From: Pseudomonadota bacterium
GTDB taxonomy: Bacteria; Pseudomonadota; Gammaproteobacteria; Burkholderiales; Rhodocyclaceae
Direction: 5' to 3'
NCBI GenBank assembly: GCA_026399515.1
Contig: JAPLQT010000134.1
Coordinates: forward strand, 1-64,000
Length of the DNA: 64,000 nt
A program made the translations under genes and the position numbers. The first letter of the stretch is position 1, and each line of letters begins with the position of its first letter. The notes beneath the pieces are model-generated. The model was given only the letters and a program-made list of their open reading frames with translations, ran no database searches and was not told the origin of the DNA. Below, piece after piece: positions 1 to 64,000 of the stretch.

Positions 1-540
1 CTGACCAGGGACTTCACGCCGGCGAAGCCGAATCAGGTATGGAGCGCCGACATGACCTATATCTGGACCGCCGAGGGTTGGCTGTATCTGGCCGTAGTCC
101 TCGATCTGTTCAACAGGGAAGTCGTCGGCTGGTCGATCAAGCCGAGGATGACGGCGGACATCGTCCTTGATGCGCTGACCATGGCGTGGTTCCGCAAGAA
201 GCCGGCGCCGGGCCTGATTCATCACTCCGACCGGGGAAGCCAGTATGCGAGCCACGCCTTTCAGGCGCGGCTGGAAGAATACGGAATGGTCTGTTCGATG
301 AGTCGCAAGGGCAATTGCTGGGATAACGCGCCGACGGAGAGCTTCTTCAACAGCCTGAAGAATGAGCGGGTGCATGGCACCCGCTACAGTACGCGGGCCG
401 CAGCCGAGGCCGATCTGTTCGACTACATCGAACCGTTCTACAACCGGCGGCGACAGCATTCCACGCTCGGCTACGCCTCGCCCATGAAATTCATGGAAGA
501 CTGGATCAGCACTCAGCATGAGCAACAATTGGCGGCATAA
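1..540 (+). CDS. IS3-family transposase OrfB, 3' part
   Basis: DDE (rve) integrase core of an IS3-type element, which cuts and joins DNA during transposition. The frame is open from base 1, so the 5' end lies outside the window. The DDE residues are visible: D in WSADMTYIW, D in HHSDRGSQY and E in NAPTESFFNSLK. The end FYNRRRQHSTLGYASPMKF is typical of the IS3/IS150 group. I could not define the right terminal repeat in the following 200 bases. Confidence 0.9.
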   Translation: MTRDFTPAKPNQVWSADMTYIWTAEGWLYLAVVLDLFNREVVGWSIKPRMTADIVLDALTMAWFRKKPAPGLIHHSDRGSQYASHAFQARLEEYGMVCSMSRKGNCWDNAPTESFFNSLKNERVHGTRYSTRAAAEADLFDYIEPFYNRRRQHSTLGYASPMKFMEDWISTQHEQQLAA

Positions 541-746
541 TGCCGATGGGTTGGAAGACGAAAAACAGAGGGAAGCTCAGTAAGCGCTCATGGATTTCCG
601 GTATGTTGGTCTTGGGTTTTGTGTTTGGCAAAGCTCGTGCAGCCTGATCCGCCCTGGGGCCGACAAGCCCGACCGGGAGCAAATGGCGCACGAGCCGAGC
701 CGCCTGTTTGAAGCCCGAACAGTTGACTGAACGCACTTCGCATTGA

Positions 747-1736
<990 letters not shown>

Positions 1737-1748
1737 CTTCCAAGACAG

Positions 1749-2180
1749 TTGCTCCTGGAAGACAACGTTGCTTCCCTGAAGAGCCTGACCGAGGTCAAGG
1801 ACGTGCAAGCCTTGCTGGCGCTTAACACGACACAAACCCAGCCAGGCCTTGAAAAGACCGTCGCCTATTCCCGCGAGGTTTATGAAATCTTCACCGAGAT
1901 CCAGGGCGAAGTCGCCAAGATCGTCGAAGCGCAGTTCACGGATGCCCAGAAGGCCGTCACTGGCGCCATCGAGGCCGCGTCCAAGAATGCCCCGAAGGGC
2001 ACTGAAGGCGTGTTTACTGCCGTCAAGTCGGCATTCGCCGCTTCGAACTCCGCGTACGACAACGTTACCAAATTGGCGCGTCAAGTGAGCGAAATCGCCG
2101 AATCCAACCTGTCGGCCGCCACCAACGCCACCGTCAAGGCCGTTGGCGCAAACGCCACCAAGGCCAAGAAAGCCGCGTAA
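1749..2180 (+). pseudogene. phaP: Phasin (PHA granule protein), 5'-truncated
   Basis: About 143 residues of the phasin_2 family, which coats polyhydroxyalkanoate granules. Recognisable stretches are LTEVKDVQALLALNTTQTQP, EKTVAYSREVYEIFTEIQ and AEIAESNLSAATNATVK, with a Lys/Ala-rich tail. Normal family members are about 180-190 residues and begin with a conserved N-terminal segment. That segment is missing and is replaced by the IS110 element ending just upstream. No start codon with a ribosome-binding site remains, so it is probably not expressed as a normal phasin. An intrinsic terminator follows. Confidence 0.8.
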
Positions 2181-2230
2181 TCTGATTTTCTGTACCGTCT
2201 CCTCCTCCAGTCGTCTATGACTGGATTCAA

Positions 2231-2257
2231 CCCCGGCCTTGAGCCGGGGTCTTTTTG
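2231..2257 (+). terminator. Rho-independent terminator after phasin remnant
   Basis: Perfect 7-bp GC stem CCCCGGC / GCCGGGG with a CTTGA loop, followed by TCTTTTTG. It lies 50 bp after the phasin stop codon. Confidence 0.85.
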
Positions 2258-2924
2258 GGGTTTGCGGTCAGGGCTGGCCTCCTATATTGAGATTGCTATA
2301 GCAATTAGTGATAAAACTCTAGCGAACCTCCTAAATCTGGCCCAAAGTTGCGGCCTATACACTCCAGAAAACCCTGTTTATGGCCAGCAAATAGTGAATT
2401 ATGACGGTTACACACAGGAAACTGGCGTCAAAAACGGGAAATCGTGGGTATTGCGGCGCACAGGTAGCGTCTTCCGGGGAGATCCATTGGCAGTCAGGGC
2501 CAATGGGGAGTCGACGGCGACGTGCGCTTCGTGAAATACTATGCAGGCAACGTCGCCGCTGTAGGGGCTGCGGGGCGCGCTTTCTACCTCATCGGCGACA
2601 GCAGCGCTACCCAACTCCTGCCGCGCTTCGCTTGCCAGACAACGATTGCTGCGCAATTCGTCCGCCGAAAGCCCTGCGGGCAGCACATCGTAAAACCGGC
2701 ATATTCATGCCTGAAATTCAAAACCCAAAATCACGTCCGGCTTGCGCTGCTCGCTACGCTGAAAATTCATCGCCGCCGGATTCCTACGAAAATACGGCAC
2801 CGTTAACAGGCTGTTAAGGTAAATGTCGGGCGGCAGGTTGTTGGCATTGTGCGATCCCCACGAACAAGCCAAAAAGAGCAAAATTGAAACGTCCCATACT
2901 TTGAATACGAGCCCAGAGGCAACC
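2258..2924. other. Intergenic stretch, no recognisable gene
   Basis: Several overlapping short open frames exist on both strands, but none has a convincing start, conserved motif or consistent codon use. No RNA gene or repeat family is recognised. It may be decayed DNA between the phasin gene and the small membrane protein gene. Confidence 0.5.
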
Positions 2925-3176
2925 ATGAAGAGCAACGCTGAACGCTATCTAAGGCTCACCGCGAGATGGCTCATTTTTCTCGGGCTACCGGTCATCTTTG
3001 TCGTATTTAGTCGCGAAATCGACACCTCGATCGGAATGCGGTGGGCAATCGTGCTGGGTTCCGTAGTGGGCGCAGTTGCCTACTTTCTCACCTACTCAAG
3101 AGCAGAACTGACGGGCCAATCTCCGTCTGCACACAAAGATGCTGCCGACAATAGATCGCAGCTCAGCAAAGATTGA
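2925..3176 (+). CDS. Small two-helix membrane protein
   Basis: An 83-residue protein starting MKSNAERYLRLTARW, chosen over an upstream in-frame start because a purine-rich site (AGAGGC) precedes this ATG. Two hydrophobic segments are visible, around residues 14-26 (WLIFLGLPVIFVVF) and 36-51 (WAIVLGSVVGAVAYFL). The tail is polar. No family is recognised. Confidence 0.5.
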   Translation: MKSNAERYLRLTARWLIFLGLPVIFVVFSREIDTSIGMRWAIVLGSVVGAVAYFLTYSRAELTGQSPSAHKDAADNRSQLSKD

Positions 3177-3271
3177 GATCGACGGCAGTCGAGGTCGTCG
3201 CGTAATAGCACGCTCCAGGAACGAAAAATGACCCGTTTGCCGCGCAGTAACATGACATACCCGGAAACCAT

Positions 3272-4336
3272 TCAGAGCAACGCCATCTGGGCCCGCCGCA
3301 TCTCCGGCGTCAGCCCGCCATCATAGACACCCAAGGTTGTCAGAATGCCCTTGTGACGGGCTTGCCGCGCCACATAGCGGGGATCCATCCCCTTATTGAG
3401 CGCGTGCGTGATACCCGAGTGCCTGAGCCAATGCGGGCTGGCCTCACCTAGTCGGGCCGCCTGCTCACCGGTGGCCACGCGTGAAGCATTCAAGAAGACC
3501 TGCTTCAGCACGGCATACAACGCCCGCTCAGTCATCTGCTTCGTGGTCGATGGCAATTCCTCCACCCGGATGATCCCGGTCGGCGAGCCATCCAGGTATC
3601 TGAGAGGCGTTTCGATCTTCTCGGTGATCTTGCGCTTCGAGATCGCCATGACCGCCGGATCGCCGTCACCCGTAAAAGGGTAGGCGACCTTGCCCAACGA
3701 TCGCCGATAGTCCGCCAGGGCGTCCATGGTTTGTGGAAACACGTCAATCACCGCGGCTTTCGTGGCCCGCTTGGACGGCCAGATGTACAGGCGCCAACCG
3801 CCTTCCTTGAATTCAAAATCGCCCATCTGCAGCCGCGAAATCTCCGAAATCCGTAACCAGGACAGGTAGGCCAACCGGAACAGCCACCGGCAACGCTGGT
3901 AGTGCTTCTCGTCCCGCGGGGATTCGCGCGGCATGCCTTCGATGGAAACCAGGACGAAATGGATGTCTTCTAAGGACAAGAGGTGCTCCAGATCCTCTTC
4001 GCCCTCGATCTCAACCCGTTCCCGGGGTTTTCTGGGCTCTCGGCGGGCGGCGACGACGCGGCCCATTGCGGCCACCGGATTGCTGTGGCGAAACACGCCG
4101 AGGCTGGCCAGCACGTTGCCGGGCGGATAGCCCACGTGGTTCAGCCAGGTCATGAACCGGCTGACTTCGCCTTTGTATGACCGTGCCGTGGTGAGCGGTG
4201 CCAGCGCCAGGTCGGCAAAATAGACCGACACCGCCCAGGCGTCGTCGTGAGCGGCCGGTAGAACGCTGCCCGGTGTCAGCGCCAAACGGGCAACGGGGGT
4301 TTGCGGCGACGTAGCGGTGTCCTGGGGCTGTTGCAT
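3272..4336 (-). CDS. Tyrosine recombinase / integrase
   Basis: A 354-residue site-specific recombinase. The N-terminal SAM-like DNA-binding part (TTARSYKGEVSRFMTWLNHV) precedes a catalytic domain with Arg in SWLRISEISRL, His-x-x-Arg in HWLRHSGITHAL, a second His in ARHKGILTTLGVY and the nucleophilic Tyr at the end of that motif. The start shares a base with the PIN toxin stop (TGATG), so translation is probably coupled and the gene is the third of an antitoxin-toxin-recombinase operon. It could be the integrase of the element or a resident XerC-like enzyme. No attachment site was identified. Confidence 0.88.
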   Translation of the reverse strand: MQQPQDTATSPQTPVARLALTPGSVLPAAHDDAWAVSVYFADLALAPLTTARSYKGEVSRFMTWLNHVGYPPGNVLASLGVFRHSNPVAAMGRVVAARREPRKPRERVEIEGEEDLEHLLSLEDIHFVLVSIEGMPRESPRDEKHYQRCRWLFRLAYLSWLRISEISRLQMGDFEFKEGGWRLYIWPSKRATKAAVIDVFPQTMDALADYRRSLGKVAYPFTGDGDPAVMAISKRKITEKIETPLRYLDGSPTGIIRVEELPSTTKQMTERALYAVLKQVFLNASRVATGEQAARLGEASPHWLRHSGITHALNKGMDPRYVARQARHKGILTTLGVYDGGLTPEMRRAQMALL

Positions 4337-4746
4337 CAAAGGGCTTCCGCGCAAAACGCCGCCGGCGTCAGGATTCGGGTATGTTCAAAATGGCCAAGCT
4401 TGAGGAGGCCGGCACGTTGATCGCCGGTCACCAGGTAGTCCGCCTCCCCGACCACCGACATGGCCAGCAGGAAGGCGTCAAACGGATCATCGGCCTCAAT
4501 GTCCGAGGGCAGGGATTCTAGAACTATGGCGCGTTGCAGGTTGTTCACCATCGTCCCCACCCGATGCGGCTGCAGTACCGCCTTGAATTTCGGATAGCGG
4601 CTGGCCCGCCGCAGTTCGTCGAGCTGCTTCACGGAGGTCACGATCTCAAAGCGTGCCGCGCGCCAGGCGCGATAGATGAGCTCGGGTGGCCCGTGGGGCG
4701 AGAGGAGGGCACTGAGCAGGACGTTGGTGTCCAGGACCACACGCAT
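4336..4746 (-). CDS. PIN-domain toxin (VapC-like)
   Basis: A 136-residue PIN (PilT N-terminus) ribonuclease. The first acidic residue is in VVLDTNVLLSALLSP, with further conserved acids in DIEADDPFDAFLLAMSVVGEADYLVTGD. PIN toxins cleave RNA and are held inactive by the cognate antitoxin. Its start codon overlaps the stop of the upstream antitoxin gene (TAATG), and its stop overlaps the integrase start. Confidence 0.85.
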   Translation of the reverse strand: MRVVLDTNVLLSALLSPHGPPELIYRAWRAARFEIVTSVKQLDELRRASRYPKFKAVLQPHRVGTMVNNLQRAIVLESLPSDIEADDPFDAFLLAMSVVGEADYLVTGDQRAGLLKLGHFEHTRILTPAAFCAEAL

Positions 4747-4985
4747 TACGCGTTACGCGCCCACTGGACCGCCTCGGCGACGACGGCGGCGAGATCCAGC
4801 TCGGCTACGTTGGCGTTGGCAGCCTTGGCATCCTCAGCGGTCAGCTCCAGGATATGCGACCGAACCGCCTCCTCGATGAAGCGCGACAGTTCGCCTTTGC
4901 GGCCGCCGCCCTGGCCGGCGAGGTACAGACGAACGGACTGGTCGGTGTCTGCGGAGACCGCGACGTTCCACCGGACTGAATTCAT
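4746..4985 (-). CDS. Antitoxin of the PIN pair, ribbon-helix-helix type
   Basis: A 79-residue protein. The N-terminal strand-helix pattern WNVAVSADTDQSVRLYL then RFIEEAVRSHILEL resembles ribbon-helix-helix DNA-binding antitoxins. It is first in a tightly overlapping operon with the PIN toxin. A phased GTGT repeat array directly upstream fits autoregulation by such a protein. Confidence 0.75.
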   Translation of the reverse strand: MNSVRWNVAVSADTDQSVRLYLAGQGGGRKGELSRFIEEAVRSHILELTAEDAKAANANVAELDLAAVVAEAVQWARNA

Positions 4986-4996
4986 AGACGTTCTCC

Positions 4997-5033
4997 GTGT
5001 TTTAGTGTATTCGTGTAACGGTGTTTATACACC
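4997..5033. promoter_or_regulatory. Phased GTGT operator array upstream of antitoxin gene
   Basis: GTGT occurs at 4997, 5005, 5013 and 5021, exactly every 8 bp, and the complementary ACAC lies at 5029 in the same phase. The last unit forms the palindrome GGTGTTTATACACC (5020-5033). Ribbon-helix-helix repressors commonly bind such tandem half-sites cooperatively. Confidence 0.7.
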
Positions 5034-5262
5034 TAGCAGGGTCGCCTTGCAAGGGAATCGTCGGCACCGATGCGCCTGTGGACCATCAGCAAGCCCTGCC
5101 AAACAACGTATTCCGGGACGGCTGGGTGACCATTATTTCCATACCGGGATTCTACGCTATATATTCCGTGATTGCATTATATCGGATAAACAACTAAAAC
5201 AACATCGCGTAAATACGTAATATGTGTTATGCTACTACTAAATAGTATCGCTGGGAGCACTC

Positions 5263-6321
5263 ATGACCACGGACATTCAACCACTCGTCTCTAAGGCGCT
5301 GGCAGATCTTGGCCTAGGCGCATCACGCCGTGAGCGAGTATTTGCGGTCGCAAAGATATGGCATCGCCACAATGGAACGCTGCCAACCATCGATCTCGCC
5401 AGGAATCTCTCCGGCGGGCGTGGCAGCCTCACTGACGTGTCTCGTGACCTCAAAGACTTTGCAGCCACGATTGCAGTAAAGACGGAGCGTCTGATCAACA
5501 CGCCCGACATGCCAGAGGATCTCGGGATTCAAATCAACGACCTTGTGAATCAATTGTGGTTGGCCGCCACCACCAAGGCCGCCGGCGAATTCAACATCGA
5601 GCGCGCTGAACTTCAGGCCCACAATGACGAGCTGGCCAGTAAGAACAAGAACCTGGAAGCCGAACGCCTTCAGGCGCTCACGGATCGATCGGCTTCCCTG
5701 GAACAACTGGCAGCCGAGCAAAGGAATGTCGCCAGCCTGAAAGAGACCGCTAGAACGTTGGAAAACACTGTTTCGGACCTCAAAGCGACTGTCGGCCAGC
5801 TTCAGTCACGCATCGGTGAAATGGAAACCGACAAGCTCCGGACGGCCAGAGAGCACGATGCCGCTGTCACGGGTCTCAAGTCTCAGGTCCTCGACCGCGA
5901 CAACCGCATTTTGGACCTCCAGAATGCGGCCGCAACCATCAAGGCGGGATACGAGGAAAAGGTTGCTGCTGCTATGACTCTGGAATCAGAACACCGAATT
6001 CGTGCCAACCAGGCGGAGCAGGGCAGGCAAACTTCCCAGGTAGCCTTGGAAGTGGCCAGCAATGAATTGGCGACAATCAAAGGACAGCAACAGGCCATGA
6101 ACTCCCGCATTCAGGATCTCGAGCAAGGACGGGATGCCGCCGTCGGCCAGGTTGCTGTTCTCAATGCCAATCTGGAAACCGAAAGGGCACGGCGGCAGAA
6201 GCTTGCTGAAGAAAATGAGGCATTGAAATCCGATAGGGTAAAGAAAGAGGGAACTATTCAGACTCTGCAATCAAGGGTCTCCGACCTCGAAGCAAAGCTT
6301 TACCAGGGTAAGCGATCATAG
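5263..6321 (+). CDS. KfrA-like DNA-binding coiled-coil protein
   Basis: A 352-residue protein. The N-terminal ~110 residues match the KfrA_N pattern (RRERVFAVAKIWHRHNGTLP, then GRGSLTDVSRDLKDFAA), a helix-turn-helix region. The remainder, about residues 110-345, is a long heptad-rich coiled coil. KfrA proteins are plasmid-borne autoregulated DNA-binding proteins that support stable inheritance. A GGGAG site lies 6 bp before the ATG. The AT-rich 200 bp upstream, with the short repeats TAAATACGTAAT and ACTAAATAGTAT, is a plausible self-operator. This gene supports a plasmid or integrative-element origin. Confidence 0.78.
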   Translation: MTTDIQPLVSKALADLGLGASRRERVFAVAKIWHRHNGTLPTIDLARNLSGGRGSLTDVSRDLKDFAATIAVKTERLINTPDMPEDLGIQINDLVNQLWLAATTKAAGEFNIERAELQAHNDELASKNKNLEAERLQALTDRSASLEQLAAEQRNVASLKETARTLENTVSDLKATVGQLQSRIGEMETDKLRTAREHDAAVTGLKSQVLDRDNRILDLQNAAATIKAGYEEKVAAAMTLESEHRIRANQAEQGRQTSQVALEVASNELATIKGQQQAMNSRIQDLEQGRDAAVGQVAVLNANLETERARRQKLAEENEALKSDRVKKEGTIQTLQSRVSDLEAKLYQGKRS

Positions 6322-6389
6322 TGAACTTAGCCTGCCGAAATATTCGCTATATAAGTAGCCAACATGTGTTGGTGCCTACGGAGTAATTG

Positions 6390-7169
6390 ATGGCATCTCT
6401 TTTCGATTGGATAACTAATTCGTCCCCTGATTGGGCAAACCATACAATTCTGAACTGGGAAGATATCTACCAGCGGTGTGATGACGCTGACATGCTCCAA
6501 TTCATCACTTGCGAAGTCATTGAGAATAACACGAGCATCGACATGCACGAGGTCGTTGGACAGCGCGATCATTATGCCGGCCAGACATGGCTACAGGCAG
6601 CTCTGACTCCTCAGTACAAGGAAGGCAAAATGAATGATGCGTTCAGATTGTACGAGGAGAATCCAAATTACTACTTCTCGGGCGCCTTGAACAATGGCAT
6701 CAGTTTGAGTTCATTGAATGACGGACCCTGGTTCTCCGATGGCGGAGGAAATCACCGGACCATCGTCGCAAAATTTTGCTGCGGAAGGATTCTTCAACAA
6801 ACCGGGGTTTCCCCTCTGGTGATCAACGTTGCCAAACATCATTACACGGTCGACATTGAGGCTTGGGAGTATTTTGCACGAATGCGATCCATGGCTGAAA
6901 AGGGCGTTCATGATTGCATAACTCGTGTGACAGATTCTGAGTCCAGGACCAGTAATCGCGTCACGAGCGAGTACCAGCAGAGTTTCGACATCGGCGATTA
7001 TCGATTCAATAGTCGAGGACGCCACGGGGTTCTTGATTCACGTGAGTTTTGCATCTATGCGCGCCATGTACTCAAGACAAATGGGGAGCTATCGAAATAC
7101 GAGAAGGCTTTGCATCACTGGAACATGTTGTTTGGTGATATGCACAAACTAATTTATATGCGGGCCTGA
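6390..7169 (+). CDS. Hypothetical protein with GGGNHR motif
   Basis: A 259-residue soluble protein of unknown family. The ATG at 6390 follows CGGAG; a TTG one codon earlier is possible. The segment FSDGGGNHRTIVAKF (about residues 112-126) resembles the glycine-His-Arg loop of ParB/sulfiredoxin-like proteins, but the rest is not recognisable. It lies between KfrA and another unknown gene, all three on one strand. Confidence 0.6.
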   Translation: MASLFDWITNSSPDWANHTILNWEDIYQRCDDADMLQFITCEVIENNTSIDMHEVVGQRDHYAGQTWLQAALTPQYKEGKMNDAFRLYEENPNYYFSGALNNGISLSSLNDGPWFSDGGGNHRTIVAKFCCGRILQQTGVSPLVINVAKHHYTVDIEAWEYFARMRSMAEKGVHDCITRVTDSESRTSNRVTSEYQQSFDIGDYRFNSRGRHGVLDSREFCIYARHVLKTNGELSKYEKALHHWNMLFGDMHKLIYMRA

Positions 7170-7184
7170 AATCGCAAAGGTATC

Positions 7185-8195
7185 ATGTTGGCATATTCAC
7201 TTGGGTATCCCACAATGGACAGACCGACCATCCACACTCCGCAGGACTTGCGCAACTACCCTAATTTCGTGGGATCGATCGATCCCAAGATTCAACCTCT
7301 GAGCCATATCATCACCGGCTATTATCTTAATGAAGAGTATCCGTGCGGACTGAAAGGCTGCCACCAACCACACAAAGAAGGTTACCTGGTTGCGCTTGAG
7401 GATGGCAATGTTAGCAATGTCGGCTGGAAATGCGGCGAGGCCTTTGGTGAAAAGTTCGCGATCGAAAAGACTAGATATACCGATCTAATTCTGCGCCCCA
7501 AAGCTATCCAGACAATTCAAGAAGCGATCGTGAAAATTCATGGCCTGCGTCAAGATCTGGACAATCTGGCCACCGAAGCAGACCGCCTTAGCCAATGCAA
7601 GTTGGGAATGCGCAATTACTTTCCAAAACTCTATAAGGAACTGGATCGCAGGGCACATAGTGGAACTGACCGCGTCGTTGAGCAGATCGAGCGGACCAGC
7701 AAGGAAATTGAGGACCTTCAGGCACTGAGTCCAGGCGCAAGTCGGGAAAGCTTTCGGTACAGGGATGAACCTCGCGGTGTTCTACAAGGGATTCGAGTGC
7801 TTGCCGGCAATTTCCGCGACGACGTGATCATACGACTCACCGGAAGGGCCACCGAACTTCAGCATATCAATGTCACTTCACTGCCCACCGACAAGCTGTT
7901 GGATTGGGAACGTTGGGCACAGAACTTCGACGATACAGTGACGCAAGCACGGGCGACGATTTCGGCTGGCAATGCCTTGTTCTCGCTAGAGAGTTTTCGT
8001 CTCATGACCTATATCGCGACCGTTGATACTGAGCGGGCGAAGCTGAAGACATTGACCGTGGCAACTTTGCTACGATCCGGGTCCGGTGATGCTCAGGTTG
8101 TGTCAGTACATCCTGCGAAGCAATCCAAGAGAGATCGCGATAGCCAAAAGCGTCTCGAGGCGACCCTTCAAAAAGCCAGGAACAAGGGCCGGTAA
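7185..8195 (+). CDS. Hypothetical protein with Cys/His cluster and coiled coil
   Basis: A 336-residue protein. Residues about 55-90 hold YPCGLKGCHQPHKEGYLVALE followed by GWKCGE, a probable zinc site. A helical, charge-rich middle (about 110-190) and a basic C-terminus (KQSKRDRDSQKRLEA) follow. It starts 15 bp after the previous gene with AAAGG before the ATG, so both are probably cotranscribed. No function can be assigned. Confidence 0.62.
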   Translation: MLAYSLGYPTMDRPTIHTPQDLRNYPNFVGSIDPKIQPLSHIITGYYLNEEYPCGLKGCHQPHKEGYLVALEDGNVSNVGWKCGEAFGEKFAIEKTRYTDLILRPKAIQTIQEAIVKIHGLRQDLDNLATEADRLSQCKLGMRNYFPKLYKELDRRAHSGTDRVVEQIERTSKEIEDLQALSPGASRESFRYRDEPRGVLQGIRVLAGNFRDDVIIRLTGRATELQHINVTSLPTDKLLDWERWAQNFDDTVTQARATISAGNALFSLESFRLMTYIATVDTERAKLKTLTVATLLRSGSGDAQVVSVHPAKQSKRDRDSQKRLEATLQKARNKGR

Positions 8196-8205
8196 TCCAT
8201 TTTCT

Positions 8206-8697
8206 ATGAAATCAATCCTTGCCCTGCTGCTCGCCACCATATCGGCCACCTCCTTTGCCGCCGATCTCCCCGATCGCACTTTTACCCCGGGCGCCCTCAA
8301 CCCAGATGTTCGCCAAGACAATATCCAGAGCACCGTTTGCATCTAGGGTTTCACCAAGACAATACGGCCGCCGGCGTCTTTTACGAACAAGCTGAAGAAG
8401 CGGCAGCTGATCGCTTACGGATACAGCGACCGCAATCCGAGACACTACGAAGAGGACCACCTGGTCCCACTGAGTGTTGGCGGACATCCGACGGATCCCC
8501 ACAATCTCTGGCCGCAGCCGCGGAACTCAGAATGGAATGCGGCAAAGAAGGATCAGCTTGAATTCGCGATGTACAAGGCGGTCTGCCGGGGTGATGTTAC
8601 CCTCGATGAGGCCCACCACGCCTTCGCAACAGACTGGATCGCGGCCTACAAGCATTACGGAAGCCTGCTCGGAAAGTACCGCGGACGTGGCGAGTGA
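8206..8697 (+). pseudogene. Secreted HNH-like protein with in-frame amber codon
   Basis: Reading from the ATG at 8206 gives a signal peptide (MKSILALLLATISATSFA) and then mature protein to STVCI, where TAG occurs at 8344-8346. The same frame continues without another stop to 8697: GFTKTIRPPASFTNKLK, then EEDHLVPLSVGGHPTDPHNL and WPQPRNSEWNAAKKDQLE. The DH...P...HNLWPQ arrangement is that of a small HNH-type secreted protein. The most likely ancestral codon is CAG (Gln). It is inactive unless the amber codon is suppressed. Confidence 0.72.
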
Positions 8698-9046
8698 CGA
8701 ATTGCCCACATCCCACTCTTAAACCCTTTGCATCGTCGATGCCGAGGGCCTCGTCGTCTGCGGTCACGAGTGGCCCGACGTGACTTCAAGGTCTCAAATC
8801 GTGCCTGAACTGGTCTTTTCCCCTGACCACGTATGAAATAGACTCATTAATTCAATGCTGATTCTGTTAGAGGGCGCGCCCTTATGTTGGTCTCCGCTCA
8901 CAAAACGGACCACCGCTTTACTGCTTTCTCCGTTCCACTAGATCCCGAACCCCATCACCGAACTCCTCAGCCCGAACTGGATGGGTCCGCCAGCCGAATG
9001 GTCCGCTGACTGGCAGACTCATCCAGTTCGGGGTAAAATCGTGCGT
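8698..9046. other. Non-coding boundary before the ssp block
   Basis: No gene seen. It holds the 12-bp palindrome AGGGCGCGCCCT (8871-8882) and, near its end, the long inverted repeat described separately. Base composition rises sharply to high GC soon after, so this is the left edge of the transferred defence block. No cysteine desulfurase gene (sspA) is present here. Confidence 0.6.
8971..9032. promoter_or_regulatory. 13-bp inverted repeat upstream of sspB
   Basis: CCCGAACTGGATG (8971-8983) and CATCCAGTTCGGG (9020-9032) are perfect inverted copies 36 bp apart, ending 14 bp before the likely sspB start. This could be an operator for two dimers, a looped leader hairpin, or the scar of an element end. 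Confidence 0.55.
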
Positions 9047-9973
9047 ATGCGATCTAAACAAAAAAATAGCGGGCCGGAAGGGCACTTCTCTGGGCACGAG
9101 ACCTTCCCGCTCCGTCAAATGTGGCTCAAGAAGGCCTTCGACAGGGCCGACGCGGAGGGCCGGGTAAGCCGCGACATATTTTCCGACGACTCGGCCATCG
9201 CCAAGTTCGGAGTCGGGCGCAACATGGTTGGATCCATCCGCCATTGGGCCCTGGCCTGCGACGTCATCCGCGAAACCGATCCCAAAGGCCCCTTCACGCT
9301 CACCGAGACCGCTCGCGCGATATTCTCCGACGGCGGCCTAGACCCCTTCTCTGAAAATCCCGCCACCGCCTGGTACGCTCATTGGTGCCTCGCCGGCCGC
9401 GGCACGCGCGCGACGACGTGGTTCTGGCTCTTCAACGCGCTCTCCGCGCAGACCTTCACCCGCGAGGAGGCTCTCGGCCCGCTGTCCGAATACGCCGAGA
9501 TCGCGGCGCCGGGCAAGAAACTCTCGCGATCCACACTCGCCCGCGATTTGGACACCTGCCTGCGCGGATACGCCCCCCGGGCCGGCGCCGCCACAGCCGA
9601 GGAGGCCGCCGAGCCCATGCTCGGGGAACTCGGTCTCCTGCAAGAGGAGCGCAAGGGCGTGTTCTCCTTCCGGCGCGGCCCGAAAGCCACGCTCCCCGAC
9701 GCGCTGTTCGCCTGGGCCCTTCTGGACTTCTGGGACCGCACGGCGCCGGGCGAGACCTCCATGACGTTCGAGACCGTCGCCTACGCTCCCGGGGCTCCCG
9801 GCCGCGTATTCAAACTGGACGAGGACTCCGTTGCCGAGCGACTCTTCGCGCTTGGTGAGATAACAGGCGACCGGCTGCGCTGGACCGACACCGCCGGCCT
9901 GCGCCAGATACACCGCACCGACTTCGACCCTGCGCGCCTCAAGGTCCGCCTGCTAGGGGATGCCTATGTCTGA
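9047..9973 (+). CDS. sspB: SspB-like DUF4007 protein (phosphorothioation nickase)
   Basis: A 308-residue protein with the DUF4007 signature HFSGHETFPLRQMWLKKAF near the N-terminus, followed by winged-helix-like segments (AKFGVGRNMVGSIRHWALA). From published work as I recall it, SspB of the Ssp system carries DUF4007 and nicks DNA so that sulfur can be placed in one strand. I chose the ATG at 9047 because the in-frame ATG at 8981 lies inside the inverted repeat and the sequence between is unlike the family. The gene overlaps sspC and heads the rightward operon. GC content is much higher than in the left flank. Confidence 0.8.
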   Translation: MRSKQKNSGPEGHFSGHETFPLRQMWLKKAFDRADAEGRVSRDIFSDDSAIAKFGVGRNMVGSIRHWALACDVIRETDPKGPFTLTETARAIFSDGGLDPFSENPATAWYAHWCLAGRGTRATTWFWLFNALSAQTFTREEALGPLSEYAEIAAPGKKLSRSTLARDLDTCLRGYAPRAGAATAEEAAEPMLGELGLLQEERKGVFSFRRGPKATLPDALFAWALLDFWDRTAPGETSMTFETVAYAPGAPGRVFKLDEDSVAERLFALGEITGDRLRWTDTAGLRQIHRTDFDPARLKVRLLGDAYV

Positions 9974-12900
9974 GCCGAAACGCCCTGGCGCCGTGCGCGT
10001 CTCGCCGCACTTCGCCCGCTCGGCCCGCGTCGACGCCGACATCGGACGCCCTGGCGCCCTCGACAGCTACCTGCTCACCGCCACCGCCCGCGAGGCCCTC
10101 TCCACCATGGCCAGGCAGATCTCCGGGAGCACCCAAAGGGCCTTCACCTGGACCGGCCCCTACGGTGGCGGCAAGTCCTCCCTCGCCGTCGCGCTGGCCA
10201 CTGCCGTGGGCCGCGACGCTGGCTCGCGTCGCGAGGCGCGAAGGCTCCTCTCCGCCGACACCATCGCGGGCTTCACGCAGGCCTTTCCGGTCCGCAAGGG
10301 CGGCTGGCTGGTCGTCCCCGTCTCCGGAAGGCGGACCGGAGCCGTCCTCGAGATTGCGAAGGCCCTGCGCAAGGCGCTCGACAGGCCCGCCGCCGGGCGG
10401 GTCTCGGAGCAGTCCGTCATCGACGGGCTCCTGGCCGCGGCCGAGTCGGGAGACCACGACGGGATCCTCCTCCTCGTGGACGAGATGGGGAAACTCCTGG
10501 AGTCCGCGGCGGCGGGGGGCGACGACGTCCACTTCTTCCAGGAACTCGCAGAGTCCGCCTCGCGCAGCGAGGGACGCCTCGTCGTCGTGGGCATCCTCCA
10601 CCAGGCTTTCCGGCAATACGCCTCGCGCCTCGGGAGCGCCGCGCGCGACGAGTGGGCCAAGGTCCACGGCCGCCCCTCCGACATCCCCTTCGTCGCCACC
10701 GGCGCCGAGGTCGTCGAACTCATCGGCCGCGCCATCGAGCGCGACGCCCCGCGCCCGAGATCGGCCCCGCCGGCCGCCCCCGCGGCCGCCGCCATCGCCG
10801 GCAGACGCCCCGGAATGGGTGAGGGCCTGGCCGACCTCCTTGAGCGCTGCTGGCCCCTTCACCCGATCACGGCCGCGCTCCTCGGTCCGGCCTCGCGCCG
10901 GCAGTTCGGGCAGAACGAGCGCAGCGTCTTCGGATTCCTCTCCTCGCTCGAACCCCACGGGTTCCAGGATTTCCTCGCCGGATGGGACGGACAGTCGTCC
11001 TACGGCCCGGACCTCTACTGGGACTACCTGCGCGCCAACCTCGAGCCGGCAATCCTTTCCTCGCCGGACGGGCACCGCTGGGCCCAGGCTGCCGAGGCCG
11101 TCTCCCGCGCCGCGGCCAAGGGCGCCGGCCCCGCCGAGACCTCCCTGATAAAGGCTGTCGCCGTCATCGACCTTTTCCGGCCCGTCTCGGGCCTCGCCGC
11201 CGACGACGCAGTGCTGCGGTCGGCCTTGCCGTGGCTGGCCGACGACGCTTTCGCGGAGGCCCTGGAACGGCTGTCCCAGTGGCGCGTCGCCGTCTTCCGC
11301 CGCCACGTCGGGGCGTGGACCGTGTTCGAAGGCAGCGACTTCGACATCGAGAGCGCCGTCTCCAAAGCCCGCGGCTCGTTCGCGGAGCCCGACCTGGCCA
11401 CGCTGACGTCGATGGCCAACCTCCACCCGGTCGTCGCCAAGCGCCACTATCACCAGACGGGCACCTTCCGCTGGATGGGCGTGTCGCTGCTGCGCGCCGG
11501 CGACGCCGAGCGCTTCGCCGAAGACTACTCGCCCGAGGGCGGCGAGTTCGGCCGCTTCGCCCTCGTCCTTCCCGACCGGGACGCCCCCGCGCACGCGGCG
11601 GTCCGCGCCGCCAAGCGCGTCCCGCTGGACCCGCACCGCCCCGTCGTCTTCGGCGTGCCCCCCAACCACGCCCAGATCGCGGACCTCGGCGCCGAACTCA
11701 TCTCGCTGCGCATCGTGCAGACGACCCGCCCCGAACTCGAGGGCGATCCCGTGGCCCGCCGGGAGGTCTCCGCCCGACTCGTCGCCGTCAAGGGCGCCAT
11801 CGAGGAGGCCCTGCGCGTGGCCGTCTCCGACGCACAGTGGATCGCCAGCGGCGAGGCCCGCAAGGGCGTGCGCCTGTCCCCACTGGCCTCCGACATGGCC
11901 GACGCCATCTTCCGCGACGCCCCGAGGGTGTGGAGCGAACTGGTCAACCGCGACTCCCTTTCGACGAACAGCGTCAAGGCCCGACGCGATCTCCTGCACC
12001 GGATGGTTGACAAGGCCGGCGAGGAGAACCTCGGCCTGGAGGGCTTCCCGGCCGAGCGCGGCCTGCACGAGACGCTGCTGGCGACGACCGGAATGCACGC
12101 GAAGGATCCCGACACGGGCGCGTGGGTACTGCGCCCGCCCGTCCCGGGCGACGAGGCGGGCTTCCACGCCGTTTGGAGCGACACACTCTCCCTCGTCTCC
12201 GGCTCCGGGGCCGAGACGCGCGCAGACGAGATATACGCCCTGTGGGGGCGGCCTCCCTACGGCATCAAGGATGGGCTCAAACCGGTCCTGCTGACCGCCT
12301 TCGCCCTGGCCCACCCCGGCAACGCGGCCATCTACCGCGACGGGGTCTTCGTCCCCGCGCTCACCGACGCCGACGTCGACGAACTCCTCCAGGACCCGCG
12401 GCGGTTCTCCCTGCGCTGGGTCACCGCCGGCACCGAGCACGCTGCGGCGCTGGCCTCCCTGTCCGAGACTCTCGGGAAAATGGGCTTCCCGGCGGGCGAC
12501 GCGAGCCCCCTGGGGGTCGGCCGGGCCATGGTGGCCCTCGCTTTCTCGGTCCCGGCGTGGGCCCGCCGCACCCAGAGGCTGTCGCCCGAGGCGCGGGCCA
12601 CACGCGACGCCCTGCTTAGGGCCGACGATCCGCACAGACTACTTTTCATCGACCTGCCCGCGGTTCTCGGGGCGCGGCCGTCGGAACTCGGCGCCCGCCT
12701 TTCCGGTCCGCTCTCGGAACTCCTGACCGCGTACCCCGCGATGCTCAGGGCGGTCGACGCCAGAATGGCCGAGGCGCTGGACGCCCCCCGCGGGGACGAC
12801 GCGGAACTCTCGTCGAGGGCGTCCGCCGTCAGCCGGGCTACCGGCGATCTGCGCCTCGAAAGTTTCGCGTCGCGCCTGCAAAAGCGCGACGGGAGCCTGG

Positions 12901-13268
12901 CCGCCATAGAGGGCATCCTGAGCCTCGCCGCCAACAAGCCGCCGCGGGACTGGACGGATCTCGACATCGACGCCGCCACGGTCGCCGTGGCCGATCTCGC
13001 CTTGGCGTTCAGGAGGGCCGAGGCCCTGGTCGCCGTCGAGGGGCGCCCGCCCGGCCGCGAGGCGTTCGCCGTCGTCATCGGGGCCGCCGGCCGTTCCGAC
13101 TCCGTGACCAGAACCTTCGAGGTCGCCTCGCGCGACCGCAAGGCCGTCGACTCCGCCGCCGACGGCGTGCTGACCCTCCTGCGCGAGTCGGGGCTCTCGG
13201 GGGACCTGCTCATGGCCGTCCTTGCCCGCGCCGGCACCTCGCTGGCGAACGCGAAAGACGGAAAATGA
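9966..13268 (+). CDS. sspC: SspC-like P-loop ATPase
   Basis: A 1100-residue ATPase. Walker A is TGPYGGGKSSLAVALA (about residues 60-75) and Walker B is ILLLVDEMGKLLE (about 160-172). The long remainder is without recognised motifs. In the Ssp system the large ATPase works with SspB and SspD in phosphorothioate modification of one DNA strand. The ATG at 9966 has AGGGG six bases upstream; a second ATG at 9960 overlaps that site. It overlaps the sspB stop by 8 bp and the sspD start by 4 bp (ATGA), so the three genes are translationally coupled. Similarity to BrxC/PglY-type ATPases is possible, but its partners argue for Ssp. Confidence 0.8.
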   Translation: MSEPKRPGAVRVSPHFARSARVDADIGRPGALDSYLLTATAREALSTMARQISGSTQRAFTWTGPYGGGKSSLAVALATAVGRDAGSRREARRLLSADTIAGFTQAFPVRKGGWLVVPVSGRRTGAVLEIAKALRKALDRPAAGRVSEQSVIDGLLAAAESGDHDGILLLVDEMGKLLESAAAGGDDVHFFQELAESASRSEGRLVVVGILHQAFRQYASRLGSAARDEWAKVHGRPSDIPFVATGAEVVELIGRAIERDAPRPRSAPPAAPAAAAIAGRRPGMGEGLADLLERCWPLHPITAALLGPASRRQFGQNERSVFGFLSSLEPHGFQDFLAGWDGQSSYGPDLYWDYLRANLEPAILSSPDGHRWAQAAEAVSRAAAKGAGPAETSLIKAVAVIDLFRPVSGLAADDAVLRSALPWLADDAFAEALERLSQWRVAVFRRHVGAWTVFEGSDFDIESAVSKARGSFAEPDLATLTSMANLHPVVAKRHYHQTGTFRWMGVSLLRAGDAERFAEDYSPEGGEFGRFALVLPDRDAPAHAAVRAAKRVPLDPHRPVVFGVPPNHAQIADLGAELISLRIVQTTRPELEGDPVARREVSARLVAVKGAIEEALRVAVSDAQWIASGEARKGVRLSPLASDMADAIFRDAPRVWSELVNRDSLSTNSVKARRDLLHRMVDKAGEENLGLEGFPAERGLHETLLATTGMHAKDPDTGAWVLRPPVPGDEAGFHAVWSDTLSLVSGSGAETRADEIYALWGRPPYGIKDGLKPVLLTAFALAHPGNAAIYRDGVFVPALTDADVDELLQDPRRFSLRWVTAGTEHAAALASLSETLGKMGFPAGDASPLGVGRAMVALAFSVPAWARRTQRLSPEARATRDALLRADDPHRLLFIDLPAVLGARPSELGARLSGPLSELLTAYPAMLRAVDARMAEALDAPRGDDAELSSRASAVSRATGDLRLESFASRLQKRDGSLAAIEGILSLAANKPPRDWTDLDIDAATVAVADLALAFRRAEALVAVEGRPPGREAFAVVIGAAGRSDSVTRTFEVASRDRKAVDSAADGVLTLLRESGLSGDLLMAVLARAGTSLANAKDGK

Positions 13269-14104
13269 GCGAACGCCATCTCCTGGGACTCTCTGGCGGA
13301 CGCGACAGCGCGGCCCTGGCAGTGCACGTCCGCCAGACCCGGCCCGAACTCGACGTCGAATACTTCTACACCGACACCGGCAAGGAACTGCCGGAGGTCT
13401 ACGAGTTCCTCGGCCGCCTCGAGGGTTTCCTCGGGAAGCCCATCCTCCGGCTCAACCCGCGGCGCGACTTCGACTTCTGGCTGCGCGAATACGACCACTT
13501 TCTGCCGTCGCCGCAAACCCGCTGGTGCACTCGCCAGTTGAAACTGGCCCCCTTCGAGCAGTGGATCCGCCCCATGCTCAACGCCGGCGACAAAGTCTTC
13601 ACCTACGTGGCCATCCGCGCCGACGAGGAGTACCGCGAGGGCTACTCGTCGAAGCACCCAAACCTCCGCGTCTCACTGCCCTTCCGCGAGGAAGGCATAG
13701 ATAAAGCAGGAGTCTTGGAAATCCTGGAATCCTCCGGGGTCGGACTGCCGCGCTACTACGACTGGCGCAGCCGATCCGGCTGCACTTTCTGCTTCTTCCA
13801 GCAGAAGATCGAGTGGGTGCGCCTGCGCGAGCGCCACCCAGACGCCTTCGAGGAGGCCAAGGCCTACGAGAAGACCGCTCTCGAGCACGGCTCCCCGTTC
13901 ACCTGGAGCAAGGGTGAGCCCCTCGACGAACTCGAGAACCCAGAGCGCGCGCGCCAGATTCGCGACGAGCACGAGAAGAGGCGCCTGCGCGAACTAGGGA
14001 AGCGCCGACCCAACCCCCTGCGGCCGTGGGAGGACAACATGGACCTCGACGAACTCTACGGCGAGGACGAGGGCGGCGGCGCCTGCGTCGTCTGCCACAA
14101 GTGA
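13265..14104 (+). CDS. sspD: SspD-like PAPS-reductase/ATP-pyrophosphatase
   Basis: A 279-residue protein of the PAPS reductase / DndC group. The PP-loop is LGLSGGRDSAALAVH at the N-terminus. Cysteines that could hold an Fe-S cluster or carry sulfur occur in RWCTRQLK, GCTFCFFQQ and the C-terminal ACVVCHK. The family activates the phosphate backbone with ATP and transfers sulfur supplied by a cysteine desulfurase. It is the last gene of sspBCD and is coupled to sspC by ATGA. Because no dndD or dndE is present and DUF4007 and a large ATPase are, SspD is a better assignment than DndC. Confidence 0.82.
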   Translation: MSERHLLGLSGGRDSAALAVHVRQTRPELDVEYFYTDTGKELPEVYEFLGRLEGFLGKPILRLNPRRDFDFWLREYDHFLPSPQTRWCTRQLKLAPFEQWIRPMLNAGDKVFTYVAIRADEEYREGYSSKHPNLRVSLPFREEGIDKAGVLEILESSGVGLPRYYDWRSRSGCTFCFFQQKIEWVRLRERHPDAFEEAKAYEKTALEHGSPFTWSKGEPLDELENPERARQIRDEHEKRRLRELGKRRPNPLRPWEDNMDLDELYGEDEGGGACVVCHK

Positions 14105-14227
14105 GGTTCGAACCCCGCGCTAACCCGGATTTTTTACAAGAGTAGCTCGGTGGAAGCGCCGTAAGGCGCGTTGATCAGGTATTCAAATCGGCTTGTTGGA
14201 CAACTCTCGGGCGACCAAGCTACTCCA

Positions 14228-15208
14228 TCAAAGATTGTATTGATCCACGGGAAGCTCCGTCGAGACTAGATGAAAACCGTTTGGATGTATGCCAAGATTG
14301 AATCGACTGTCGACACCTACTTCAAGATAGTAGCCGAAGTCTCCAGCACTCGAAATCGCCTTTCCAACCACTGTCGATTTCACGAACTCAAGCGTGCAGG
14401 AATCCATACTGAGATTCTTCGCACACAACGCCGTCACTACATTCCCCTGCGACAAAGATGAGTCCTGTCCAAACAGGACACGCGGGCCAGTGAATCGGAG
14501 CTGCATACCTCCAGAAAGCAGCAGAATCCCGGCTTCTTCTACCGTGACGAGGTCTTCGATGGTGCGTCCGCCGATCGCCGAGTACATCTGCGCGAACGAG
14601 CCGACCCAGCCCGCCGGCATGAGAAAATATCGTTGATCGTGCGTGGCTTCCTCATGTCCTTCAAAATCGCGCACCAAGCCGTAGATGAAGTCGAAGAAGC
14701 TCGGAGCTGTCTTCAGGTCGTCGAAGTGCAGACGCACACGAGCCCTTAATCCAGTTAGGGACCGCTCGAACATGCGAAGAACAGTGCTCTCATCAAAATT
14801 CAGATTCCGCCCCTTGAGCGGTGGGACAAGACCCAAGTTGTGTGAGGTTGCCCAAGCTTCGCAGCCACTCGTAAAGCCAGTTGGTGACAGCACCAACCCC
14901 ACGTAGGTAGTGCCATCAGCATAGCGGTTCATCGTCTGTACGACGGAGCACCACTCCTGGACATGGGCGGGCTCCGCGCGGCGTGCGAGAAGTTTGCAAC
15001 TCACAAGCAGCACGACGCGTGGGGAACTGAGAAGTTCAGCTGCCAAAACGTCGATTTCCTTCGCCGGCGGCCCCTTGAAAGAGGCAACCTCTGGAAAAAG
15101 GGCACTCTCGATTTGGATTGTCTTGTTGTGCTCAACAGAAACACCGGCGCCGAGTGCTCGCTGCGCTATCTCGAAGGCTTTTCGCTCAAGATCGTTCTTG
15201 AACTTCAT
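14228..15208 (-). CDS. Restriction-endonuclease-like protein (Mrr/PD-(D/E)XK type)
   Basis: A 326-residue protein. The N-terminal third has a nuclease-like core: KNDLERKAFEIAQRAL, then PAKEIDVLAAELL and VVLLVSCKLLARRAE, i.e. an Asp followed by a strand ending S-C-K, as in Mrr-like enzymes where the usual ExK is changed. The C-terminal half is unrecognised. It is the last gene of a three-gene leftward cassette (ATGA overlap with the upstream gene) of distinctly lower GC than the ssp genes on both sides. A role as a defence nuclease is inferred. Confidence 0.68.
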   Translation of the reverse strand: MKFKNDLERKAFEIAQRALGAGVSVEHNKTIQIESALFPEVASFKGPPAKEIDVLAAELLSSPRVVLLVSCKLLARRAEPAHVQEWCSVVQTMNRYADGTTYVGLVLSPTGFTSGCEAWATSHNLGLVPPLKGRNLNFDESTVLRMFERSLTGLRARVRLHFDDLKTAPSFFDFIYGLVRDFEGHEEATHDQRYFLMPAGWVGSFAQMYSAIGGRTIEDLVTVEEAGILLLSGGMQLRFTGPRVLFGQDSSLSQGNVVTALCAKNLSMDSCTLEFVKSTVVGKAISSAGDFGYYLEVGVDSRFNLGIHPNGFHLVSTELPVDQYNL

Positions 15209-15588
15209 CGAAACACCTTTTCGCCCGAGGCAAGAATCATCCCGCGTACGAGCTTCTCCGCTCGCACCTTCTTGAGAGTACTCCCCTCGCGAATGACGAA
15301 GACAGCGTCGGCAGTGACAGAAAGTACCGTTGCTCCGATCTGCTTTCGGAGGATATGCATCGAAAACCGCGGACGATGGATCTCGGTCAAAGGCTGCGCG
15401 AGGAAATCGCCACTCTCCGTTGGTTTAAGACTATATAGGTCGAGGCCTCCAACATAAACTACAAGGCCAACAGCATCGTCAACCAGCACCCGCTGTCCTT
15501 CGGTTCGGAGTCGTTCGAGCAAGACTTCAAGATCAACCTTCTGTCCGGTGCTATCCACGATGAGAAGTTGCTCGGCTGGCACTCCCAT
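15205..15588 (-). CDS. Hypothetical cassette protein, beta-rich
   Basis: A 127-residue protein starting MGVPAEQLLIVDSTG. The start was chosen because it lies one base after the upstream stop. The pattern is beta-strand rich, and the C-terminal SVTADAVFVIREG then VRAEKLVRGMILASGEKV loosely recalls Hint-like folds, but no splicing residues are visible. It is coupled to the downstream nuclease gene by ATGA. Confidence 0.6.
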   Translation of the reverse strand: MGVPAEQLLIVDSTGQKVDLEVLLERLRTEGQRVLVDDAVGLVVYVGGLDLYSLKPTESGDFLAQPLTEIHRPRFSMHILRKQIGATVLSVTADAVFVIREGSTLKKVRAEKLVRGMILASGEKVFR

Positions 15589-15589
15589 G

Positions 15590-15979
15590 TCAGCCGACCT
15601 TCTTTTTCTCGACCTGGGCACGAACCCGGGCGAGGATCGTGTCTCGCTCCGAGTGCGACAGCTCGATAGGATGGGGCTTCTTGCTGCCCTGAACGGGCAA
15701 GAGCTTTGGAGTCCCATCGGGATCTGCGCCAATGATGTAGCCAGGATCGCCCTCGATAACGATCATCTTGATCGTAGACTCGCAGCGGGCGCATACGACA
15801 TACTCATCCTGAAACGGTGGCATGATCGTGACGACGCCACCACAGTTACAGTCGAGACGAAATGGCTCGCCACCCTCCAGTGCCGCGCCCGCTACGAACG
15901 TGTAGAGGTCGTATGCGTTTCGGGGTGGCACCCCGCCAATGGCCACATGCGGCTTTCTTTTCTTCTTGATCTTCTTCAT
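15590..15979 (-). CDS. Zinc-ribbon hypothetical protein
   Basis: A 129-residue protein with a basic start (MKKIKKKRKPHV) and a probable four-Cys zinc ribbon, LDCNCGG ... VVCARCEST (about residues 42-68), the family role often being nucleic-acid or protein binding. It is first of the three-gene cassette. A short inverted repeat CCAAG/CTTGG sits immediately before its ATG and covers the only ribosome-site-like bases. Confidence 0.62.
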   Translation of the reverse strand: MKKIKKKRKPHVAIGGVPPRNAYDLYTFVAGAALEGGEPFRLDCNCGGVVTIMPPFQDEYVVCARCESTIKMIVIEGDPGYIIGADPDGTPKLLPVQGSKKPHPIELSHSERDTILARVRAQVEKKKVG

Positions 15980-16043
15980 CCAAGCGACCCTTGGTGCCTG
16001 AGCAGTTTAGTCGGTTGATGGAACTACATTCGCCGGGGTCTGC

Positions 16044-16169
16044 TCAACTTTGAATTGAACGACACAGGTTGAGCTTCGCCCACGCCTCCAGCAGAAAAAC
16101 TATCTCGACCTTGTGGTTCCCCACGAACACCAGGTCGTTGAGATCCGCCGCGATCTCCGTCGCCGTCAT
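16044..16169 (-). pseudogene. Truncated fourth gene of the sspFGH operon
   Basis: The ATG overlaps the sspH stop (ATGA). It encodes 41 residues, MTATEIAADLNDLVFVGNHK and on through FLLEAWAKLN, in the same GC-rich codon style as sspH. The frame then enters low-GC sequence and stops at once. I read this as the beginning of a gene cut off when the lower-GC cassette arrived. A genuine 41-residue peptide is the alternative. Confidence 0.55.
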
Positions 16170-19100
16170 CCCACGGCCACCGGCCCGTCGTCGGCGACGA
16201 TGGCCTCGACTGCCAGCGCCATGTCCTCGTCGGACAGCCACGGCGCCTGCGCGAATACCAGCCCGGACTCGCCGTCGAGCCTCGCGGCAAGATGCCCCCG
16301 GCCGAGCAGCCTCTCGGCCCCCGCTCTGTCGAGAACGATCTTCGATGTCGCCTCGCTGGATACCTTTAGGATGAGCCGGTTGCCGAGGTTGTCGCGCAAC
16401 TGCATGGGCATGACGTCCTTGTCCGGCCTCTGCGCCGCGAATATCAGGTGGATGCCAGCCGCCCTGGCCTTGACCCCGAGCCGCTGCACAGCGGCCCCGA
16501 CTGCCGCCTTGTATTCCGGATCGAGCATCCAGTCGGCGAACTCGTCGTGGACCAGGAACACCATCGGGAGCCTGTCCGCCGGCGCAGCCTTGGCGTTGAA
16601 CGAGGCGAGATCGCGGACGCGCGCGGACGCAAACGCCCGATAGCGCTGTTCCATCTCCTCGACGAGGGCGGCCAGGACCTCGGCCGCCTTGCCCTTCTCC
16701 GTCACCACCGGCTCCCGCAGGTGGGGTAGGGTGTCGAGCACCGCGTAGTCGACCCCCATCTTCGGATCGATGAGCACGAGTTTCGCCATCGTCGAGGGGT
16801 TGGTCGCGGCGATATCCAGAAGCATCGCCTGTATCAGAACCGACTTGCCGCTGCCGGTGGCCCCGGCGACAAGGGAGTGCGGGGCGTGCTGCGACAGGCC
16901 GGCGAAATCGCCCCCGAGATTCAGGTAGAGAACCGAACCGTTGAGTTCCTGCACGCCGAGGACGATCGAGACGTTTACACCGGCCGCGTTCCGATTCTCC
17001 TTCCGCGCCTTCCAGACGTCCCACAGCGAGACGGCCCGGCGCTTCTCGCCCGCGATCGTCACCACGATCTCGCCCGGCTTGGGAAGCGCGGTGACGAGGT
17101 CGATTCCGTGGGTCGTGAGCAACTGCATCCTGCGGGCCTCGACGTCCTCAAGCCTCAGCCGGTCGGAGCCGGCGAGCCTCACGAGGCAGCCGTTGGGCGT
17201 TAGCCGCGTGCCGAGGACCTGCGCCTGGAGCCCGTAGCCGTTGAGGGCCGCCCTGAGTTTTCCGGTGACGGACGTCGCCCAGTCCTCGCGCTCGCCCTCC
17301 GCGGCCGTGCCGGACGAAGTTCTGGACTCGACGAGGGCCGACAGCGCCGGGCCGTAGGCGGAGCCGACAACTTCGCCGCCGGAAGCCGTCGGGGTTTGCC
17401 CAGCGACGGCGGGGGCCTCCGGCGTCGGGGTCTGCCCCGGCGATGGGGCGACTTCAGCCGGTGCCTCCCCGGCGGGAACCTCCGCGACGGCACCTTCTCC
17501 GGGAACGTCCGACGGCTCGGCCGGCGCCGGTATCAGTTTTCCGACCATCTCGGTCCATGACGTCCGGCGGGCCAGCGGCCTGGCGGAGTCGTTCTTCCAC
17601 GGTTCGCCTTCGCCCATCGCCGCCCGGATCGGAAGCGGGTCGGCGCCCCTCGCCAGGGCCTCCACCAGCGCCCTCAGTTCGGGTCGGTCGAACACCTCCT
17701 GGAACGCCGGGGAGGCGCACCTGGACTCGACGGGCTCCCGCAGAGACCCCGGCCCCTGAGCCCCCGGTTCGGCGGAATGCACGAACACATGCGAATAGCC
17801 GCGCATCGTGACCCCGATGGCGCCGTCGCGTATGGCCGACCGGGCCCTTTCCAGCAGGCCCGTCTGGCCCGGGGCGACGGAGGCGTCGAGGAGTAGGTCG
17901 GAAAGCCTCGAAAGCCAAAGATCGCGATCCAGCCTGCCGGGATCGCCGAAAAGGGCGTCGTCCAGCGTCGAGAGGGTCGCCACCAACTGCGCCTTCGAGG
18001 AGCGGCGCGCCTCGGCGGAACCGACCGCGGACACGTATTTGGACTCGACCACGGCGACGTGCAGACGCACCGCGCCGTCGACCTCCTCGACACAAAGCCC
18101 CAGCAGGTCGGCCAGCCTGTTCTCCTGCTGCGCCAGCCAGGCCGCGTAGTCGTCCAGGAGGAAGAACGCCCGCAGCGAAGGGCGTCCCCCGCAGACCACG
18201 CCGAACTCCCTCTCCATGAGCCAGCGGCTGAGGACTAGCCCCACCAGTTCGCCGGCGGACACGCCGCGTTTGGCGGCCCGCAGGACGATGTCGCCGGAAA
18301 CGGAAAGGGCGTCGTCAATCAGCCTATCGGAGACGGCCGCGATTTCATCCTCGGAAAGCGGGAGGCTGAGTTCCCTGAGCCGCCGGCGCACCAGCACTGA
18401 GAGCAGCCTCAACTCGGAGTTGGAGCTGACGATCACGTTGCGGCCGTTGGTGTGCTGGCGGCGGTAACGGACCACCTTTACGTCGTTCGCCCTCAACTGG
18501 CGCTTGTCGAGCAACTCGTCGTAGGTCGCGACCCACTCCGCCAGGCCGTGGGCCTCGTCGAGTATGGAACGGAGGCGCTCGTCCTGAAGCGAGATGCGCC
18601 GCGCCGGCACGAGAATCGTCCCCTGCACGTGATCGCGCTGGAGGACGGCGGCGCCGACGGAGTCGACCCAAGCTCGCCCCGATCTCGTCTGGCGCGGGCA
18701 GGTCAGGAAGGTCGCCGCCTTAAGTTCGTCCTCGCCGGAAACCCCGCGATAGGACCAACGGGAGGGCGCGTGCTCGAGATCAGGGACGTCGGCCGACCAC
18801 TCCACGGGAATCCACTCGACCGTCGCGGTTCTGGCCACCACGTCGTGAAGAAAGGCCACGTCGAACGGTTTGAAACCGTCGGCCGTCCGGGGGGGATTCG
18901 AGCCGGGCGGCGAAACCGACACACGCAGTTTGGATATGAAGTTGTCGGAAGTCTCGCTGACCACCGGGGCGTCCGGGTCCGAATCGGCCCGGGCGACGAG
19001 TTCCGCGTAGATTCCCCGCAGCCTCTCCGGGTCGCGGTGGCGCACCGACACGTTGCACTGGAAGTTTCCCTCCGTCTCCATCCCCGCCAGTTCCTTCACA

Positions 19101-21580
19101 GCCGCCATCGGCAGGGCCGCGGCGTCGGCGTCGTATAGAAGGACGCTCAGATTGTCGGCCTCGTGGGGCTGAAGCCCCACATAACGTTCGAGCAGTTCCC
19201 TGATCTCCTTGGCGGCAGGACCGGGTAGGACGTCGGTCATCGCCCTGCCTTCGCCGCGCGCGGGGGGCTCCATGAGGCTGTAACCATTGACGGTGGCCGT
19301 CTCCGAAACCAGCACCAGCCCGCCTCCCTGCGTCGCCAGCGCCACTTCGGGATAAAACGGGTGCTCCAGTTCGTCTGCGAACTCGCGGAAAAAAATCCTG
19401 TGATCACCGAACGAGACGTTCTCCCCGACCAGCATGTGGCCGACCAGGCCCGCGCACCGACGCGTCCTCACGGCCAGGGCCTTGAGCCTTTCCGGGTGCC
19501 ACGGGGGAACAATCAGCGCGGGCGTCCCGCCGGACAGCCTAGCTACGCCTATCGAGAGCACCGGCGCGAGCAACTGCGAGCGACAGACATCCCCTCGCGC
19601 GTACGCCAAAAGAAGGCGCAGCAGGCCACCGTAGGCGTCGGCCTGCCTCATGGTCGAGTCGGCTCCGAGTCCGACGGACGTCAGGTCCCGGAGGGCCTCG
19701 GCGTATTCTGTCTCAAAAAGATCCCATGCCGCGCGTATCTCGTCACGCTGGGCGTCGTCGAGCCGTCCCTTGCCCCGCTGCTCGTCTATCGCCGCGCGGA
19801 TTTCCCTGGCCATGTTCCCGAGCCGATCCGGCGGAGGCACGAGCGATCCCGCGTCGCGGCCGAACGTCGCCTCCAGAGTCCCGACGTCGAGAAGGGAGAC
19901 CGACTGCAGCGACCCCTTGGCTCCCACCAGCCTTCTGGGGACGTCGGTGCAGGCGCACCCGCCCTTCCTCAGCAGCCTCAGCACGTCGTCGCGCAGCGAG
20001 AGCCCCACCGCGTCGGGCCGGGCCGACCACAGCAACTGGGTCTTTCGCAACTGCCGCTCCTCGCTTCCCACGCGCTCCACGAGCGAGACCTCGAAGCGGA
20101 TTTGCGTCGCCGCCTTCGACGCCGACGAGACCGCCTTGACCTTGCCCGGTCTGGCCTCCTTCTCGTGCGCGAAGAACGAGGGGTAGTCGAACAGGGGATC
20201 GTTGGGGTTCGTCCCCTGACCGTCCACCTTCCAGTCGACGCGTTCGCCCAGGAGTTCCCTCAGGCCGCGGTACATGACCGAGAAGAATGCGCCGACATCA
20301 TGGTTGAAGTTCTCGCGCCAGTCCTTGCGTCCGCGCCGGACGCGCACCCGGAGCAATCTGTCGCCCGCCGGGGGGCCAGCCGGCGCTATCAGCCGGTGGG
20401 CCGCCGTGACGAAACCCTCGAGGAAATCCACGCACTCGACGGGCTTTCCGAAGAACACCTTTTCCCAACGCGCCCTCAGCGCCGGGATCTCGTCAAGGAA
20501 ATGGCGGTGCTGCTCGAAGAACTCCTCGTCGGCGTCATTCCACTCGGAGCGCTTCTCCCGCGCCTTGAGCCCTTCCAGATGCTCCTTCCACCTCGCGTCC
20601 AGGACGTCCGGCCTATCGAACTCGAAGAAGTCCAGCGTCTGCTGGGCGAGGCCCTGCTGGCGTTCCTTGGGCCGGTCAAATATCAGGTGAACCCCGTCGC
20701 GCTCCCACTCGAGCAGGGCGAACGCCTTGGCCGGGGCATCGTCCCCCGGCGGGGCGTCGATGAAGGCCCTCACGGCCGGCCGAACGCCCTCTGCAATCGC
20801 CTGCTCGTTGGCGTCGTATCTCTCCAGAAGGTCGGCCGGATCGATGGGCTGGCCGTTCTTGCGCAACTTGGACAGAAGCGGAGCGCGATCCGACCACAGT
20901 TTCTCGAAGGCGCGCCGCCAGGGGGTCGCCGCGGTCCCGTAGGTCCGGTCGCTGACGAATAGGGAAGTGTCCCTCGGAAGTCCAACCAGAGGAAGGGAGA
21001 AACCGACCGCGTCCCGGATCGGGAGGCCTTCGGACTTTATTGCCTCCGCGACCGACGCGCAGAAGTCGCCGGCCTGCCTCAGCGACAGATCAAGGGCCGC
21101 GAAGAGCCCGATCACCGCCGCCCTGAACACCCTCATGTCCTCCTGGACGGGCGTAACGCCGACCACCCGGGCCGCCGCCTCCGCCCAGACCTCGCCGCGC
21201 CCCTTGAACTCCCTGGCCCCCAACGGGGCAACGTAGGCCACCGTGTCCGCTATGTTCGGCTCGTCGCCGTTAGCGGTCAGCAGCGCCACCCTATCCGTTT
21301 CCGCGTTGCGCCCGAGACCGGCGTTGCCGAATATGAGCGCGCCCTCCGGCATGTCGATTCCGCGCACCAGCGTCTCGGGTATCTTGACGTCCACGAGGCC
21401 GGAAATCTCCGGATCGGAGCAGACCTCCCTCACCACCGCGGCGATCTGGGTCGGCGAGAGCCGGTCGAGACGGAAGCGAGCCGCGGAGTCGGTCCCGTCG
21501 CCCCCCTGCGCCGCGTCCGCCAAGCGCGCCTTTAATATCGCGGCGCCGACGCGCCCCACAATCCTGTCAGCCTGAATCAC
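16166..21580 (-). CDS. sspH: SspH/DptH-like FtsK-type translocase
   Basis: About 1804 residues. The C-terminal ~250 residues form an FtsK/HerA-like motor: Walker A HSLVAGATGSGKSVLIQ, PKMGVDYAVLDTLPHL, Walker B LPMVFLVHDEFADWM and AGIHLIFAAQRPDKDVMP. The N-terminal 1500 residues have no motif I recognise, as in DptH of Dnd restriction modules. It is expected to act with SspF and SspG in damaging unmodified invading DNA. I chose GTG at 21580 as start because GTGA overlaps the sspG stop and a strong GGAGGGG lies upstream; an ATG at 21619 would overlap sspG by 43 bp. Confidence 0.8.
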   Translation of the reverse strand: MIQADRIVGRVGAAILKARLADAAQGGDGTDSAARFRLDRLSPTQIAAVVREVCSDPEISGLVDVKIPETLVRGIDMPEGALIFGNAGLGRNAETDRVALLTANGDEPNIADTVAYVAPLGAREFKGRGEVWAEAAARVVGVTPVQEDMRVFRAAVIGLFAALDLSLRQAGDFCASVAEAIKSEGLPIRDAVGFSLPLVGLPRDTSLFVSDRTYGTAATPWRRAFEKLWSDRAPLLSKLRKNGQPIDPADLLERYDANEQAIAEGVRPAVRAFIDAPPGDDAPAKAFALLEWERDGVHLIFDRPKERQQGLAQQTLDFFEFDRPDVLDARWKEHLEGLKAREKRSEWNDADEEFFEQHRHFLDEIPALRARWEKVFFGKPVECVDFLEGFVTAAHRLIAPAGPPAGDRLLRVRVRRGRKDWRENFNHDVGAFFSVMYRGLRELLGERVDWKVDGQGTNPNDPLFDYPSFFAHEKEARPGKVKAVSSASKAATQIRFEVSLVERVGSEERQLRKTQLLWSARPDAVGLSLRDDVLRLLRKGGCACTDVPRRLVGAKGSLQSVSLLDVGTLEATFGRDAGSLVPPPDRLGNMAREIRAAIDEQRGKGRLDDAQRDEIRAAWDLFETEYAEALRDLTSVGLGADSTMRQADAYGGLLRLLLAYARGDVCRSQLLAPVLSIGVARLSGGTPALIVPPWHPERLKALAVRTRRCAGLVGHMLVGENVSFGDHRIFFREFADELEHPFYPEVALATQGGGLVLVSETATVNGYSLMEPPARGEGRAMTDVLPGPAAKEIRELLERYVGLQPHEADNLSVLLYDADAAALPMAAVKELAGMETEGNFQCNVSVRHRDPERLRGIYAELVARADSDPDAPVVSETSDNFISKLRVSVSPPGSNPPRTADGFKPFDVAFLHDVVARTATVEWIPVEWSADVPDLEHAPSRWSYRGVSGEDELKAATFLTCPRQTRSGRAWVDSVGAAVLQRDHVQGTILVPARRISLQDERLRSILDEAHGLAEWVATYDELLDKRQLRANDVKVVRYRRQHTNGRNVIVSSNSELRLLSVLVRRRLRELSLPLSEDEIAAVSDRLIDDALSVSGDIVLRAAKRGVSAGELVGLVLSRWLMEREFGVVCGGRPSLRAFFLLDDYAAWLAQQENRLADLLGLCVEEVDGAVRLHVAVVESKYVSAVGSAEARRSSKAQLVATLSTLDDALFGDPGRLDRDLWLSRLSDLLLDASVAPGQTGLLERARSAIRDGAIGVTMRGYSHVFVHSAEPGAQGPGSLREPVESRCASPAFQEVFDRPELRALVEALARGADPLPIRAAMGEGEPWKNDSARPLARRTSWTEMVGKLIPAPAEPSDVPGEGAVAEVPAGEAPAEVAPSPGQTPTPEAPAVAGQTPTASGGEVVGSAYGPALSALVESRTSSGTAAEGEREDWATSVTGKLRAALNGYGLQAQVLGTRLTPNGCLVRLAGSDRLRLEDVEARRMQLLTTHGIDLVTALPKPGEIVVTIAGEKRRAVSLWDVWKARKENRNAAGVNVSIVLGVQELNGSVLYLNLGGDFAGLSQHAPHSLVAGATGSGKSVLIQAMLLDIAATNPSTMAKLVLIDPKMGVDYAVLDTLPHLREPVVTEKGKAAEVLAALVEEMEQRYRAFASARVRDLASFNAKAAPADRLPMVFLVHDEFADWMLDPEYKAAVGAAVQRLGVKARAAGIHLIFAAQRPDKDVMPMQLRDNLGNRLILKVSSEATSKIVLDRAGAERLLGRGHLAARLDGESGLVFAQAPWLSDEDMALAVEAIVADDGPVAVG

Positions 21581-23088
21581 GCCGCGCCCCTCCAAAACGG
21601 GTTCTCGACGAAGGAGCACGCGTCGGAAAGCCTCCGCAGCAGCCCCAGCCCGAGAAGGCGGGACTCGAGCCTCGCCCTGTTGTTGCTCAAATCCTCCTGG
21701 TCGACCACGTTCTCCCGTACCAAGGCGGAGCCCTCCGCCTCACCGACGACGATGCCGTAGCGCCGGTGAATCTCTCGGAGAAACTCACCGTATTCCATGC
21801 GCCCCTCCACTACCGTCACGACGAGCGTCTTGAGCAGTCTGTCGTTGGGCGCGTAACGCATCCTGCGGCTCAGCCGGCGGGAACTGAGGCCCACCGCCCT
21901 CGACCAGATCGAATGGATCTTGCCGAAATGCTGGCCGTGCCGTTTTTCGGCGGCCTCGGCGAGCAGCGAGACGAGCCTCTCCGGCGCGGTTCCGATCTCC
22001 TTCTCCTCGGGCGGCCATTGAAACAGGTCTCTGAGAACGCCAGCGCAGGCCGCCGACGGATCGGCGGCCACAAGGGCCGCGCCCCATTCCGGGGCCGCCT
22101 TGGCCGACTCCACGAACGCGCGGACGGCGCGCAGGGACACGGCCTGGTTGGACTGCCAGGAGTCCGCCGACAGGGCCCTGACCTTCGACCGGTCGCGGGA
22201 AACCACCTCGCACAGAAACTCGACGGGATCGGTGTCCCCGGCCGCCGCCTTGCCGCGCTCGAGGAAGTAGAGCAGGAGGTTGAGCCCGGCCGAAACGACG
22301 AGATGGTCCACGGCGTCTCCGGCAGGCATGTCCCTAGACAGGATCGCGAGCCAGTCCTCGGCGAGCCGGTCGAAGCGTGGAAGCGAGGTGTGCGGCAGGT
22401 AGCCGGACGTCCGCTCGTTGGGCGCCGGCTGGGTCTGTCCCTGCATCGCCCTTGCGAGACGGTTCAAGGGGGTCGTCGGATTGAATAGCCGGGAAACCAG
22501 CAGCGGGCCCAACTCGGCCGCCCTGGAGGAACGGCAGAGCATCAGGTAGAGAAGTTCGCCCGTGCGGCCGAAGAAACGCCGGTCGTTGCTCGCAGAACCG
22601 TCTGCCTTAACCCGTATGTCCTCGTAGAGCGCGTCCGGGCCGTAGGGGAAAACGAACTTGGAACTCCAGCGCTTGTTGCTGTTGGCCTCGTAGGCCGACG
22701 AGCGCAGCAGCGCGACCGCCTTGGCGAAGTCCTCGAAGGACAGGAAGGTCTCCCGAAGATGCCCCAGGCCGCCCACCGCTAGGTCGCCGGCGTCCTTTTT
22801 GAAGGACTCCTCCCAAGCCTTCCACTTGTCGGCGTCGGCGTCGCGGCGGAGCCTTATGGCGTCGAGATTGGGGTTGTTAAACAGCAGGGCCCGCAGGGTG
22901 ATCTGCCAGGACGGCCGGTACCGGACCCGCCCGTCGGCATCCTGCCGGAGCGGCGCGGTCGATTTTGCCCGCAGAATGCCCAGGAACTCCAGGAGCGCGA
23001 GGTGCGGCAACTGCTCGTCGTAGAGCCTGTGCCCCCATATGTGCTCGTCGACGGCGAAGTCGACCTCCTCGACGCGCTCCCTGCTCAT
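21577..23088 (-). CDS. sspG: SspG/DptG-like restriction protein
   Basis: A 503-residue protein beginning MSRERVEEVDFAVDEHIWGH; the start overlaps the sspF stop (ATGA). No catalytic motif is visible. Identification comes from its place between an SspF-like ATPase and the giant FtsK-like SspH, the same F-G-H order as DptFGH in Dnd loci, and from its size. The C-terminus (LSNNRARLESRLLGLGLLRR) is helical. Confidence 0.72.
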   Translation of the reverse strand: MSRERVEEVDFAVDEHIWGHRLYDEQLPHLALLEFLGILRAKSTAPLRQDADGRVRYRPSWQITLRALLFNNPNLDAIRLRRDADADKWKAWEESFKKDAGDLAVGGLGHLRETFLSFEDFAKAVALLRSSAYEANSNKRWSSKFVFPYGPDALYEDIRVKADGSASNDRRFFGRTGELLYLMLCRSSRAAELGPLLVSRLFNPTTPLNRLARAMQGQTQPAPNERTSGYLPHTSLPRFDRLAEDWLAILSRDMPAGDAVDHLVVSAGLNLLLYFLERGKAAAGDTDPVEFLCEVVSRDRSKVRALSADSWQSNQAVSLRAVRAFVESAKAAPEWGAALVAADPSAACAGVLRDLFQWPPEEKEIGTAPERLVSLLAEAAEKRHGQHFGKIHSIWSRAVGLSSRRLSRRMRYAPNDRLLKTLVVTVVEGRMEYGEFLREIHRRYGIVVGEAEGSALVRENVVDQEDLSNNRARLESRLLGLGLLRRLSDACSFVENPFWRGAA

Positions 23089-24968
23089 GCCCCGACCCTC
23101 ACACTGACACGCCTGACGGCCCCTTGGCCGTCCCGGTCGTTGATCTCTATGAACGACAGCCCCAGCGTGCCGTCGCCCTCCGCGGGCTCGCCCCCCTCCG
23201 GTTCCGGTGTCGCCCGCGCCGCCTCGGCCTGCCTCAGCAGTCGCGCCTTGAAGGCGAGCAGATCCTCGAGACACTCGTTGGAGAAACTGCCCGGCAGGGC
23301 GCCCGAAGCCACCCGGCACAGGAACTCGAACCGCACAGGCGTCAAATCGAGCAGGACCGGCTGGGAACCCGGCGCAACGCACACGTCCAGACACGGCTTG
23401 CCCGTCTTCGAGTCCGCCCGGATCGCCATGCCGACTCCGCCCGTCCTGCGGGCCGGAATCTCGGTTTCGCAAAGGGAACCGACCCGCGAGCCCGACGCCC
23501 CCCCGCCACCGGAGACGAAAATCTTGTCGGCGTTCTCCAAAAGCAGTCCGGTCATCACCCGGTTGAGGCCCCGGACTGCGGCGGACCGCGTCTTCTCGTC
23601 CACCGACCTCCGGTTCTCGACCGCCTCGACCAGGGCTAGGTACTCGCCGGCGTGCGCGAAGGAAGTCAGACCCCAGAACGGGTAGGACTCGCCCGCGTCT
23701 CCCGGCAGGGTGAAAAAGAGGCGTCGCCTCTGATCCGACAGTCTGTCGCGAAACGAGTCGTCGCCATCCCCGTCCCGAGCCCCTTCCTCCCCTTCGAGGT
23801 AACGCCTCTGGGCCGCGAGGAACCCGGCCGAGGCGCCGTAAAGCGGATCGGAAGCCACCAGACGGCCGAACGCCTCGGAGAGGCGGGAGTCATCGGATCC
23901 GTAGACCAGCAGGCCGTCTATGCCGTTGGCCGTCTCCTCGCCCACGCCGAAGGACGACAGTGTCCTGAACACCGGATATTTGGAAAGGCTCTTCTTGGTC
24001 AGGTTCACCCCGAACACGTTGCGGTAGACGCTGGCCCTGTCAGCGTCGCCCCTGTGCTGGATTCCGGCGACGTCGGCGCAGGTCATCAGCCCCTCGCGGG
24101 CCGCCGGATGTCCGAGCAGCGCGTTGGCGGCCAGCGCCAGCAGGTCGCGCACCGGCAGGTGCTCGCCGTTGAGTCTCGACAGTTCGACAATATCTCCGAG
24201 CCGCCGGACGAAAAGCCCGCCGTCCTCCCTGCCCAGCATCCTGGCCCTGTTCTCCGAAATCGGGCAGCGCCTGTCCGCCGAATCGAGGGGACAGCCCGCG
24301 CACCGCTCCCATTCGGGATGATCGGCCACCGCAGCGATGACCGACTCCATCGCGCGCCGGTCGGCGCCCCTGCTGAGATCGAACACGCCGAGCCTGGGAT
24401 ACGAGGAGCCCGGATCGAGAAACGCCGACTGAATCGGATCGCGGAGCGGAGAATCCATCCCGAGCCTGCGGCCCCTCGTCCTTAGCCGATCCAGTATCTG
24501 CCCGTGGTTGGCCGCCACCACGAACGAGACGGAGTCATCGCCGGCGGCCGACCTCTCGAGCCCCTCCAGGACCTCGTCCCCCTCTGTCTCCCCGAGTTCG
24601 CTCAGATCCTTGACGAACACGACCTCGCGTCCTCGGAACGGGAGACGCTTGAGGGGGACGCCGCCCGCCCATGTGGCCGAAGCGCCACCCAGACGTTCCC
24701 AAAGGGAACGGCAATGGTATGTCTTTCCGTCGCCGGCCGTCCCGGCCACCAGAATCGAACCGCCGATCCCATCGGTGAAGAACGCCTCCATCTCCGCAAG
24801 CCTGGGAGGCGGAAGCGAAATCGGTCTGACCTTGGCTCTGGCCAGCGCCTTGGCAACGTGTTCGTCGAAGAGGTTTCCGTTGGTCGAAAGCGGCCCGTAG
24901 TTGCGCAGAAAGCGCACCCATGTTAGCGCGGGCGGCGACGCGACTCCCGCAGTGGTCTCGTTCGGCAT
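23085..24968 (-). CDS. sspF: SspF/DptF-like P-loop ATPase
   Basis: A 627-residue P-loop NTPase. Walker A is GSILVAGTAGDGKTYHCRSL (about residues 75-94) and a Walker-B-like strand is REVVFVKDLSELGE. A Cys cluster, ERCAGCPLDSADRRCP (about 216-231), may bind metal. It is the first gene of the leftward sspF-sspG-sspH operon. A G10 tract on the coding strand lies 12-22 bp before the ATG, overlapping the region expected to control translation. The divergent neighbour is lexA. Confidence 0.77.
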   Translation of the reverse strand: MPNETTAGVASPPALTWVRFLRNYGPLSTNGNLFDEHVAKALARAKVRPISLPPPRLAEMEAFFTDGIGGSILVAGTAGDGKTYHCRSLWERLGGASATWAGGVPLKRLPFRGREVVFVKDLSELGETEGDEVLEGLERSAAGDDSVSFVVAANHGQILDRLRTRGRRLGMDSPLRDPIQSAFLDPGSSYPRLGVFDLSRGADRRAMESVIAAVADHPEWERCAGCPLDSADRRCPISENRARMLGREDGGLFVRRLGDIVELSRLNGEHLPVRDLLALAANALLGHPAAREGLMTCADVAGIQHRGDADRASVYRNVFGVNLTKKSLSKYPVFRTLSSFGVGEETANGIDGLLVYGSDDSRLSEAFGRLVASDPLYGASAGFLAAQRRYLEGEEGARDGDGDDSFRDRLSDQRRRLFFTLPGDAGESYPFWGLTSFAHAGEYLALVEAVENRRSVDEKTRSAAVRGLNRVMTGLLLENADKIFVSGGGGASGSRVGSLCETEIPARRTGGVGMAIRADSKTGKPCLDVCVAPGSQPVLLDLTPVRFEFLCRVASGALPGSFSNECLEDLLAFKARLLRQAEAARATPEPEGGEPAEGDGTLGLSFIEINDRDGQGAVRRVSVRVGA

Positions 24969-24980
24969 AAGGCTCCCCTT

Positions 24981-24990
24981 CCCCCCCCCC
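24981..24990. repeat. C10 homopolymer in the sspF leader
   Basis: Ten consecutive C on the + strand (G10 in sspF mRNA sense), followed in mRNA sense by AAGGGGAGCC and the ATG. Homopolymers of this length slip during replication and can switch or tune expression of the adjoining gene. Confidence 0.75.
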
Positions 24991-25123
24991 GCGGTCCAAG
25001 GGAGACCCCTCGCTTATCCCGGGATTATCTAATCTATCGATTGTAACCCCGAGCGGAGGTCGCGCGATTGTTCGGGGGAAGCTCAGTCGAATAGTCGGCA
25101 TCGAAAGGCCAATATATCACCCG

Positions 25124-25169
25124 TTGACAGGTGAACAAACGGCTACTATGATAGTTTCCAATCGGAAAC
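25124..25169 (+). promoter_or_regulatory. lexA promoter with overlapping palindromic operator
   Basis: A consensus -35 TTGACA (25124-25129), a 17-bp spacer and -10 TATGAT (25147-25152) are followed 1 bp later by GTTTCC-AATC-GGAAAC (25154-25169). The palindrome covers the expected transcription start and is the natural candidate for the LexA-like repressor encoded just downstream. It differs from the CTGT-N8-ACAG box of enterobacterial and most betaproteobacterial LexA. Confidence 0.78.
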
Positions 25170-25182
25170 CATTGAGGCCGCC

Positions 25183-25773
25183 ATGCCCACCCCAAACCGC
25201 GATCCAGAACACCTGGCCAGGCTCCAGGACTACTACGCTGAAAACCGGCGTATTCCGACCCAGCAGCGTATTGCTGACCTAATCGGGTTTTCCAAAGCGG
25301 CTGCGCGCAAGCTGCTTGATCGCCTGGAGATTGAGGGTTTCATTGAACGCACTCCGGACGGCGATGGCTGGATACCCTCAAAGCGCTTCTTCGAGCGCGC
25401 CATGGCCAATGATGCCGTCCGCGCCGGCGCGCCGGACATGATCCAGGGGGATGCCGGCGAACCCTTCCTCGTTGACCAGTACCTGGTCCGCGATCCGTCC
25501 AGGACGGTGATGATCCCCATCAAAGGTGACTCCATGATCGATGCCGGGATCCACGACGGCGACGTTGCCGTCATCGAGCGCGGCCGACCGGCCTCCAAGG
25601 GTGATTTCGTGATCGCTATTGTGGACAACGAATTCACGCTCAAGGAATTGGACATCAAGCGCGGCCAGTTCATTTTGAAGCCACACAACCCTGCCTACCC
25701 CGTCATCCGCCCCAAGGGCAAACTGGAAATCTTCGGTGTCCTGGTCGGCCTAGCCCGACGGTATTCCCACTAG
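25183..25773 (+). CDS. lexA: LexA-family SOS repressor
   Basis: A 196-residue repressor. The N-terminal winged helix (RRIPTQQRIADLIGFSKAAA, then RLEIEGFIERTP) is followed by a possible Ala-Gly cleavage site (RAGAPDM) and an S24 peptidase domain with catalytic Ser in KGDSMIDAGIHDGD and Lys in EFTLKELDI. RecA-stimulated self-cleavage would release the operon. It is first of lexA-umuD-umuC-SRAP, 10 bp before umuD, and divergent from sspF. Given its mobile setting and non-standard operator it is likely a second, element-encoded LexA rather than the chromosomal master regulator. Confidence 0.9.
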   Translation: MPTPNRDPEHLARLQDYYAENRRIPTQQRIADLIGFSKAAARKLLDRLEIEGFIERTPDGDGWIPSKRFFERAMANDAVRAGAPDMIQGDAGEPFLVDQYLVRDPSRTVMIPIKGDSMIDAGIHDGDVAVIERGRPASKGDFVIAIVDNEFTLKELDIKRGQFILKPHNPAYPVIRPKGKLEIFGVLVGLARRYSH

Positions 25774-25782
25774 GCGCCTGCC

Positions 25783-26250
25783 GTGAACGGTCATCAAGTT
25801 CCGGGATGCGCGACCCTCCCGGGTGAGCGGCTTTTTGCCGGCCTGCCGCAACCCTGCATTCCGCAGCCGGGCATCCCCATGCTGGCCACCCCCGTTCCTG
25901 CCGGCTTCCCATCACCGGCCGCCGATTTTGTCGAGGACCGCCTGAGCCTCGATGAGCACCTCATCGAGCACAAGGAAGCCACGTTTTTTGTCCGGGTGAC
26001 CGGCAATTCGATGACGGGCTTCGGGATTCATGATGGCGACCTGCTGGTTGTGGATCGAGCTCTTCATCCGGCCGACCGGAGCGTAGTGATTGCCGTAGTG
26101 GATGGAGAGTTCACCGTCAAACAACTCTGCCGCATCCCCACTGGCGTCCTGCTCCGCGCCAACGGGAACGGCCATAGCGATATCTTCGTCGGCCCCGACC
26201 AGGAGCTGACCGTCTGGGGCGTGGTGCGCTGGTCTATACACTCCATTTGA
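25783..26250 (+). CDS. umuD: UmuD-like SOS mutagenesis protein
   Basis: A 155-residue S24 peptidase. The processing region [18 protein letters not shown] matches the UmuD cleavage site, with Ala replacing the usual Cys before Gly. Catalytic Ser is in [15 protein letters not shown] and Lys in EFTVKQLCR. The N-terminus before the site is about 45 residues, somewhat longer than the E. coli arm. Processed UmuD activates the polymerase encoded by the next gene. Confidence 0.9.
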
Positions 26251-26252
26251 CC

Positions 26253-27518
26253 ATGACACTCGCGCTTGTAGACGGCAATAATTTCTATGTCTCCTGCGAG
26301 CGGGTTTTCAACCCCAAGCTGGAAGGCAAGCCGGTTGTCGTGCTCTCCAACAATGACGGCTGCGCCGTCGCCCGAAGCGCTGAGGTCAAGGCGCTGGGCG
26401 TCAAGATGGGGGAGCCTTGGTTCAAGATGCGGGACCTCGCAAAGAAGCATGGCATCCTTGCTCTGTCCAGCAACTACGCCCTGTATGCCGACATGAGCAA
26501 CCGCATGATGACGGTGCTGCGTCAGTTTTCACCGGACCAGGAGGTCTACAGCATCGATGAATGCTTCCTGGGGCTTGATGGTTTTCAACACTTGGACCTC
26601 ATTGAGTATGGGCACGCCATGCGGCAGCGTGTTCGCCAATGGGTCGGCATTCCGGTCTGCGTGGGCATCGCGGAGACCAAGACGCTGGCCAAACTAGCGA
26701 ACCATTGTGCGAAGAAGAATCATGCGGGCAAAGAGGGGGTGTGCGATCTCACGCGGATGACGGACACGGAACGATCAGCTCTCTTCTCCAATATCGGCAT
26801 CCGTGAAATCTGGGGGGTCGGTCCGCGCCTGACGGAGCAGCTCGTCGGCCGCGGAATCACCAACGTGGAAGCGCTCCGAAATTCGGATGCCAAAACACTG
26901 CGCCGCGAGTTTTCTGTGGTGCTCGAGCGGACGATCGCAGAACTCAATGGCATCCCGTGCATGGACCTCGAAGAGGTGGTGCCCAATAAGCAGCAGATCA
27001 TGTCTTCCCGATCGTTCGGTCAGTATGTCTACGATCTGGCGCCACTCCAGGAAGCCGTGGCCTGCTATATTGCCATTGCCGCCGAAAAGCTGAGAAGCCA
27101 GGGATCTGTGGCCGGCATGGTGCAGGTCTATGTCCGCACGAATCCGCACAAGGCGGATGCCCCGCAATACCAGCGTGGTTTGACCGTTCCCTTGACCGAG
27201 GCAAGCGACGACACCCTGCTGCTCACCAGGGCGGCGCTATGGGGCCTGAAAAAGCTCTATCGCCCAGGTTATGCCTACCAGAAGGCCGGCGTGGCCCTTC
27301 TGAATCTGAGCGCCGCGGGCGCACCCCAGATGGATCTATTCTCGACCGCCAAAGACAACTCTCGGGTGATGGCGGTGATGGACCGCATCAACGGCATGTG
27401 GGGCAGGGGAACGCTCCATTCAGCAGCAGAAGGCGTCAGGCATGATTGGCATATGAAGCGCGAGAAGGTTTCGCCGGGGTACACTACGCGCTGGGATCAA
27501 CTACCCCTGGTGACTTGA
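26253..27518 (+). CDS. umuC: UmuC-like DNA polymerase V subunit (Y family)
   Basis: A 421-residue Y-family translesion polymerase. The palm acidic residues are in [19 protein letters not shown] and [15 protein letters not shown] helix-hairpin-helix segment ([20 protein letters not shown]) and the little-finger and C-terminal region follow. The ATG at 26253 starts 2 bp after the umuD stop. It replicates across damaged bases at the cost of mutation and is controlled through the upstream lexA promoter. Confidence 0.93.
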
Positions 27519-27519
27519 T

Positions 27520-28179
27520 ATGTGTGGTCGTTTTGCGCTCAAGGCTCCACCATCAGAACTCGTCACCTACTTCACTCTCGATGAGTGCGACGATTTCAGC
27601 CCGCGCTACAACATCCCGCCAACAACGAAGATTGCAACCATCCGGCAAACACCCGAAGGCAAGCGTGTCCTGAATCTCTTGCGTTGGGGTTTGGTCCCGT
27701 TCTGGGCCAAGGACCCGAGCATCGGGAACAAACTCAACAACGCCCGCGGCGAAACGGTTGCCGAGAAGCCATCCTTCCGCAGTGCGTTCAAAGCTCGCCG
27801 TTGCCTGGTCCCAGCCTCAGGATTCTATGAATGGAAGACCGAAAACAAGGTCAAGCAGCCGTACTACATCAGCCTAAAATCCGGCGACCCAATGGCCTTT
27901 GCGGGCATCTGGGAATCCTGGACATCCAAGGAAAGCGGAGAGATCCTGGAGAGTGTTTGCATCGTGACGACTGGGCCGAATGAGCTCATGGCAAACATTC
28001 ACGATCGGATGCCCGTGATCGTGGGGCCGGATCACTGGAAGGACTGGATGACAGCGCCGGTGGATGAGGTCAAATCTCTTGTAGCGCCATACTCGGCGGA
28101 TGCCATGCAGGCTTGGCCGGTGAGTAGGAGGGTGAGTAGGGTGGGGGAAGAGGGGGCGGATTTGATTGAGCGAGTATAG
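27520..28179 (+). CDS. SRAP (YedK/HMCES) abasic-site protein
   Basis: A 219-residue SOS-response-associated peptidase family protein. The catalytic Cys2 (MCGRFAL) is exposed after Met removal; the conserved Glu is in ASGFYEWKTE and the conserved His in NIHDRMPVIV. The family crosslinks to abasic sites in single-stranded DNA and shields them from nicking. It begins 1 bp after umuC, so lesion bypass and abasic-site protection are encoded as a single unit here. Confidence 0.93.
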   Translation: MCGRFALKAPPSELVTYFTLDECDDFSPRYNIPPTTKIATIRQTPEGKRVLNLLRWGLVPFWAKDPSIGNKLNNARGETVAEKPSFRSAFKARRCLVPASGFYEWKTENKVKQPYYISLKSGDPMAFAGIWESWTSKESGEILESVCIVTTGPNELMANIHDRMPVIVGPDHWKDWMTAPVDEVKSLVAPYSADAMQAWPVSRRVSRVGEEGADLIERV

Positions 28180-28274
28180 GTTTTTGTGATTGATAACTAG
28201 GTTGCATGGTGTGGTGCGAGAGATTTGCTCTGATACAGTATTCACGAATGAAACCGTCAATGACTCCAAAGTGC

Positions 28275-28290
28275 CCATGTCCGGACATGG
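28275..28290. promoter_or_regulatory. Perfect 16-bp palindrome
   Basis: CCATGTCCGGACATGG lies in the 175-bp gap between the convergent SRAP and hydrolase genes. It could be an operator or a small cruciform. There is no T-tract for a terminator. Confidence 0.45.
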
Positions 28291-28353
28291 CAACTGCTCC
28301 TAAGCCGCCATTCAACAAACGTCTCAAGTCGTGGCTACGAACGATCTAACCTA

Positions 28354-29465
28354 TTCGTTAGGCGCCCGACTTGTTTGCGAGGACGTCGGCAAGATCTGGC
28401 CGCTCTAGCGCAATCGACTCGTATAGTCGACCTGCTGCCTTCTGACGCTTCGCGCGTAGCAGCAGTTCGATGATGCACTCGTTCACCGGCTTTCCAGGGA
28501 CATGGTCATCCATCGCGTCGCCAAACGTGTCGAACCAAAGGACCGCTATCTCGGGCCTGTTGAAGCGCTCTGCTATCTGTCGACGGAGACTTGCATCTGG
28601 AAGCGTCGCGACTACTGCCACAGTCCGCCCGATTCCATACTCCTGACTGAGCGACGGCGTGGCGGCTTCGACTTGGCTGACGTGCACAACAAGTGCACGG
28701 ACCCTCAAATATATGAGGCTGCTGCGATCGCGAGGCTTACAGATGGAGCTATGGTCTTCGTCAAGTGGGATCGGAGTAAGACCCGGCACCCCAGGGTCTG
28801 CGCTGGACAGATCGACTATCGTGAACCCCTTGAGAGCTCGAGTTTCGCTGTAGGCCTGATGCCGAATGCCGAGGCGGGAGGCATTGTTCCTGTACCACTG
28901 GTTCAGCTCACGCAACGCCGAAGAGTCTTCTCGCAGCTCTTCAAGCTGTGGTCCAACAATCGACCCAAAAATTCGATCTAGCCAAGTTGCCGCAGTCGAA
29001 CCGGTGTGCGGAGTAGCGAGAAACACGACGCCCTTGGTCTGCCGAGCTAACCACTGCATCTCAGGAACTCCACCATCGCAAGCCTTCCGAATCATCTGCT
29101 TGACCAGCAAGCCTCCGAGGCTGTGGCAGACGAAGACTACTGGCGCTGAGCCTAGGCCATTGGCTTGTAGCTGAGTTATCGCGTTCACGGCGCGGTCAGC
29201 TATTGGCATTGCTTGCCCAAAGCGGAGCGGCGAGGCCTCATATCCCAAGCTCCAAATGTTCACTTCAGCGAGGTCCGACGCCAGCCACTCCGGCCAGAAG
29301 CTTCCGTTTGCGGCCGTCCAGGTTTCTCTTGCGTCGCCGCCCAGTCCATGGACAAATACGACGTCCACGGCGGGCCTGTGTGACTTCACAGCAGGGATTC
29401 GAAAGAGTTCGCTCATTGTGGTTCTCGTGCTGATGTGAGGGCGGCGCGCTCGGGCGCCTAACGAA
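28354..29465. repeat. 16-bp inverted repeats flanking the hydrolase gene
   Basis: TTCGTTAGGCGCCCGA (28354-28369) and its exact inverse TCGGGCGCCTAACGAA (29450-29465) bracket a single gene. In the gene's direction the unit begins GTTAGGC and ends GCCTAAC, matching integron core (GTTRRRY) and inverse-core (RYYYAAC) sites. The hydrolase TAA stop lies inside GCCTAAC, as is common in integron cassettes. I could not find a complete folded attC next to either end. Confidence 0.6.
28358..29416 (-). CDS. Alpha/beta hydrolase with C-terminal EAD-like domain
   Basis: A 352-residue predicted lipase or esterase of the PGAP1/SERAC1 type. The oxyanion loop is VVFVHGLGGDARETW, the nucleophile Ser99 is in VFVCHSLGGLLVKQ, and ATPHTGS and DEDHSSICKP fit the later catalytic region. 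The C-terminal ~85 residues (DASLRRQIAERFNRPEIAVL, then NECIIELLLRAKRQ and ALERPDL) resemble effector-associated domains, small helical adaptors of bacterial conflict systems. The start MSELFRIPAV was preferred to an upstream ATG that would lie outside the flanking repeat. It is on the same strand as the next effector gene. Confidence 0.78.
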   Translation of the reverse strand: MSELFRIPAVKSHRPAVDVVFVHGLGGDARETWTAANGSFWPEWLASDLAEVNIWSLGYEASPLRFGQAMPIADRAVNAITQLQANGLGSAPVVFVCHSLGGLLVKQMIRKACDGGVPEMQWLARQTKGVVFLATPHTGSTAATWLDRIFGSIVGPQLEELREDSSALRELNQWYRNNASRLGIRHQAYSETRALKGFTIVDLSSADPGVPGLTPIPLDEDHSSICKPRDRSSLIYLRVRALVVHVSQVEAATPSLSQEYGIGRTVAVVATLPDASLRRQIAERFNRPEIAVLWFDTFGDAMDDHVPGKPVNECIIELLLRAKRQKAAGRLYESIALERPDLADVLANKSGA

Positions 29466-29666
29466 GCTTCTATGGACTCCCCCTGAGAGGGCGGCAGGGC
29501 TTGATTCAGGGGGGGCTTGGCCATTCTCCGACTGGATATCGGCGCTTAGAGAGTGTTTTGAGAGGTCGAGTTATCCCATGTCATCGGTCAATTTCGCCAG
29601 AGGGTTTTCTTACAGCTTCAACGTCCGAATTGTGCGGTGCCAAAAGGCGTCAACAACAATGAGCTG

Positions 29667-30704
29667 TTATTCGTCATTTCTGTCGATGAACGCGCTCAAC
29701 AGATTGTCTCGATCACGGTTGACAACCTTGACTAGGACTCCAAACTTACCTCTCCGACGAACATACTGAATCAGTTCGACGATCACCTGCGACTTTGGCC
29801 CCTGCGGTAGTTCTTCCCAATCGACGCCAATGTCAAAGCTCAGCACCTTTAGCTCCGCAATGCTGTATGCGACTGCCAGACCTTCGCGAAGTGCTCGATC
29901 CTGTAACTGAGCCTCGGTTCTTCCTTCGTGGGTGCGCGGGCTGGGGACAGCTACATCGGCTGGGCCGAGATGATCAAGCACAAAGGAGAAGGCGCACGAC
30001 GCGGCCGTATCGGCCGCATAGGCCTGCCAGGCGTCGTTCTTCTTTGAATCGGCGTAATCGCAGACACCTTTGAACACAAGGAATGCGGGCGGGCGGTCCA
30101 TGTGCCACAAGACCGACGCGACACCAGATGCCTCCATTTCAATCGCTGCGGCCTTCCGCCAAACAGATCGTAATGCCCCGGCGGTCTGCTCGTCGGCGAT
30201 GACCTTGTTTCCCGATAAATATATACCAGAGTGGAGTTCCGGCCTCTGGAGATCTCCTGGTCGAGGAACCCGCACGTAGTTCTGCCACGACTGCGATCGC
30301 CATGCTTTCACCTTTCCGAGTAAGCGCGCATCGGGTCGATAGACGGACCACCTTGGGCTGAAGCCGTCTTCTGTCACTTTGCCAAGTTCATAGTCAACGA
30401 TTTGCTCAGACACAACTACATCGCCCAGAGGGATGTCGTGATCCATGCCGCCAGTGATACCGACCAATAGCACTGCCTTAGGTTGGAACGTGGCGATGGC
30501 TTCCTGCGCCAAGCTAGCAGCTGCTAGGCTTCCCATTCCAGTTTGCATGCCAGCGATCACCTTGAGGCCGTTAGGTGCCATGGTCTGAAAGTAAGGGAAG
30601 GTCGTCTTGGAAGACGTGACGACGGGTTTGAAGTGCCGAAACTGGAACAGCACTGAACTCAGTTCGTTGGAGAGGGCCGTAAGAATGAGGCAGTCAGCAG
30701 TCAT
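29667..30704 (-). CDS. Nucleoside phosphorylase with C-terminal EAD-like domain
   Basis: A 345-residue protein. Residues 1-240 are a PNP/MTAN-type nucleosidase or phosphorylase: LILTALSNELSSVL, LLVGITGGMDHDIPLGDVVV, AIEMEASGVASVLWH and VFKGVCDYADSKKNDAWQ. Residues about 265-345 (REGLAVAYSIAELKVLSFDI, then DWEELPQGPKSQVIVELIQY, ending VRRRGKFGVLVKVVNRDRDN) match the effector-associated domain 1 pattern. Such fusions are known as effectors recruited by NTPase hubs in conflict systems and could deplete a nucleotide or NAD-like metabolite. No hub NTPase is evident next to it. Confidence 0.82.
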   Translation of the reverse strand: MTADCLILTALSNELSSVLFQFRHFKPVVTSSKTTFPYFQTMAPNGLKVIAGMQTGMGSLAAASLAQEAIATFQPKAVLLVGITGGMDHDIPLGDVVVSEQIVDYELGKVTEDGFSPRWSVYRPDARLLGKVKAWRSQSWQNYVRVPRPGDLQRPELHSGIYLSGNKVIADEQTAGALRSVWRKAAAIEMEASGVASVLWHMDRPPAFLVFKGVCDYADSKKNDAWQAYAADTAASCAFSFVLDHLGPADVAVPSPRTHEGRTEAQLQDRALREGLAVAYSIAELKVLSFDIGVDWEELPQGPKSQVIVELIQYVRRRGKFGVLVKVVNRDRDNLLSAFIDRNDE

Positions 30705-31395
30705 GGTGTCTTCCTGGGGCTACGATCTAGAACACTGGTTCCAATGACGCATAACTTTGAATTCTCTGGCGAATCTGCCGGGAGAAAATCCCGGCGTCGG
30801 GATAAGCGCTCACACTGTCCATAAACGCGGGCGTGTGTCGGTAGAACTATTTATCTGAACATAATGCCACAACGCACATGGAATAACTATATTCACCGAC
30901 TGGTTTGTAGCTTAAGCCGACGCTCAGAACCCGGTCTTTTCAAGGCCGTGAATGTCGGCTCCGTGGTGATTCTGTTAAAAAGTCGCCTCCGCAAATTTGG
31001 CAATGACATTGGCGTATGACAACACCTCAGATCGCTCGACATTCGACGATCGGCATCCTGGCAATGCAAAGAAGCCCTCTGAATCTTGCCGAATATTCAG
31101 AAAGGCGACCTTTTCAACACAAACTGGTGGAAGCGGACCTGCCAATCGCATTCCCACGTAATCGTGAATGGATGTTGACGCTGCATTGCGGGAGTGCAGG
31201 CCGACAAAATCGATTGCGCCAATTGAATGACGGCTTCGGAGAAATCAACCCTAGCCAATGACCGCAATGGAGGAACAGCTCAACTTTCCGGAGTTGGCCG
31301 ATCTGAGACGACCACTTTCACCGCAAGCTTCATCCCCATTGCATTGTTCGCCGCACAACAAATTATCAATCACGAATTTCGGCTACTCCAAACGT
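30705..31395. other. Non-coding stretch with a strong hairpin
   Basis: No convincing gene. A perfect 7-bp hairpin, GCCGGGA-GAAAA-TCCCGGC, lies at 30777-30795, upstream of the nucleosidase gene and transcribed with its leader if the promoter is farther right. The rest looks like decayed DNA. Confidence 0.5.
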
Positions 31396-31983
31396 CTACG
31401 TGTTCCCCCATTTATTGTCATCATGTCGCGCCTTCAGGGAATCAATATGCTGCCTTCGTGTCGCCCACGTCTTCGGCAACCGGCCAGTCTGAATGGCTTC
31501 CGTGATCTGCAAGACTTCAGCATCTGAAAACAGGACAGCAGTCTTGCTCTTGATGTAGCCCGTGTATCCGGTGTTCAAGACATTTTCGGGCATCACAGTC
31601 TTGAACGTGCTCTCACCCCAGAACATCACGATTGAATGGAATAGTTCATGATCGATGCCCAGGAATTCGGACAACACTTTGGTGTGCCGGTTATTCTGGC
31701 GCAGTGGATTCTGGAATCGAAACTTCCGGCCGCCCGGGAGTGACTGGGTCCACTGGGCATCCTTGGCATTGCCGAAAATCCAGCCATCCATGTTCTTGGC
31801 TTCAATCACGAAGATGCCATACCTAGACACGATGACATGATCGATCTGAGTCCTCGAACCATCGGCGGCCAGGATTGTGACGTTGTTCAGGGAATGGTAG
31901 ATGTTCGTGTCGAGAAGCATCCTCTGCGCCAGGGAGCCTGCGGCTTCACCGAACCATCCTTTAAGGGAGCTCAGTAGGCTCAT
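31396..31983 (-). CDS. NERD nuclease-related domain protein
   Basis: A 195-residue protein. The NERD core is visible as LADGSRTQIDHVIVSRYGIFVIEAKNMDGWIFG: QIDH supplies the Asp, and EAK the Glu and Lys of a restriction-like active site. It ends after the NERD fold with no helicase or zinc domain. NERD proteins are probable DNA-processing nucleases. A different NERD gene (38979-42522), broken by IS66, lies 7 kb away. Confidence 0.83.
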   Translation of the reverse strand: MSLLSSLKGWFGEAAGSLAQRMLLDTNIYHSLNNVTILAADGSRTQIDHVIVSRYGIFVIEAKNMDGWIFGNAKDAQWTQSLPGGRKFRFQNPLRQNNRHTKVLSEFLGIDHELFHSIVMFWGESTFKTVMPENVLNTGYTGYIKSKTAVLFSDAEVLQITEAIQTGRLPKTWATRRQHIDSLKARHDDNKWGNT

Positions 31984-32196
31984 CTATTGGTCCTCACCCC
32001 GCCTGATTAATCCGCCGGCTGGGCGAATCAACTGGCGCCAGAGGGCAAGAAGCCTGGGCGCCCCGTACCGGTTGCCATCAGGCATTCGGATGATCCATTC
32101 GGCGCCTTGATAGCTACAGATCGAGTAACTGTCGTCTGGCCAAATTACCTCGAAACGCGATGGCGGGACCACAGGAATAGGCTCACGGCGATTCAT
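31984..32196 (-). CDS. Small hypothetical protein
   Basis: A 70-residue protein (MNRREPIPVVPPSRFEVIWP...) ending directly next to the NERD start, so probably cotranscribed with it. It holds SYQGAEWIIRMPDGNRYGAP and a basic C-terminus. It is unrecognised and divergent from the TPR gene. Confidence 0.5.
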   Translation of the reverse strand: MNRREPIPVVPPSRFEVIWPDDSYSICSYQGAEWIIRMPDGNRYGAPRLLALWRQLIRPAGGLIRRGEDQ

Positions 32197-32218
32197 GGGC
32201 GTCAACTATAATGCCGGG

Positions 32219-33283
32219 ATGCAAAAACAGGCACCAGAAATTTTCCAGCTCCCTCTTACATCAATCGACGTGGCAGGACTGCCATCGCAGACAGACCCGG
32301 GATTTGAACAAGCGGTGATCGCTCATTATGCCTTGCAGTATGCAGCGAAAGGCTGGTATGCGGCTGTGGTCGTGAGCGATGGACTGGTGCGTGTAATCGC
32401 GGTGCCACAGCAAGGTGTCGAGCCGAAAGCGTATCTGCTTGGTCTGCTCAGACATGGCTTCATCGCCGATGCACTTCCTGGACTGGAAGCGATGTACGGC
32501 ATGGTCGACGACGCCGACATTTGTTTCAATTATGGCGTCGCCTTATCGGAGCTGGGCCACGTCGAGGACTCCCTGGCGCCGTTGAATAAGTGCCTCCGCC
32601 TTGATCCGAGCTATGACAACGCCGCCATCGCCATCGGCGTTTCACTTTCCAAATTGAAGCGCTACGACGAAGCCGAAGTCGTGCTCAAAGCGGCCGCCAA
32701 AATCCAGCCGGACAATGCCCTCATCAAGCAAAACCTCGCTGCTACTTTGGCACGCGCGGGAAAGTATGTGGAGGCTCTTCCGTTTTTCCGCCAGGCTGTT
32801 TCAATTTCACCAAACCCAGGCACGATGATGGGGTTGGCACAGTGCCTCGACTCGGCCGGTCACAAGAAGGAAGCGCTAAAGGCCTACAAGGAATTAGTGA
32901 AGCGGTTCCCAGACTCGCCGTTCACCGAACAGGCGATAGCGATATTGAATCGGGCAGGGCAGGCGGATCTCCGAAAAGTGGTTGATGACGGTTATCGCCC
33001 TGATGCTGTGGAATATATGATTGCCGCCATGAAGCGGTTCGCCGAACTTCAGCGTGAGCAAGTCGGCCGTGCGGTCATGGAGATCGGGCAGCTTGGCCAG
33101 ACTGGGCTGGAAATCAATAATCCGTCAAAGCGTTATTCGCTGACAAACCTCGACGGTGATTTTTCAGGACTCCAACTCTTGTGTTACATGCACGTCGGAA
33201 TGGCGCTGTTCGCCCCAGGCGTGGATTGCGGTTCTGGGTTGCAACGTGAGTATGAGATTGCAAAAGGGATGGCCAGCCAATGA
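32219..33283 (+). CDS. TPR-repeat protein
   Basis: A 354-residue protein. Tetratricopeptide repeats span about residues 95-250: CFNYGVALSELGHVEDSLAP, then AAIAIGVSLSKLKRYDEAEV, LAATLARAGKYVEALPFF and LAQCLDSAGHKKEALKAYKE. TPRs mediate protein contacts; no enzyme domain is seen. The ATG at 32219 lies exactly where transcription would begin from a TATAAT at 32207-32212, so the mRNA may be leaderless. ATGA couples it to the next gene. Confidence 0.75.
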   Translation: MQKQAPEIFQLPLTSIDVAGLPSQTDPGFEQAVIAHYALQYAAKGWYAAVVVSDGLVRVIAVPQQGVEPKAYLLGLLRHGFIADALPGLEAMYGMVDDADICFNYGVALSELGHVEDSLAPLNKCLRLDPSYDNAAIAIGVSLSKLKRYDEAEVVLKAAAKIQPDNALIKQNLAATLARAGKYVEALPFFRQAVSISPNPGTMMGLAQCLDSAGHKKEALKAYKELVKRFPDSPFTEQAIAILNRAGQADLRKVVDDGYRPDAVEYMIAAMKRFAELQREQVGRAVMEIGQLGQTGLEINNPSKRYSLTNLDGDFSGLQLLCYMHVGMALFAPGVDCGSGLQREYEIAKGMASQ

Positions 33284-33819
33284 CGTTTGATGCCCCCATC
33301 AGCATGCCGCCCAAGGCCTATATGGACATCATCGGGCCGCTGATCGAAAAGGCGCGGGGTTACCTCGAGGCCGGCCAAAAACTTCAGCCGTTTGCCTTCG
33401 TTGGCAACCTGACCACCCAGCAAATCATCGCAATAAGAATTCAACCGGGAACCGGCGAGGACAAAGACCAATCTGCACAGGCGATCCAGTCTGCCGCATT
33501 TGTATCGGAGGCAGATTTTGTGTTCGTGATCATGGAAGCATGGTCGCTTCGGCCAGACAAGTTAGCGCAGACGGACGCCATTCTGGATAAGTACGGCAGC
33601 ATCGGCGCCTCACCCTATGCGATCGATGTGTGCTCGTTTTCACTGGAAACAAAGCGTGGAGTGTGGGTGGCACAACCACAGATCAGGCCCAAAGGACATT
33701 CCAAGATGAAGCGGACCATACCGGCTGTCGAGTTCCGTTATTACACGGAAGTCGATGGACGCTTTACGCATCTTCTTCCGGAGAAGGAAGGCGACGAGGC
33801 GCCGACCATTTTGCATTGA
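33280..33819 (+). CDS. Hypothetical partner of the TPR protein
   Basis: A 179-residue soluble protein coupled by ATGA to the TPR gene. It contains VFVIMEAWSLRPDKLAQ and YAIDVCSFSLETKRGVWVAQ and has mixed alpha/beta character. No family is recognised; the tight coupling suggests a complex with the TPR protein. Confidence 0.65.
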   Translation: MTFDAPISMPPKAYMDIIGPLIEKARGYLEAGQKLQPFAFVGNLTTQQIIAIRIQPGTGEDKDQSAQAIQSAAFVSEADFVFVIMEAWSLRPDKLAQTDAILDKYGSIGASPYAIDVCSFSLETKRGVWVAQPQIRPKGHSKMKRTIPAVEFRYYTEVDGRFTHLLPEKEGDEAPTILH

Positions 33820-33892
33820 AGTACGGATATCCGGAAATCGGTGGTTTCCGTACTTCAATCTCCGCAGTCATGGTCCGGACCATTCCCTTCGG

Positions 33893-34249
33893 TCATCGCG
33901 GGTAGCAGACACTGAGGGCCGAGGCGCGTTCAGCGGCTTGAGCAAGGGCAGCGCGCGATTCGCTACTATAGTCGTTGTCCTCACAGCGCTCGACGGCCGT
34001 CATGAGGGCACGCAACGCCTCCACTGGGCTACCGACAGTGGAGTAAGAGATCAAACCATCTCGGAGGGCCATTTCCGGGCTTCCATAGGCCGCGTCCGAA
34101 TGTTCACGGACGCCCGCCGGCGTGTAGATCACCCATTCGTAGCAGCCGTTCTCGGGGTCGCCAACCACCTCAACGCGGTCATCCATCCCAGCAGGGATCA
34201 CATGTACGGTTTGGCGGTTGGTAGTGTAGCGAAAATAGGGCTTAGGCAT
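33893..34249 (-). CDS. Hypothetical protein
   Basis: A 118-residue protein (MPKPYFRYTTNRQTVHVIPA...) with an N-terminal beta-rich part and a helical C-terminus rich in Ala and Glu. AGGAGCCGTT precedes the start. No family recognised. Confidence 0.55.
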   Translation of the reverse strand: MPKPYFRYTTNRQTVHVIPAGMDDRVEVVGDPENGCYEWVIYTPAGVREHSDAAYGSPEMALRDGLISYSTVGSPVEALRALMTAVERCEDNDYSSESRAALAQAAERASALSVCYPR

Positions 34250-34261
34250 AACGGCTCCTGG

Positions 34262-34411
34262 TCACTCGTCGAATTTATTGTGCATTAATAGGCTTGTCCG
34301 CGGGGGAGGGGTGGCAGCTACGCTTTCCACGGGTTTTGTATCCCGTGTAGCCATCCACAGCCCGCCAACCACCACCATGCCGGCGACTAGGCTTAGAACT
34401 AGAATCATCAT
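34262..34411 (-). CDS. Single-pass membrane microprotein A
   Basis: A 49-residue protein MMILVLSLVAGMVVVGGLWM followed by ATRDTKPVE and a polar tail. One N-terminal transmembrane helix. It is similar along its length to microprotein B encoded 80 bp upstream (shared G-G-x-W-M-x-T-R), indicating tandem duplication. Confidence 0.5.
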   Translation of the reverse strand: MMILVLSLVAGMVVVGGLWMATRDTKPVESVAATPPPRTSLLMHNKFDE

Positions 34412-34491
34412 CTCATATTCACCCAGGACTTCGTAGCCCATGCAGTGTAGGCAACGAATCCACCCGGTGGGGTGAAGATCCCCGAAATACC

Positions 34492-34581
34492 TCACTTATC
34501 TTTCCCGGTCGGTCGAGTAATCATCCAAATCCCGCCACCGGCGACAACTGCCGTGATCAGTAGTAGTACGATGATGTCCAT
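34492..34581 (-). CDS. Single-pass membrane microprotein B
   Basis: A 29-residue protein, MDIIVLLLITAVVAGGGIWM then ITRPTGKDK. Aligned with microprotein A it keeps the hydrophobic helix and the W-M-x-T-R boundary. AAGGATTG lies before the ATG. Confidence 0.48.
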   Translation of the reverse strand: MDIIVLLLITAVVAGGGIWMITRPTGKDK

Positions 34582-34689
34582 AATCAATCCTTACGTCGAT
34601 CCAATGGCGAGGAGTTTACAAGACCACGTGGTCGAACTCTAGGCCTTTCGCCCGGTACGTTCACTGAGGTTAACAATTATGTAACCCCC

Positions 34690-35073
34690 TCAGGCTCGCC
34701 TGGGTAGCCGGGAACGCGGGGGGATGGCAGAGCAGACTTCATCGAAAACGCGTTCACACTCAACCATCATTGTCCTGCCAAGTTCCGAATGGTAGTTGGG
34801 ATCCAGCGATTCTTGGATCTCATGCGCAATGTGGAGTCCGGCTTCCCGGGAAACAGATTCTGCGATGGTTCTTGCAATCTGATCGCTGTTTGTCGACAAC
34901 TGCTTTCGCTCCGCAAGGGACATCTTGCGTTTTGATCGGACCAACCATTCTCCTGCGAGAGTCGCCCCCTGGGCGTCGGTAATCCACTTGCCATGTTCAT
35001 AGAAAATGGTAAGCCGCTCACCTATCAATGCGTAGATGAGAGCAACGCTTGTTCCGCGATCATGGTCCGACAT
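34690..35073 (-). CDS. Hypothetical protein
   Basis: A 127-residue protein starting MSDHDRGTSVALIYALIGER. The N-terminal half is mixed strand/helix; the C-terminal half is helical (SVSREAGLHIAHEIQESLDP). Unrecognised; an ATG ten codons upstream is an alternative start. Confidence 0.5.
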   Translation of the reverse strand: MSDHDRGTSVALIYALIGERLTIFYEHGKWITDAQGATLAGEWLVRSKRKMSLAERKQLSTNSDQIARTIAESVSREAGLHIAHEIQESLDPNYHSELGRTMMVECERVFDEVCSAIPPRSRLPRRA

Positions 35074-35193
35074 GTTTGGAGGGCTTCCACAGTTCTGCAC
35101 CATGATACGGTGCTCAATGGCGCACCACGTGAGCCATCACGCCCTAACTGGGTGGGATCAATTCTACCGTCAGTTTTGGCAGGAACCACAAGG

Positions 35194-35379
35194 CTAAGAC
35201 TCAGCCGAGGAATCACCGGCCTTCTCGTCCCACGACACGCACCGTTCCCCCGTAGCTGCCTCCACTTCAAGATGTGGATAGCGCCGACTCTTGAACTCCA
35301 TACATCGGCAGCCATAGGGAAAACTCGTATCGTGCGTGATATAGAAGTGAGTGCAGTCCTTGCAATTATGGCGAGACAT
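35194..35379 (-). CDS. Small conserved Cys-rich protein
   Basis: A 61-residue protein, MSRHNCKDCTHFYITHDTSF then PYGCRCMEFKSRRYP and TGERCVSW. Five cysteines in C-x2-C ... C-x-C ... C suggest a metal site. I recall short proteins of this pattern (CxxC-x(5)-TW/D...PYGC...FKS) from many proteobacteria, with no established role. Confidence 0.6.
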   Translation of the reverse strand: MSRHNCKDCTHFYITHDTSFPYGCRCMEFKSRRYPHLEVEAATGERCVSWDEKAGDSSAES

Positions 35380-35552
35380 GGATTTGTCGGAACGCATCGG
35401 CGCAAAATATCACAGACCAAGTCGAAATCGAAGGGAAGTCGATAGTTTGAACGGATCAGTCGGCGAAGTATCCAACGTGCGATCTAGCGGTCGCTGGCCA
35501 TTCGGCTACACTGCCCTCCGAAATCAATTTTCCTGCACCAGAAAGGTTCTCA

Positions 35553-36203
35553 ATGAATATCCAGGAACGCCAGCAGCTCACCCAGTTTCTTCAGCAATTG
35601 ACTCAAGCCCAGGTTACACAGAAGGATGGTGAGGCCGAGACGCTGATCCGCGAGGCGGGTATTCGGCAGCCCGACGCGGCGTATTTGCTTGTCCAAAGAG
35701 CGATGCTCCTAGACCAGGCACTCCAAGGCTCTCAGGCGCAAGTCTCTCGCCTGCAAGGGGAGTTGGACCAAATGCGGAGTCAAACTCGGGCCGGGGTGGG
35801 AAGTAACAACTTTCTAGACGCCAATGCATGGGGAAACACTCCTGTGCCGCGGGGAACTTCAACGCCGCAGACACCGATTGGTCCCACCAGTCAGGCACCA
35901 GTCAACTCGCCGACCGCCACGCCGACACCCAGCGCCTGGGGTTCAGGGATGATAGGCAATATTGCGGCCACGGCTGCAGGGGTCGTTGCCGGAGGATTCC
36001 TCTTTCAGGGGATAGAGCATCTACTCGGCAATCATAGTTCGAGTTCTGGGGTGATGAATAACCTGAGCAGTAACGGATCGGCCGAACACCAAGATACGAC
36101 AGCCTTCGCCACGCCCATTGATGATGCTGGTTCCAGTTCTGGCCTTTTTGACACCAGTTCGGTAGATAGCTTCATCGCTGCCGATACAGACAATAGCCTT
36201 TGA
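35553..36203 (+). CDS. DUF2076 family protein
   Basis: A 216-residue protein. The N-terminal helical region NIQERQQLTQFLQQLTQAQ, then GEAETLIREAGIRQPDAAYL and LVQRAMLLDQAL is the DUF2076 hallmark. It is followed by a Pro/Ser/Thr linker, a glycine-rich hydrophobic segment (GMIGNIAATAAGVVAGGFLF) and an acidic Ser-rich tail. The family is predicted to be envelope-associated, function unknown. It ends 25 bp before the metallopeptidase gene. Confidence 0.8.
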   Translation: MNIQERQQLTQFLQQLTQAQVTQKDGEAETLIREAGIRQPDAAYLLVQRAMLLDQALQGSQAQVSRLQGELDQMRSQTRAGVGSNNFLDANAWGNTPVPRGTSTPQTPIGPTSQAPVNSPTATPTPSAWGSGMIGNIAATAAGVVAGGFLFQGIEHLLGNHSSSSGVMNNLSSNGSAEHQDTTAFATPIDDAGSSSGLFDTSSVDSFIAADTDNSL

Positions 36204-36228
36204 TCAGTCGTCGTTAGTAACCGAACAT

Positions 36229-37101
36229 ATGCAACTTGATGACGAATGAGAAAGCGACAGCGTCGAAGACCGTCGCGGTGGTGGCATCGGCATCGGCCGC
36301 GGAGGCGGACTCGGCATTGGCACGGTTCTGTTGGTCCTGGTGGGAAGCTACTTCTTCGGCATCAATCCGAGCACCTTGCTGGGCGTCGCGGAAAACGTCC
36401 AAAACGCCAGTTCGAGCGCCGGACAAAGCCACCCCATCGATCCCCGAACCGATCCCGAAGCCGCGATGGTCTCAGAAGTAAAGAAAGTGCTGGCGATGAC
36501 CGAGGATACGTGGAGGGTTCTCTTCAAGCAGGCGGGAGGCCAATACGGGCGTCCTCATCTCGTGCTTTTCCGGGGCGCGACGCCGACTGCCTGCGGCACG
36601 GGACAGGCCGCGATGGGACCGTTCTACTGCCCTGGCGATCAGAAAGTCTATCTCGATCTTGGATTCTTCAATGAGATGGCACGGCGATTTCATGCCGGTG
36701 GCGATTTTGCCCGTGCCTATGTGATCGCGCACGAGATTGGTCACCATGTACAACATCTGACGGGTGTCACAGAAAAGACCGACGCAATGCGCTCACGGAT
36801 GTCGAAATCAGAATACAACCGGGTGTCGGTTCGTGTGGAATTGCAGGCGGATTGCTACGCCGGTGTCTGGGCGCACCACGCGAATCGATCAAGACCATTT
36901 CTCGACCCTGGTGACGTTGAGGAGGCGCTCAAAGCGGCGAATGCGATCGGCGACGACACCCTACAGCGGCAATCCAGAGGTGTGGTGGTGCCGGACTCGT
37001 TCACACACGGTTCGTCGGCGCAGCGCGTGCGATGGTTTAGGGCCGGCTTCGAGACCGGCAGCATCAAGACCTGCGATACATTCGCGGCCAAGTCGCTGTG
37101 A
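36229..37101 (+). pseudogene. ypfJ: YpfJ-type neutral zinc metallopeptidase with codon-7 stop
   Basis: Reading from the ATG at 36229 gives MQLDDE, TGA at 36247-36249, then ESDSVEDRRGGGIGIGRGGG and on through the membrane segment and catalytic domain to 37101. The N-terminus matches YpfJ proteins, where Arg is expected at the stop position, so CGA probably changed to TGA. The zinc motif AYVIAHEIGHHVQHL and downstream VELQADCYAGVWAH are intact. Internal starts would delete the cytoplasmic and Gly-rich N-terminus. Confidence 0.8.
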
Positions 37102-37113
37102 ATTTGCAAAAGC

Positions 37114-37134
37114 CGGTCGCGCCTGCTGCGACCG
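37114..37134. terminator. Candidate bidirectional terminator hairpin
   Basis: Perfect 7-bp stem CGGTCGC-gcctgct-GCGACCG between the convergent ypfJ and the next leftward gene. There is no strong T-tract, so terminator function is uncertain. Confidence 0.4.
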
Positions 37135-37138
37135 CTCG

Positions 37139-37375
37139 CTATTTGCCCGTGACAGATCGCTCCGGGTTCGAGCGGAACCTGAGGATGGCCTGCGCTTCCG
37201 CCTTGTTGGTCGCCGTCATGCGCTGACCAAAAGCTTCGCGGCTTGCACTGCCTCGTTTCGTCGCCTCGATGCTCTTGATGCAGCGCCAGCGCTTGCCGCC
37301 CCTGGTGACGATCTGGCGCATTTCTGCCTTGGGATGATGCAGTCGGCAGTGGTAACAAAAAACGGGCTCGGTCAT
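37139..37375 (-). CDS. Small zinc-ribbon-like protein
   Basis: A 78-residue protein starting MTEPVFCYHCRLHHPKAEMR, with C-x2-C and a later Cys in KRWRCIKSI, then a basic helix. Probably metal-binding; unrecognised. It is on the same strand as, and downstream of, the HTH and HU genes. Confidence 0.55.
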   Translation of the reverse strand: MTEPVFCYHCRLHHPKAEMRQIVTRGGKRWRCIKSIEATKRGSASREAFGQRMTATNKAEAQAILRFRSNPERSVTGK

Positions 37376-37471
37376 AGGATGACTGTCTTGTTGCTTGATC
37401 TCGTCCCTGGCGGCAATCGGCCAACCGCCGCAAACGGATGGCTTTGCCATGAATAGACTGAATGCGCGTGG

Positions 37472-37702
37472 CTACTTCTTGTTCAGCCCCTTCCGGGCGT
37501 CTTCCAGATCCTTGTCACGGATGCGGCCGCTATCGTGCAGCCACATGAGTATCTGGAGGGGCTTGGGTATGCCGCGGCCACTCTCGTAGCGCGACCCCCC
37601 GGACTGAGTGACACCAAAGCGCGCCCAGAACGCGGACTGGTTGGTCCCCGACGCACTTCGGGCCGCTGCCGGATTGGCCAGTAGTTTCGAGGATTTCGTC
37701 AT
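37472..37702 (-). CDS. Helix-turn-helix protein
   Basis: A 76-residue protein. [22 protein letters not shown] matches the recognition region of Cro/CI-type helix-turn-helix proteins, followed by [13 protein letters not shown]. It is coupled to the upstream HU gene by ATGA. Confidence 0.7.
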
Positions 37703-37995
37703 TTCTTCTTTGCCGCTTTCTTTCCAGCCACCGCTGCTTTGAATGTCGCACCCGCGCTGAATTTCGGCGCCGTGGATGCCGCGATCTTGAGTTCCTTGCC
37801 GGTCTGGGGGTTTCTGCCGATACGCGCGGCACGCTTACTGGACTTGAACGTTCCGAAGCCGACCAGGGTAACGGTGTCGCCCTTTGAAACAGTCTTGACG
37901 ACGGCAGCAATGACGGCGTCCAGGGTCTTGCCGGCAGCGGCTTTGCTCAGTTCGGCTTCCTTGGCAATGACTTCGATAAGTTCGGACTTGTTCAT
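37699..37995 (-). CDS. HU-family DNA-binding protein
   Basis: A 98-residue HU-like protein: [20 protein letters not shown], then [30 protein letters not shown] and a Lys/Ala-rich tail (KKAAKKK). It bends and compacts DNA. It may be the element's own copy, in an operon with a small HTH regulator. Confidence 0.93.
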
Positions 37996-38218
37996 GGGTT
38001 ACCTCAGTAGGGTTGGAAAGGCACGCGTTAATAATATAGCAAACTCGCCGCCAAGAGGGTGAGTGCAGGCGCCCTCCTCCGCCGGCGGGTAACTGCGTAT
38101 TCGCAACCCGTTTTGAGAAGGGCAACAAGAGCGCACTCATGCCGGCACAAAATGATCCCCCTCGCTAGGCCGCTCTCATTCTCGCCTTGATCGCGGATGA
38201 TCTTGTTCCTAGAATGTC

Positions 38219-38440
38219 ATGGTGATCAAGAAGACCCGTGTTTTGCAAACGGCAGACTCAGACCAGACGGTCGTCAATCGACAGGACCGGATGCGACTAT
38301 TTTCACAAGACAAGAGTGAGCTAGAGCGGCGCATCGACGAGGAAACTGCTCGCGGCTGGAAGCTTGTTTCGCGCAGTTTCTCATTGGATGATGGGCACGG
38401 CGCAGAAATGGTCCGGCCGGCAGCAGTTGAAACGACCTGA
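38219..38440 (+). CDS. Small DUF4177/DUF1737-like protein
   Basis: A 73-residue protein. The C-terminal half KSELERRIDEETARGWKLVS resembles small proteins in which a helix ending NxxxxxGWxLV precedes a strand. The function is unknown. Confidence 0.45.
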   Translation: MVIKKTRVLQTADSDQTVVNRQDRMRLFSQDKSELERRIDEETARGWKLVSRSFSLDDGHGAEMVRPAAVETT

Positions 38441-38457
38441 TACCTCCGGAGCATTGC

Positions 38458-38811
38458 ATGAGATTGAAACTGTTGGTCTGCCTCATTGGCATTGGATTGT
38501 TGAGCCCCCTGGTTGCGCAAGAGCGTGTAGACCCAAGTCTGACTCGGGCGCTCTCAGAGGCCTCACCCAGACCCCCTTCAAGCCCGCCCGCCGTCGTGCC
38601 GAAGGCCGCTGCTCCCGATATTTCGTTACAACCGCCAGTAGCGTCAAATCAAGTCAAGTCGCCGAGTGGACAGGGTGGACCAGGCTTGTCGAAAGGCCAT
38701 CAGGCCAAGAAGGGCCACAAGAAGGCTAAGAAGGCATCCTCGCCTGGCAAACACAAGAGATCATCCAAGCACAACTCGAAAAAGAAGAAGTCCAAGAAAG
38801 CCAAGTCGTAG
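38458..38811 (+). CDS. Secreted Lys-rich protein
   Basis: A 117-residue protein with an N-terminal signal peptide (MRLKLLVCLIGIGLLSPLVA), a Pro/Ala/Ser middle and a strongly basic tail of Lys/Ser/His repeats (KKAKKASSPGKHK). It probably binds acidic surfaces or nucleic acid in the envelope. It lies 17 bp after the preceding small gene. Confidence 0.6.
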   Translation: MRLKLLVCLIGIGLLSPLVAQERVDPSLTRALSEASPRPPSSPPAVVPKAAAPDISLQPPVASNQVKSPSGQGGPGLSKGHQAKKGHKKAKKASSPGKHKRSSKHNSKKKKSKKAKS

Positions 38812-39345
38812 GAAAGATACCTCGCTCGGCTGGTGCTTCATCGCGCCGTCGGAAGTTGGTCCCGCCGTGTTGTATAGGACGGTGACATGCGCTCCCGCTT
38901 CATCCGCCAGTCCTGGGCGTGACTGACCCCCACCGCATGGGATAAGATGCTACCGATGAAAATCTTGCACCTTATCGCATGATCATCAAGTCCGCCGACG
39001 AAAAGCAGTTGGTCCTTGAAACGCTGGAACAACTCAGGCAGCGGCCCGACGCAACCGATACGCAGCGTAAGACCGTCGAGAAGGAGATCAAGATCTTCCG
39101 CGCCGGGATCAAAGGTGAGGAAGAGTCGGCATATCTGATCGATTTCGACTTCAAGGCATCAAAAAATACCGCGGTCATCCATGACCTTCGCTTGGAAAGC
39201 AATGGGCGAGTCGCACAGATTGACCACCTGCTGATCCATCGTAAGTTGACCGTGTTTGTGCTGGAGACCAAACACTTCAACTGTAAGCGGTCTTCTACCG
39301 ACGCCATTGACTACGCCGACCAATCCGGTGTGAGCAGAGGTTAGC

Positions 39346-40902
39346 TTATGGGGTAGTAACGGCGAGACGCCACGGCAGGAGCGTTTCGAAGTCATCTGCC
39401 GATTTCGCCAGGGGAATCGCCTGGAACAGTCGAACGAGATATTGATACGGTTCGATGCGGTTGGCTTTGCAGGTCTCGATGAGCGAGTAGAGGTTAGCGC
39501 TGGCGTTGGCGCCACCGACAGTATCAGCGAAGAGCCAATTGCGCCTCCCAACCACAAATGGGCGAATTGAGTTCTCACAGGGGTTGTTGTCGATTGGCCA
39601 AACGCCGTTTTCGACGTAGCGAATCAGCTTGGACCACTGCCCTTGCAAATAATGCAGCGCCTTTCCCAGCAGGCTGCTCGGGGCGACACTGTGCAGATGG
39701 TGTTGGAGCAGGTTTTCAATCTTCGTGAGGACCGGCAGGCTGTGCTCCAAACGCAGCCGCCCGCGCTCATCCGTCATCATCGCCCGAGCACGTGCTTCCA
39801 CGGCATATAGCTCAGCAATCGCCGCAATGAACTGCGTCGCCGGCTGATCGGGACTGCGCGCCGATTTGGGCAAAGCTGCCTCCGCCTCGATGAAATAGCG
39901 TCGGCAATGTGCCCAGCATCCGAGGTGCACCAAGGCATTGGATTTGGCGATCCCGTTGTATACCTCATAGCCGTCGGTCATCAACGCGACACCCGGACGG
40001 ATGCCCGCATAAAGTTCAGTGGCGTGGGTTCCGCCTCGACCCGGTGCATAGCCAAACAAACGCACCGGTGGCCCGGAGCCGCTCATCTGCGCCCACAGAT
40101 AGCTCTTCGTCTGTGCCGCCCGGCCCGGTTCCTTTAACACCTGGATCACAGTCTCATCGCCGAACACCAGATCAGCATCGAGCAAGTGGTCGCGCAGCAA
40201 GTTGATGATCGGCTGGACGGCCTGTCCCACGCGCACGACGCTCGCCGCCAGGGTGTTGCGCGACAGATCACCGCCGAATCGTCCCAGCAAAGCGGCCTGG
40301 CGGTACAGTAGCAGGGCATCCATGTACTTGGAGGTGACCACCCAGGCCAGGGCTGACTCCGTCAGTAATCCCTTGGGAATGATCCGCGCCGGTGCCGGCG
40401 TGACCTTGATGCCCTGGTCGCAGCACGGGCAGGCATACTTGACCCGTTGGTGCTGGATGACCCGTACCTGCTGGGGAATGATGTCGAGCTGCTCGCTGAT
40501 CTCGACGCCGATCTCCACCAGCGCCATACCATCATGGCCGCAGACCCGCTCTGATTCGGGCAACTCATGACGTACTATTTCCCGCGGCAGGTTGGGATCA
40601 AGCGGTTTGCGCCCACGTTTCTTGCGTGTGTGCGCAGCGACCTCGATACCCTCGTCAGCGTCCTCTTGTGCTGCCGGGGTCGCAGGTGTCGGCGCCAGTG
40701 CTTCGGCCTCGTTGAGGAACAAATCCTTCTGGTCGGTGCCACGGGCTTCGCTCTTGGCGGCAAACAACTGGCGCAGAAATGCCTTCAGTCGTTCCTGTAG
40801 TAGATCACGCTCAACCTTGACGACCTTCAGTTCGCCACGTAGCGCGTCACGCTCGGCGATGAGCGCATTGAGTTCTTCAGGGGTGATTGTCTTGGTGGGC
40901 AT
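39346..40902 (-). CDS. tnpC: IS66 transposase TnpC
   Basis: A 518-residue IS66 transposase. The N-terminal leucine-rich helix (ITPEELNALIAERDALRGEL) is followed by a zinc-finger part (ACPCCDQG) and the DDE core (DADLVFGDETVIQVL; YEVYNGIAKSNALVHLGCWA; NPCENSIRPFVVGRRNWLFA). The ATG at 40902 was preferred to a longer upstream frame overlapping tnpB. Confidence 0.95.
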   Translation of the reverse strand: MPTKTITPEELNALIAERDALRGELKVVKVERDLLQERLKAFLRQLFAAKSEARGTDQKDLFLNEAEALAPTPATPAAQEDADEGIEVAAHTRKKRGRKPLDPNLPREIVRHELPESERVCGHDGMALVEIGVEISEQLDIIPQQVRVIQHQRVKYACPCCDQGIKVTPAPARIIPKGLLTESALAWVVTSKYMDALLLYRQAALLGRFGGDLSRNTLAASVVRVGQAVQPIINLLRDHLLDADLVFGDETVIQVLKEPGRAAQTKSYLWAQMSGSGPPVRLFGYAPGRGGTHATELYAGIRPGVALMTDGYEVYNGIAKSNALVHLGCWAHCRRYFIEAEAALPKSARSPDQPATQFIAAIAELYAVEARARAMMTDERGRLRLEHSLPVLTKIENLLQHHLHSVAPSSLLGKALHYLQGQWSKLIRYVENGVWPIDNNPCENSIRPFVVGRRNWLFADTVGGANASANLYSLIETCKANRIEPYQYLVRLFQAIPLAKSADDFETLLPWRLAVTTP

Positions 40903-40934
40903 CACTGAGTTAGACCAGCGACCCAGAATCTCGT

Positions 40935-41285
40935 TCACCCGACGCGTCGATATTTCCGTTCCGGATGCATTTGCATCGCCGACAGGTCGATTCCCTCCAG
41001 CAACCAGTGCAACTGCTCGACCGTCAGTTCGACCACGGCAGCGTCCTTGGGCCACTTGAAGCGATCGGCCTCCAGTCGCTTCATCAATAGCCAGAAGCCA
41101 GTCCGGTCCCAGAGTAGCAGCTTCACCCGATTACGTCGCCGGTTGCTGAAGACGAAGACTGCCGCCGCGAACGGATTCAGCCCCAGCGCCTGTTCGACGA
41201 TGGTGGCCAGCCCGTTGATGTTCTTGCGTCCGTCGACTGCTTCCCGGTGCAGGTATACCTTCAGCCCTGCGTCGAGCCGGAACAT
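40935..41285 (-). CDS. tnpB: IS66 accessory protein TnpB
   Basis: A 116-residue IS66 Orf2 protein: MFRLDAGLKVYLHREAVDGR, then NPFAAAVFVFSNRRRNRVKL and LLWDRTGFWLLMKRLE. It is required with TnpA for IS66 transposition in studied elements; the biochemical role is unclear. Confidence 0.93.
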   Translation of the reverse strand: MFRLDAGLKVYLHREAVDGRKNINGLATIVEQALGLNPFAAAVFVFSNRRRNRVKLLLWDRTGFWLLMKRLEADRFKWPKDAAVVELTVEQLHWLLEGIDLSAMQMHPERKYRRVG

Positions 41286-41689
41286 GGCAGTTGGCACAGC
41301 ATCTTCAGGATCAACGGTAGGTCTTCCAGCCCGGCATCACTCAGATTGAGTTTGACTCCGTTGGGGAATTCCACGCTGAACCGCAACGGACTCATCTTTG
41401 CCGAAGCTTTCACCTGAACCACCGGGATGAACGGCGATGCCATGGTCAGCGCACTGTTCCCCGAGGCCGGCGGCGCCATTACCTCGCCTTGGCGTCGGTA
41501 TTGGCTTATCCAGGTGCGCAACAGGTTCGCATTGACCCCGTGCCGTAACGCCATCCGTGCGACCGATACTCCGGGTCGCATGCCGGCTTCGATCAATTCG
41601 TGCTTGGCTTCCTTGTCGTAGCAGCGGCGACCATCTCGCTTCTGCCCAATCACCAGGCGCCTCGATAACTCTGTGTCTTTCTCTGTCAT
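41261..41689 (-). CDS. tnpA: IS66 accessory protein TnpA
   Basis: A 142-residue protein. The helix-turn-helix region KHELIEAGMRPGVSVARMAL then RHGVNANLLRTWISQYR is typical of IS66 Orf1. It overlaps the start of tnpB. Confidence 0.9.
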   Translation of the reverse strand: MTEKDTELSRRLVIGQKRDGRRCYDKEAKHELIEAGMRPGVSVARMALRHGVNANLLRTWISQYRRQGEVMAPPASGNSALTMASPFIPVVQVKASAKMSPLRFSVEFPNGVKLNLSDAGLEDLPLILKMLCQLPCSGSTQG

Positions 41690-42722
41690 AGGTGTCCACG
41701 TTCCTTCTACGTGGACATGATCATTACCGAATCAGAACTGCGCCACAAGACGCAGTCTAATGATCGCTTACCTTCAACTCGGGTATGAAAATCACCGATG
41801 AAGGAGAGTTTCTGCGCTGGAACGATTACCGGAAGACCTTCGAGGGCATGGCATCTCCCCTGGCGCAAAACGAACGCCACATCGAAGTGCTGAAGGAAGC
41901 CTTTGGCTTTCTCGAAATGCCGACACGCCTGGGGATTCGACTTTCACCTTCATTCGAACCCTATGTGCTTATCTCCGCAACAGCCCGGATAGACCGCTCA
42001 CGGAAGTTCGATTCGAGCCGTGTCATCAAGGCAGACGTTCTGCTAAAGACCATCGAGAAGAAGTTTGAAAACGAGGGATTCCTGAATACGCTGGGAAATG
42101 TTTCCCGCCTTGTTTCTGCAGAAACATTAGAGGAGATCGCGCGCAAGCTGGGCAATCTTCACTCGCCTGCCAAGGTGAATTATTTGGCGAAGTTTGGATT
42201 CAGTGATGCGCCCACCCCTCCGCCCACTTCCAATAACTCCGCCTTACCTGAAGCCACTCGGCCGGCCGAAGCAATCAAACGTACTGAAGACAAATCACAG
42301 GCTGCGCCTGTTTGTCGGTCATGTGGAAGTGCAAATATTTCCGTGCAATATGGGAAGTATGGATACTACTTCAAGTGCGCCGCTTGCGACGGCAATACAC
42401 CCATCAAAATCAGCTGTAGTGTCGCTGGGCACAAAGAGCGAATCCGGAAGGATGGACTCAACTTTTACCGCGAGTGCGCTGACTGCAAAACCAGTTCGCT
42501 GTATTTCGCGAATTCCATATGAATTGAGTGCAGGGCAAGGACCGCCCTATAGGAAGTAGGAAAACGTTTGGCAGACCCACTGCAATTCGGGGTGAATCCG
42601 TCTGCGACAACTACTTGTGAGAGAGTTGGGCGGGTCAATGAAATCCCGGCAGGTCGGTCAATAACCAAGTCAGCGTCGCCAAACAAGTGGAATTTATGCG
42701 AAGCGCGTGATGAATGGCGTTT

Positions 42723-44771
42723 TCATATCAGTTTCAATGATGCGAGCTTCGGACAGTTCGCAGTGTTGCCGCCACTCCACCAATCGTATTGCCCGCTAAA
42801 AGTTAAGAGCGTAACCCAGAATGCCATTGGGTTAGCTGTATCTTGTTTCAGTGAGACTCCGTACGAACCGATGCAGTCCTTTGCATCGGGGGCAAACAAC
42901 GATAATGTCGGGATGGTTCCATCGGTGATGTTGTAAAAGGTACCACTCGCAGCACTTTGGTTTCCATCGCCGATACTTTTGACCAATAGCCCTACCTTAC
43001 TGCCGCTTGCGAATATTGAAAACACAACCTTGTAGTGGGCTGTGCCAGGCGAATAGCTATAGAAGAGATCGGGGATTACCACTGTGCCGTCTGGTCTTAT
43101 CGCGGGGGCGGTATCGTTGTAGGCCATTGCACATGCCTGCTCAGTGAACAATGACCCTTGGTAATTGAACTGGCACTCGTTGACGATGGCGAGTTCAGAC
43201 ACCGAGCCTGATCCAATTTGTGTCCCACTGGCGCTTGCTGGATTCAAGACCGACACAGTAAAGGAACTGTCGGAAATGATGATAGTTTGGCCAGCGCCAT
43301 TGTCGTAAGAACTCTGGCGCAGCGATTGAGCCGAAGCGACTGCTGTTTGTGGCGGTGTTGCAGTAAAGGTCGCCGTGACACCCGTTGCGGCACTCATAGT
43401 AACTAAGCAGTTTCCTGTCCCTGTGCAAGCACCACTCCAGCCAGTAAAGGTGGAGCTGGATGCCGGAACTGCAGATAAGACCACGGACGTACCGGAGTTG
43501 AAGGACGCACTACATGCGCTGCCACAATTGATGGCCGAAGGATTGGAACTGATGACACCGGAGCCAGTTCCAGATCCCGTAATGGTCAATATAAAGCTTG
43601 GCGTGGTCGAATCGAGATAATTTAGCAATCCATTGCCACCTACCCCAACTACCCCTACCGGAACAGCACTGTTTGTGGTGTTTCCAGTTCCTAGTTGGCC
43701 GGAAGTATTGCTGCCCCAACACTCGGCTTTTCCGTCGCTGATTAACGCGCAAGTATAATTGCCCCCGGCAGATACACCTATGGCAGCGCTTATCGTTTTC
43801 GTCGTGACGGGCGTCTTGCTGTCTACCGTCGTGCCGTTGCCAAGCTGGCCGGAAGTATTAGCGCCCCAACACTGAATCGTACCGCTGCTGAGTAATGCGC
43901 ACGTGTGATGTCCAGCAGACACCGCTATCGCATTGCTGATTGAACGGACGGTCACAGGATTCGGGACCGAGTTGAATCCATTCGTGCTGCCATTGCCAAG
44001 TTGCCCGCTGTCGTTTATTCCCCAGCATTGAAGCGTGCCATTGCCAAGCAACGCGCAGGTGTGGTTATTCCCCGCGGATACTGCAAGTACGTTACTGATC
44101 GAACTGACTGAGACTGGAGATGTAGTTGGAGTGAAACCAGTAGTAATGTTATTGCCGAGTTGTCCGAAACCGTTATACCCCCAACACTGCACAAGACCGC
44201 TGCGAAGAACCACGCAGTTGTGACTGTCGCCTGCAGAAAGAGATACAGCAGTGCTGACAGAGCTAACCGCTACTGGGATTAAGCTGTCATTTGTGCTGCC
44301 ATTTCCCAGACGACCATATCCGTTCGATCCCCAGCATTGAACTCCACCGCTGCTGCGTAAAGCGCAAGTATGGTATTCACCAGCGGACACTGCTATCGCA
44401 TTACTTATAGAGGCCACCGTTACGGGGCTACTACTATCCACCTTAGTGCCGTTTCCAAGTTGTCCTTGGGCGTTATAACCCCAGCACTGAACAGAACCTG
44501 TGACCAATACCGCACAAGCGTGATAAGACCCAGCAGACAAGGCTATGGCGTTAGTGATGCCAGTTACCGCTAACGGTGAATTACTACTTGTGATGCTGCC
44601 GTTGCCAAGCTGGCCAAAACTATTGTCACCCCAACACTGAACGGCGCCGCTACTAAGTAAGACGCAGGAATGCGAAAGACCTGTCGAGATGGCTGGCGTT
44701 GCGGCCATCGTGCCAAACGAAAGAAACAGGATCGTCAAAACCACCAGTTTCCGTCCAATTGATTTGATCAT
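42723..44771 (-). CDS. Secreted RCC1-repeat protein
   Basis: A 682-residue exported protein. The signal peptide is MIKSIGRKLVVLTILFLSFG then TMAA; GAGGG precedes this ATG. Seven RCC1/BNR-type beta-propeller repeats follow, each with the pattern C-x-L-x-(S/N)-G-x-(V/I)-x-CWG then N-x-x-GQLGNG. A bacterial repeat domain (GSGVISSNPSAINCGSACSA...) and a C-terminal region ending GQYDWWSGGNTANCPKL come after. It is likely a cell-surface or secreted binding protein. Near-identical propeller repeats make it prone to recombination. Confidence 0.88.
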   Translation of the reverse strand: MIKSIGRKLVVLTILFLSFGTMAATPAISTGLSHSCVLLSSGAVQCWGDNSFGQLGNGSITSSNSPLAVTGITNAIALSAGSYHACAVLVTGSVQCWGYNAQGQLGNGTKVDSSSPVTVASISNAIAVSAGEYHTCALRSSGGVQCWGSNGYGRLGNGSTNDSLIPVAVSSVSTAVSLSAGDSHNCVVLRSGLVQCWGYNGFGQLGNNITTGFTPTTSPVSVSSISNVLAVSAGNNHTCALLGNGTLQCWGINDSGQLGNGSTNGFNSVPNPVTVRSISNAIAVSAGHHTCALLSSGTIQCWGANTSGQLGNGTTVDSKTPVTTKTISAAIGVSAGGNYTCALISDGKAECWGSNTSGQLGTGNTTNSAVPVGVVGVGGNGLLNYLDSTTPSFILTITGSGTGSGVISSNPSAINCGSACSASFNSGTSVVLSAVPASSSTFTGWSGACTGTGNCLVTMSAATGVTATFTATPPQTAVASAQSLRQSSYDNGAGQTIIISDSSFTVSVLNPASASGTQIGSGSVSELAIVNECQFNYQGSLFTEQACAMAYNDTAPAIRPDGTVVIPDLFYSYSPGTAHYKVVFSIFASGSKVGLLVKSIGDGNQSAASGTFYNITDGTIPTLSLFAPDAKDCIGSYGVSLKQDTANPMAFWVTLLTFSGQYDWWSGGNTANCPKLASLKLI

Positions 44772-45053
44772 CGAATCGTAACCCTCGTTTTTTTTATTAT
44801 CGGACTGAGTGCAAGGATGCGTGCTCTTAAACTTCACCTATCGCGGCATTTTCATTGCCTCGCGCGGACTCAAATGGTTCATTTGCGGCATCGGTATTGG
44901 CAGGGCGATTCTCTGAAGGATGTAGATATCAAATTCCATATAGAAATCTTCTCCTCCCCATAAGGAGACTGCTCGACCCTGTACAGCCGTCGATTTTCGA
45001 CCAGTCAGTAGCCACCGATCCAAGTTTTACCCTGAATTGAAAATGGTTTTCAT

Positions 45054-45103
45054 TCTACGAATATCGTAGAGACTTGGCAACAGCAAACTACGAATATCGC
45101 AGG
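45054..45103. promoter_or_regulatory. Twin operators upstream of an XRE regulator
   Basis: TCTACGA-ATA-TCGTAGA (45054-45070) is a perfect palindrome. A second copy, ACTACGAATATCGCAGG (45087-45103), ends at the start codon. Centres are 33 bp apart, about three helical turns, as expected for cooperative autorepression. Confidence 0.75.
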
Positions 45104-45427
45104 ATGCTTAGATCTACTACTCCTGCGTCTCTTTTTGGGATTCGCCTTCGCGCGGCGAGGGAGCATGCGAATTTGCCCCAGGATCGTCTCGGCGCCGATA
45201 TTGGCATCGACGAGAGCTGTGCGAGCGCCAGGATAAGCAGATATGAGACCGGGGTTCATCAACCACCGTATGCACTTGCCCAAAAGTTGGCAACTGCGCT
45301 GAAAGTACCGACGGCCTACCTCTATTGTGACGATAACGACCTAGCCGCGCTCATCCTAAAATGGGGAACGTTCGGTCCGCGGAAACGCCAGCGTTTGCTA
45401 GAGGCAATGAAATCTTTGGCAGATTGA
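45104..45427 (+). CDS. XRE-family transcriptional regulator
   Basis: A 107-residue Cro/CI-type regulator: LFGIRLRAAREHANLPQDRL, then ARISRYETGVHQPPYALAQK and LATALKVPTAYLYC. It starts right after the second of two near-identical palindromes that probably serve as its own operators. The target genes are unknown. Confidence 0.85.
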   Translation: MLRSTTPASLFGIRLRAAREHANLPQDRLGADIGIDESCASARISRYETGVHQPPYALAQKLATALKVPTAYLYCDDNDLAALILKWGTFGPRKRQRLLEAMKSLAD

Positions 45428-45729
45428 TCCTGCATCGGCGGCGCGCATGGGGACGATCCTCGAAATGCGAGATTCGAGTTGAGTCCCCGGAGTTGCGTCA
45501 ACACCCGGTCGCGGGTCGAGCAGGATAGAAATTCAACCGAAACTTTTTCAAAAAAAGTCGAGGACATGAGGGGTATGATGTTGATACCTTCACGACCGAG
45601 ATCCTGTATGAAACTTTTTAGAGAAATCTGGGCCGAGTGCCTAGTTGCCGCGAGACAGGCCCCGCGTCTGTATTTCACTCCTTTGATCCTGGCTGCGCAA
45701 TTACTGTCCAGGCGCCGCGGCTAGGCGCG

Positions 45730-46257
45730 ACCGCAGGATCGGCGAACAACCCGGCTCGACGGGCCTGTTGGCTGTATGCCCTCATGTTGGTCAAGCAACT
45801 GCGTGTCACCATGCAAGTCATTGACCAGTTCGATCGCGAGATCGCTGATCTTGCGCCGAAGCTGCCAGACTATTATCTGTTTGAAAGATTGCCTGGCTCC
45901 GGTTAGCATTTGGCGCCACGGTTGCTCGCCGCGTTCGGCGAGAATCGCCAATGCTTCAAGGGCGCCGACGAGCTACAGAAATATGCGGGCATCGCCCCGG
46001 TCACCGAGCGCATCGGCAAGAAGCATTGGGTCCATTGGCGATGGCAGTGTCCAAAGTTCTTACGCCAGACCTTTGTTGATTGGGCGGGGCAGACAATCAA
46101 CAAATCGTTCTGGGCCGGCACCTATTACCGGCAGCAGAACTCGGACGCCGTACAACGAAACAAACTATCTCAACGCGTTAAGAAAGCAGGGCTCGCCGCC
46201 CCTCAAGTATCTCATATCGAATACATAGATCGCTTGACGGACTACCTCCGGGCGTGA
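45730..46257 (+). pseudogene. IS110-family transposase remnant
   Basis: Only the C-terminal half of an IS110 transposase remains: VIDQFDREIADLAPKLPDYY, ERLPGSG, an in-frame TAG at 45904, then HLAPRLLAAFGENRQCFKGA and KYAGIAPVTERIGKK. The stop sits where IS110 proteins often have Gln or Pro. It is different in sequence from the intact IS110 copy at 759-1736. Confidence 0.85.
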
Positions 46258-46415
46258 ATCTGCCTGATGATAATTTCATAGGCAATGGCGGCTAACTTAT
46301 CGTCAAGCGGTAGCTGGAAAATTCTGGCTCGACCATCCCGGCAAGTCGTGTGGTGCCGACAGCGGCGGTTCAAAACAGGTTTTACATCTACCATTCCACT
46401 GCTCCCCGGACCCAC

Positions 46416-46970
46416 TTACTTGCCTACAATTTTAATAACTGTGCCCGTTATTTCATTCAAATATACGATTGCACCGGGAATGCTGCCGAATTGTTCCTGT
46501 ATCTCAACTGCCATCTCCTCCAAATCTGCCAGTGAAAATTTTTTCCAATCGCCACTGACGCTGTTGCTTTTTCTTTGCTCAAAGCTTCGAGCCAGTTCAT
46601 CTTGCGGCGGATCTAACAAAATTATCACACTTGAACTATTTATCGCAAATTCGCTCTTGAGCAGCTCGGCGTGTTCAACAATATAGGTTGGGCCAATATT
46701 CCTTAGCGATAAACGAAATGTTCTATCAATACTACCCGGCGATTCTTCCACTTCCGTCATATATTTAGCATGCCACTGATCGAGTTCTATATGCGGTATA
46801 CCCAATTCAAATGACAATTCTTCCGCCAACTTGGTCTTACCGCAGCCCATACATCCAACAATGCAAATTGTGTGCATGTGCTTGCCACGAAAGACTTTCT
46901 TAATTGCATCCACGTCCTCGGGCGAAAATAGAGCTCGCCCAACCAATGAGCTAATATATTCTTTATCCAT
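46416..46970 (-). CDS. P-loop kinase-like NTPase
   Basis: A 184-residue protein with Walker A CIVGCMGCGKTKLAEEL near residue 35 and IPHIELDQWHA and VIILLDPPQDELARSFEQRK downstream, the layout of adenylate/shikimate-type kinases. The substrate is unknown. It has lower GC than its neighbours and is downstream of the RiPP locus on the same strand, so a role in that pathway is possible but unsupported. Confidence 0.65.
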   Translation of the reverse strand: MDKEYISSLVGRALFSPEDVDAIKKVFRGKHMHTICIVGCMGCGKTKLAEELSFELGIPHIELDQWHAKYMTEVEESPGSIDRTFRLSLRNIGPTYIVEHAELLKSEFAINSSSVIILLDPPQDELARSFEQRKSNSVSGDWKKFSLADLEEMAVEIQEQFGSIPGAIVYLNEITGTVIKIVGK

Positions 46971-46996
46971 AATATACGTATGCAAAAACTATGCAC

Positions 46997-47104
46997 AGGC
47001 TCCTTCTGTTCTTTTACAACTTCACTTTCTTTTCGCGGGACTTCCGCGAACTCGTCATCGCTGATGTATTCAATAGAATCCTCCAAAGATAACGCTCCTG
47101 ACAC
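46997..47104 (-). pseudogene. Fragment of BipA/TypA C-terminus
   Basis: ALSLEDSIEYISDDEFAEV, then PRKESEVVKEQKEP resembles the last ~35 residues of the ribosome-associated GTPase BipA/TypA (LExAxEfIxDDELvEVTP...). Nothing else of the gene is present. The open frame continues over the start of the kinase gene and is not expected to be real there. Confidence 0.5.
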
Positions 47105-47547
47105 TCTATCTTCCTGCGGGTGATTTACGCGTGGGTATCGAGTTAGATATCAACCCTCTCCATCTGATCATGCGCTGGCCACTTCGTCCAGCAGTTCGCC
47201 TATGACCTCACGCCGGTGGCTGGCCTGACGCTGGTGGGCCATACAACCTAGACGCGCTGCGGGGAATCGAACTTCAAGCGGCTCTATGTTGCACTGGTAG
47301 CCAACAACTATGTGCTTCGCAGCTGCGTCGGTGCGCTGGCGTATGGCAAGAGCAACTACTGCGATGAGTTCTTCACAAGCAATTGCTGGACATCGGCTTG
47401 CTGCCTTTGAGTCCGACGCTGCGCGGGCAGGCGAGCGTAGTGGGGAACGCTGTCTGCGACTGAGTGAAGTGCTGAGAGACTAGCGCATGCCCTGCTGGCC
47501 GCCCAAAAACTCCAAGACGAATACCTACAGGCCGCTCGCACTCAAAA
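47105..47547. other. Unassigned stretch downstream of the RiPP precursor gene
   Basis: No intact gene. Short frames such as LYVALVANNYVLRSCVGALA look like decayed coding sequence that I cannot identify. No peptidase or transporter for a RiPP is present. Confidence 0.45.
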
Positions 47548-47757
47548 CTATCCGAACTTGCACTTACATGTGCAGGTGCATCTACACGGACACGTGCAAT
47601 TCGGCCCCGCCCAAATCTTATCCTTACGCTCAGCCGGAAAATCCGAGGATTCGTTTTCGGATTCTACAGACCTCAAATCGTTTAGGAATAGTGTGCACAT
47701 TGTTGAATCAACCTGCACAAACGGCTTAATTGTCGGCACTACAAACTCATTAAACAT
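47548..47757 (-). CDS. Putative RiPP precursor with (Cys-X)7 core
   Basis: A 69-residue peptide. The leader-like N-terminal ~52 residues (MFNEFVVPTIKPFVQVDSTM..., acidic ESENESSDF) end in WAGPN and are followed by CTCPCRCTCTCKCKFG: seven cysteines at alternating positions 54 to 66. It starts inside the last codons of the radical SAM gene (19-bp overlap) with GGAGAG upstream, so the two are translationally coupled. The pairing with a PqqD-SPASM enzyme points to a thioether-type (sactipeptide/ranthipeptide-like) product. A metal-binding peptide is the alternative. Confidence 0.7.
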   Translation of the reverse strand: MFNEFVVPTIKPFVQVDSTMCTLFLNDLRSVESENESSDFPAERKDKIWAGPNCTCPCRCTCTCKCKFG

Positions 47758-49160
47758 CTCTTCTCTCCATCATAGTTATTAACGAATTGTGCACGATCAG
47801 TCGAGGAATTGATCGCCTGCATTGGGCATGGCCCAGAGCAGTTTGTCTCGTAGATGCATCCTAGACATCCATCCTTTACTTTTCTCAGCCAATCAACTCG
47901 AGGGTTACCCTTACCCTTCCAGATGTCTTGAAAGCGCGTTTGCTTCAAATCTCCAACCTCATAATCGCGGTAGAAGAGGCACGCGCGGACTTTCCCATTT
48001 GCGGCAATCGCAAGACAGGTGCGGCCGGCACCACATCCCATAATGTCGGGAAACACCGTACCGCTCTTTACGCATCCTAAAAATGGTTTTCTTTCCCACG
48101 TTCCTTCAGGAGCGGATATCAAGAGACTTTCGCCATACTGATCAGTCTTATCGTTGATTAGACTCGTTAGACTCAAATGTTCCTCGGTGTCGAGTTCCTC
48201 AACTGAGGTACCTCTCCCCACCTTGCAAATTTGATCAAGCTGGATTTCGTCTGCGCCTAAACTTGCTGCTAAGTCGATCAGCGCTTCAGTCTCGGCAAAG
48301 TTTTCTTTCATAATGGTAGGCCCAATTCCAACCAAGGGCAGACCTGCTCTTTTCAGCAATTTTACTGCTGTGACTGCTCTGTTAAACGATCCGCTGACAC
48401 CGCGTATCTCGTCATGCGTAGCCTCACAGCTACCGTCAATGCTCACCCTAACGTGTCTTACACCCAACCGCACAACCTCGTGTACTAATTTGTCGTTAAA
48501 GAACCACCCATTCGAGCTAATCATTACTACGATGCCGAGTAGTTGGCAATGCTCCAGAATTTTCAAGAAATCTTTACGCGCAAATGGTTCACCGCCAAGA
48601 AAATGTATATAAAAGACTCGCATACTAGCCAAGTCGTCTATTATTTTGAAAACCTCGGTGGTGCTCAACTCGTCCGCTAGTGCTTTCCCCGATGAGGAAT
48701 AACACTGCTTGCATTTAAGGTTGCAGATGCCCGTAATATCCCACCACACTGATAACGGCGCTCGCAGGAAACTCGAGGTCGATGATTCTTCGGCAAAGAC
48801 TTGATTGGTTGGGTCAGATTCCACGGACTTGCAGCTAAGGTGTTCCGGATCACAGACGCCGCTTTCAACTATGCCGGAATCTTCTAGTTGTTCCAAGTAA
48901 GTGGAAATGGCTAATTCTTGATCATCAGTTAGCAACCCGAAAACACGCCTAACGTGGCCTATGATTATCGAATATGGGAGTTCATCATTCGACAAGATAT
49001 GAGCAATGAATGCGCCAGTCGGGTTAACCCGACTAATGGAACCAGTCATCTTGTTGAAGATGAGACCGCCGAAATCCTCCTCACGAATGACATGCCCTTT
49101 TGCCAAACGATATGTCCGAAGACCAACTGGAGTTCTAGACTCAATACTTAGTGATCTCAT
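47739..49160 (-). CDS. PqqD-SPASM radical SAM peptide maturase
   Basis: A 473-residue protein. Residues about 15-100 form a PqqD-like precursor-recognition domain (RLAKGHVIREEDFGGLIFNK, SRVNPTGAFIAHIL). The radical SAM core begins at WDITGICNLKCKQCYSSSGK (C-x3-C-x2-C), followed by FYIHFLGGEPFARKDF. The SPASM region holds further cluster cysteines in GCGAGRTCLAI, VRACLFYRD and GCLGCIYETNCSGPCP. Such enzymes install thioether or carbon-carbon links in ribosomal peptides. The 3' end overlaps the candidate precursor gene. Confidence 0.88.
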   Translation of the reverse strand: MRSLSIESRTPVGLRTYRLAKGHVIREEDFGGLIFNKMTGSISRVNPTGAFIAHILSNDELPYSIIIGHVRRVFGLLTDDQELAISTYLEQLEDSGIVESGVCDPEHLSCKSVESDPTNQVFAEESSTSSFLRAPLSVWWDITGICNLKCKQCYSSSGKALADELSTTEVFKIIDDLASMRVFYIHFLGGEPFARKDFLKILEHCQLLGIVVMISSNGWFFNDKLVHEVVRLGVRHVRVSIDGSCEATHDEIRGVSGSFNRAVTAVKLLKRAGLPLVGIGPTIMKENFAETEALIDLAASLGADEIQLDQICKVGRGTSVEELDTEEHLSLTSLINDKTDQYGESLLISAPEGTWERKPFLGCVKSGTVFPDIMGCGAGRTCLAIAANGKVRACLFYRDYEVGDLKQTRFQDIWKGKGNPRVDWLRKVKDGCLGCIYETNCSGPCPMQAINSSTDRAQFVNNYDGEKRCLMSL

Positions 49161-49263
49161 CTAAGCTTCCTAATGGCTGAATTATGATCAGTTAGCTATC
49201 GTTCGTGTCACCTAATTTGTCGGTGACGCCCTGTCACATTATGTCCGGAAACTGACCGACTTA

Positions 49264-50322
49264 CTAAGGCCAAATCACCTGCAGCACCTGCGCGAGCCGC
49301 CGACCAGCCTTGATGACTTGCTCACGCTGCATTTCATGCTCACTGGTCAGATAATCCTTACGCACCTTAAAGGTTACCGGCCAGACCAGTGAATTCGCAT
49401 GATTGCCGGGATGAGAGGGTCCGAAGTTGATGCCTTCGTAGGCTTTCCGAGCTTGCTGTACTGACTCGGTTGCCCAGATCTCTATCCAGCCCTGAAGCGG
49501 TCCAGAGGTAGCGCCGACTTTCTCGGCATTGCTCACGAGATCGGCACCGGCCAGCGCAGTAGACACGTGATCCCATTCCCCATGCAGCTCATTGGCATCA
49601 TTGGAGCCATAGACAAGCGAGTTGCCACCGACTGTGTTGGTCTGGGGGTCATAGCCTGTCTTGTCGGGGTCGACCATCTGCCCATTCGGCTTCAGGTAGA
49701 CCGAGCCGACATGCAGAGGTTGATGGATGTCCCCCACAAAATGAGTCAGCAGACGCAGCGCCTCTCGCTTACCCTGCGCGTTGTTGGGAATATTGAAAGG
49801 AGCTGGCGCTGGATGCCCCTGCAACACCGCGATCATGGCATTGATTGCATGCACGACGTCATAATTCTGGGCTCCAACAAATTTCGGATCGTAATGGTTC
49901 TCCTGGATCGGTATGTCAGCGAAGTGGAAGGACTTGTGGCAGTTTGAACGCTCGCCTGAATACTCGCAGTTGTCGTTGTTGCGCCGGACATAGTCCCGCA
50001 TTTCGGTCTTGCCTTCCTCGGTAGCGTCATAGATGGTGCACGACTTGTCGTAATACTTCGGATCCGGCTTGTAGATAAAGCCTTGCTTGGGCTGGATGTA
50101 TTTCGCACAGTCAGGCCAGATGGCAGCATCGCGCAATGTGCCGTTCGCACCCAGAATTGCGTTGATTTGCGCCTTGGCATGTGAATTGTCGGGTATCAGC
50201 TGATCAGCCAGGTGGCCTACTGCCATGTGGCCAGCCGAGCCCCAAGCCCAGACACTGCCGTGGGCCGCCCATGCGATGGAAAGCACAAGCAGAAATTTCG
50301 AAAGGCCATCGAAAATGCGCAT
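49264..50322 (-). CDS. Secreted S1/P1-type nuclease
   Basis: A 352-residue protein. The signal peptide (MRIFDGLSKFLLVLSIAWAA...) ends near VWA-WGSAGH, so the mature protein begins with the Trp that ligates zinc in S1/P1 nucleases. Further zinc ligands fit GHMAVGHLAD, WPD, SFHFADIP, LLTHFVGDIHQPLHVG and NELHGEWDH. It degrades single-stranded nucleic acids extracellularly or in the periplasm. The full length is intact. Confidence 0.93.
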   Translation of the reverse strand: MRIFDGLSKFLLVLSIAWAAHGSVWAWGSAGHMAVGHLADQLIPDNSHAKAQINAILGANGTLRDAAIWPDCAKYIQPKQGFIYKPDPKYYDKSCTIYDATEEGKTEMRDYVRRNNDNCEYSGERSNCHKSFHFADIPIQENHYDPKFVGAQNYDVVHAINAMIAVLQGHPAPAPFNIPNNAQGKREALRLLTHFVGDIHQPLHVGSVYLKPNGQMVDPDKTGYDPQTNTVGGNSLVYGSNDANELHGEWDHVSTALAGADLVSNAEKVGATSGPLQGWIEIWATESVQQARKAYEGINFGPSHPGNHANSLVWPVTFKVRKDYLTSEHEMQREQVIKAGRRLAQVLQVIWP

Positions 50323-51194
50323 TTCTAGCTCCTCCTAGCGGCTAGTTTGACTGCCGGATATGCATCCATGCAACTTCATTGCTCAAGCCATTGGCATTAT
50401 CCCCTCATACCGGGTTATTGCAATCATTTGATCGGCGCAAACTGCCCTATGCCTGTCTCACCCAGCGTGTCTCTAGGTACCTATACTCGCAGGACGCCCG
50501 ACCAAAAATTCATTACTGGTGCCCTCCCCACCGATGAAAATGGTTGGCCTATACCCCGCTTTAGTTTGGCCATGCATCGACCCAATGAAGGCGTCTTAGT
50601 GCTCAAGGATGAGCTCGTGAGCGATTGGAACCGCCACAACTGGGTTGCTCGGTCCACAGATCGCCAACGTCAGCAACCTGCGTGATACCGGGCATTCCCC
50701 TAAGCCAACACCACCGGCCGCATTAGCCGATAACCATGCCAACGGTTGGCATGGTCGGGCGGCAGCTTCCTGATCAGTTAGCGAGCGTTGAAGTTTCCCG
50801 AAAATCAGCCTGCAACTGCCCGGGACTTTCCGGCCACCTGAATCGAGTTCTACCGGTTGGCGAGGCAGGTCCACTCCCCTCCCCGCTCAAATCCGATGCA
50901 TACGCCATCGCCGGCGGCGGTTCTCGCTGCATTGCCACCGCTGACAATTCGCGGTCCAATCACGTATTGCGCGAAACGAGCCATCAGGATTCTGGGTTAC
51001 CCAACCCAGTTTACACAGTAGGGAGTAATTCCCGGACGTTGATGGAATCAAGTTTCCAACCCTGGTAAGTAAATGGCCGAAGATACTTTGAACGGGCTAC
51101 TACAGCACTCTCAGCCTGGGTCATCGATTCTGCGCAATCAACGCTCCAGTTGAGTCGTGGCGCCGGCCCCACACCGGTCGCCACGACATCAGAT
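50323..51194. other. Long intergenic stretch without recognisable gene
   Basis: Short frames on both strands lack starts, motifs and consistent codon use. No terminator, RNA or repeat family is recognised. It separates the nuclease gene from the two-gene secreted-protein operon. Confidence 0.5.
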
Positions 51195-52028
51195 TCACTT
51201 CTTATAGCTTCGTGAGGACATGGCCGCCATGGAAAGCTTCTTAATCGTGGATTTGAGCCGCTCAAAGTGCTCGGCCTCCGCCATACAAAACCCGATGACG
51301 TTGGCGCTATTCGGGACTTCCATAACGACTGTCATCATCAGGTTGATTTGCTTCGATGTGTCCATTCCTGTTTGCCGTTGGCCGGAAGCTTCGATGAGGA
51401 TCGCGGGAAGGTTGCGGACCGTGGATTCCTCAAAGTGGGTCATCTGAGCGTCCGGCCCGAGGAAAGTCTTCATGAGTACCGGGGCAGAGACTTTAAAGGC
51501 GGAGATTGTTTCCCGGGTGCTGCGATTTTCGTTTGATTCAGAGGCCCAGCCGCAAAACAAGTCATCCTTCCTGATCACATAGATGCTCTCCGAATCCGTC
51601 ATGGCGGACCACCCTTCCGGCACTTTGGTGGCAAAGACCCCAGACTTGACCCGGGTCAGACCTTCCATGTTGATCTCTGGTAATTCGACATACTTCGATT
51701 TCTTCCGCTTTTCCTCTGCTGCGGCGGCGAGAAGCTTCTTGCTGCACAATGTAGCAGCCTGATTGGCGGCGGCGGTGAAGTGAGGGGTTTCCTTGTCAGC
51801 CAGGAGCGCCCCTGTGTCAGCGTCGTCAAGGTTGCCAACGAGTTCCTTTGCATAGCACTGGCAATAGTCTTCCGTCGACTTCTTTCCTGCCTGCGGATTG
51901 ATCTTCTTTACATCGGCCCGGCACCCTTTCGCCACTTCCTTGATCGTATCGTTGGCCAGCTTCCCCTCCAGGGCATGGCTGGACGGTATGGCAAGCGTCA
52001 GCAGCAGAATCAGTGTGTAATATTTCAT
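51195..52028 (-). CDS. Exported hypothetical protein
   Basis: A 277-residue protein with signal peptide MKYYTLILLLTLAIPSSHA. The mature N-terminus has a Cys-rich helical part (KGCRADVKKINPQ, YCQCYAKELV); the C-terminal part is beta-rich (GVFATKVPEGWSAMTDSESI). It lies 15 bp after a lipoprotein gene on the same strand, so the two probably act together in the envelope. Confidence 0.7.
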   Translation of the reverse strand: MKYYTLILLLTLAIPSSHALEGKLANDTIKEVAKGCRADVKKINPQAGKKSTEDYCQCYAKELVGNLDDADTGALLADKETPHFTAAANQAATLCSKKLLAAAAEEKRKKSKYVELPEINMEGLTRVKSGVFATKVPEGWSAMTDSESIYVIRKDDLFCGWASESNENRSTRETISAFKVSAPVLMKTFLGPDAQMTHFEESTVRNLPAILIEASGQRQTGMDTSKQINLMMTVVMEVPNSANVIGFCMAEAEHFERLKSTIKKLSMAAMSSRSYKK

Positions 52029-52043
52029 GCGGTTTGCTCCTCG

Positions 52044-52883
52044 TTATTTCGTCTGGGTGATCGAAGTAATTTTGCGGTCAAGCGTGGCGATCCGCTCTTG
52101 CAGGTCGGCTATATCCACGGAGGGCTGGCTGCCAGGGTTGCGTGCGGCCCACTTGTCGATTTCAATCTCAATCGCCTCGGGCTTCTTGGGAAGGGCCAAG
52201 TAACCTTCCGCCGGATCTGCGAACGAACCCAGGTAGACCTCGCACGCAGAACACGGAAGAGCGAGGTGCGTCTCGGCGGCAATCGGCGGACGTAGATCCT
52301 TCCCGTCGTTCCCTTTGAAATGAATTTGAACACCGTGAATAAACACCGCCGGAGCATTCGGCGCGGCGATCTTGGCCGTGACGGACAGAAAATCGGCGGC
52401 TCGGCCGGAAACGTCCTTGCGTTCTATTTCGACCTTTTGCACCGCAAACTTGACGCCTTGCACCTGCCGGGCCAATTCGGCGTTGCCGGCCGCTTGCGCC
52501 TTGGCCTTGGTGTGCTCGAGCTGTAGGGTCGCCTTGAGCCCCTGGAGCATCTCCAGCGTGGCGGCACGCGCCGTCTTGCCTTCCAGGGCCTGTAGCTTGG
52601 CAAAGGCCTCGTCGAATTGGGTCGAGGTCTTGTCGCGGCTTGGGTCCCCTGCCCCTCCCAGTCCTTCAGTCATGGCCGACAAACCGATCTGCATGGTCAG
52701 GCGTCCGACTTCTGCCATCACGGTCTGTCTGAAGAGGAGTTCATCGTCGGCATTCATTTCGCCGGCAACGGTTTCTAACTTGTCGAGCTGCTTCAGGGTG
52801 ATGACATGGTCCATCCCCTTGGCGCCACACCCCACCATCGCCACGATGCTGAATATTGCGAGAACTGCCTGGATTGCTTTCAT
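52044..52883 (-). CDS. Putative lipoprotein
   Basis: A 279-residue protein; signal peptide MKAIQAVLAIFSIVAMVGCG has a lipobox ending at Cys19. A helical N-terminal half precedes a beta-rich domain (KVEIERKDVSGRAADFLSVT, AVFIHGVQIHFKG). No family recognised. It is the first gene of a two-gene envelope operon. Confidence 0.7.
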   Translation of the reverse strand: MKAIQAVLAIFSIVAMVGCGAKGMDHVITLKQLDKLETVAGEMNADDELLFRQTVMAEVGRLTMQIGLSAMTEGLGGAGDPSRDKTSTQFDEAFAKLQALEGKTARAATLEMLQGLKATLQLEHTKAKAQAAGNAELARQVQGVKFAVQKVEIERKDVSGRAADFLSVTAKIAAPNAPAVFIHGVQIHFKGNDGKDLRPPIAAETHLALPCSACEVYLGSFADPAEGYLALPKKPEAIEIEIDKWAARNPGSQPSVDIADLQERIATLDRKITSITQTK

Positions 52884-53003
52884 TTTCTTCCTTCAAGTGA
52901 ATGTAGAAATCGTTATCAGGGTTGCCGCTGCTGCCGATAACCCTACCATTATGACGGCCAATTGTCACTCATAGAGCGTGGCCCTAAAGTGGCTCCATGC
53001 CTA

Positions 53004-53036
53004 GCATGCTTTTCTTTTGGCTTCAGAAAAGCATGC
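53004..53036. promoter_or_regulatory. 12-bp inverted repeat over an XRE start codon
   Basis: GCATGCTTTTCT (53004-53015) and AGAAAAGCATGC (53025-53036) are perfect inverted arms with a 9-bp spacer. The right arm contains the likely start codon (ATG 53033). It may act as a repressor operator or as an mRNA hairpin that closes the start site. Confidence 0.7.
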
Positions 53037-53272
53037 AGGCAGACCCGCGGACTTTGTTCGGCAAGCGCCTGGCGGCGATCCGCCATGAAAAAGGCTGGTC
53101 TCAGGAGAAGCTGGCGCTGGAGAGCGGCCTGGCGCGCAGCTATCTCGGCGGGGTCGAACGCGGTCAACGCAATATCGCCCTGGTCAATATCTGCCGGCTG
53201 GCGGACACGCTGGGCATTCCGCCGTCCGATCTGATGACTTTTCCCAAGAGTTCCCGCCGCACACAATCCTGA
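53033..53272 (+). CDS. XRE-family regulator
   Basis: A 79-residue Cro/CI-type protein: RTLFGKRLAAIRHEKGWSQE, then LESGLARSYLGGVERGQRNI and CRLADTLGIPPSDL. An earlier in-frame ATG at 52997 would add a 12-residue hydrophobic extension encoded by the inverted repeat itself, so I prefer 53033. Confidence 0.8.
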   Translation: MQADPRTLFGKRLAAIRHEKGWSQEKLALESGLARSYLGGVERGQRNIALVNICRLADTLGIPPSDLMTFPKSSRRTQS

Positions 53273-53807
53273 TCGTCCAGGCGATCGGTCCGGATCGCTT
53301 GATACCGCCATTCGGCGTGGGCACTGGGAGTATCTGTATGGCAGGATGTCAGGTGCAGACTCCCTACTGATGGCTCTGCGCCGGGCGATCGGCTCAATCC
53401 TCAGGCTGGGTTCGCCGGCGTCCTCGATGGCGGTCATCACATCGGGGCTCTCGTCGCGAGCCATACGTCTGTGCCTGATCATCATGAGCGCAGATCGATG
53501 AGCCATTCCAGGAGACTGCGCGCCATGTCGCTGATCACCGCGGCACTCAGGTGCACCATGATTTTGTGAGAAAACGTGTCGTGCTTCTCGGGTTCTGTTT
53601 GCATTGACCATCCTTTCAAGAGATTGAACATCGGTGAAAGGATGCTAGCGAAACAGGGGTAGCGTTTCTGAATTAGTTTTGTGCCTGCGGCGCCTCGGTG
53701 TTTTTGGGCGTTGTCAGAAGTCCGAATCGCAGACCCGGTCGATCGCGGGATCGAGGACGCTGCTCCGGCGGTGAGGTATTCGGGAAGCCGGAGTCCCCCG
53801 CGATGGG
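53273..53807. other. Gap holding one possible small gene
   Basis: Mostly non-coding. On the minus strand 53604-53482 could encode a 40-residue helical peptide (MQTEPEKHDTFSHKIMVHLS...LLEWLIDLRS) preceded by AAAGG. Support is limited to the start context. Confidence 0.35.
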
Positions 53808-54029
53808 TTAGGCGGGGACTTCGGTGTATCCATGTTGGATCCGCGTCTTGACGATGCGTGCAATGACTTCGTCGAGATCGCTTGGATCAGCACCACAATA
53901 GGTTTTAGAGCCGCCCAGGCGGGAATATTGGGATCCGCGTCGGGTCACCACGACATGATCTCCGAGCAGATCCCGTTGGGGTTCGGCAATCAGGTAGTAG
54001 CGGCCGTCCCGGCGAATGAATAAGCGCAT
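53808..54029 (-). CDS. WGR-like small protein
   Basis: A 73-residue protein: MRLFIRRDGRYYLIAEPQRD then LLGDHVVVTRRGSQYSRLGG and a C-terminal helix ending RIQHGYTEV. The pattern (Y-Y-x-hydrophobic, D-L-x-G, V-x-R-x-G, x-HGY) matches the WGR domain found in PARP-related and stand-alone nucleic-acid-binding proteins. The W-G-R core itself is changed. Confidence 0.6.
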   Translation of the reverse strand: MRLFIRRDGRYYLIAEPQRDLLGDHVVVTRRGSQYSRLGGSKTYCGADPSDLDEVIARIVKTRIQHGYTEVPA

Positions 54030-54259
54030 GGAGGGGACATTATCACACGACAGGCTCATAGGGTGAGCCTGTGAGCGGGAGTGCGGGGTGATCTTTCGTG
54101 GTGGATGCGCGCGGATTCCCCACTGGTTACTTTCACTGCTGGGATGGATGATTTTTCAGAAAAGGTCGGGGTGATTCTCTATGCTGCTTCTGCCGGATCG
54201 TGTTTTTTAATGACCGAGAACCTGGTCCGGATTGCCAACCCTTGTGGAGGAGTAAATTG

Positions 54260-54745
54260 ATGAGTGTATTTGAGAGGATCTTGAACCGGCGTCCGGGATC
54301 GCCCTTGCGGGATGAACCGGCCTATGCGGCCCCCTTGCGCGAGGGAGACTTCGTGGCGGCAGTGGTGCCATTGCGCGAGGCGATCAAGTATGAGGATCCG
54401 GTGGCGATGACCGCGTACGCTGCGATGTCGGCGGTGGGCCGTGGGGTGGAACAGGATTTTGCAGAGGCCGCGCTTTGGTTCCGCCAGGCGGCAGTGCGAG
54501 GAGACGTCAATGGTCAACTGGCCATCGGGGCGTGCCTGGCCACCGGCCTCGGCACGCCGCGCAATGATGAGGAGGCGGCATTCTGGCTTTACCAGGCCGG
54601 GAAACGGAATAATCTGGCGGCGATCGATCTTCTATCGACGTTGGTCTGGCGCGACCAGGCTCTGATCGGGAAACATTTTTCGAAGGCGGAATTTCATCAG
54701 TTGCTGAAGAAGGCGCACCGGCCTGGGGAGGCTGCTCTCCATTGA
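54260..54745 (+). CDS. Sel1-repeat protein
   Basis: A 161-residue protein with Sel1-like repeats (AYAAMSAVGRGVEQDFAEAA, LAIGACLATGLGTPRNDEEA, AFWLYQAGKRNN). GTGGAGGAG lies before the ATG at 54260. Such repeats mediate protein contacts. A strong terminator lies about 110 bp after the stop. Confidence 0.83.
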   Translation: MSVFERILNRRPGSPLRDEPAYAAPLREGDFVAAVVPLREAIKYEDPVAMTAYAAMSAVGRGVEQDFAEAALWFRQAAVRGDVNGQLAIGACLATGLGTPRNDEEAAFWLYQAGKRNNLAAIDLLSTLVWRDQALIGKHFSKAEFHQLLKKAHRPGEAALH

Positions 54746-54852
54746 AGGAAGCCGAATTGTTCGATCTGGGTGAGCGGAATACGATGTTCGATTGCGATGG
54801 GATCCTGGAACGCGGGTTCATTGGCGCAAGCGAAAGCTATAGCGGTTGGGTC

Positions 54853-54892
54853 AAAACACTGTTTTTTGGGAATCACGAAACAGTGTTTTTTG
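54853..54892 (+). terminator. Rho-independent terminator
   Basis: Inverted arms AAAACACTGTTT and AAACAGTGTTTT (12 bp) enclose a 13-nt loop, ending in TTTTTT. It follows the Sel1 gene. The remaining sequence to 55051 shows no gene. Confidence 0.82.
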
Positions 54893-55051
54893 TATCGATG
54901 CTGTTTTGCCGCGCGTTAAGTGCTTGATATTACCGCTCCAGAGTTTTATGGAATGTGCTTTCGATAGCTCAACCCCGAGCGATTTTTTGTGGGCGTCCGG
55001 ATTGCCCGGTGGACGGCGCCCGCCGGTCGATGCCGCTTAACAACGCAGCAT

Positions 55052-55549
55052 CTATTCCTTGAAGCGACGTCCTCGTTGACTGGCATCACGATTTTGCACA
55101 AAGGACATCACTGGAACGCCATACCCACAGCTTGTCATCGTTCTCTCGATAGCGAGTTCGATTACCTGGCGAGGAGCCCCCTTTTGCTCGGGATTGAGTG
55201 ACTGTAACCGGTCCGCATACTCGCATTCAGACATGGCAATGACTTTACCGTTCCCGTACAAGCGCACTATGGCTGCGTCCGTCTCGTCAAATGAACATAC
55301 CATCAATGTCATAGGACCGCCTGCGGCAACATGGCGTTGGGTTTCATTGCCGCTACCGTGATAGTCCAAGAATGCAATGCGGTTTGGCGACAACAGCAAC
55401 AGCTTGCCACCTCTGGGCGATACATTGACGGGTCCTTCGCCGTTTCCACCCGAAAGCAAATTCGGATCCGCGCTGGCGACGAAAAATACGAACGCCGAAT
55501 CGAGAAGATCCGCTTGCTCTTTAGTAACTACCGTGTACCAATTGGCCAT
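55052..55549 (-). CDS. Pyridoxamine 5'-phosphate oxidase-family protein
   Basis: A 165-residue flavin-binding split-barrel protein. Typical segments are FVFFVASADPN, PVNVSPRGGKLLLLSPNRIA, FLDYHGSGNETQRHVAAGGP and the C-terminal SCGYGVPVMSF. The family binds FMN or F420-like cofactors and often has unknown substrates. Confidence 0.85.
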   Translation of the reverse strand: MANWYTVVTKEQADLLDSAFVFFVASADPNLLSGGNGEGPVNVSPRGGKLLLLSPNRIAFLDYHGSGNETQRHVAAGGPMTLMVCSFDETDAAIVRLYGNGKVIAMSECEYADRLQSLNPEQKGAPRQVIELAIERTMTSCGYGVPVMSFVQNRDASQRGRRFKE

Positions 55550-55804
55550 GAAAGTTCCATAACTGCTGACGTTGATTGGCGATGATCTCTTGCCACAGGC
55601 GCCATTTGATGAAGCCGTTTGGGCGATGGTTTACCTTCGTAGCGTCAGATTATACGAAAACGAACGCAGAACTGGGCTGCCCGTAAATGGCGGCGGTGAA
55701 GCAAACTCGCAAGTTACCGCGCTTGCCGGCAAGCACCCTGTGGGGATGGTCCGCTGTAGCGAGGCAACAGTCAGATGCTCGCCTATACACTGCCCTGGCG
55801 CGGC

Positions 55805-56266
55805 TCAGCGCGCTGATGCGCGGCGCCTGAAATGTTGCCTGCCCGTCATGGAGCAAACGACCTCGTCCCGTTGGTTGAGTACGTCCCAACGGAATTTTAC
55901 AGTACCTCGGGTCAGGTCCTTCTGCGATGGCGTTTGCTCGAGTACCTTCGCATGCAGCCTTAGTGCGTCGCCGGGACGCACAGGTTTCAACCAGCGCAGT
56001 TCATCGAGCCCGGGGGATCCGATACATGATGTCTGGAGCAGGTAGCCGTCGCACATGAGCCGCATCGCTACGCTACAGGTCTGCCAGCCGCTGGCAATGA
56101 GTCCACCAAAGGGCGAGGACTTCGCTGTCTCTTCGTCGGTATGATATGTTTGTGGATCATACTCGTGCGCAAATGTCGTGATCTGTTCTGCCGAAAGCGT
56201 TCGCGTCGGCGATTCATACTCCCAGTCTGGCACGAAGTCTTCCCAAAAATACTTGATTGTGGTCAT
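55805..56266 (-). CDS. MaoC-like dehydratase
   Basis: A 153-residue hot-dog fold protein: MTTIKYFWEDFVPDWEYESP, then FAHEYDPQTYHTDEETAKSS and FGGLIASGWQTCSVAMRLM. The D-P-x-x-Y-H and G-x-x-A-x-G-W-x-T features match the (R)-enoyl-CoA hydratase/MaoC group. The ATG at 56266 was chosen over a long unsupported N-terminal extension. Confidence 0.88.
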   Translation of the reverse strand: MTTIKYFWEDFVPDWEYESPTRTLSAEQITTFAHEYDPQTYHTDEETAKSSPFGGLIASGWQTCSVAMRLMCDGYLLQTSCIGSPGLDELRWLKPVRPGDALRLHAKVLEQTPSQKDLTRGTVKFRWDVLNQRDEVVCSMTGRQHFRRRASAR

Positions 56267-56745
56267 CGTCGGGGCTCGCAAGCTTGGCTGGTGATTCAAC
56301 CTGAAAAGAATCGTCGCAGTGAAGAGCGACGCAGTAATTATATGCGAACGCCGGTTTGCCGGTCCGGCAAGCCGGCTCGCGTTAGCGCGGCATGCCACAG
56401 TTCTGGTTGCGTATCACGCTTTGGCAATCGAGGGGCGCGTTCTGATGGGGCTATTTACTTTAACCTTTTGTCATGAGGAAGTTTTAGCCTCGGAACCCGA
56501 CGCTTGGGGACATCAGTTTTCTAATCTCTGTGGGACCAGTATTTGCCCTACCCGACTGTCATCAGACGATCGAAGCCGACTTTGCATAATGGCCGAACTG
56601 GGACGCGTAAGGGATCGCGGCCGTCGACCAGCAATCGGGCATCACCTGCAACGAGCGTAGTGACTGGTCTACGTTATGGTCGCGCGCGAAGGATGGGGGA
56701 TAAGGAACTGAGAGCCGTCGCTTAGGGGTATTGATGGCGCGCCGC
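56267..56745. other. Intergenic, no gene seen
   Basis: Overlapping short frames only. No RNA gene, terminator or repeat that I can identify. Confidence 0.45.
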
Positions 56746-57411
56746 TCAGAAAGGCGGAGGGCAGTCAAGGCACAGCGGCGCGCCCGTTTCGGGATTACCG
56801 AGTTCGATCTGGCAGGCGTGCAGCATGAGGCGCTCCGCTTTGGCGCAGGATGCCGGCGTGCCGTAGAAGTCGTCGCCGAGGATGGGATGGCCCATCGCTT
56901 CCATGTGCACTCGTAATTGGTGCGAACGCCCGGTGATGGGCTCGAGCTCGATGCGCGACACCGCGCAGGAAGTGCCGATGTCGAGTACGCGATAGCGGGT
57001 CAGGCTCGGCCGGCCCATGGCATGATCGACTTTCTGCTTCGGACGGTTGGTCAAATCGACACTGATGGGCAACTCAATTTCGCCCGTGGCGGCAGCCGTC
57101 CAGTGCCCGTCGACCAAGGCCTGGTAGCGCTTGCGCACCTTGCGCTCCTGGAACAGGATGCTGAGTTCGCGCTGCGCCTTAGCGCCGCGCCCCATGACGA
57201 CAATGCCCGAAGTGCCCATGTCCAGGCGATGAACGATCAGGGCGTCGGGAAACTCGGCCTGCACCCGGCGCGACAGGCAGTCCTCCTTGCCGGCGCCGCG
57301 CCCCGGCACGCTCAGCAACCCGCTGGGTTTGTTGATAACGATCAGCTGCTCCGAGAGATAGAGGAGGGAGAGCCCGCGGTGCGCAGGCGGATGGTAGGGA
57401 GTGGATGCCAT
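56746..57411 (-). CDS. RluA-family pseudouridine synthase
   Basis: A 221-residue enzyme that isomerises uridine in rRNA or tRNA. The catalytic Asp lies in LIVHRLDMGTSGIVVMGR; supporting segments are LIVINKPSGLLSVPGRGAGK and LEPITGRSHQLRVHMEAMGH. There is no S4 domain, as in RluA/TruC-type members. It is a chromosomal-type gene, suggesting that at least part of this stretch came from or belongs to the chromosome. Confidence 0.93.
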   Translation of the reverse strand: MASTPYHPPAHRGLSLLYLSEQLIVINKPSGLLSVPGRGAGKEDCLSRRVQAEFPDALIVHRLDMGTSGIVVMGRGAKAQRELSILFQERKVRKRYQALVDGHWTAAATGEIELPISVDLTNRPKQKVDHAMGRPSLTRYRVLDIGTSCAVSRIELEPITGRSHQLRVHMEAMGHPILGDDFYGTPASCAKAERLMLHACQIELGNPETGAPLCLDCPPPF

Positions 57412-57583
57412 GCAGCGGATTGTCTCATTGAGACGCTACTCGCAGCATCCCCGAGGCGCCCGGTTCGTTTTTTCACCGCCCCCACCAACCACAACGCTTT
57501 CGACGCTACCAGCGGCGGCAACGTGCTGGTTCCGCCATCTCACCAGCGTCTACATAGTCGAACCAGAGAGGTTAGGCTGCTGG

Positions 57584-58639
57584 TCAGCGTATGTGGGAAT
57601 CGGCTTTCGTCTTCGCCATCGCGTTCAAGTCGTCCTCGAAATGCTTGACGGCGATCAGATAGCTCTTTAGATCCTGACTCGAGAACTCTGGCGGCGTCCT
57701 GGGTACTGCCACAAAGGAAAGCTTGTTCGGCTCGGCCGATCTGTCGGTTGCTCGAGCCCGTTCCAACTTCATTTTCCCAAGGAAGACGTCGCAATCGTCT
57801 CGGTCTGCATGAGCGGAAAAGTACTGATAGAGAAGGGTCGCCTTTATCTGCTCAATGTCAGCAAATACTGTTTCCGGCACCTTTGAGCTGAAAAGAGCCA
57901 GAGTCTTGTCGACTGTTTGATTCCCCAATCGAATCTCCGCACAGACGTCGAATCCAAGTGATTTTGCGGCTTCTTCAGGATAAGTGATTACGCCCGGCAT
58001 ACCGTGCATCATGTCTTGCCTGGAAGCGCTATGAAGCATGAATTCGTCTAGCATCAACTCGTATGGGAGGACCGGCAGATAGCTGCCGCCAAGCGCAGCT
58101 TCATATGTAGAGTCGAGCGCTCCACGAAACCTCGCAGCCGCAAGTGAAAATTTCTGAGCAGCGAGCCTAACCGATGGCAGGTCCCAACTTTCCTTGCGCT
58201 GGTCGCTGACTCGCTTGGTCACAAGCGCCAGGGGGCGAGGTAGCGAAGACGAGTAGGCGCCTATGACCGCGGCCGAAAACCTCTCTCGTGACTTCTTCTT
58301 TTCGTCGGGACTTGTTTGTTCCTCTTGGATAGCACGGCAATTCCACGACATCAGGGTCAGCAGCACCCGCGACTTGTTTGCGTCGGGGAAGTCCGCCAAC
58401 AGCTTCTTGGTCTCGGTGCGCAAATTCGCGTCGATCTCGCCACTTGCGAGCTTCCGCAGACCCGTTACACCAATTTTTCCGCCCACGTCAAAGTCAGACA
58501 CATCAACCTGGGGATACGAATTGCACTCAATCGGTCTTTTTGGATTCACCGAACTTGATTCGGCCTTGGATCCAGCCGAAAATACCATCGACGCAAGCGC
58601 CAAAACAGCGATTACCACCATCCCCTTGGTCTTCCACAT
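57584..58639 (-). CDS. Exported hypothetical protein
   Basis: A 351-residue protein with signal peptide MWKTKGMVVIAVLALASMVF then SAGSKA. The mature part is largely helical with few cysteines. No domain recognised. It is followed at 400 bp by chromosomal-type genes on the same strand. Confidence 0.65.
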   Translation of the reverse strand: MWKTKGMVVIAVLALASMVFSAGSKAESSSVNPKRPIECNSYPQVDVSDFDVGGKIGVTGLRKLASGEIDANLRTETKKLLADFPDANKSRVLLTLMSWNCRAIQEEQTSPDEKKKSRERFSAAVIGAYSSSLPRPLALVTKRVSDQRKESWDLPSVRLAAQKFSLAAARFRGALDSTYEAALGGSYLPVLPYELMLDEFMLHSASRQDMMHGMPGVITYPEEAAKSLGFDVCAEIRLGNQTVDKTLALFSSKVPETVFADIEQIKATLLYQYFSAHADRDDCDVFLGKMKLERARATDRSAEPNKLSFVAVPRTPPEFSSQDLKSYLIAVKHFEDDLNAMAKTKADSHIR

Positions 58640-58719
58640 GTTTTCTCCATAACCATCTTAAAACCATTTAGGCAATCACCGGCGTTGCCGGTCTGCTCTT
58701 ATTCATATAGCTGCGCGAA

Positions 58720-59115
58720 CTATTTTCCGGCAAAGATTGCAGCCAGCAAACCAATGATCGCTGCGCCGCCAAGGAATGCGAGTCCTTCTTCGTCGATACC
58801 GCTTGGGCTAGCCCGCTGCGGCGTCACCTGAACACCCTGCTGGATGAGCGTCTGAACACCCTGGTCAGCAATCCGCAGTATCTCGCTCGGCGCTACCCCA
58901 AGTTCTCTCGCTACGAACCCGAGTTGCTCGACGGTAATGGGAATAGTGCCATTCTCAATTCGTGACCACGTCGGCTGGCCAATGCCGACGGCGCGGGCCA
59001 TGCTGGCCTGATCGAGTTGCCGCTGAGTACGAAGGTGCTTGAGGACACTGCCGACGATCGATGGATAACTGACGGCCGGTCGCACGGCTGGTGTTGACGT
59101 ATGCGTGTAATGCAT
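58720..59115 (-). CDS. Membrane-anchored XRE regulator
   Basis: A 131-residue protein: helix-turn-helix LKHLRTQRQLDQASMARAVG, then IGQPTWSRIENGTIPIT (about residues 28-65), a linker, and a C-terminal hydrophobic Gly/Ala helix GLAFLGGAAIIGLLAAIFAGK. A DNA-binding domain tethered to the membrane suggests sensing of envelope state. It is divergent from the LRAT-like gene across a 62-bp AT-rich gap. Confidence 0.8.
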   Translation of the reverse strand: MHYTHTSTPAVRPAVSYPSIVGSVLKHLRTQRQLDQASMARAVGIGQPTWSRIENGTIPITVEQLGFVARELGVAPSEILRIADQGVQTLIQQGVQVTPQRASPSGIDEEGLAFLGGAAIIGLLAAIFAGK

Positions 59116-59177
59116 ATACTATTTGTTGAGAATAATGTTTTATTTCGTATAACCCATGATACTTGAAAGGAGCTTCA

Positions 59178-59564
59178 ATGGTGACGCTCGCCCCAGGCTA
59201 CACAATCGGCGTTCAAGTCGGCCCGATAACTCACGTCGGGATCGTCTCCGATAAATATGCTAATGGCGTTCCAATGGTTATCTCGAATTCTCGACGTACA
59301 GGCGGGGTAGCCGAAGAACCCTTGAACATTTTCCAGGGTGGGTACGCGCTCGTTGATATTGCGCAGGCGACCGCCTCAATGCCGGTTTGGCAGGTTCTTC
59401 TTCGTGCTCGCTCGATGATCGGTTCGCGATGGAATCTGTTTTCCTGGAACTGCGAACATTTTGTCAATTGGGCATATGGCTTTGAGGCGAAGAGTCGGCA
59501 ACTTGACCAGGCATCGGCGTTCGCTGGAGTCGCCTTATTGCTCGTAGGCCTCGCACGAGCATAG
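59178..59564 (+). CDS. LRAT/NlpC-like papain-fold protein
   Basis: A 128-residue protein of the lecithin:retinol acyltransferase-like group. Catalytic His is in GPITHVGIVSD and Cys in FSWNCEHFVNWAYG, with a C-terminal hydrophobic helix (AFAGVALLLVGLARA). Members act as acyltransferases, deamidases or peptidases at membranes. The start at 59178 has AAGGAG seven bases upstream. Confidence 0.85.
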   Translation: MVTLAPGYTIGVQVGPITHVGIVSDKYANGVPMVISNSRRTGGVAEEPLNIFQGGYALVDIAQATASMPVWQVLLRARSMIGSRWNLFSWNCEHFVNWAYGFEAKSRQLDQASAFAGVALLLVGLARA

Positions 59565-59599
59565 CTTTCGTTTAGCAAGGCCTAGAAGGAAGCGCATAC

Positions 59600-59923
59600 T
59601 TACGCCGCCTTGATCGTATGAACCTCAAACGCTACTTTTAGCCAATGGCGCACGGCACCGAAAATCGCCGCCAAGTTGTCCATGCTTGGATTGCCTTTGG
59701 GAGAAAGCATCCGATGCAGGCTCTTGCTCGGTTTTTCGGTTACCTCGGCAAGTTGCTCAAATCCGATGGTGGCGTTGACGAGATCACGGAGAATGAGACG
59801 AGCCGTCTCGGGTTCTCCGCTCAGAAACAGAGTGGCGGCTTCATCAAGAAGCGCGGTGGCAAACTGGGGATCGCGCTCAACGCGCTCGACGACGGTTTGC
59901 TTGAAGTTGCGAGTCAGTGCCAT
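59600..59923 (-). CDS. higA: HigA-like antitoxin
   Basis: A 107-residue protein with helix-turn-helix region LAEVTEKPSKSLHRMLSPKG, then NPSMDNLAAIFGAVRHWLKV, typical of addiction-module antidotes. It starts 4 bp after the HigB-like toxin, giving the toxin-first order usual for higBA. Confidence 0.85.
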   Translation of the reverse strand: MALTRNFKQTVVERVERDPQFATALLDEAATLFLSGEPETARLILRDLVNATIGFEQLAEVTEKPSKSLHRMLSPKGNPSMDNLAAIFGAVRHWLKVAFEVHTIKAA

Positions 59924-59927
59924 GTGA

Positions 59928-60284
59928 TCACCGTTTTCCTTTCTTCGCTGCGGCCAGGGCCTTCTTTCTATCCTTGTACTCGGCGTGCAACGCCTTGGCC
60001 TGGTCAATGTCTTTTTGCTGGCCGCGTTTCGTGCCACCACCAAACAGGATGATGAGCGTTTCGCCATCTTTCGCCAGATAGATGCGGTACCCCGGTCCCC
60101 AGTCAATGACGTACTCGCCGATCCCGGCAAACCACTTCACGCTTGAAGTATTGCCAAGCTCCAGTCGCAACTTGGCTGTCACCACCTTTGCCGCAGCCTG
60201 AGCATCCAGGCTATCGAACCACGTCTTGTAGGGATTCGAGCCGTCCGTGGGCAGGTATTCCTCAACCGTGATTTTCATATTCAT
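59928..60284 (-). CDS. higB: HigB/RelE-like toxin
   Basis: A 118-residue toxin of the RelE/ParE fold: YKTWFDSLDAQAAAKVVTAK, WGPGYRIYLAKDGETLIILF, then GGGTKRGQQKDIDQAKAL. The basic residues around GTKRGQQ fit RNA cleavage on the ribosome. An inverted repeat lies directly upstream. Confidence 0.87.
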   Translation of the reverse strand: MNMKITVEEYLPTDGSNPYKTWFDSLDAQAAAKVVTAKLRLELGNTSSVKWFAGIGEYVIDWGPGYRIYLAKDGETLIILFGGGTKRGQQKDIDQAKALHAEYKDRKKALAAAKKGKR

Positions 60285-60287
60285 ATA

Positions 60288-60303
60288 GTAACGTATTAGT
60301 TAC
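60288..60303. promoter_or_regulatory. Candidate higBA operator
   Basis: GTAAC-GTATTA-GTTAC, 5-bp inverted arms immediately upstream of the higB start; likely autoregulatory site. From here to 60527 no gene is convincing. Confidence 0.5.
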
Positions 60304-60527
60304 CAATAGACAAGGCAAACCGGACGGTTTTCTGGCCGACATCGAAACGTTCGCCGCCGCCTTCGAGAGATCGAAGTCCGCGGTCAAAGAAGTTGAAAAG
60401 CGCCGCACGGCGAAAATCCCGGAGGCCAAATAACCCACTCACCCGGAAAAACCGAGTCGACGACCGCAAGTATTTCCACTGAACTCCGGAAACCAGCAAA
60501 GCCACCGAGCGCAGTTCACTATGGCAG

Positions 60528-60851
60528 TTATGCGATCATCCCTAAGGTCATGCTACCGCCCGATTCAAGGTCAAGGCTATCGAGAGAATTGCCGGTCCCA
60601 ACATCTTTACCCGGACCGGAGGCAGGTGCCAGCTCTTTCCTCGCCTTTTGCGTCGCCGGTCCGACTTGTACTGGTTCTTGAGATGTCCCCCCAGCAATCA
60701 ACCCATCGGATAAGGCACCCCGACGCAAGAAATAGCAAACGCGCCTCGCACGCCCTGTCCCCGTTCGCGAACTCAAATCTTTGAACAACTCCGGATCCTC
60801 GTCTTCATAGACGGTACAGGTCAGTCGAACAGATCTCCTTTCTGAAGACAA
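60528..60851 (-). CDS. ParR/StbB-like partition adaptor candidate
   Basis: A 107-residue protein, 35 bp after the ParM-like gene. The N-terminal segment RRSVRLTCTVYEDEDPELFK, then RARRVCYFLRRGAL is compatible with a ribbon-helix-helix DNA-binding fold; the C-terminus is polar and disordered. In type II partition the adaptor binds the centromere and caps ParM filaments. Assignment is mainly from position. Confidence 0.55.
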   Translation of the reverse strand: MSSERRSVRLTCTVYEDEDPELFKDLSSRTGTGRARRVCYFLRRGALSDGLIAGGTSQEPVQVGPATQKARKELAPASGPGKDVGTGNSLDSLDLESGGSMTLGMIA

Positions 60852-60886
60852 TCCAATCCCCTTTCTAAGTATTGTCCGTAGGCAGG

Positions 60887-61930
60887 TTAAGCAGCAACGC
60901 CGGATACGGCCCTGGATAGTGACCTGGCAAGCGATTCCCCGACCATATGAAATCCGCGCACGTTTCCCATGGCCGAATCATCGAGAAGGATAAGGTTGTG
61001 ATTTGGGAACTTTTGGCTAATCGCCTGCCGGTAGAAGGGTGCACCCCCTCCCGTAAGGATGATCAAGTCGATGTCGGCGGCATCCTGAAGAGCACTCTTC
61101 AGCTTATCCGCAGCATCCCGGATGACGGATTCCCCCATCTTCTGCGCCGCATCGAGTTTCACCGGTTTCCCGTACATGGTGAATTTCGAACCGGTCATTA
61201 GGGCCGCGTCGATGCGCCGCATGATGGAAGATTCAGTTGCGGTCGAATCGATGGTTTTGATGACCTCCTTGGCCATGGCGTTGATAACCGACGACATGCC
61301 GCGCATCGCCGCGCCGTATTGCCGGGTGCTTTTGCCATGACAGACGAGCCAGTCAAAAGTGTTGTAGCCAACATCCACCACCAGGGCGACCGGATAGCTC
61401 GTGCCGGGTTTGGAAGAAGAGATGTGTTTCATATACGACCCAAACGGCTGCGGATATATCTCGCATCGCCGAACTTCAATCGTCTTGCCGCTTGAATTGA
61501 TGGTGTGGGGGCCAGTGAACTGGTCGGCGAGAGTGTTCTTGTACTTGGTAAAGGTGTTCAACGGCAGTCCGAGGATGAGGATGTCGATGAAGCTATCAGG
61601 GATATCCTGGGCAATGTAGTTCAAGGCCCCATAGAGGCGCGCCCGGTAGGCGTCTGAAATTGCAAAGTTGAGGTCCATCACGGTCCCCTCGAAATTCGGA
61701 TCGATAGCCGCCATAACTTCCTTGCCGACCTCATATTGACGGTCTTCAATGCCGACGAAAAAGGTGTTGCGCTTCTTCAGGAAGCTGGCATTGATGTTCA
61801 TGTGAGATGTGTATGGCGGAGACAGCGACGGGAACCGGTCGCATAGCACCTCACCATTGGCGCCCGAACCTAGAGAATATTTCACATGTCCGTAGCCAAC
61901 ATCCACCGCGCGCACAATCATCTTCTTCAT
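60887..61930 (-). CDS. parM: ParM/StbA-like actin-type segregation ATPase
   Basis: A 347-residue actin-fold protein. The phosphate-1 loop is VRAVDVGYGHVKYSLGSG at the N-terminus; the phosphate-2 and connecting regions are VALVVDVGYNTFDWLVCHG; the adenosine region is DLIILTGGGAPFYRQAI. These place it with plasmid ParM/Alp proteins rather than MreB. It should polymerise to push replicated plasmids apart. The ATG at 61930 was chosen over 61972 because MKKMIVRAVDVGYG fits family starts. It strongly suggests a plasmid or a plasmid-derived element. Confidence 0.87.
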   Translation of the reverse strand: MKKMIVRAVDVGYGHVKYSLGSGANGEVLCDRFPSLSPPYTSHMNINASFLKKRNTFFVGIEDRQYEVGKEVMAAIDPNFEGTVMDLNFAISDAYRARLYGALNYIAQDIPDSFIDILILGLPLNTFTKYKNTLADQFTGPHTINSSGKTIEVRRCEIYPQPFGSYMKHISSSKPGTSYPVALVVDVGYNTFDWLVCHGKSTRQYGAAMRGMSSVINAMAKEVIKTIDSTATESSIMRRIDAALMTGSKFTMYGKPVKLDAAQKMGESVIRDAADKLKSALQDAADIDLIILTGGGAPFYRQAISQKFPNHNLILLDDSAMGNVRGFHMVGESLARSLSRAVSGVAA

Positions 61931-62056
61931 TGCATCCCCCAAGGCCACCAAAAGTTGATCGTATTTTGGCAAATTAAACCCAGTGAGACTGCCTTAATTC
62001 CCCTCGAAATCGAGGCAGATGGAGCGGAAATGGATTCAACGCCGCCTGAGCGTGCT

Positions 62057-62161
62057 CAACGAGCGCTGGTTGCGCGCTGAGGCAGCACGCTTGGACCTAC
62101 CCTCCATCGGAAATCGCACCAGCGCGTGCTGGTTGCGCGCTCGTTGCGCGCTGTGGCAGCA
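62057..62161. repeat. Centromere-like repeat cluster upstream of parM
   Basis: GCTGGTTGCGCGCT occurs at 62065-62078 and 62128-62141, with a third partial copy GTTGCGCGCT at 62143-62152. GAGGCAGCA/GTGGCAGCA follows each block. CAACGAGCGC (62057-62066) is inverted at 62137-62146. Position just upstream of parM matches parC of plasmid R1-type partition loci. Confidence 0.6.
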
Positions 62162-62350
62162 CTCTCGTCCGCTGTTGCCGCTGATTTTCGGGAAAAAGCT
62201 TGATGTTTCCAGCAAGCAAAAACTCACCTAAGTTGCACTGACGGAATAAGTGACGGAACGAGACAGTTATGGAACGCCGCGTTTGGATTAGTTTTGCGAC
62301 CGATTACGAAACTAATAGAACCCAGGATGCAAAGTTCCGTAAAAGTGAAT

Positions 62351-62379
62351 TTGCTTTTTTTAAAAAAAGGTGTTCTAAT
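62351..62379 (+). promoter_or_regulatory. Candidate promoter before the hairpin RNA
   Basis: TTGCTT (62351-62356), 17-bp spacer, TCTAAT (62374-62379). The spacer contains the palindrome CTTTTTTT/AAAAAAAG (62354-62369). Start would fall near 62386, just before the structured segment. Confidence 0.4.
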
Positions 62380-62420
62380 TTTGCTAGCATTCGCACGAAG
62401 GTGCAGGGTATGTGAGCCCA

Positions 62421-62522
62421 CCGAAAGGAAAGATCACGCCGTCTCGGGTCGAGCACCCGACACCTGGAGTTCGCTCCAGTATCACCGCCGAAAGGCACCC
62501 TAAGTGGGGACGCGTTCCCACC
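62421..62522 (+). ncRNA. Candidate structured RNA of consecutive hairpins
   Basis: Within 100 nt: CC-GAAA-GG; TCGGGT-cgagc-ACCCGA (62444-62460); CTGGAG-TTCG-CTCCAG (62464-62479); GCC-GAAA-GGC (62487-62496); GTGGGGA-cgcg-TTCCCAC (62504-62521). UUCG and GAAA tetraloops are RNA-stabilising loops, so the structure is likely selected at RNA level. A further hairpin CCTGTTT/AAACAGG (62524-62548) follows. It matches no RNA family I can recall; the strand is assumed from the tetraloops. Confidence 0.55.
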
Positions 62523-62812
62523 ACCTGTTTGGAAATATTCAAAACAGGACTCAGATCGATAGATCGAAACAAAGCAGGCTGAGGACCTTTGTCGTCCCGA
62601 GTTTCTATCTGTCACCAAATTAGAAAAGATCCACTCCTACTTGAGCCACTATGATGTGACTCAGTTTGACGTCGCCCCCGCCCCCCATAGCGAGCCAGCG
62701 CGTTAGATCAAAACAGGAACCGGGCAGCGTTAAGCAGCTGCATAAAATCCTGGCGGACCGGCCCCGATCTTTTCACCCAGAACCTGCATGTCACTGTGAT
62801 GTGATGTGTGAG

Positions 62813-62833
62813 CGACAACAAGTGTTGTTGTCG
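62813..62833. repeat. 9-bp hairpin, possible terminator or binding site
   Basis: CGACAACAA-GTG-TTGTTGTCG, perfect 9-bp arms with a 3-nt loop. It is preceded by TGTGATGTGATGTGTG tandem repeats. No T-tract follows. Confidence 0.5.
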
Positions 62834-63092
62834 TGGTTAGAGGATGTGCCATGTGTCTATGAGACCCTGGCGCATGAGTTCGTTTAAGAGGCGAACCTCC
62901 ACTTCCCAGCAGAAATGCCGGGCTGTAGGACCCACCCTGTTTCATCTCTCTTACCACCCCACGCTACCGCCAAACTGAATTCTAATCATCTGCGGATCTC
63001 GACCGCTCAGTCGAGGCCAACCCATTGTGATACGTCTGCCCTGCCACGATTGAATGCGTCGTGCCCATGGTGTGACGTCCATAGGAGTTGCC

Positions 63093-63290
63093 ATGAAGTG
63101 CAATGTTGTCCCCCTTAAGCCGCAGTTCCAAAGCCACATCCACGCGCATCAGCAACCGACGCCCGCCGACGTCGGGGCCTCGTCACGCCCGTTTCAAGTG
63201 ATTGTCCATGAGTCCCCAGGTGACAACTGGGTGGAAATCCTTCCACCCAGGAGAGTAAATGAACCATTCTTGAAGGAGGTAACCCTATGA
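63093..63290 (+). CDS. Small protein coupled to the right-hand integrase
   Basis: A 65-residue protein: MKCNVVPLKPQFQSHIHAHQ and ending ILPPRRVNEPFLKEVTL. AGGAG precedes its ATG, and its stop overlaps the integrase start (ATGA) with GAAGGAGGT inside its 3' end. Possibly a recombination directionality factor or a translational leader; unrecognised. Confidence 0.6.
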   Translation: MKCNVVPLKPQFQSHIHAHQQPTPADVGASSRPFQVIVHESPGDNWVEILPPRRVNEPFLKEVTL

Positions 63291-64000
63291 GTTCCAGACG
63301 CACATCCCCAGCTTTCATGGCGGAATTGGACCGCATCATCGACGTCCCTAACCGCAAGGCCTACAACGACAGGGGGAACCCTATACGTGACTGCGCCCAA
63401 GCCACCCGCGACGAGCGGAGACGGGCATTGCACCAGGTCTTCTGCGACCTGCGAGGGTTGGGCTATCGCTTGCCCAGCCCCTTGTCACTCCGTACAAAGC
63501 ACGTGGAGGCACTGACCGAGCTTTGGCTCAAGAAGAAGCAAGCCTCCCGCAGCATCCATACCCAGTTGTCCATGCTCAGGGTATTCTGCCACTGGATCAA
63601 GAAGCCCAACCTGGTTGGGGATATTGACCAATACTTCGAGCCGGAACAAGTGCACCGGTCGCTAGTCTGCACGGTGAACAAGGCCTGGCAACCGAACGGC
63701 ATCGATGTGCCAGAGGTTATCGCCAAGGCTAAGGCAATGAACGCGGTCATGGGAATTCTCCTCGAGCTGCAGGATAAGTTCGGGTTGCGCACCAAAGAGT
63801 CCATTGAACTCAGCCCCGCGACAAACTACGACCGGGCGAATGGCCTGCTACATGTGGTGAAAGGTACCAAAGGCGGCAAGCCGCGCGTCATCGTTGTGGA
63901 AACGGCAGAGCAACGCCAGGTGCTTGAAGCTGCCATTCAACTCTCCCTGAAGAATGGTGACCGGATGCGTTGGGCACGCTTGACCTGGAAACAAGCACAA
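63287..64000 (+). CDS. Tyrosine integrase, N-terminal 238 residues
   Basis: Partial; continues past the window. The core-binding part (VEALTELWLKKKQASRSIHT, LSMLRVFCHWIKKPN) is followed by the start of the catalytic domain with Arg in DKFGLRTKESIELS and VVKGTKGGKPRVIVV. The C-terminal His/Arg/Tyr residues lie beyond the edge. It has an excellent ribosome-binding site (GAAGGAGGT). It is different from the integrase at 3272-4336. Confidence 0.85.
   Translation, partial: MSSRRTSPAFMAELDRIIDVPNRKAYNDRGNPIRDCAQATRDERRRALHQVFCDLRGLGYRLPSPLSLRTKHVEALTELWLKKKQASRSIHTQLSMLRVFCHWIKKPNLVGDIDQYFEPEQVHRSLVCTVNKAWQPNGIDVPEVIAKAKAMNAVMGILLELQDKFGLRTKESIELSPATNYDRANGLLHVVKGTKGGKPRVIVVETAEQRQVLEAAIQLSLKNGDRMRWARLTWKQAQ

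Follow-up and report, generated by a model that had tools for sequence, protein, structure and literature searches.

Does a short peptide that ends in seven alternating cysteines serve as the substrate of the radical SAM enzyme whose gene it overlaps? The question is raised by two genes on the minus strand of a 64,000-nucleotide stretch of Rhodocyclaceae DNA (contig JAPLQT010000134.1), referred to here as the window. The original prediction, made from the nucleotide sequence, treated the two genes as the precursor and maturase of an undescribed-looking RiPP. Our analysis leans modestly toward a RiPP-type pair, in which an RRE-guided maturase acts on a precursor whose alternating cysteines are the target, probably for thioether formation.

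The overlapping genes and their products

The radical SAM/SPASM enzyme gene (47739..49160, minus strand), identified by Pfam and NCBIfam matches, encodes the 473-residue proposed maturase. The proposed precursor gene (47548..47757, minus strand) is a 69-codon open reading frame (ORF) that starts inside the enzyme gene, and the 19-bp overlap (47739-47757), the strand, and the lengths agreed with those originally reported. The precursor ATG is preceded, at a distance of 5 nt, by a Shine-Dalgarno-like GGAGAG site within the enzyme gene (47763..47768, minus strand). Searches of Pfam, NCBIfam, PADLOC, and PHROGs assigned the small ORF to no family. Its proposed leader (residues 1-53; 47599..47757, minus strand) was indeed acidic and cysteine-poor, with 9 Asp/Glu residues versus 5 Lys/Arg and a single Cys. 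When codon usage of the leader was scored in six frames, its own frame was highest (0.124, followed by an antisense frame at 0.068), and this own-frame value was greater than that of all 2000 mononucleotide shuffles, so the leader is coding-like. The proposed core, CTCPCRCTCTCKCKFG (residues 54-69; 47551..47598, minus strand), makes up the last 16 residues of the peptide and contains the seven alternating cysteines described earlier. The X residues of this (CX)7 pattern are, in order, T, P, R, T, T, K, and K, and the core terminates in KFG. The (CX)7 DNA pattern had a single occurrence in the window and was found in 0 of 100 dinucleotide-preserving shuffles.

The assignment of the larger gene to the SPASM radical SAM enzymes was borne out. 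Pfam analysis of the 473-residue protein gave matches to Radical_SAM (3.9e-24) and SPASM (6e-8), and a CX3CX2C radical SAM cluster motif (C146/C150/C153; 48702..48725, minus strand) was read directly from the sequence. The SPASM domain was matched by Pfam over residues 376-435 (47856..48035, minus strand) and extends C-terminally from there to include C441. In an eight-sequence alignment, C146, C150, C153, C432, C435, and C441 all occupied invariant columns, and the full set of seven SPASM cysteines was present as judged by eye. The enzyme thus has the intact cluster motifs of the SPASM radical SAM maturases in sactipeptide and ranthipeptide systems.

The PqqD-type N-terminus that had also been proposed stands as probable. 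The PqqD/RRE-like region, which we propose as the leader-binding part, spans approximately residues 27-99 (48864..49082, minus strand). Comparison of the N-terminal 116 residues with NCBIfam at E ≤1 yielded four models only, all of them PqqD-type or MftB, with E values of 0.0019-0.21 that each fell under the curated cut-off; the Pfam PqqD match (E 0.1-0.15) was likewise under its cut-off. AF2 models of the N-terminus were of low confidence (pLDDT 41.5 and 46.2), with one of them showing strands followed by three helices, and a Foldseek search using the low-confidence model of this region returned no significant match. Judged by the uniform identity of the four profile matches, the N-terminus is probably a PqqD-like RRE.

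Genomic context and the origin of the tail

A decayed IS1380-family transposase, represented by its N-terminal part (47186..47424, plus strand), is convergent with the precursor gene. This remnant was detected by tblastn (1.2e-11) and by profile (1.8e-6) in searches of that region alone, and its fragments matched a Cupriavidus IS1380 transposase at 1e-3 in a plasmid-wide tblastn search. The similarity ends at 47424, 123 bp short of the precursor stop, and the resulting scar bounds the locus. Beyond the remnant come a P-loop ORF at 46416-46985 and, at 45910-46257, a fragment of an IS110-type transposase; an S1/P1-nuclease-like gene is located upstream of the enzyme-precursor pair. Ssp defense genes, an actin-like protein, and an integrase domain elsewhere in the window fit a mobile region. 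No exporter or protease was recognized next to the pair among the neighbors tested, which agrees with the earlier reading of the locus, and no recombinase was recognized adjoining it, just transposase remnants.

We searched for relatives of both genes. The best non-self matches to the enzyme were 133 bits (32% identity) in 395 genomes of the family, 141 bits (32% identity) in 369 genomes of the class, and 133 bits (32% identity) in 398 genomes of the phylum, with these three samples overlapping partly. Identity was highest among the first 199 family genomes, where it reached 37% across about 190 residues that make up part of the core. Plasmid searches with the enzyme provided 440 records, all below 60% identity and six of them covering ≥80% of the query, and a single-protein viral scan gave four pattern matches with no relatives among them. 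The window enzyme looks like an isolated SPASM branch because the samples searched gave no close relative. For the precursor, four genomes of the genus (its own genome included) contained no relatives, and the best non-self match in 170 family genomes had an E value of 0.017. The precursor matches in 13 family genomes besides the window's own (E 0.017-0.046) were taken as chance, and plasmids gave no match at E ≤1. Orthologues of either gene, and with them any conservation of the tail, were not found in these samples.

Searches for the tail itself gave a similar picture in bacteria. Among 3506 small ORFs at the scanned loci, strict tails of ≥5 CX units occurred only in the window gene itself, which was retrieved four times. 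A loose filter for hidden (CX)n peptides beside distant relatives of the enzyme flagged 9 of 27 non-window loci, all with scattered cysteines only, and the strict alternating-tail test found none at those loci. Scanning of DNA for (CX)7 yielded at least 119 loci in bacterial genomes and at least 120 in viral contigs, and the matches listed in both sets were mostly simple hexanucleotide repeats when inspected by eye. None of the bacterial loci (at least 119) contained a relative of the window enzyme by tblastn or by profile.

These observations bear on the possibility that the small ORF arose by accident or rearrangement at the insertion sequence scar, in which case the tail would be a degenerate hexanucleotide repeat or foreign DNA that became attached, and the real substrate of the enzyme would have been lost. 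The nearby end of the IS1380 remnant, the failure to find conservation, and the repeat-like appearance of most listed bacterial (CX)7 matches all point in this direction. So do the codon score of the 16-codon tail, which is slightly negative in all six frames with its own frame not the best, and the antisense frame that is also open across the tail. The good Shine-Dalgarno site and the coding-like leader argue against an accidental origin, as do several properties of the tail itself. Tandem Repeats Finder reported nothing at a score of ≥30 between 47300 and 47900; both TGC and TGT are used among the seven Cys codons, and no two of the three Thr codons are alike. Comparison of the tail with transposases in every frame gave nothing better than a tblastn match at chance level (E 0.74), and the antisense frame lacked a plasmid match at E ≤1. 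The visible RNA hairpin does not explain the tail either, since its folding energy of -22.6 kcal/mol equals the mean (-22.6) for synonymous variants of the sequence; the fold has a z value of -1.47, with 18 of 200 shuffles equally stable. On balance, we judge an accidental frame unlikely.

The maturase-precursor interpretation as a whole is partly supported. Three features favor a functional pair, namely the Shine-Dalgarno-coupled overlap, a leader that looks coding, and a probable RRE; the facts that the pair is a singleton, that an insertion sequence scar adjoins it, and that no export or cleavage gene was recognized beside it count against this interpretation.

Alternating-cysteine tails beside a phage enzyme family

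Profile searches of the ORFs at the viral (CX)7 loci (at least 120) revealed a SPASM-type enzyme at two of them, L226 and L251, and this result opened a phage lead. The two enzymes are 48% identical and are members of the phage radical SAM family phrog_1802. Pfam matched Radical_SAM and not SPASM in the one phage enzyme analyzed; we label the family SPASM-type on the strength of seven cysteines, arranged as in SPASM domains, that do not vary across nine of its members. By sequence comparison, the window enzyme is outside this family, with a BLASTP identity of 34% over 104 residues and a profile match over 139 columns only.

To count tails at the phage loci, the best 80 of 172 relatives were examined and grouped into 34 clusters at 85% identity, of which 27 representatives had >4 kb of upstream sequence and were counted. 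The rule demanded an ORF on the same strand that ends in an alternating tail containing at least three cysteines and two kinds of X. Such a tail (e.g., CNCNCACDC) was present at 19 of the 27 nonredundant loci, compared with 1 of 27 on the opposite strand and 0 of 17 loci of other viral radical SAM enzymes. Flanking sequence at the 17 control loci did not exceed about 3 kb, and the count was therefore repeated with equal 3-kb flanks, giving 16 of 27 phage loci versus 0 of 27 for the opposite strand and 0 of 17 for the other viral enzymes. Residue shuffling of the phage loci produced 1.71 positives of 27 on average and never more than 6. One of the matches (L434) is a 43-residue ORF whose alternating run, CICKCLC, may be a chance occurrence, and requiring ORFs of ≥60 residues reduced the count to 18 of 27. 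The eight missed loci, which were read afterwards, comprised four with pure CNCNCNC-type C-terminal tails (left out by the rule of two different X residues), two with N-terminal (CX)8-9 runs, one with a split CxC, and one with nothing (L403); 23 of the 27 loci are positive when pure tails are admitted. A looser earlier rule, at least four alternating cysteines anywhere, had identified 35 of the 80 loci. The X positions of 23 hand-picked tails, excluding L434 and the pure CN tails, were occupied by N (45), D (25), and A (19) out of 103.

The association was also evident when the search proceeded from tail to enzyme. The pattern N-C-N-C-x-C-x-C-x-C retrieved at least 120 viral stretches, of which 119 loci were analyzed; by demanding N-C-N-C this pattern favors the phage family, and its loci overlap partly with those of the forward count. 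Among the matches listed, the run was ≤15 residues from the C-terminus of an ORF of ≥60 residues at 100 of the 119 loci, and 84 of these 100 had a same-strand match to the enzyme-family profile. When at least 4 kb of downstream sequence was present, 51 of 52 phage ORFs with C-terminal tails were accompanied by a same-strand family-profile enzyme among the matches listed, with three of the 51 profile matches scoring 68-105 bits and perhaps representing more distant enzymes. When the tail ORFs in the same listed matches were clustered, the enzyme accompanied 35 of 36 clusters at 85% identity and, at 40%, 14 of 15. The enzyme was found at 7 of the 19 loci in which the run was not C-terminal, and the 187 viral loci from the other two pattern scans contained family profile matches at L226 and L251 only, in both cases among the matches listed.

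The original prediction had suggested looking for (CX)n endings in frames near homologous SPASM enzymes; in the phage family, an analogous search was strongly positive. This result supports alternating-cysteine tails as targets of such enzymes, and by analogy these tails are probably something that SPASM-type enzymes modify. The window contains the corresponding combination, a strict alternating-cysteine tail and a SPASM-type enzyme on the same strand, and its tail is a plausible substrate because tails of this form accompany SPASM-type enzymes in phages. The phage tails are likewise strict and mostly C-terminal. The two settings differ in other respects: X is mostly N, D, or A in the phages and T, P, R, or K in the window; the candidate substrate is a fibre-like phage protein in the former and a short leader peptide in the latter; and the phrog_1802 enzymes have just about 70 residues before the radical SAM core. 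Any chemistry common to the window pair and the phage systems would be by analogy between them.

The same comparison affects the idea that the peptide is an encoded, phytochelatin-like metal binder with the radical SAM enzyme acting on its leader alone or on another target. Strict CXC spacing suits soft-metal thiolate binding, and the tail has basic and Thr spacers, both of which are compatible with such a role. Translational overlap with a maturase-type enzyme is difficult to reconcile with it, no metal-resistance gene was recognized among the neighbors tested, and phage tails of the same form accompany SPASM-type enzymes. We regard an independent metal-binding peptide as very unlikely.

Possible chemistry and relation to known systems

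For the preferred reading, a maturase acting on the alternating cysteines, a thioether pathway can be outlined. The acidic leader would be held by the probable RRE at the enzyme N-terminus while the CX3CX2C radical SAM cluster generates a 5'-deoxyadenosyl radical, which would abstract hydrogen at the X residues of the (CX)7 tail. The cysteines, their thiolates probably positioned by a SPASM cluster, would then bond to the activated carbon to form a thioether. Repetition of this reaction along the tail would lead to a loss of 2 Da per link, and the geometry may permit fewer than seven links. Cleavage would presumably fall to a protease coded elsewhere. The data themselves establish the gene coupling, the intact catalytic motifs, the coding-like leader, and the strong association of alternating-cysteine tails with a different SPASM-type family in phages. 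Each chemical step is proposed because of its analogy to the sactipeptide and ranthipeptide enzymes described in the available text of PMC8326336.

The reaction at the tail might instead not be thioether formation and could involve a C-C or C-N bond, epimerization, oxidation, or a backbone change at X, leaving the cysteines free to bind metal. Among the matches listed, which provided scores for 25 of 72 matched NCBIfam models, the top match of the window enzyme was the mycofactocin maturase (TIGR03962; 161.9 bits versus a cut-off of 265), followed by NirJ-type heme d1 enzymes, all of them far below cut-off, and this order is in keeping with another chemistry. None of the curated thioether-maturase models among these listed matches was above its cut-off (StsB, 116/625 bits; SkfB, 106/300 bits; AlbA, 60/850 bits), so that the enzyme falls far under each of them. 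A repeat-motif peptide reported in the available text of PMC9062424 receives cyclopropylglycine, which again illustrates a different outcome. In favor of thioethers, the sactisynthase SkfB (6efn; 4.1e-24 over enzyme residues 129-345) ranks first by sequence among relatives of solved structure, and many spaced cysteines usually mark thioether peptides (PMC8326336). A nonthioether modification of the tail thus appears rather unlikely to us, and thioethers remain the preferred product.

The sactipeptide maturases SkfB and AlbA share with the window enzyme a radical SAM core, a C-terminal cluster domain, and probably an RRE-like N-terminus. To our knowledge, known sactipeptide precursors lack strict Cys alternation, and we know of no thioether family that uses Cys at every second residue. 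The mycofactocin precursor ends in Val-Tyr; the window core ends in KFG, and the enzyme did not reach the TIGR03962 cut-off for MftC. Ranthipeptides such as freyrasin, SCIFF, and NxxcA contain Cys thioethers formed by SPASM enzymes, with Asp, Asn, or Thr as the acceptors described in the available part of PMC8326336; the window core has Thr and the alternation, and lacks Asp and Asn. In the TVGG/TvgB system (PMC9062424), a single radical SAM enzyme likewise modifies a motif that recurs in the C-terminal portion of its peptide; that reaction is valine cyclopropanation on TVGG repeats, a motif without Cys, unlike that of the window.

The nearest published precedent that we found for the window pair is SSN Cluster 59 of PMC9062424 (2022). 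There, a radical SAM enzyme is described together with a recombinase and a peptide in which an Asp-Cys motif recurs as many as six times, without an assigned product. Going by that description, Cluster 59 resembles the window in its few-gene locus and its repeats of a Cys dipeptide motif, and it differs in having Asp as X and a recombinase neighbor; the window core has no DC, and no recombinase was recognized adjacent to it. The existence of these Asp-Cys peptides beside radical SAM enzymes, as far as the accessible text describes them, partly weakens the suggestion that the window pair is undescribed. A literature search from 2019 onward for Asp-Cys peptides with radical SAM enzymes or RiPPs, most subscription journals being outside its coverage, found only PMC9062424, and a search for CXCXC peptides with the same coverage found nothing. 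A scan of viral sequences for (Asp-Cys)4 identified 68 stretches and one locus (L343) with an enzyme matching the search profile; L343 was not counted because its DC match lies on the strand opposite a His/Asn-rich frame, and a single-sequence scan with its enzyme retrieved itself only. A Photobacterium locus (L029) was considered as another Asp-Cys locus, and no such peptide was seen there.

If the window tail is modified, SPASM enzymes handle cysteines at every second residue, and a single form of substrate would be shared by carriers as unlike as a free peptide and a phage fibre-like protein. The pair alone is an isolated example by an insertion sequence scar; together with the phage family, it is one of two settings for an alternating-cysteine candidate substrate. 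The phage half offers many natural candidate substrate-enzyme pairs, including those of the named Achromobacter phages JWF and 2-1, so the chemistry can be tested directly. More tentatively, and with distinctly less confidence than in the window pair itself, strict (CX)n tails at a mature C-terminus may be a general SPASM radical SAM target, on stand-alone peptides such as that of the window and on phage fibre tips, yielding a rigid polythioether or metal-loaded end cap. Such a cap occurs in no RiPP class known to us. The phage tail would then be a terminal device, sometimes situated directly before a Hint or S74 domain whose self-cutting would expose it.

Sequence features of the phage carriers are relevant to this proposal. 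Among the four ORFs with C-terminal tails that were tested, those of L226 and L405 clearly matched tail-fibre families; the tail ORFs of L443 and L446 had weaker tail-fibre matches that ranked behind families of unknown function. A literature search combining radical SAM enzymes and phage fibres, which covered few subscription journals, returned no (CN)n fibre tails among the matches listed. At the 19 loci where the run was not C-terminal, four runs led straight into Hint-like sequence and four into S74-like sequence. Hint and S74 domains cut themselves off, and with their self-removal the tail would become the mature C-terminus. The fragment common to L496, L525, and L544 matched Pfam Peptidase_S74 above the cut-off, and the Hint matches in the L576 and L590 fragments were under it. 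In gp028 of Achromobacter phage JWF, a Pfam Hom_end_hint match above the cut-off begins at the last Cys of NCNCDCNCNCSC. Near the phrog_1802 enzymes, a 2OG-Fe(II) oxygenase was recognized in three of the four neighboring ORFs tested.

Fibre-like proteins with alternating-Cys tails in phage

A fibre-like phage protein carrying a C-terminal (C-N/D/A)n tail, encoded on the same strand as a radical SAM enzyme, constitutes a recurring phage module. This arrangement was present in the retrieved viral loci L226 (2688-7447), L405 (5606-9308), L443 (5584-9383), L399 (7622-9344), L395 (2999-4704), and L446 (5938-9341), where the enzyme is phrog_1802. Further copies were found among the loci of the viral scan for the N-C-N-C-x-C-x-C-x-C pattern (L477-L593). 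Among the matches listed, 51 of the 52 tail ORFs with 4 kb of downstream sequence had a match to the enzyme-family profile, and three of the four neighbouring ORFs tested matched a 2OG-Fe(II) oxygenase.

The phage-family enzyme of L392 (5031-6762) is followed by a protein with an N-terminal (CX)8-9 run, Gly-rich thereafter and lacking a C-terminal tail; in L393, the protein following the enzyme likewise possesses (CX)8-9 at its N-terminus in place of the tail. At L343 (3553-5792), a phage radical SAM enzyme lies next to a protein of 259 aa with a very high Cys content (MACAKGSCTGCSGTCSGGCAGGCKGC...).

Cys runs preceding Hint- and S74-type sequences

The alternating-Cys run immediately precedes a Hint-type sequence in Achromobacter phage JWF gp028 (L472 3844-5295; Pfam above cut-off), L473 (3853-5295, by motif), the L576 and L590 fragments (Pfam match below cut-off), and L512 and L517 (by motif). 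It directly precedes an S74-type sequence in L496, L525, and L544 (Pfam, one sequence for all three) and L560 (by motif). Given this placement, self-cleavage would leave the run as the mature C-terminus.

Another repeat tail and other window content

In Thermus phage Cumys 13 and 12 (L474, 3976-6266), a protein with terminal HGD/HSD/HTD repeats lies just ahead of a gene annotated as an rSAM protein, whose own C-terminus also carries HGD-like repeats. This is another pairing of repeat tail and radical SAM enzyme, reminiscent of the His-Xaa-Ser systems.

The window also encodes homologues of SspB, SspC, SspD, and SspF (8981-14104 and 23085-24968), components of a phosphorothioation-type defence system. 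The frame at 46787-47104, adjoined by a P-loop ORF, is possibly a gene fragment. Its start is similar to the C-terminal end of TypA/BipA, with a BipA_C match (E 0.0046) that falls short of the cut-off. An actin-like (ALP_N) protein (60887-61972) and an Integrase_1 domain (63287-64000) are consistent with a plasmid or integrative element.
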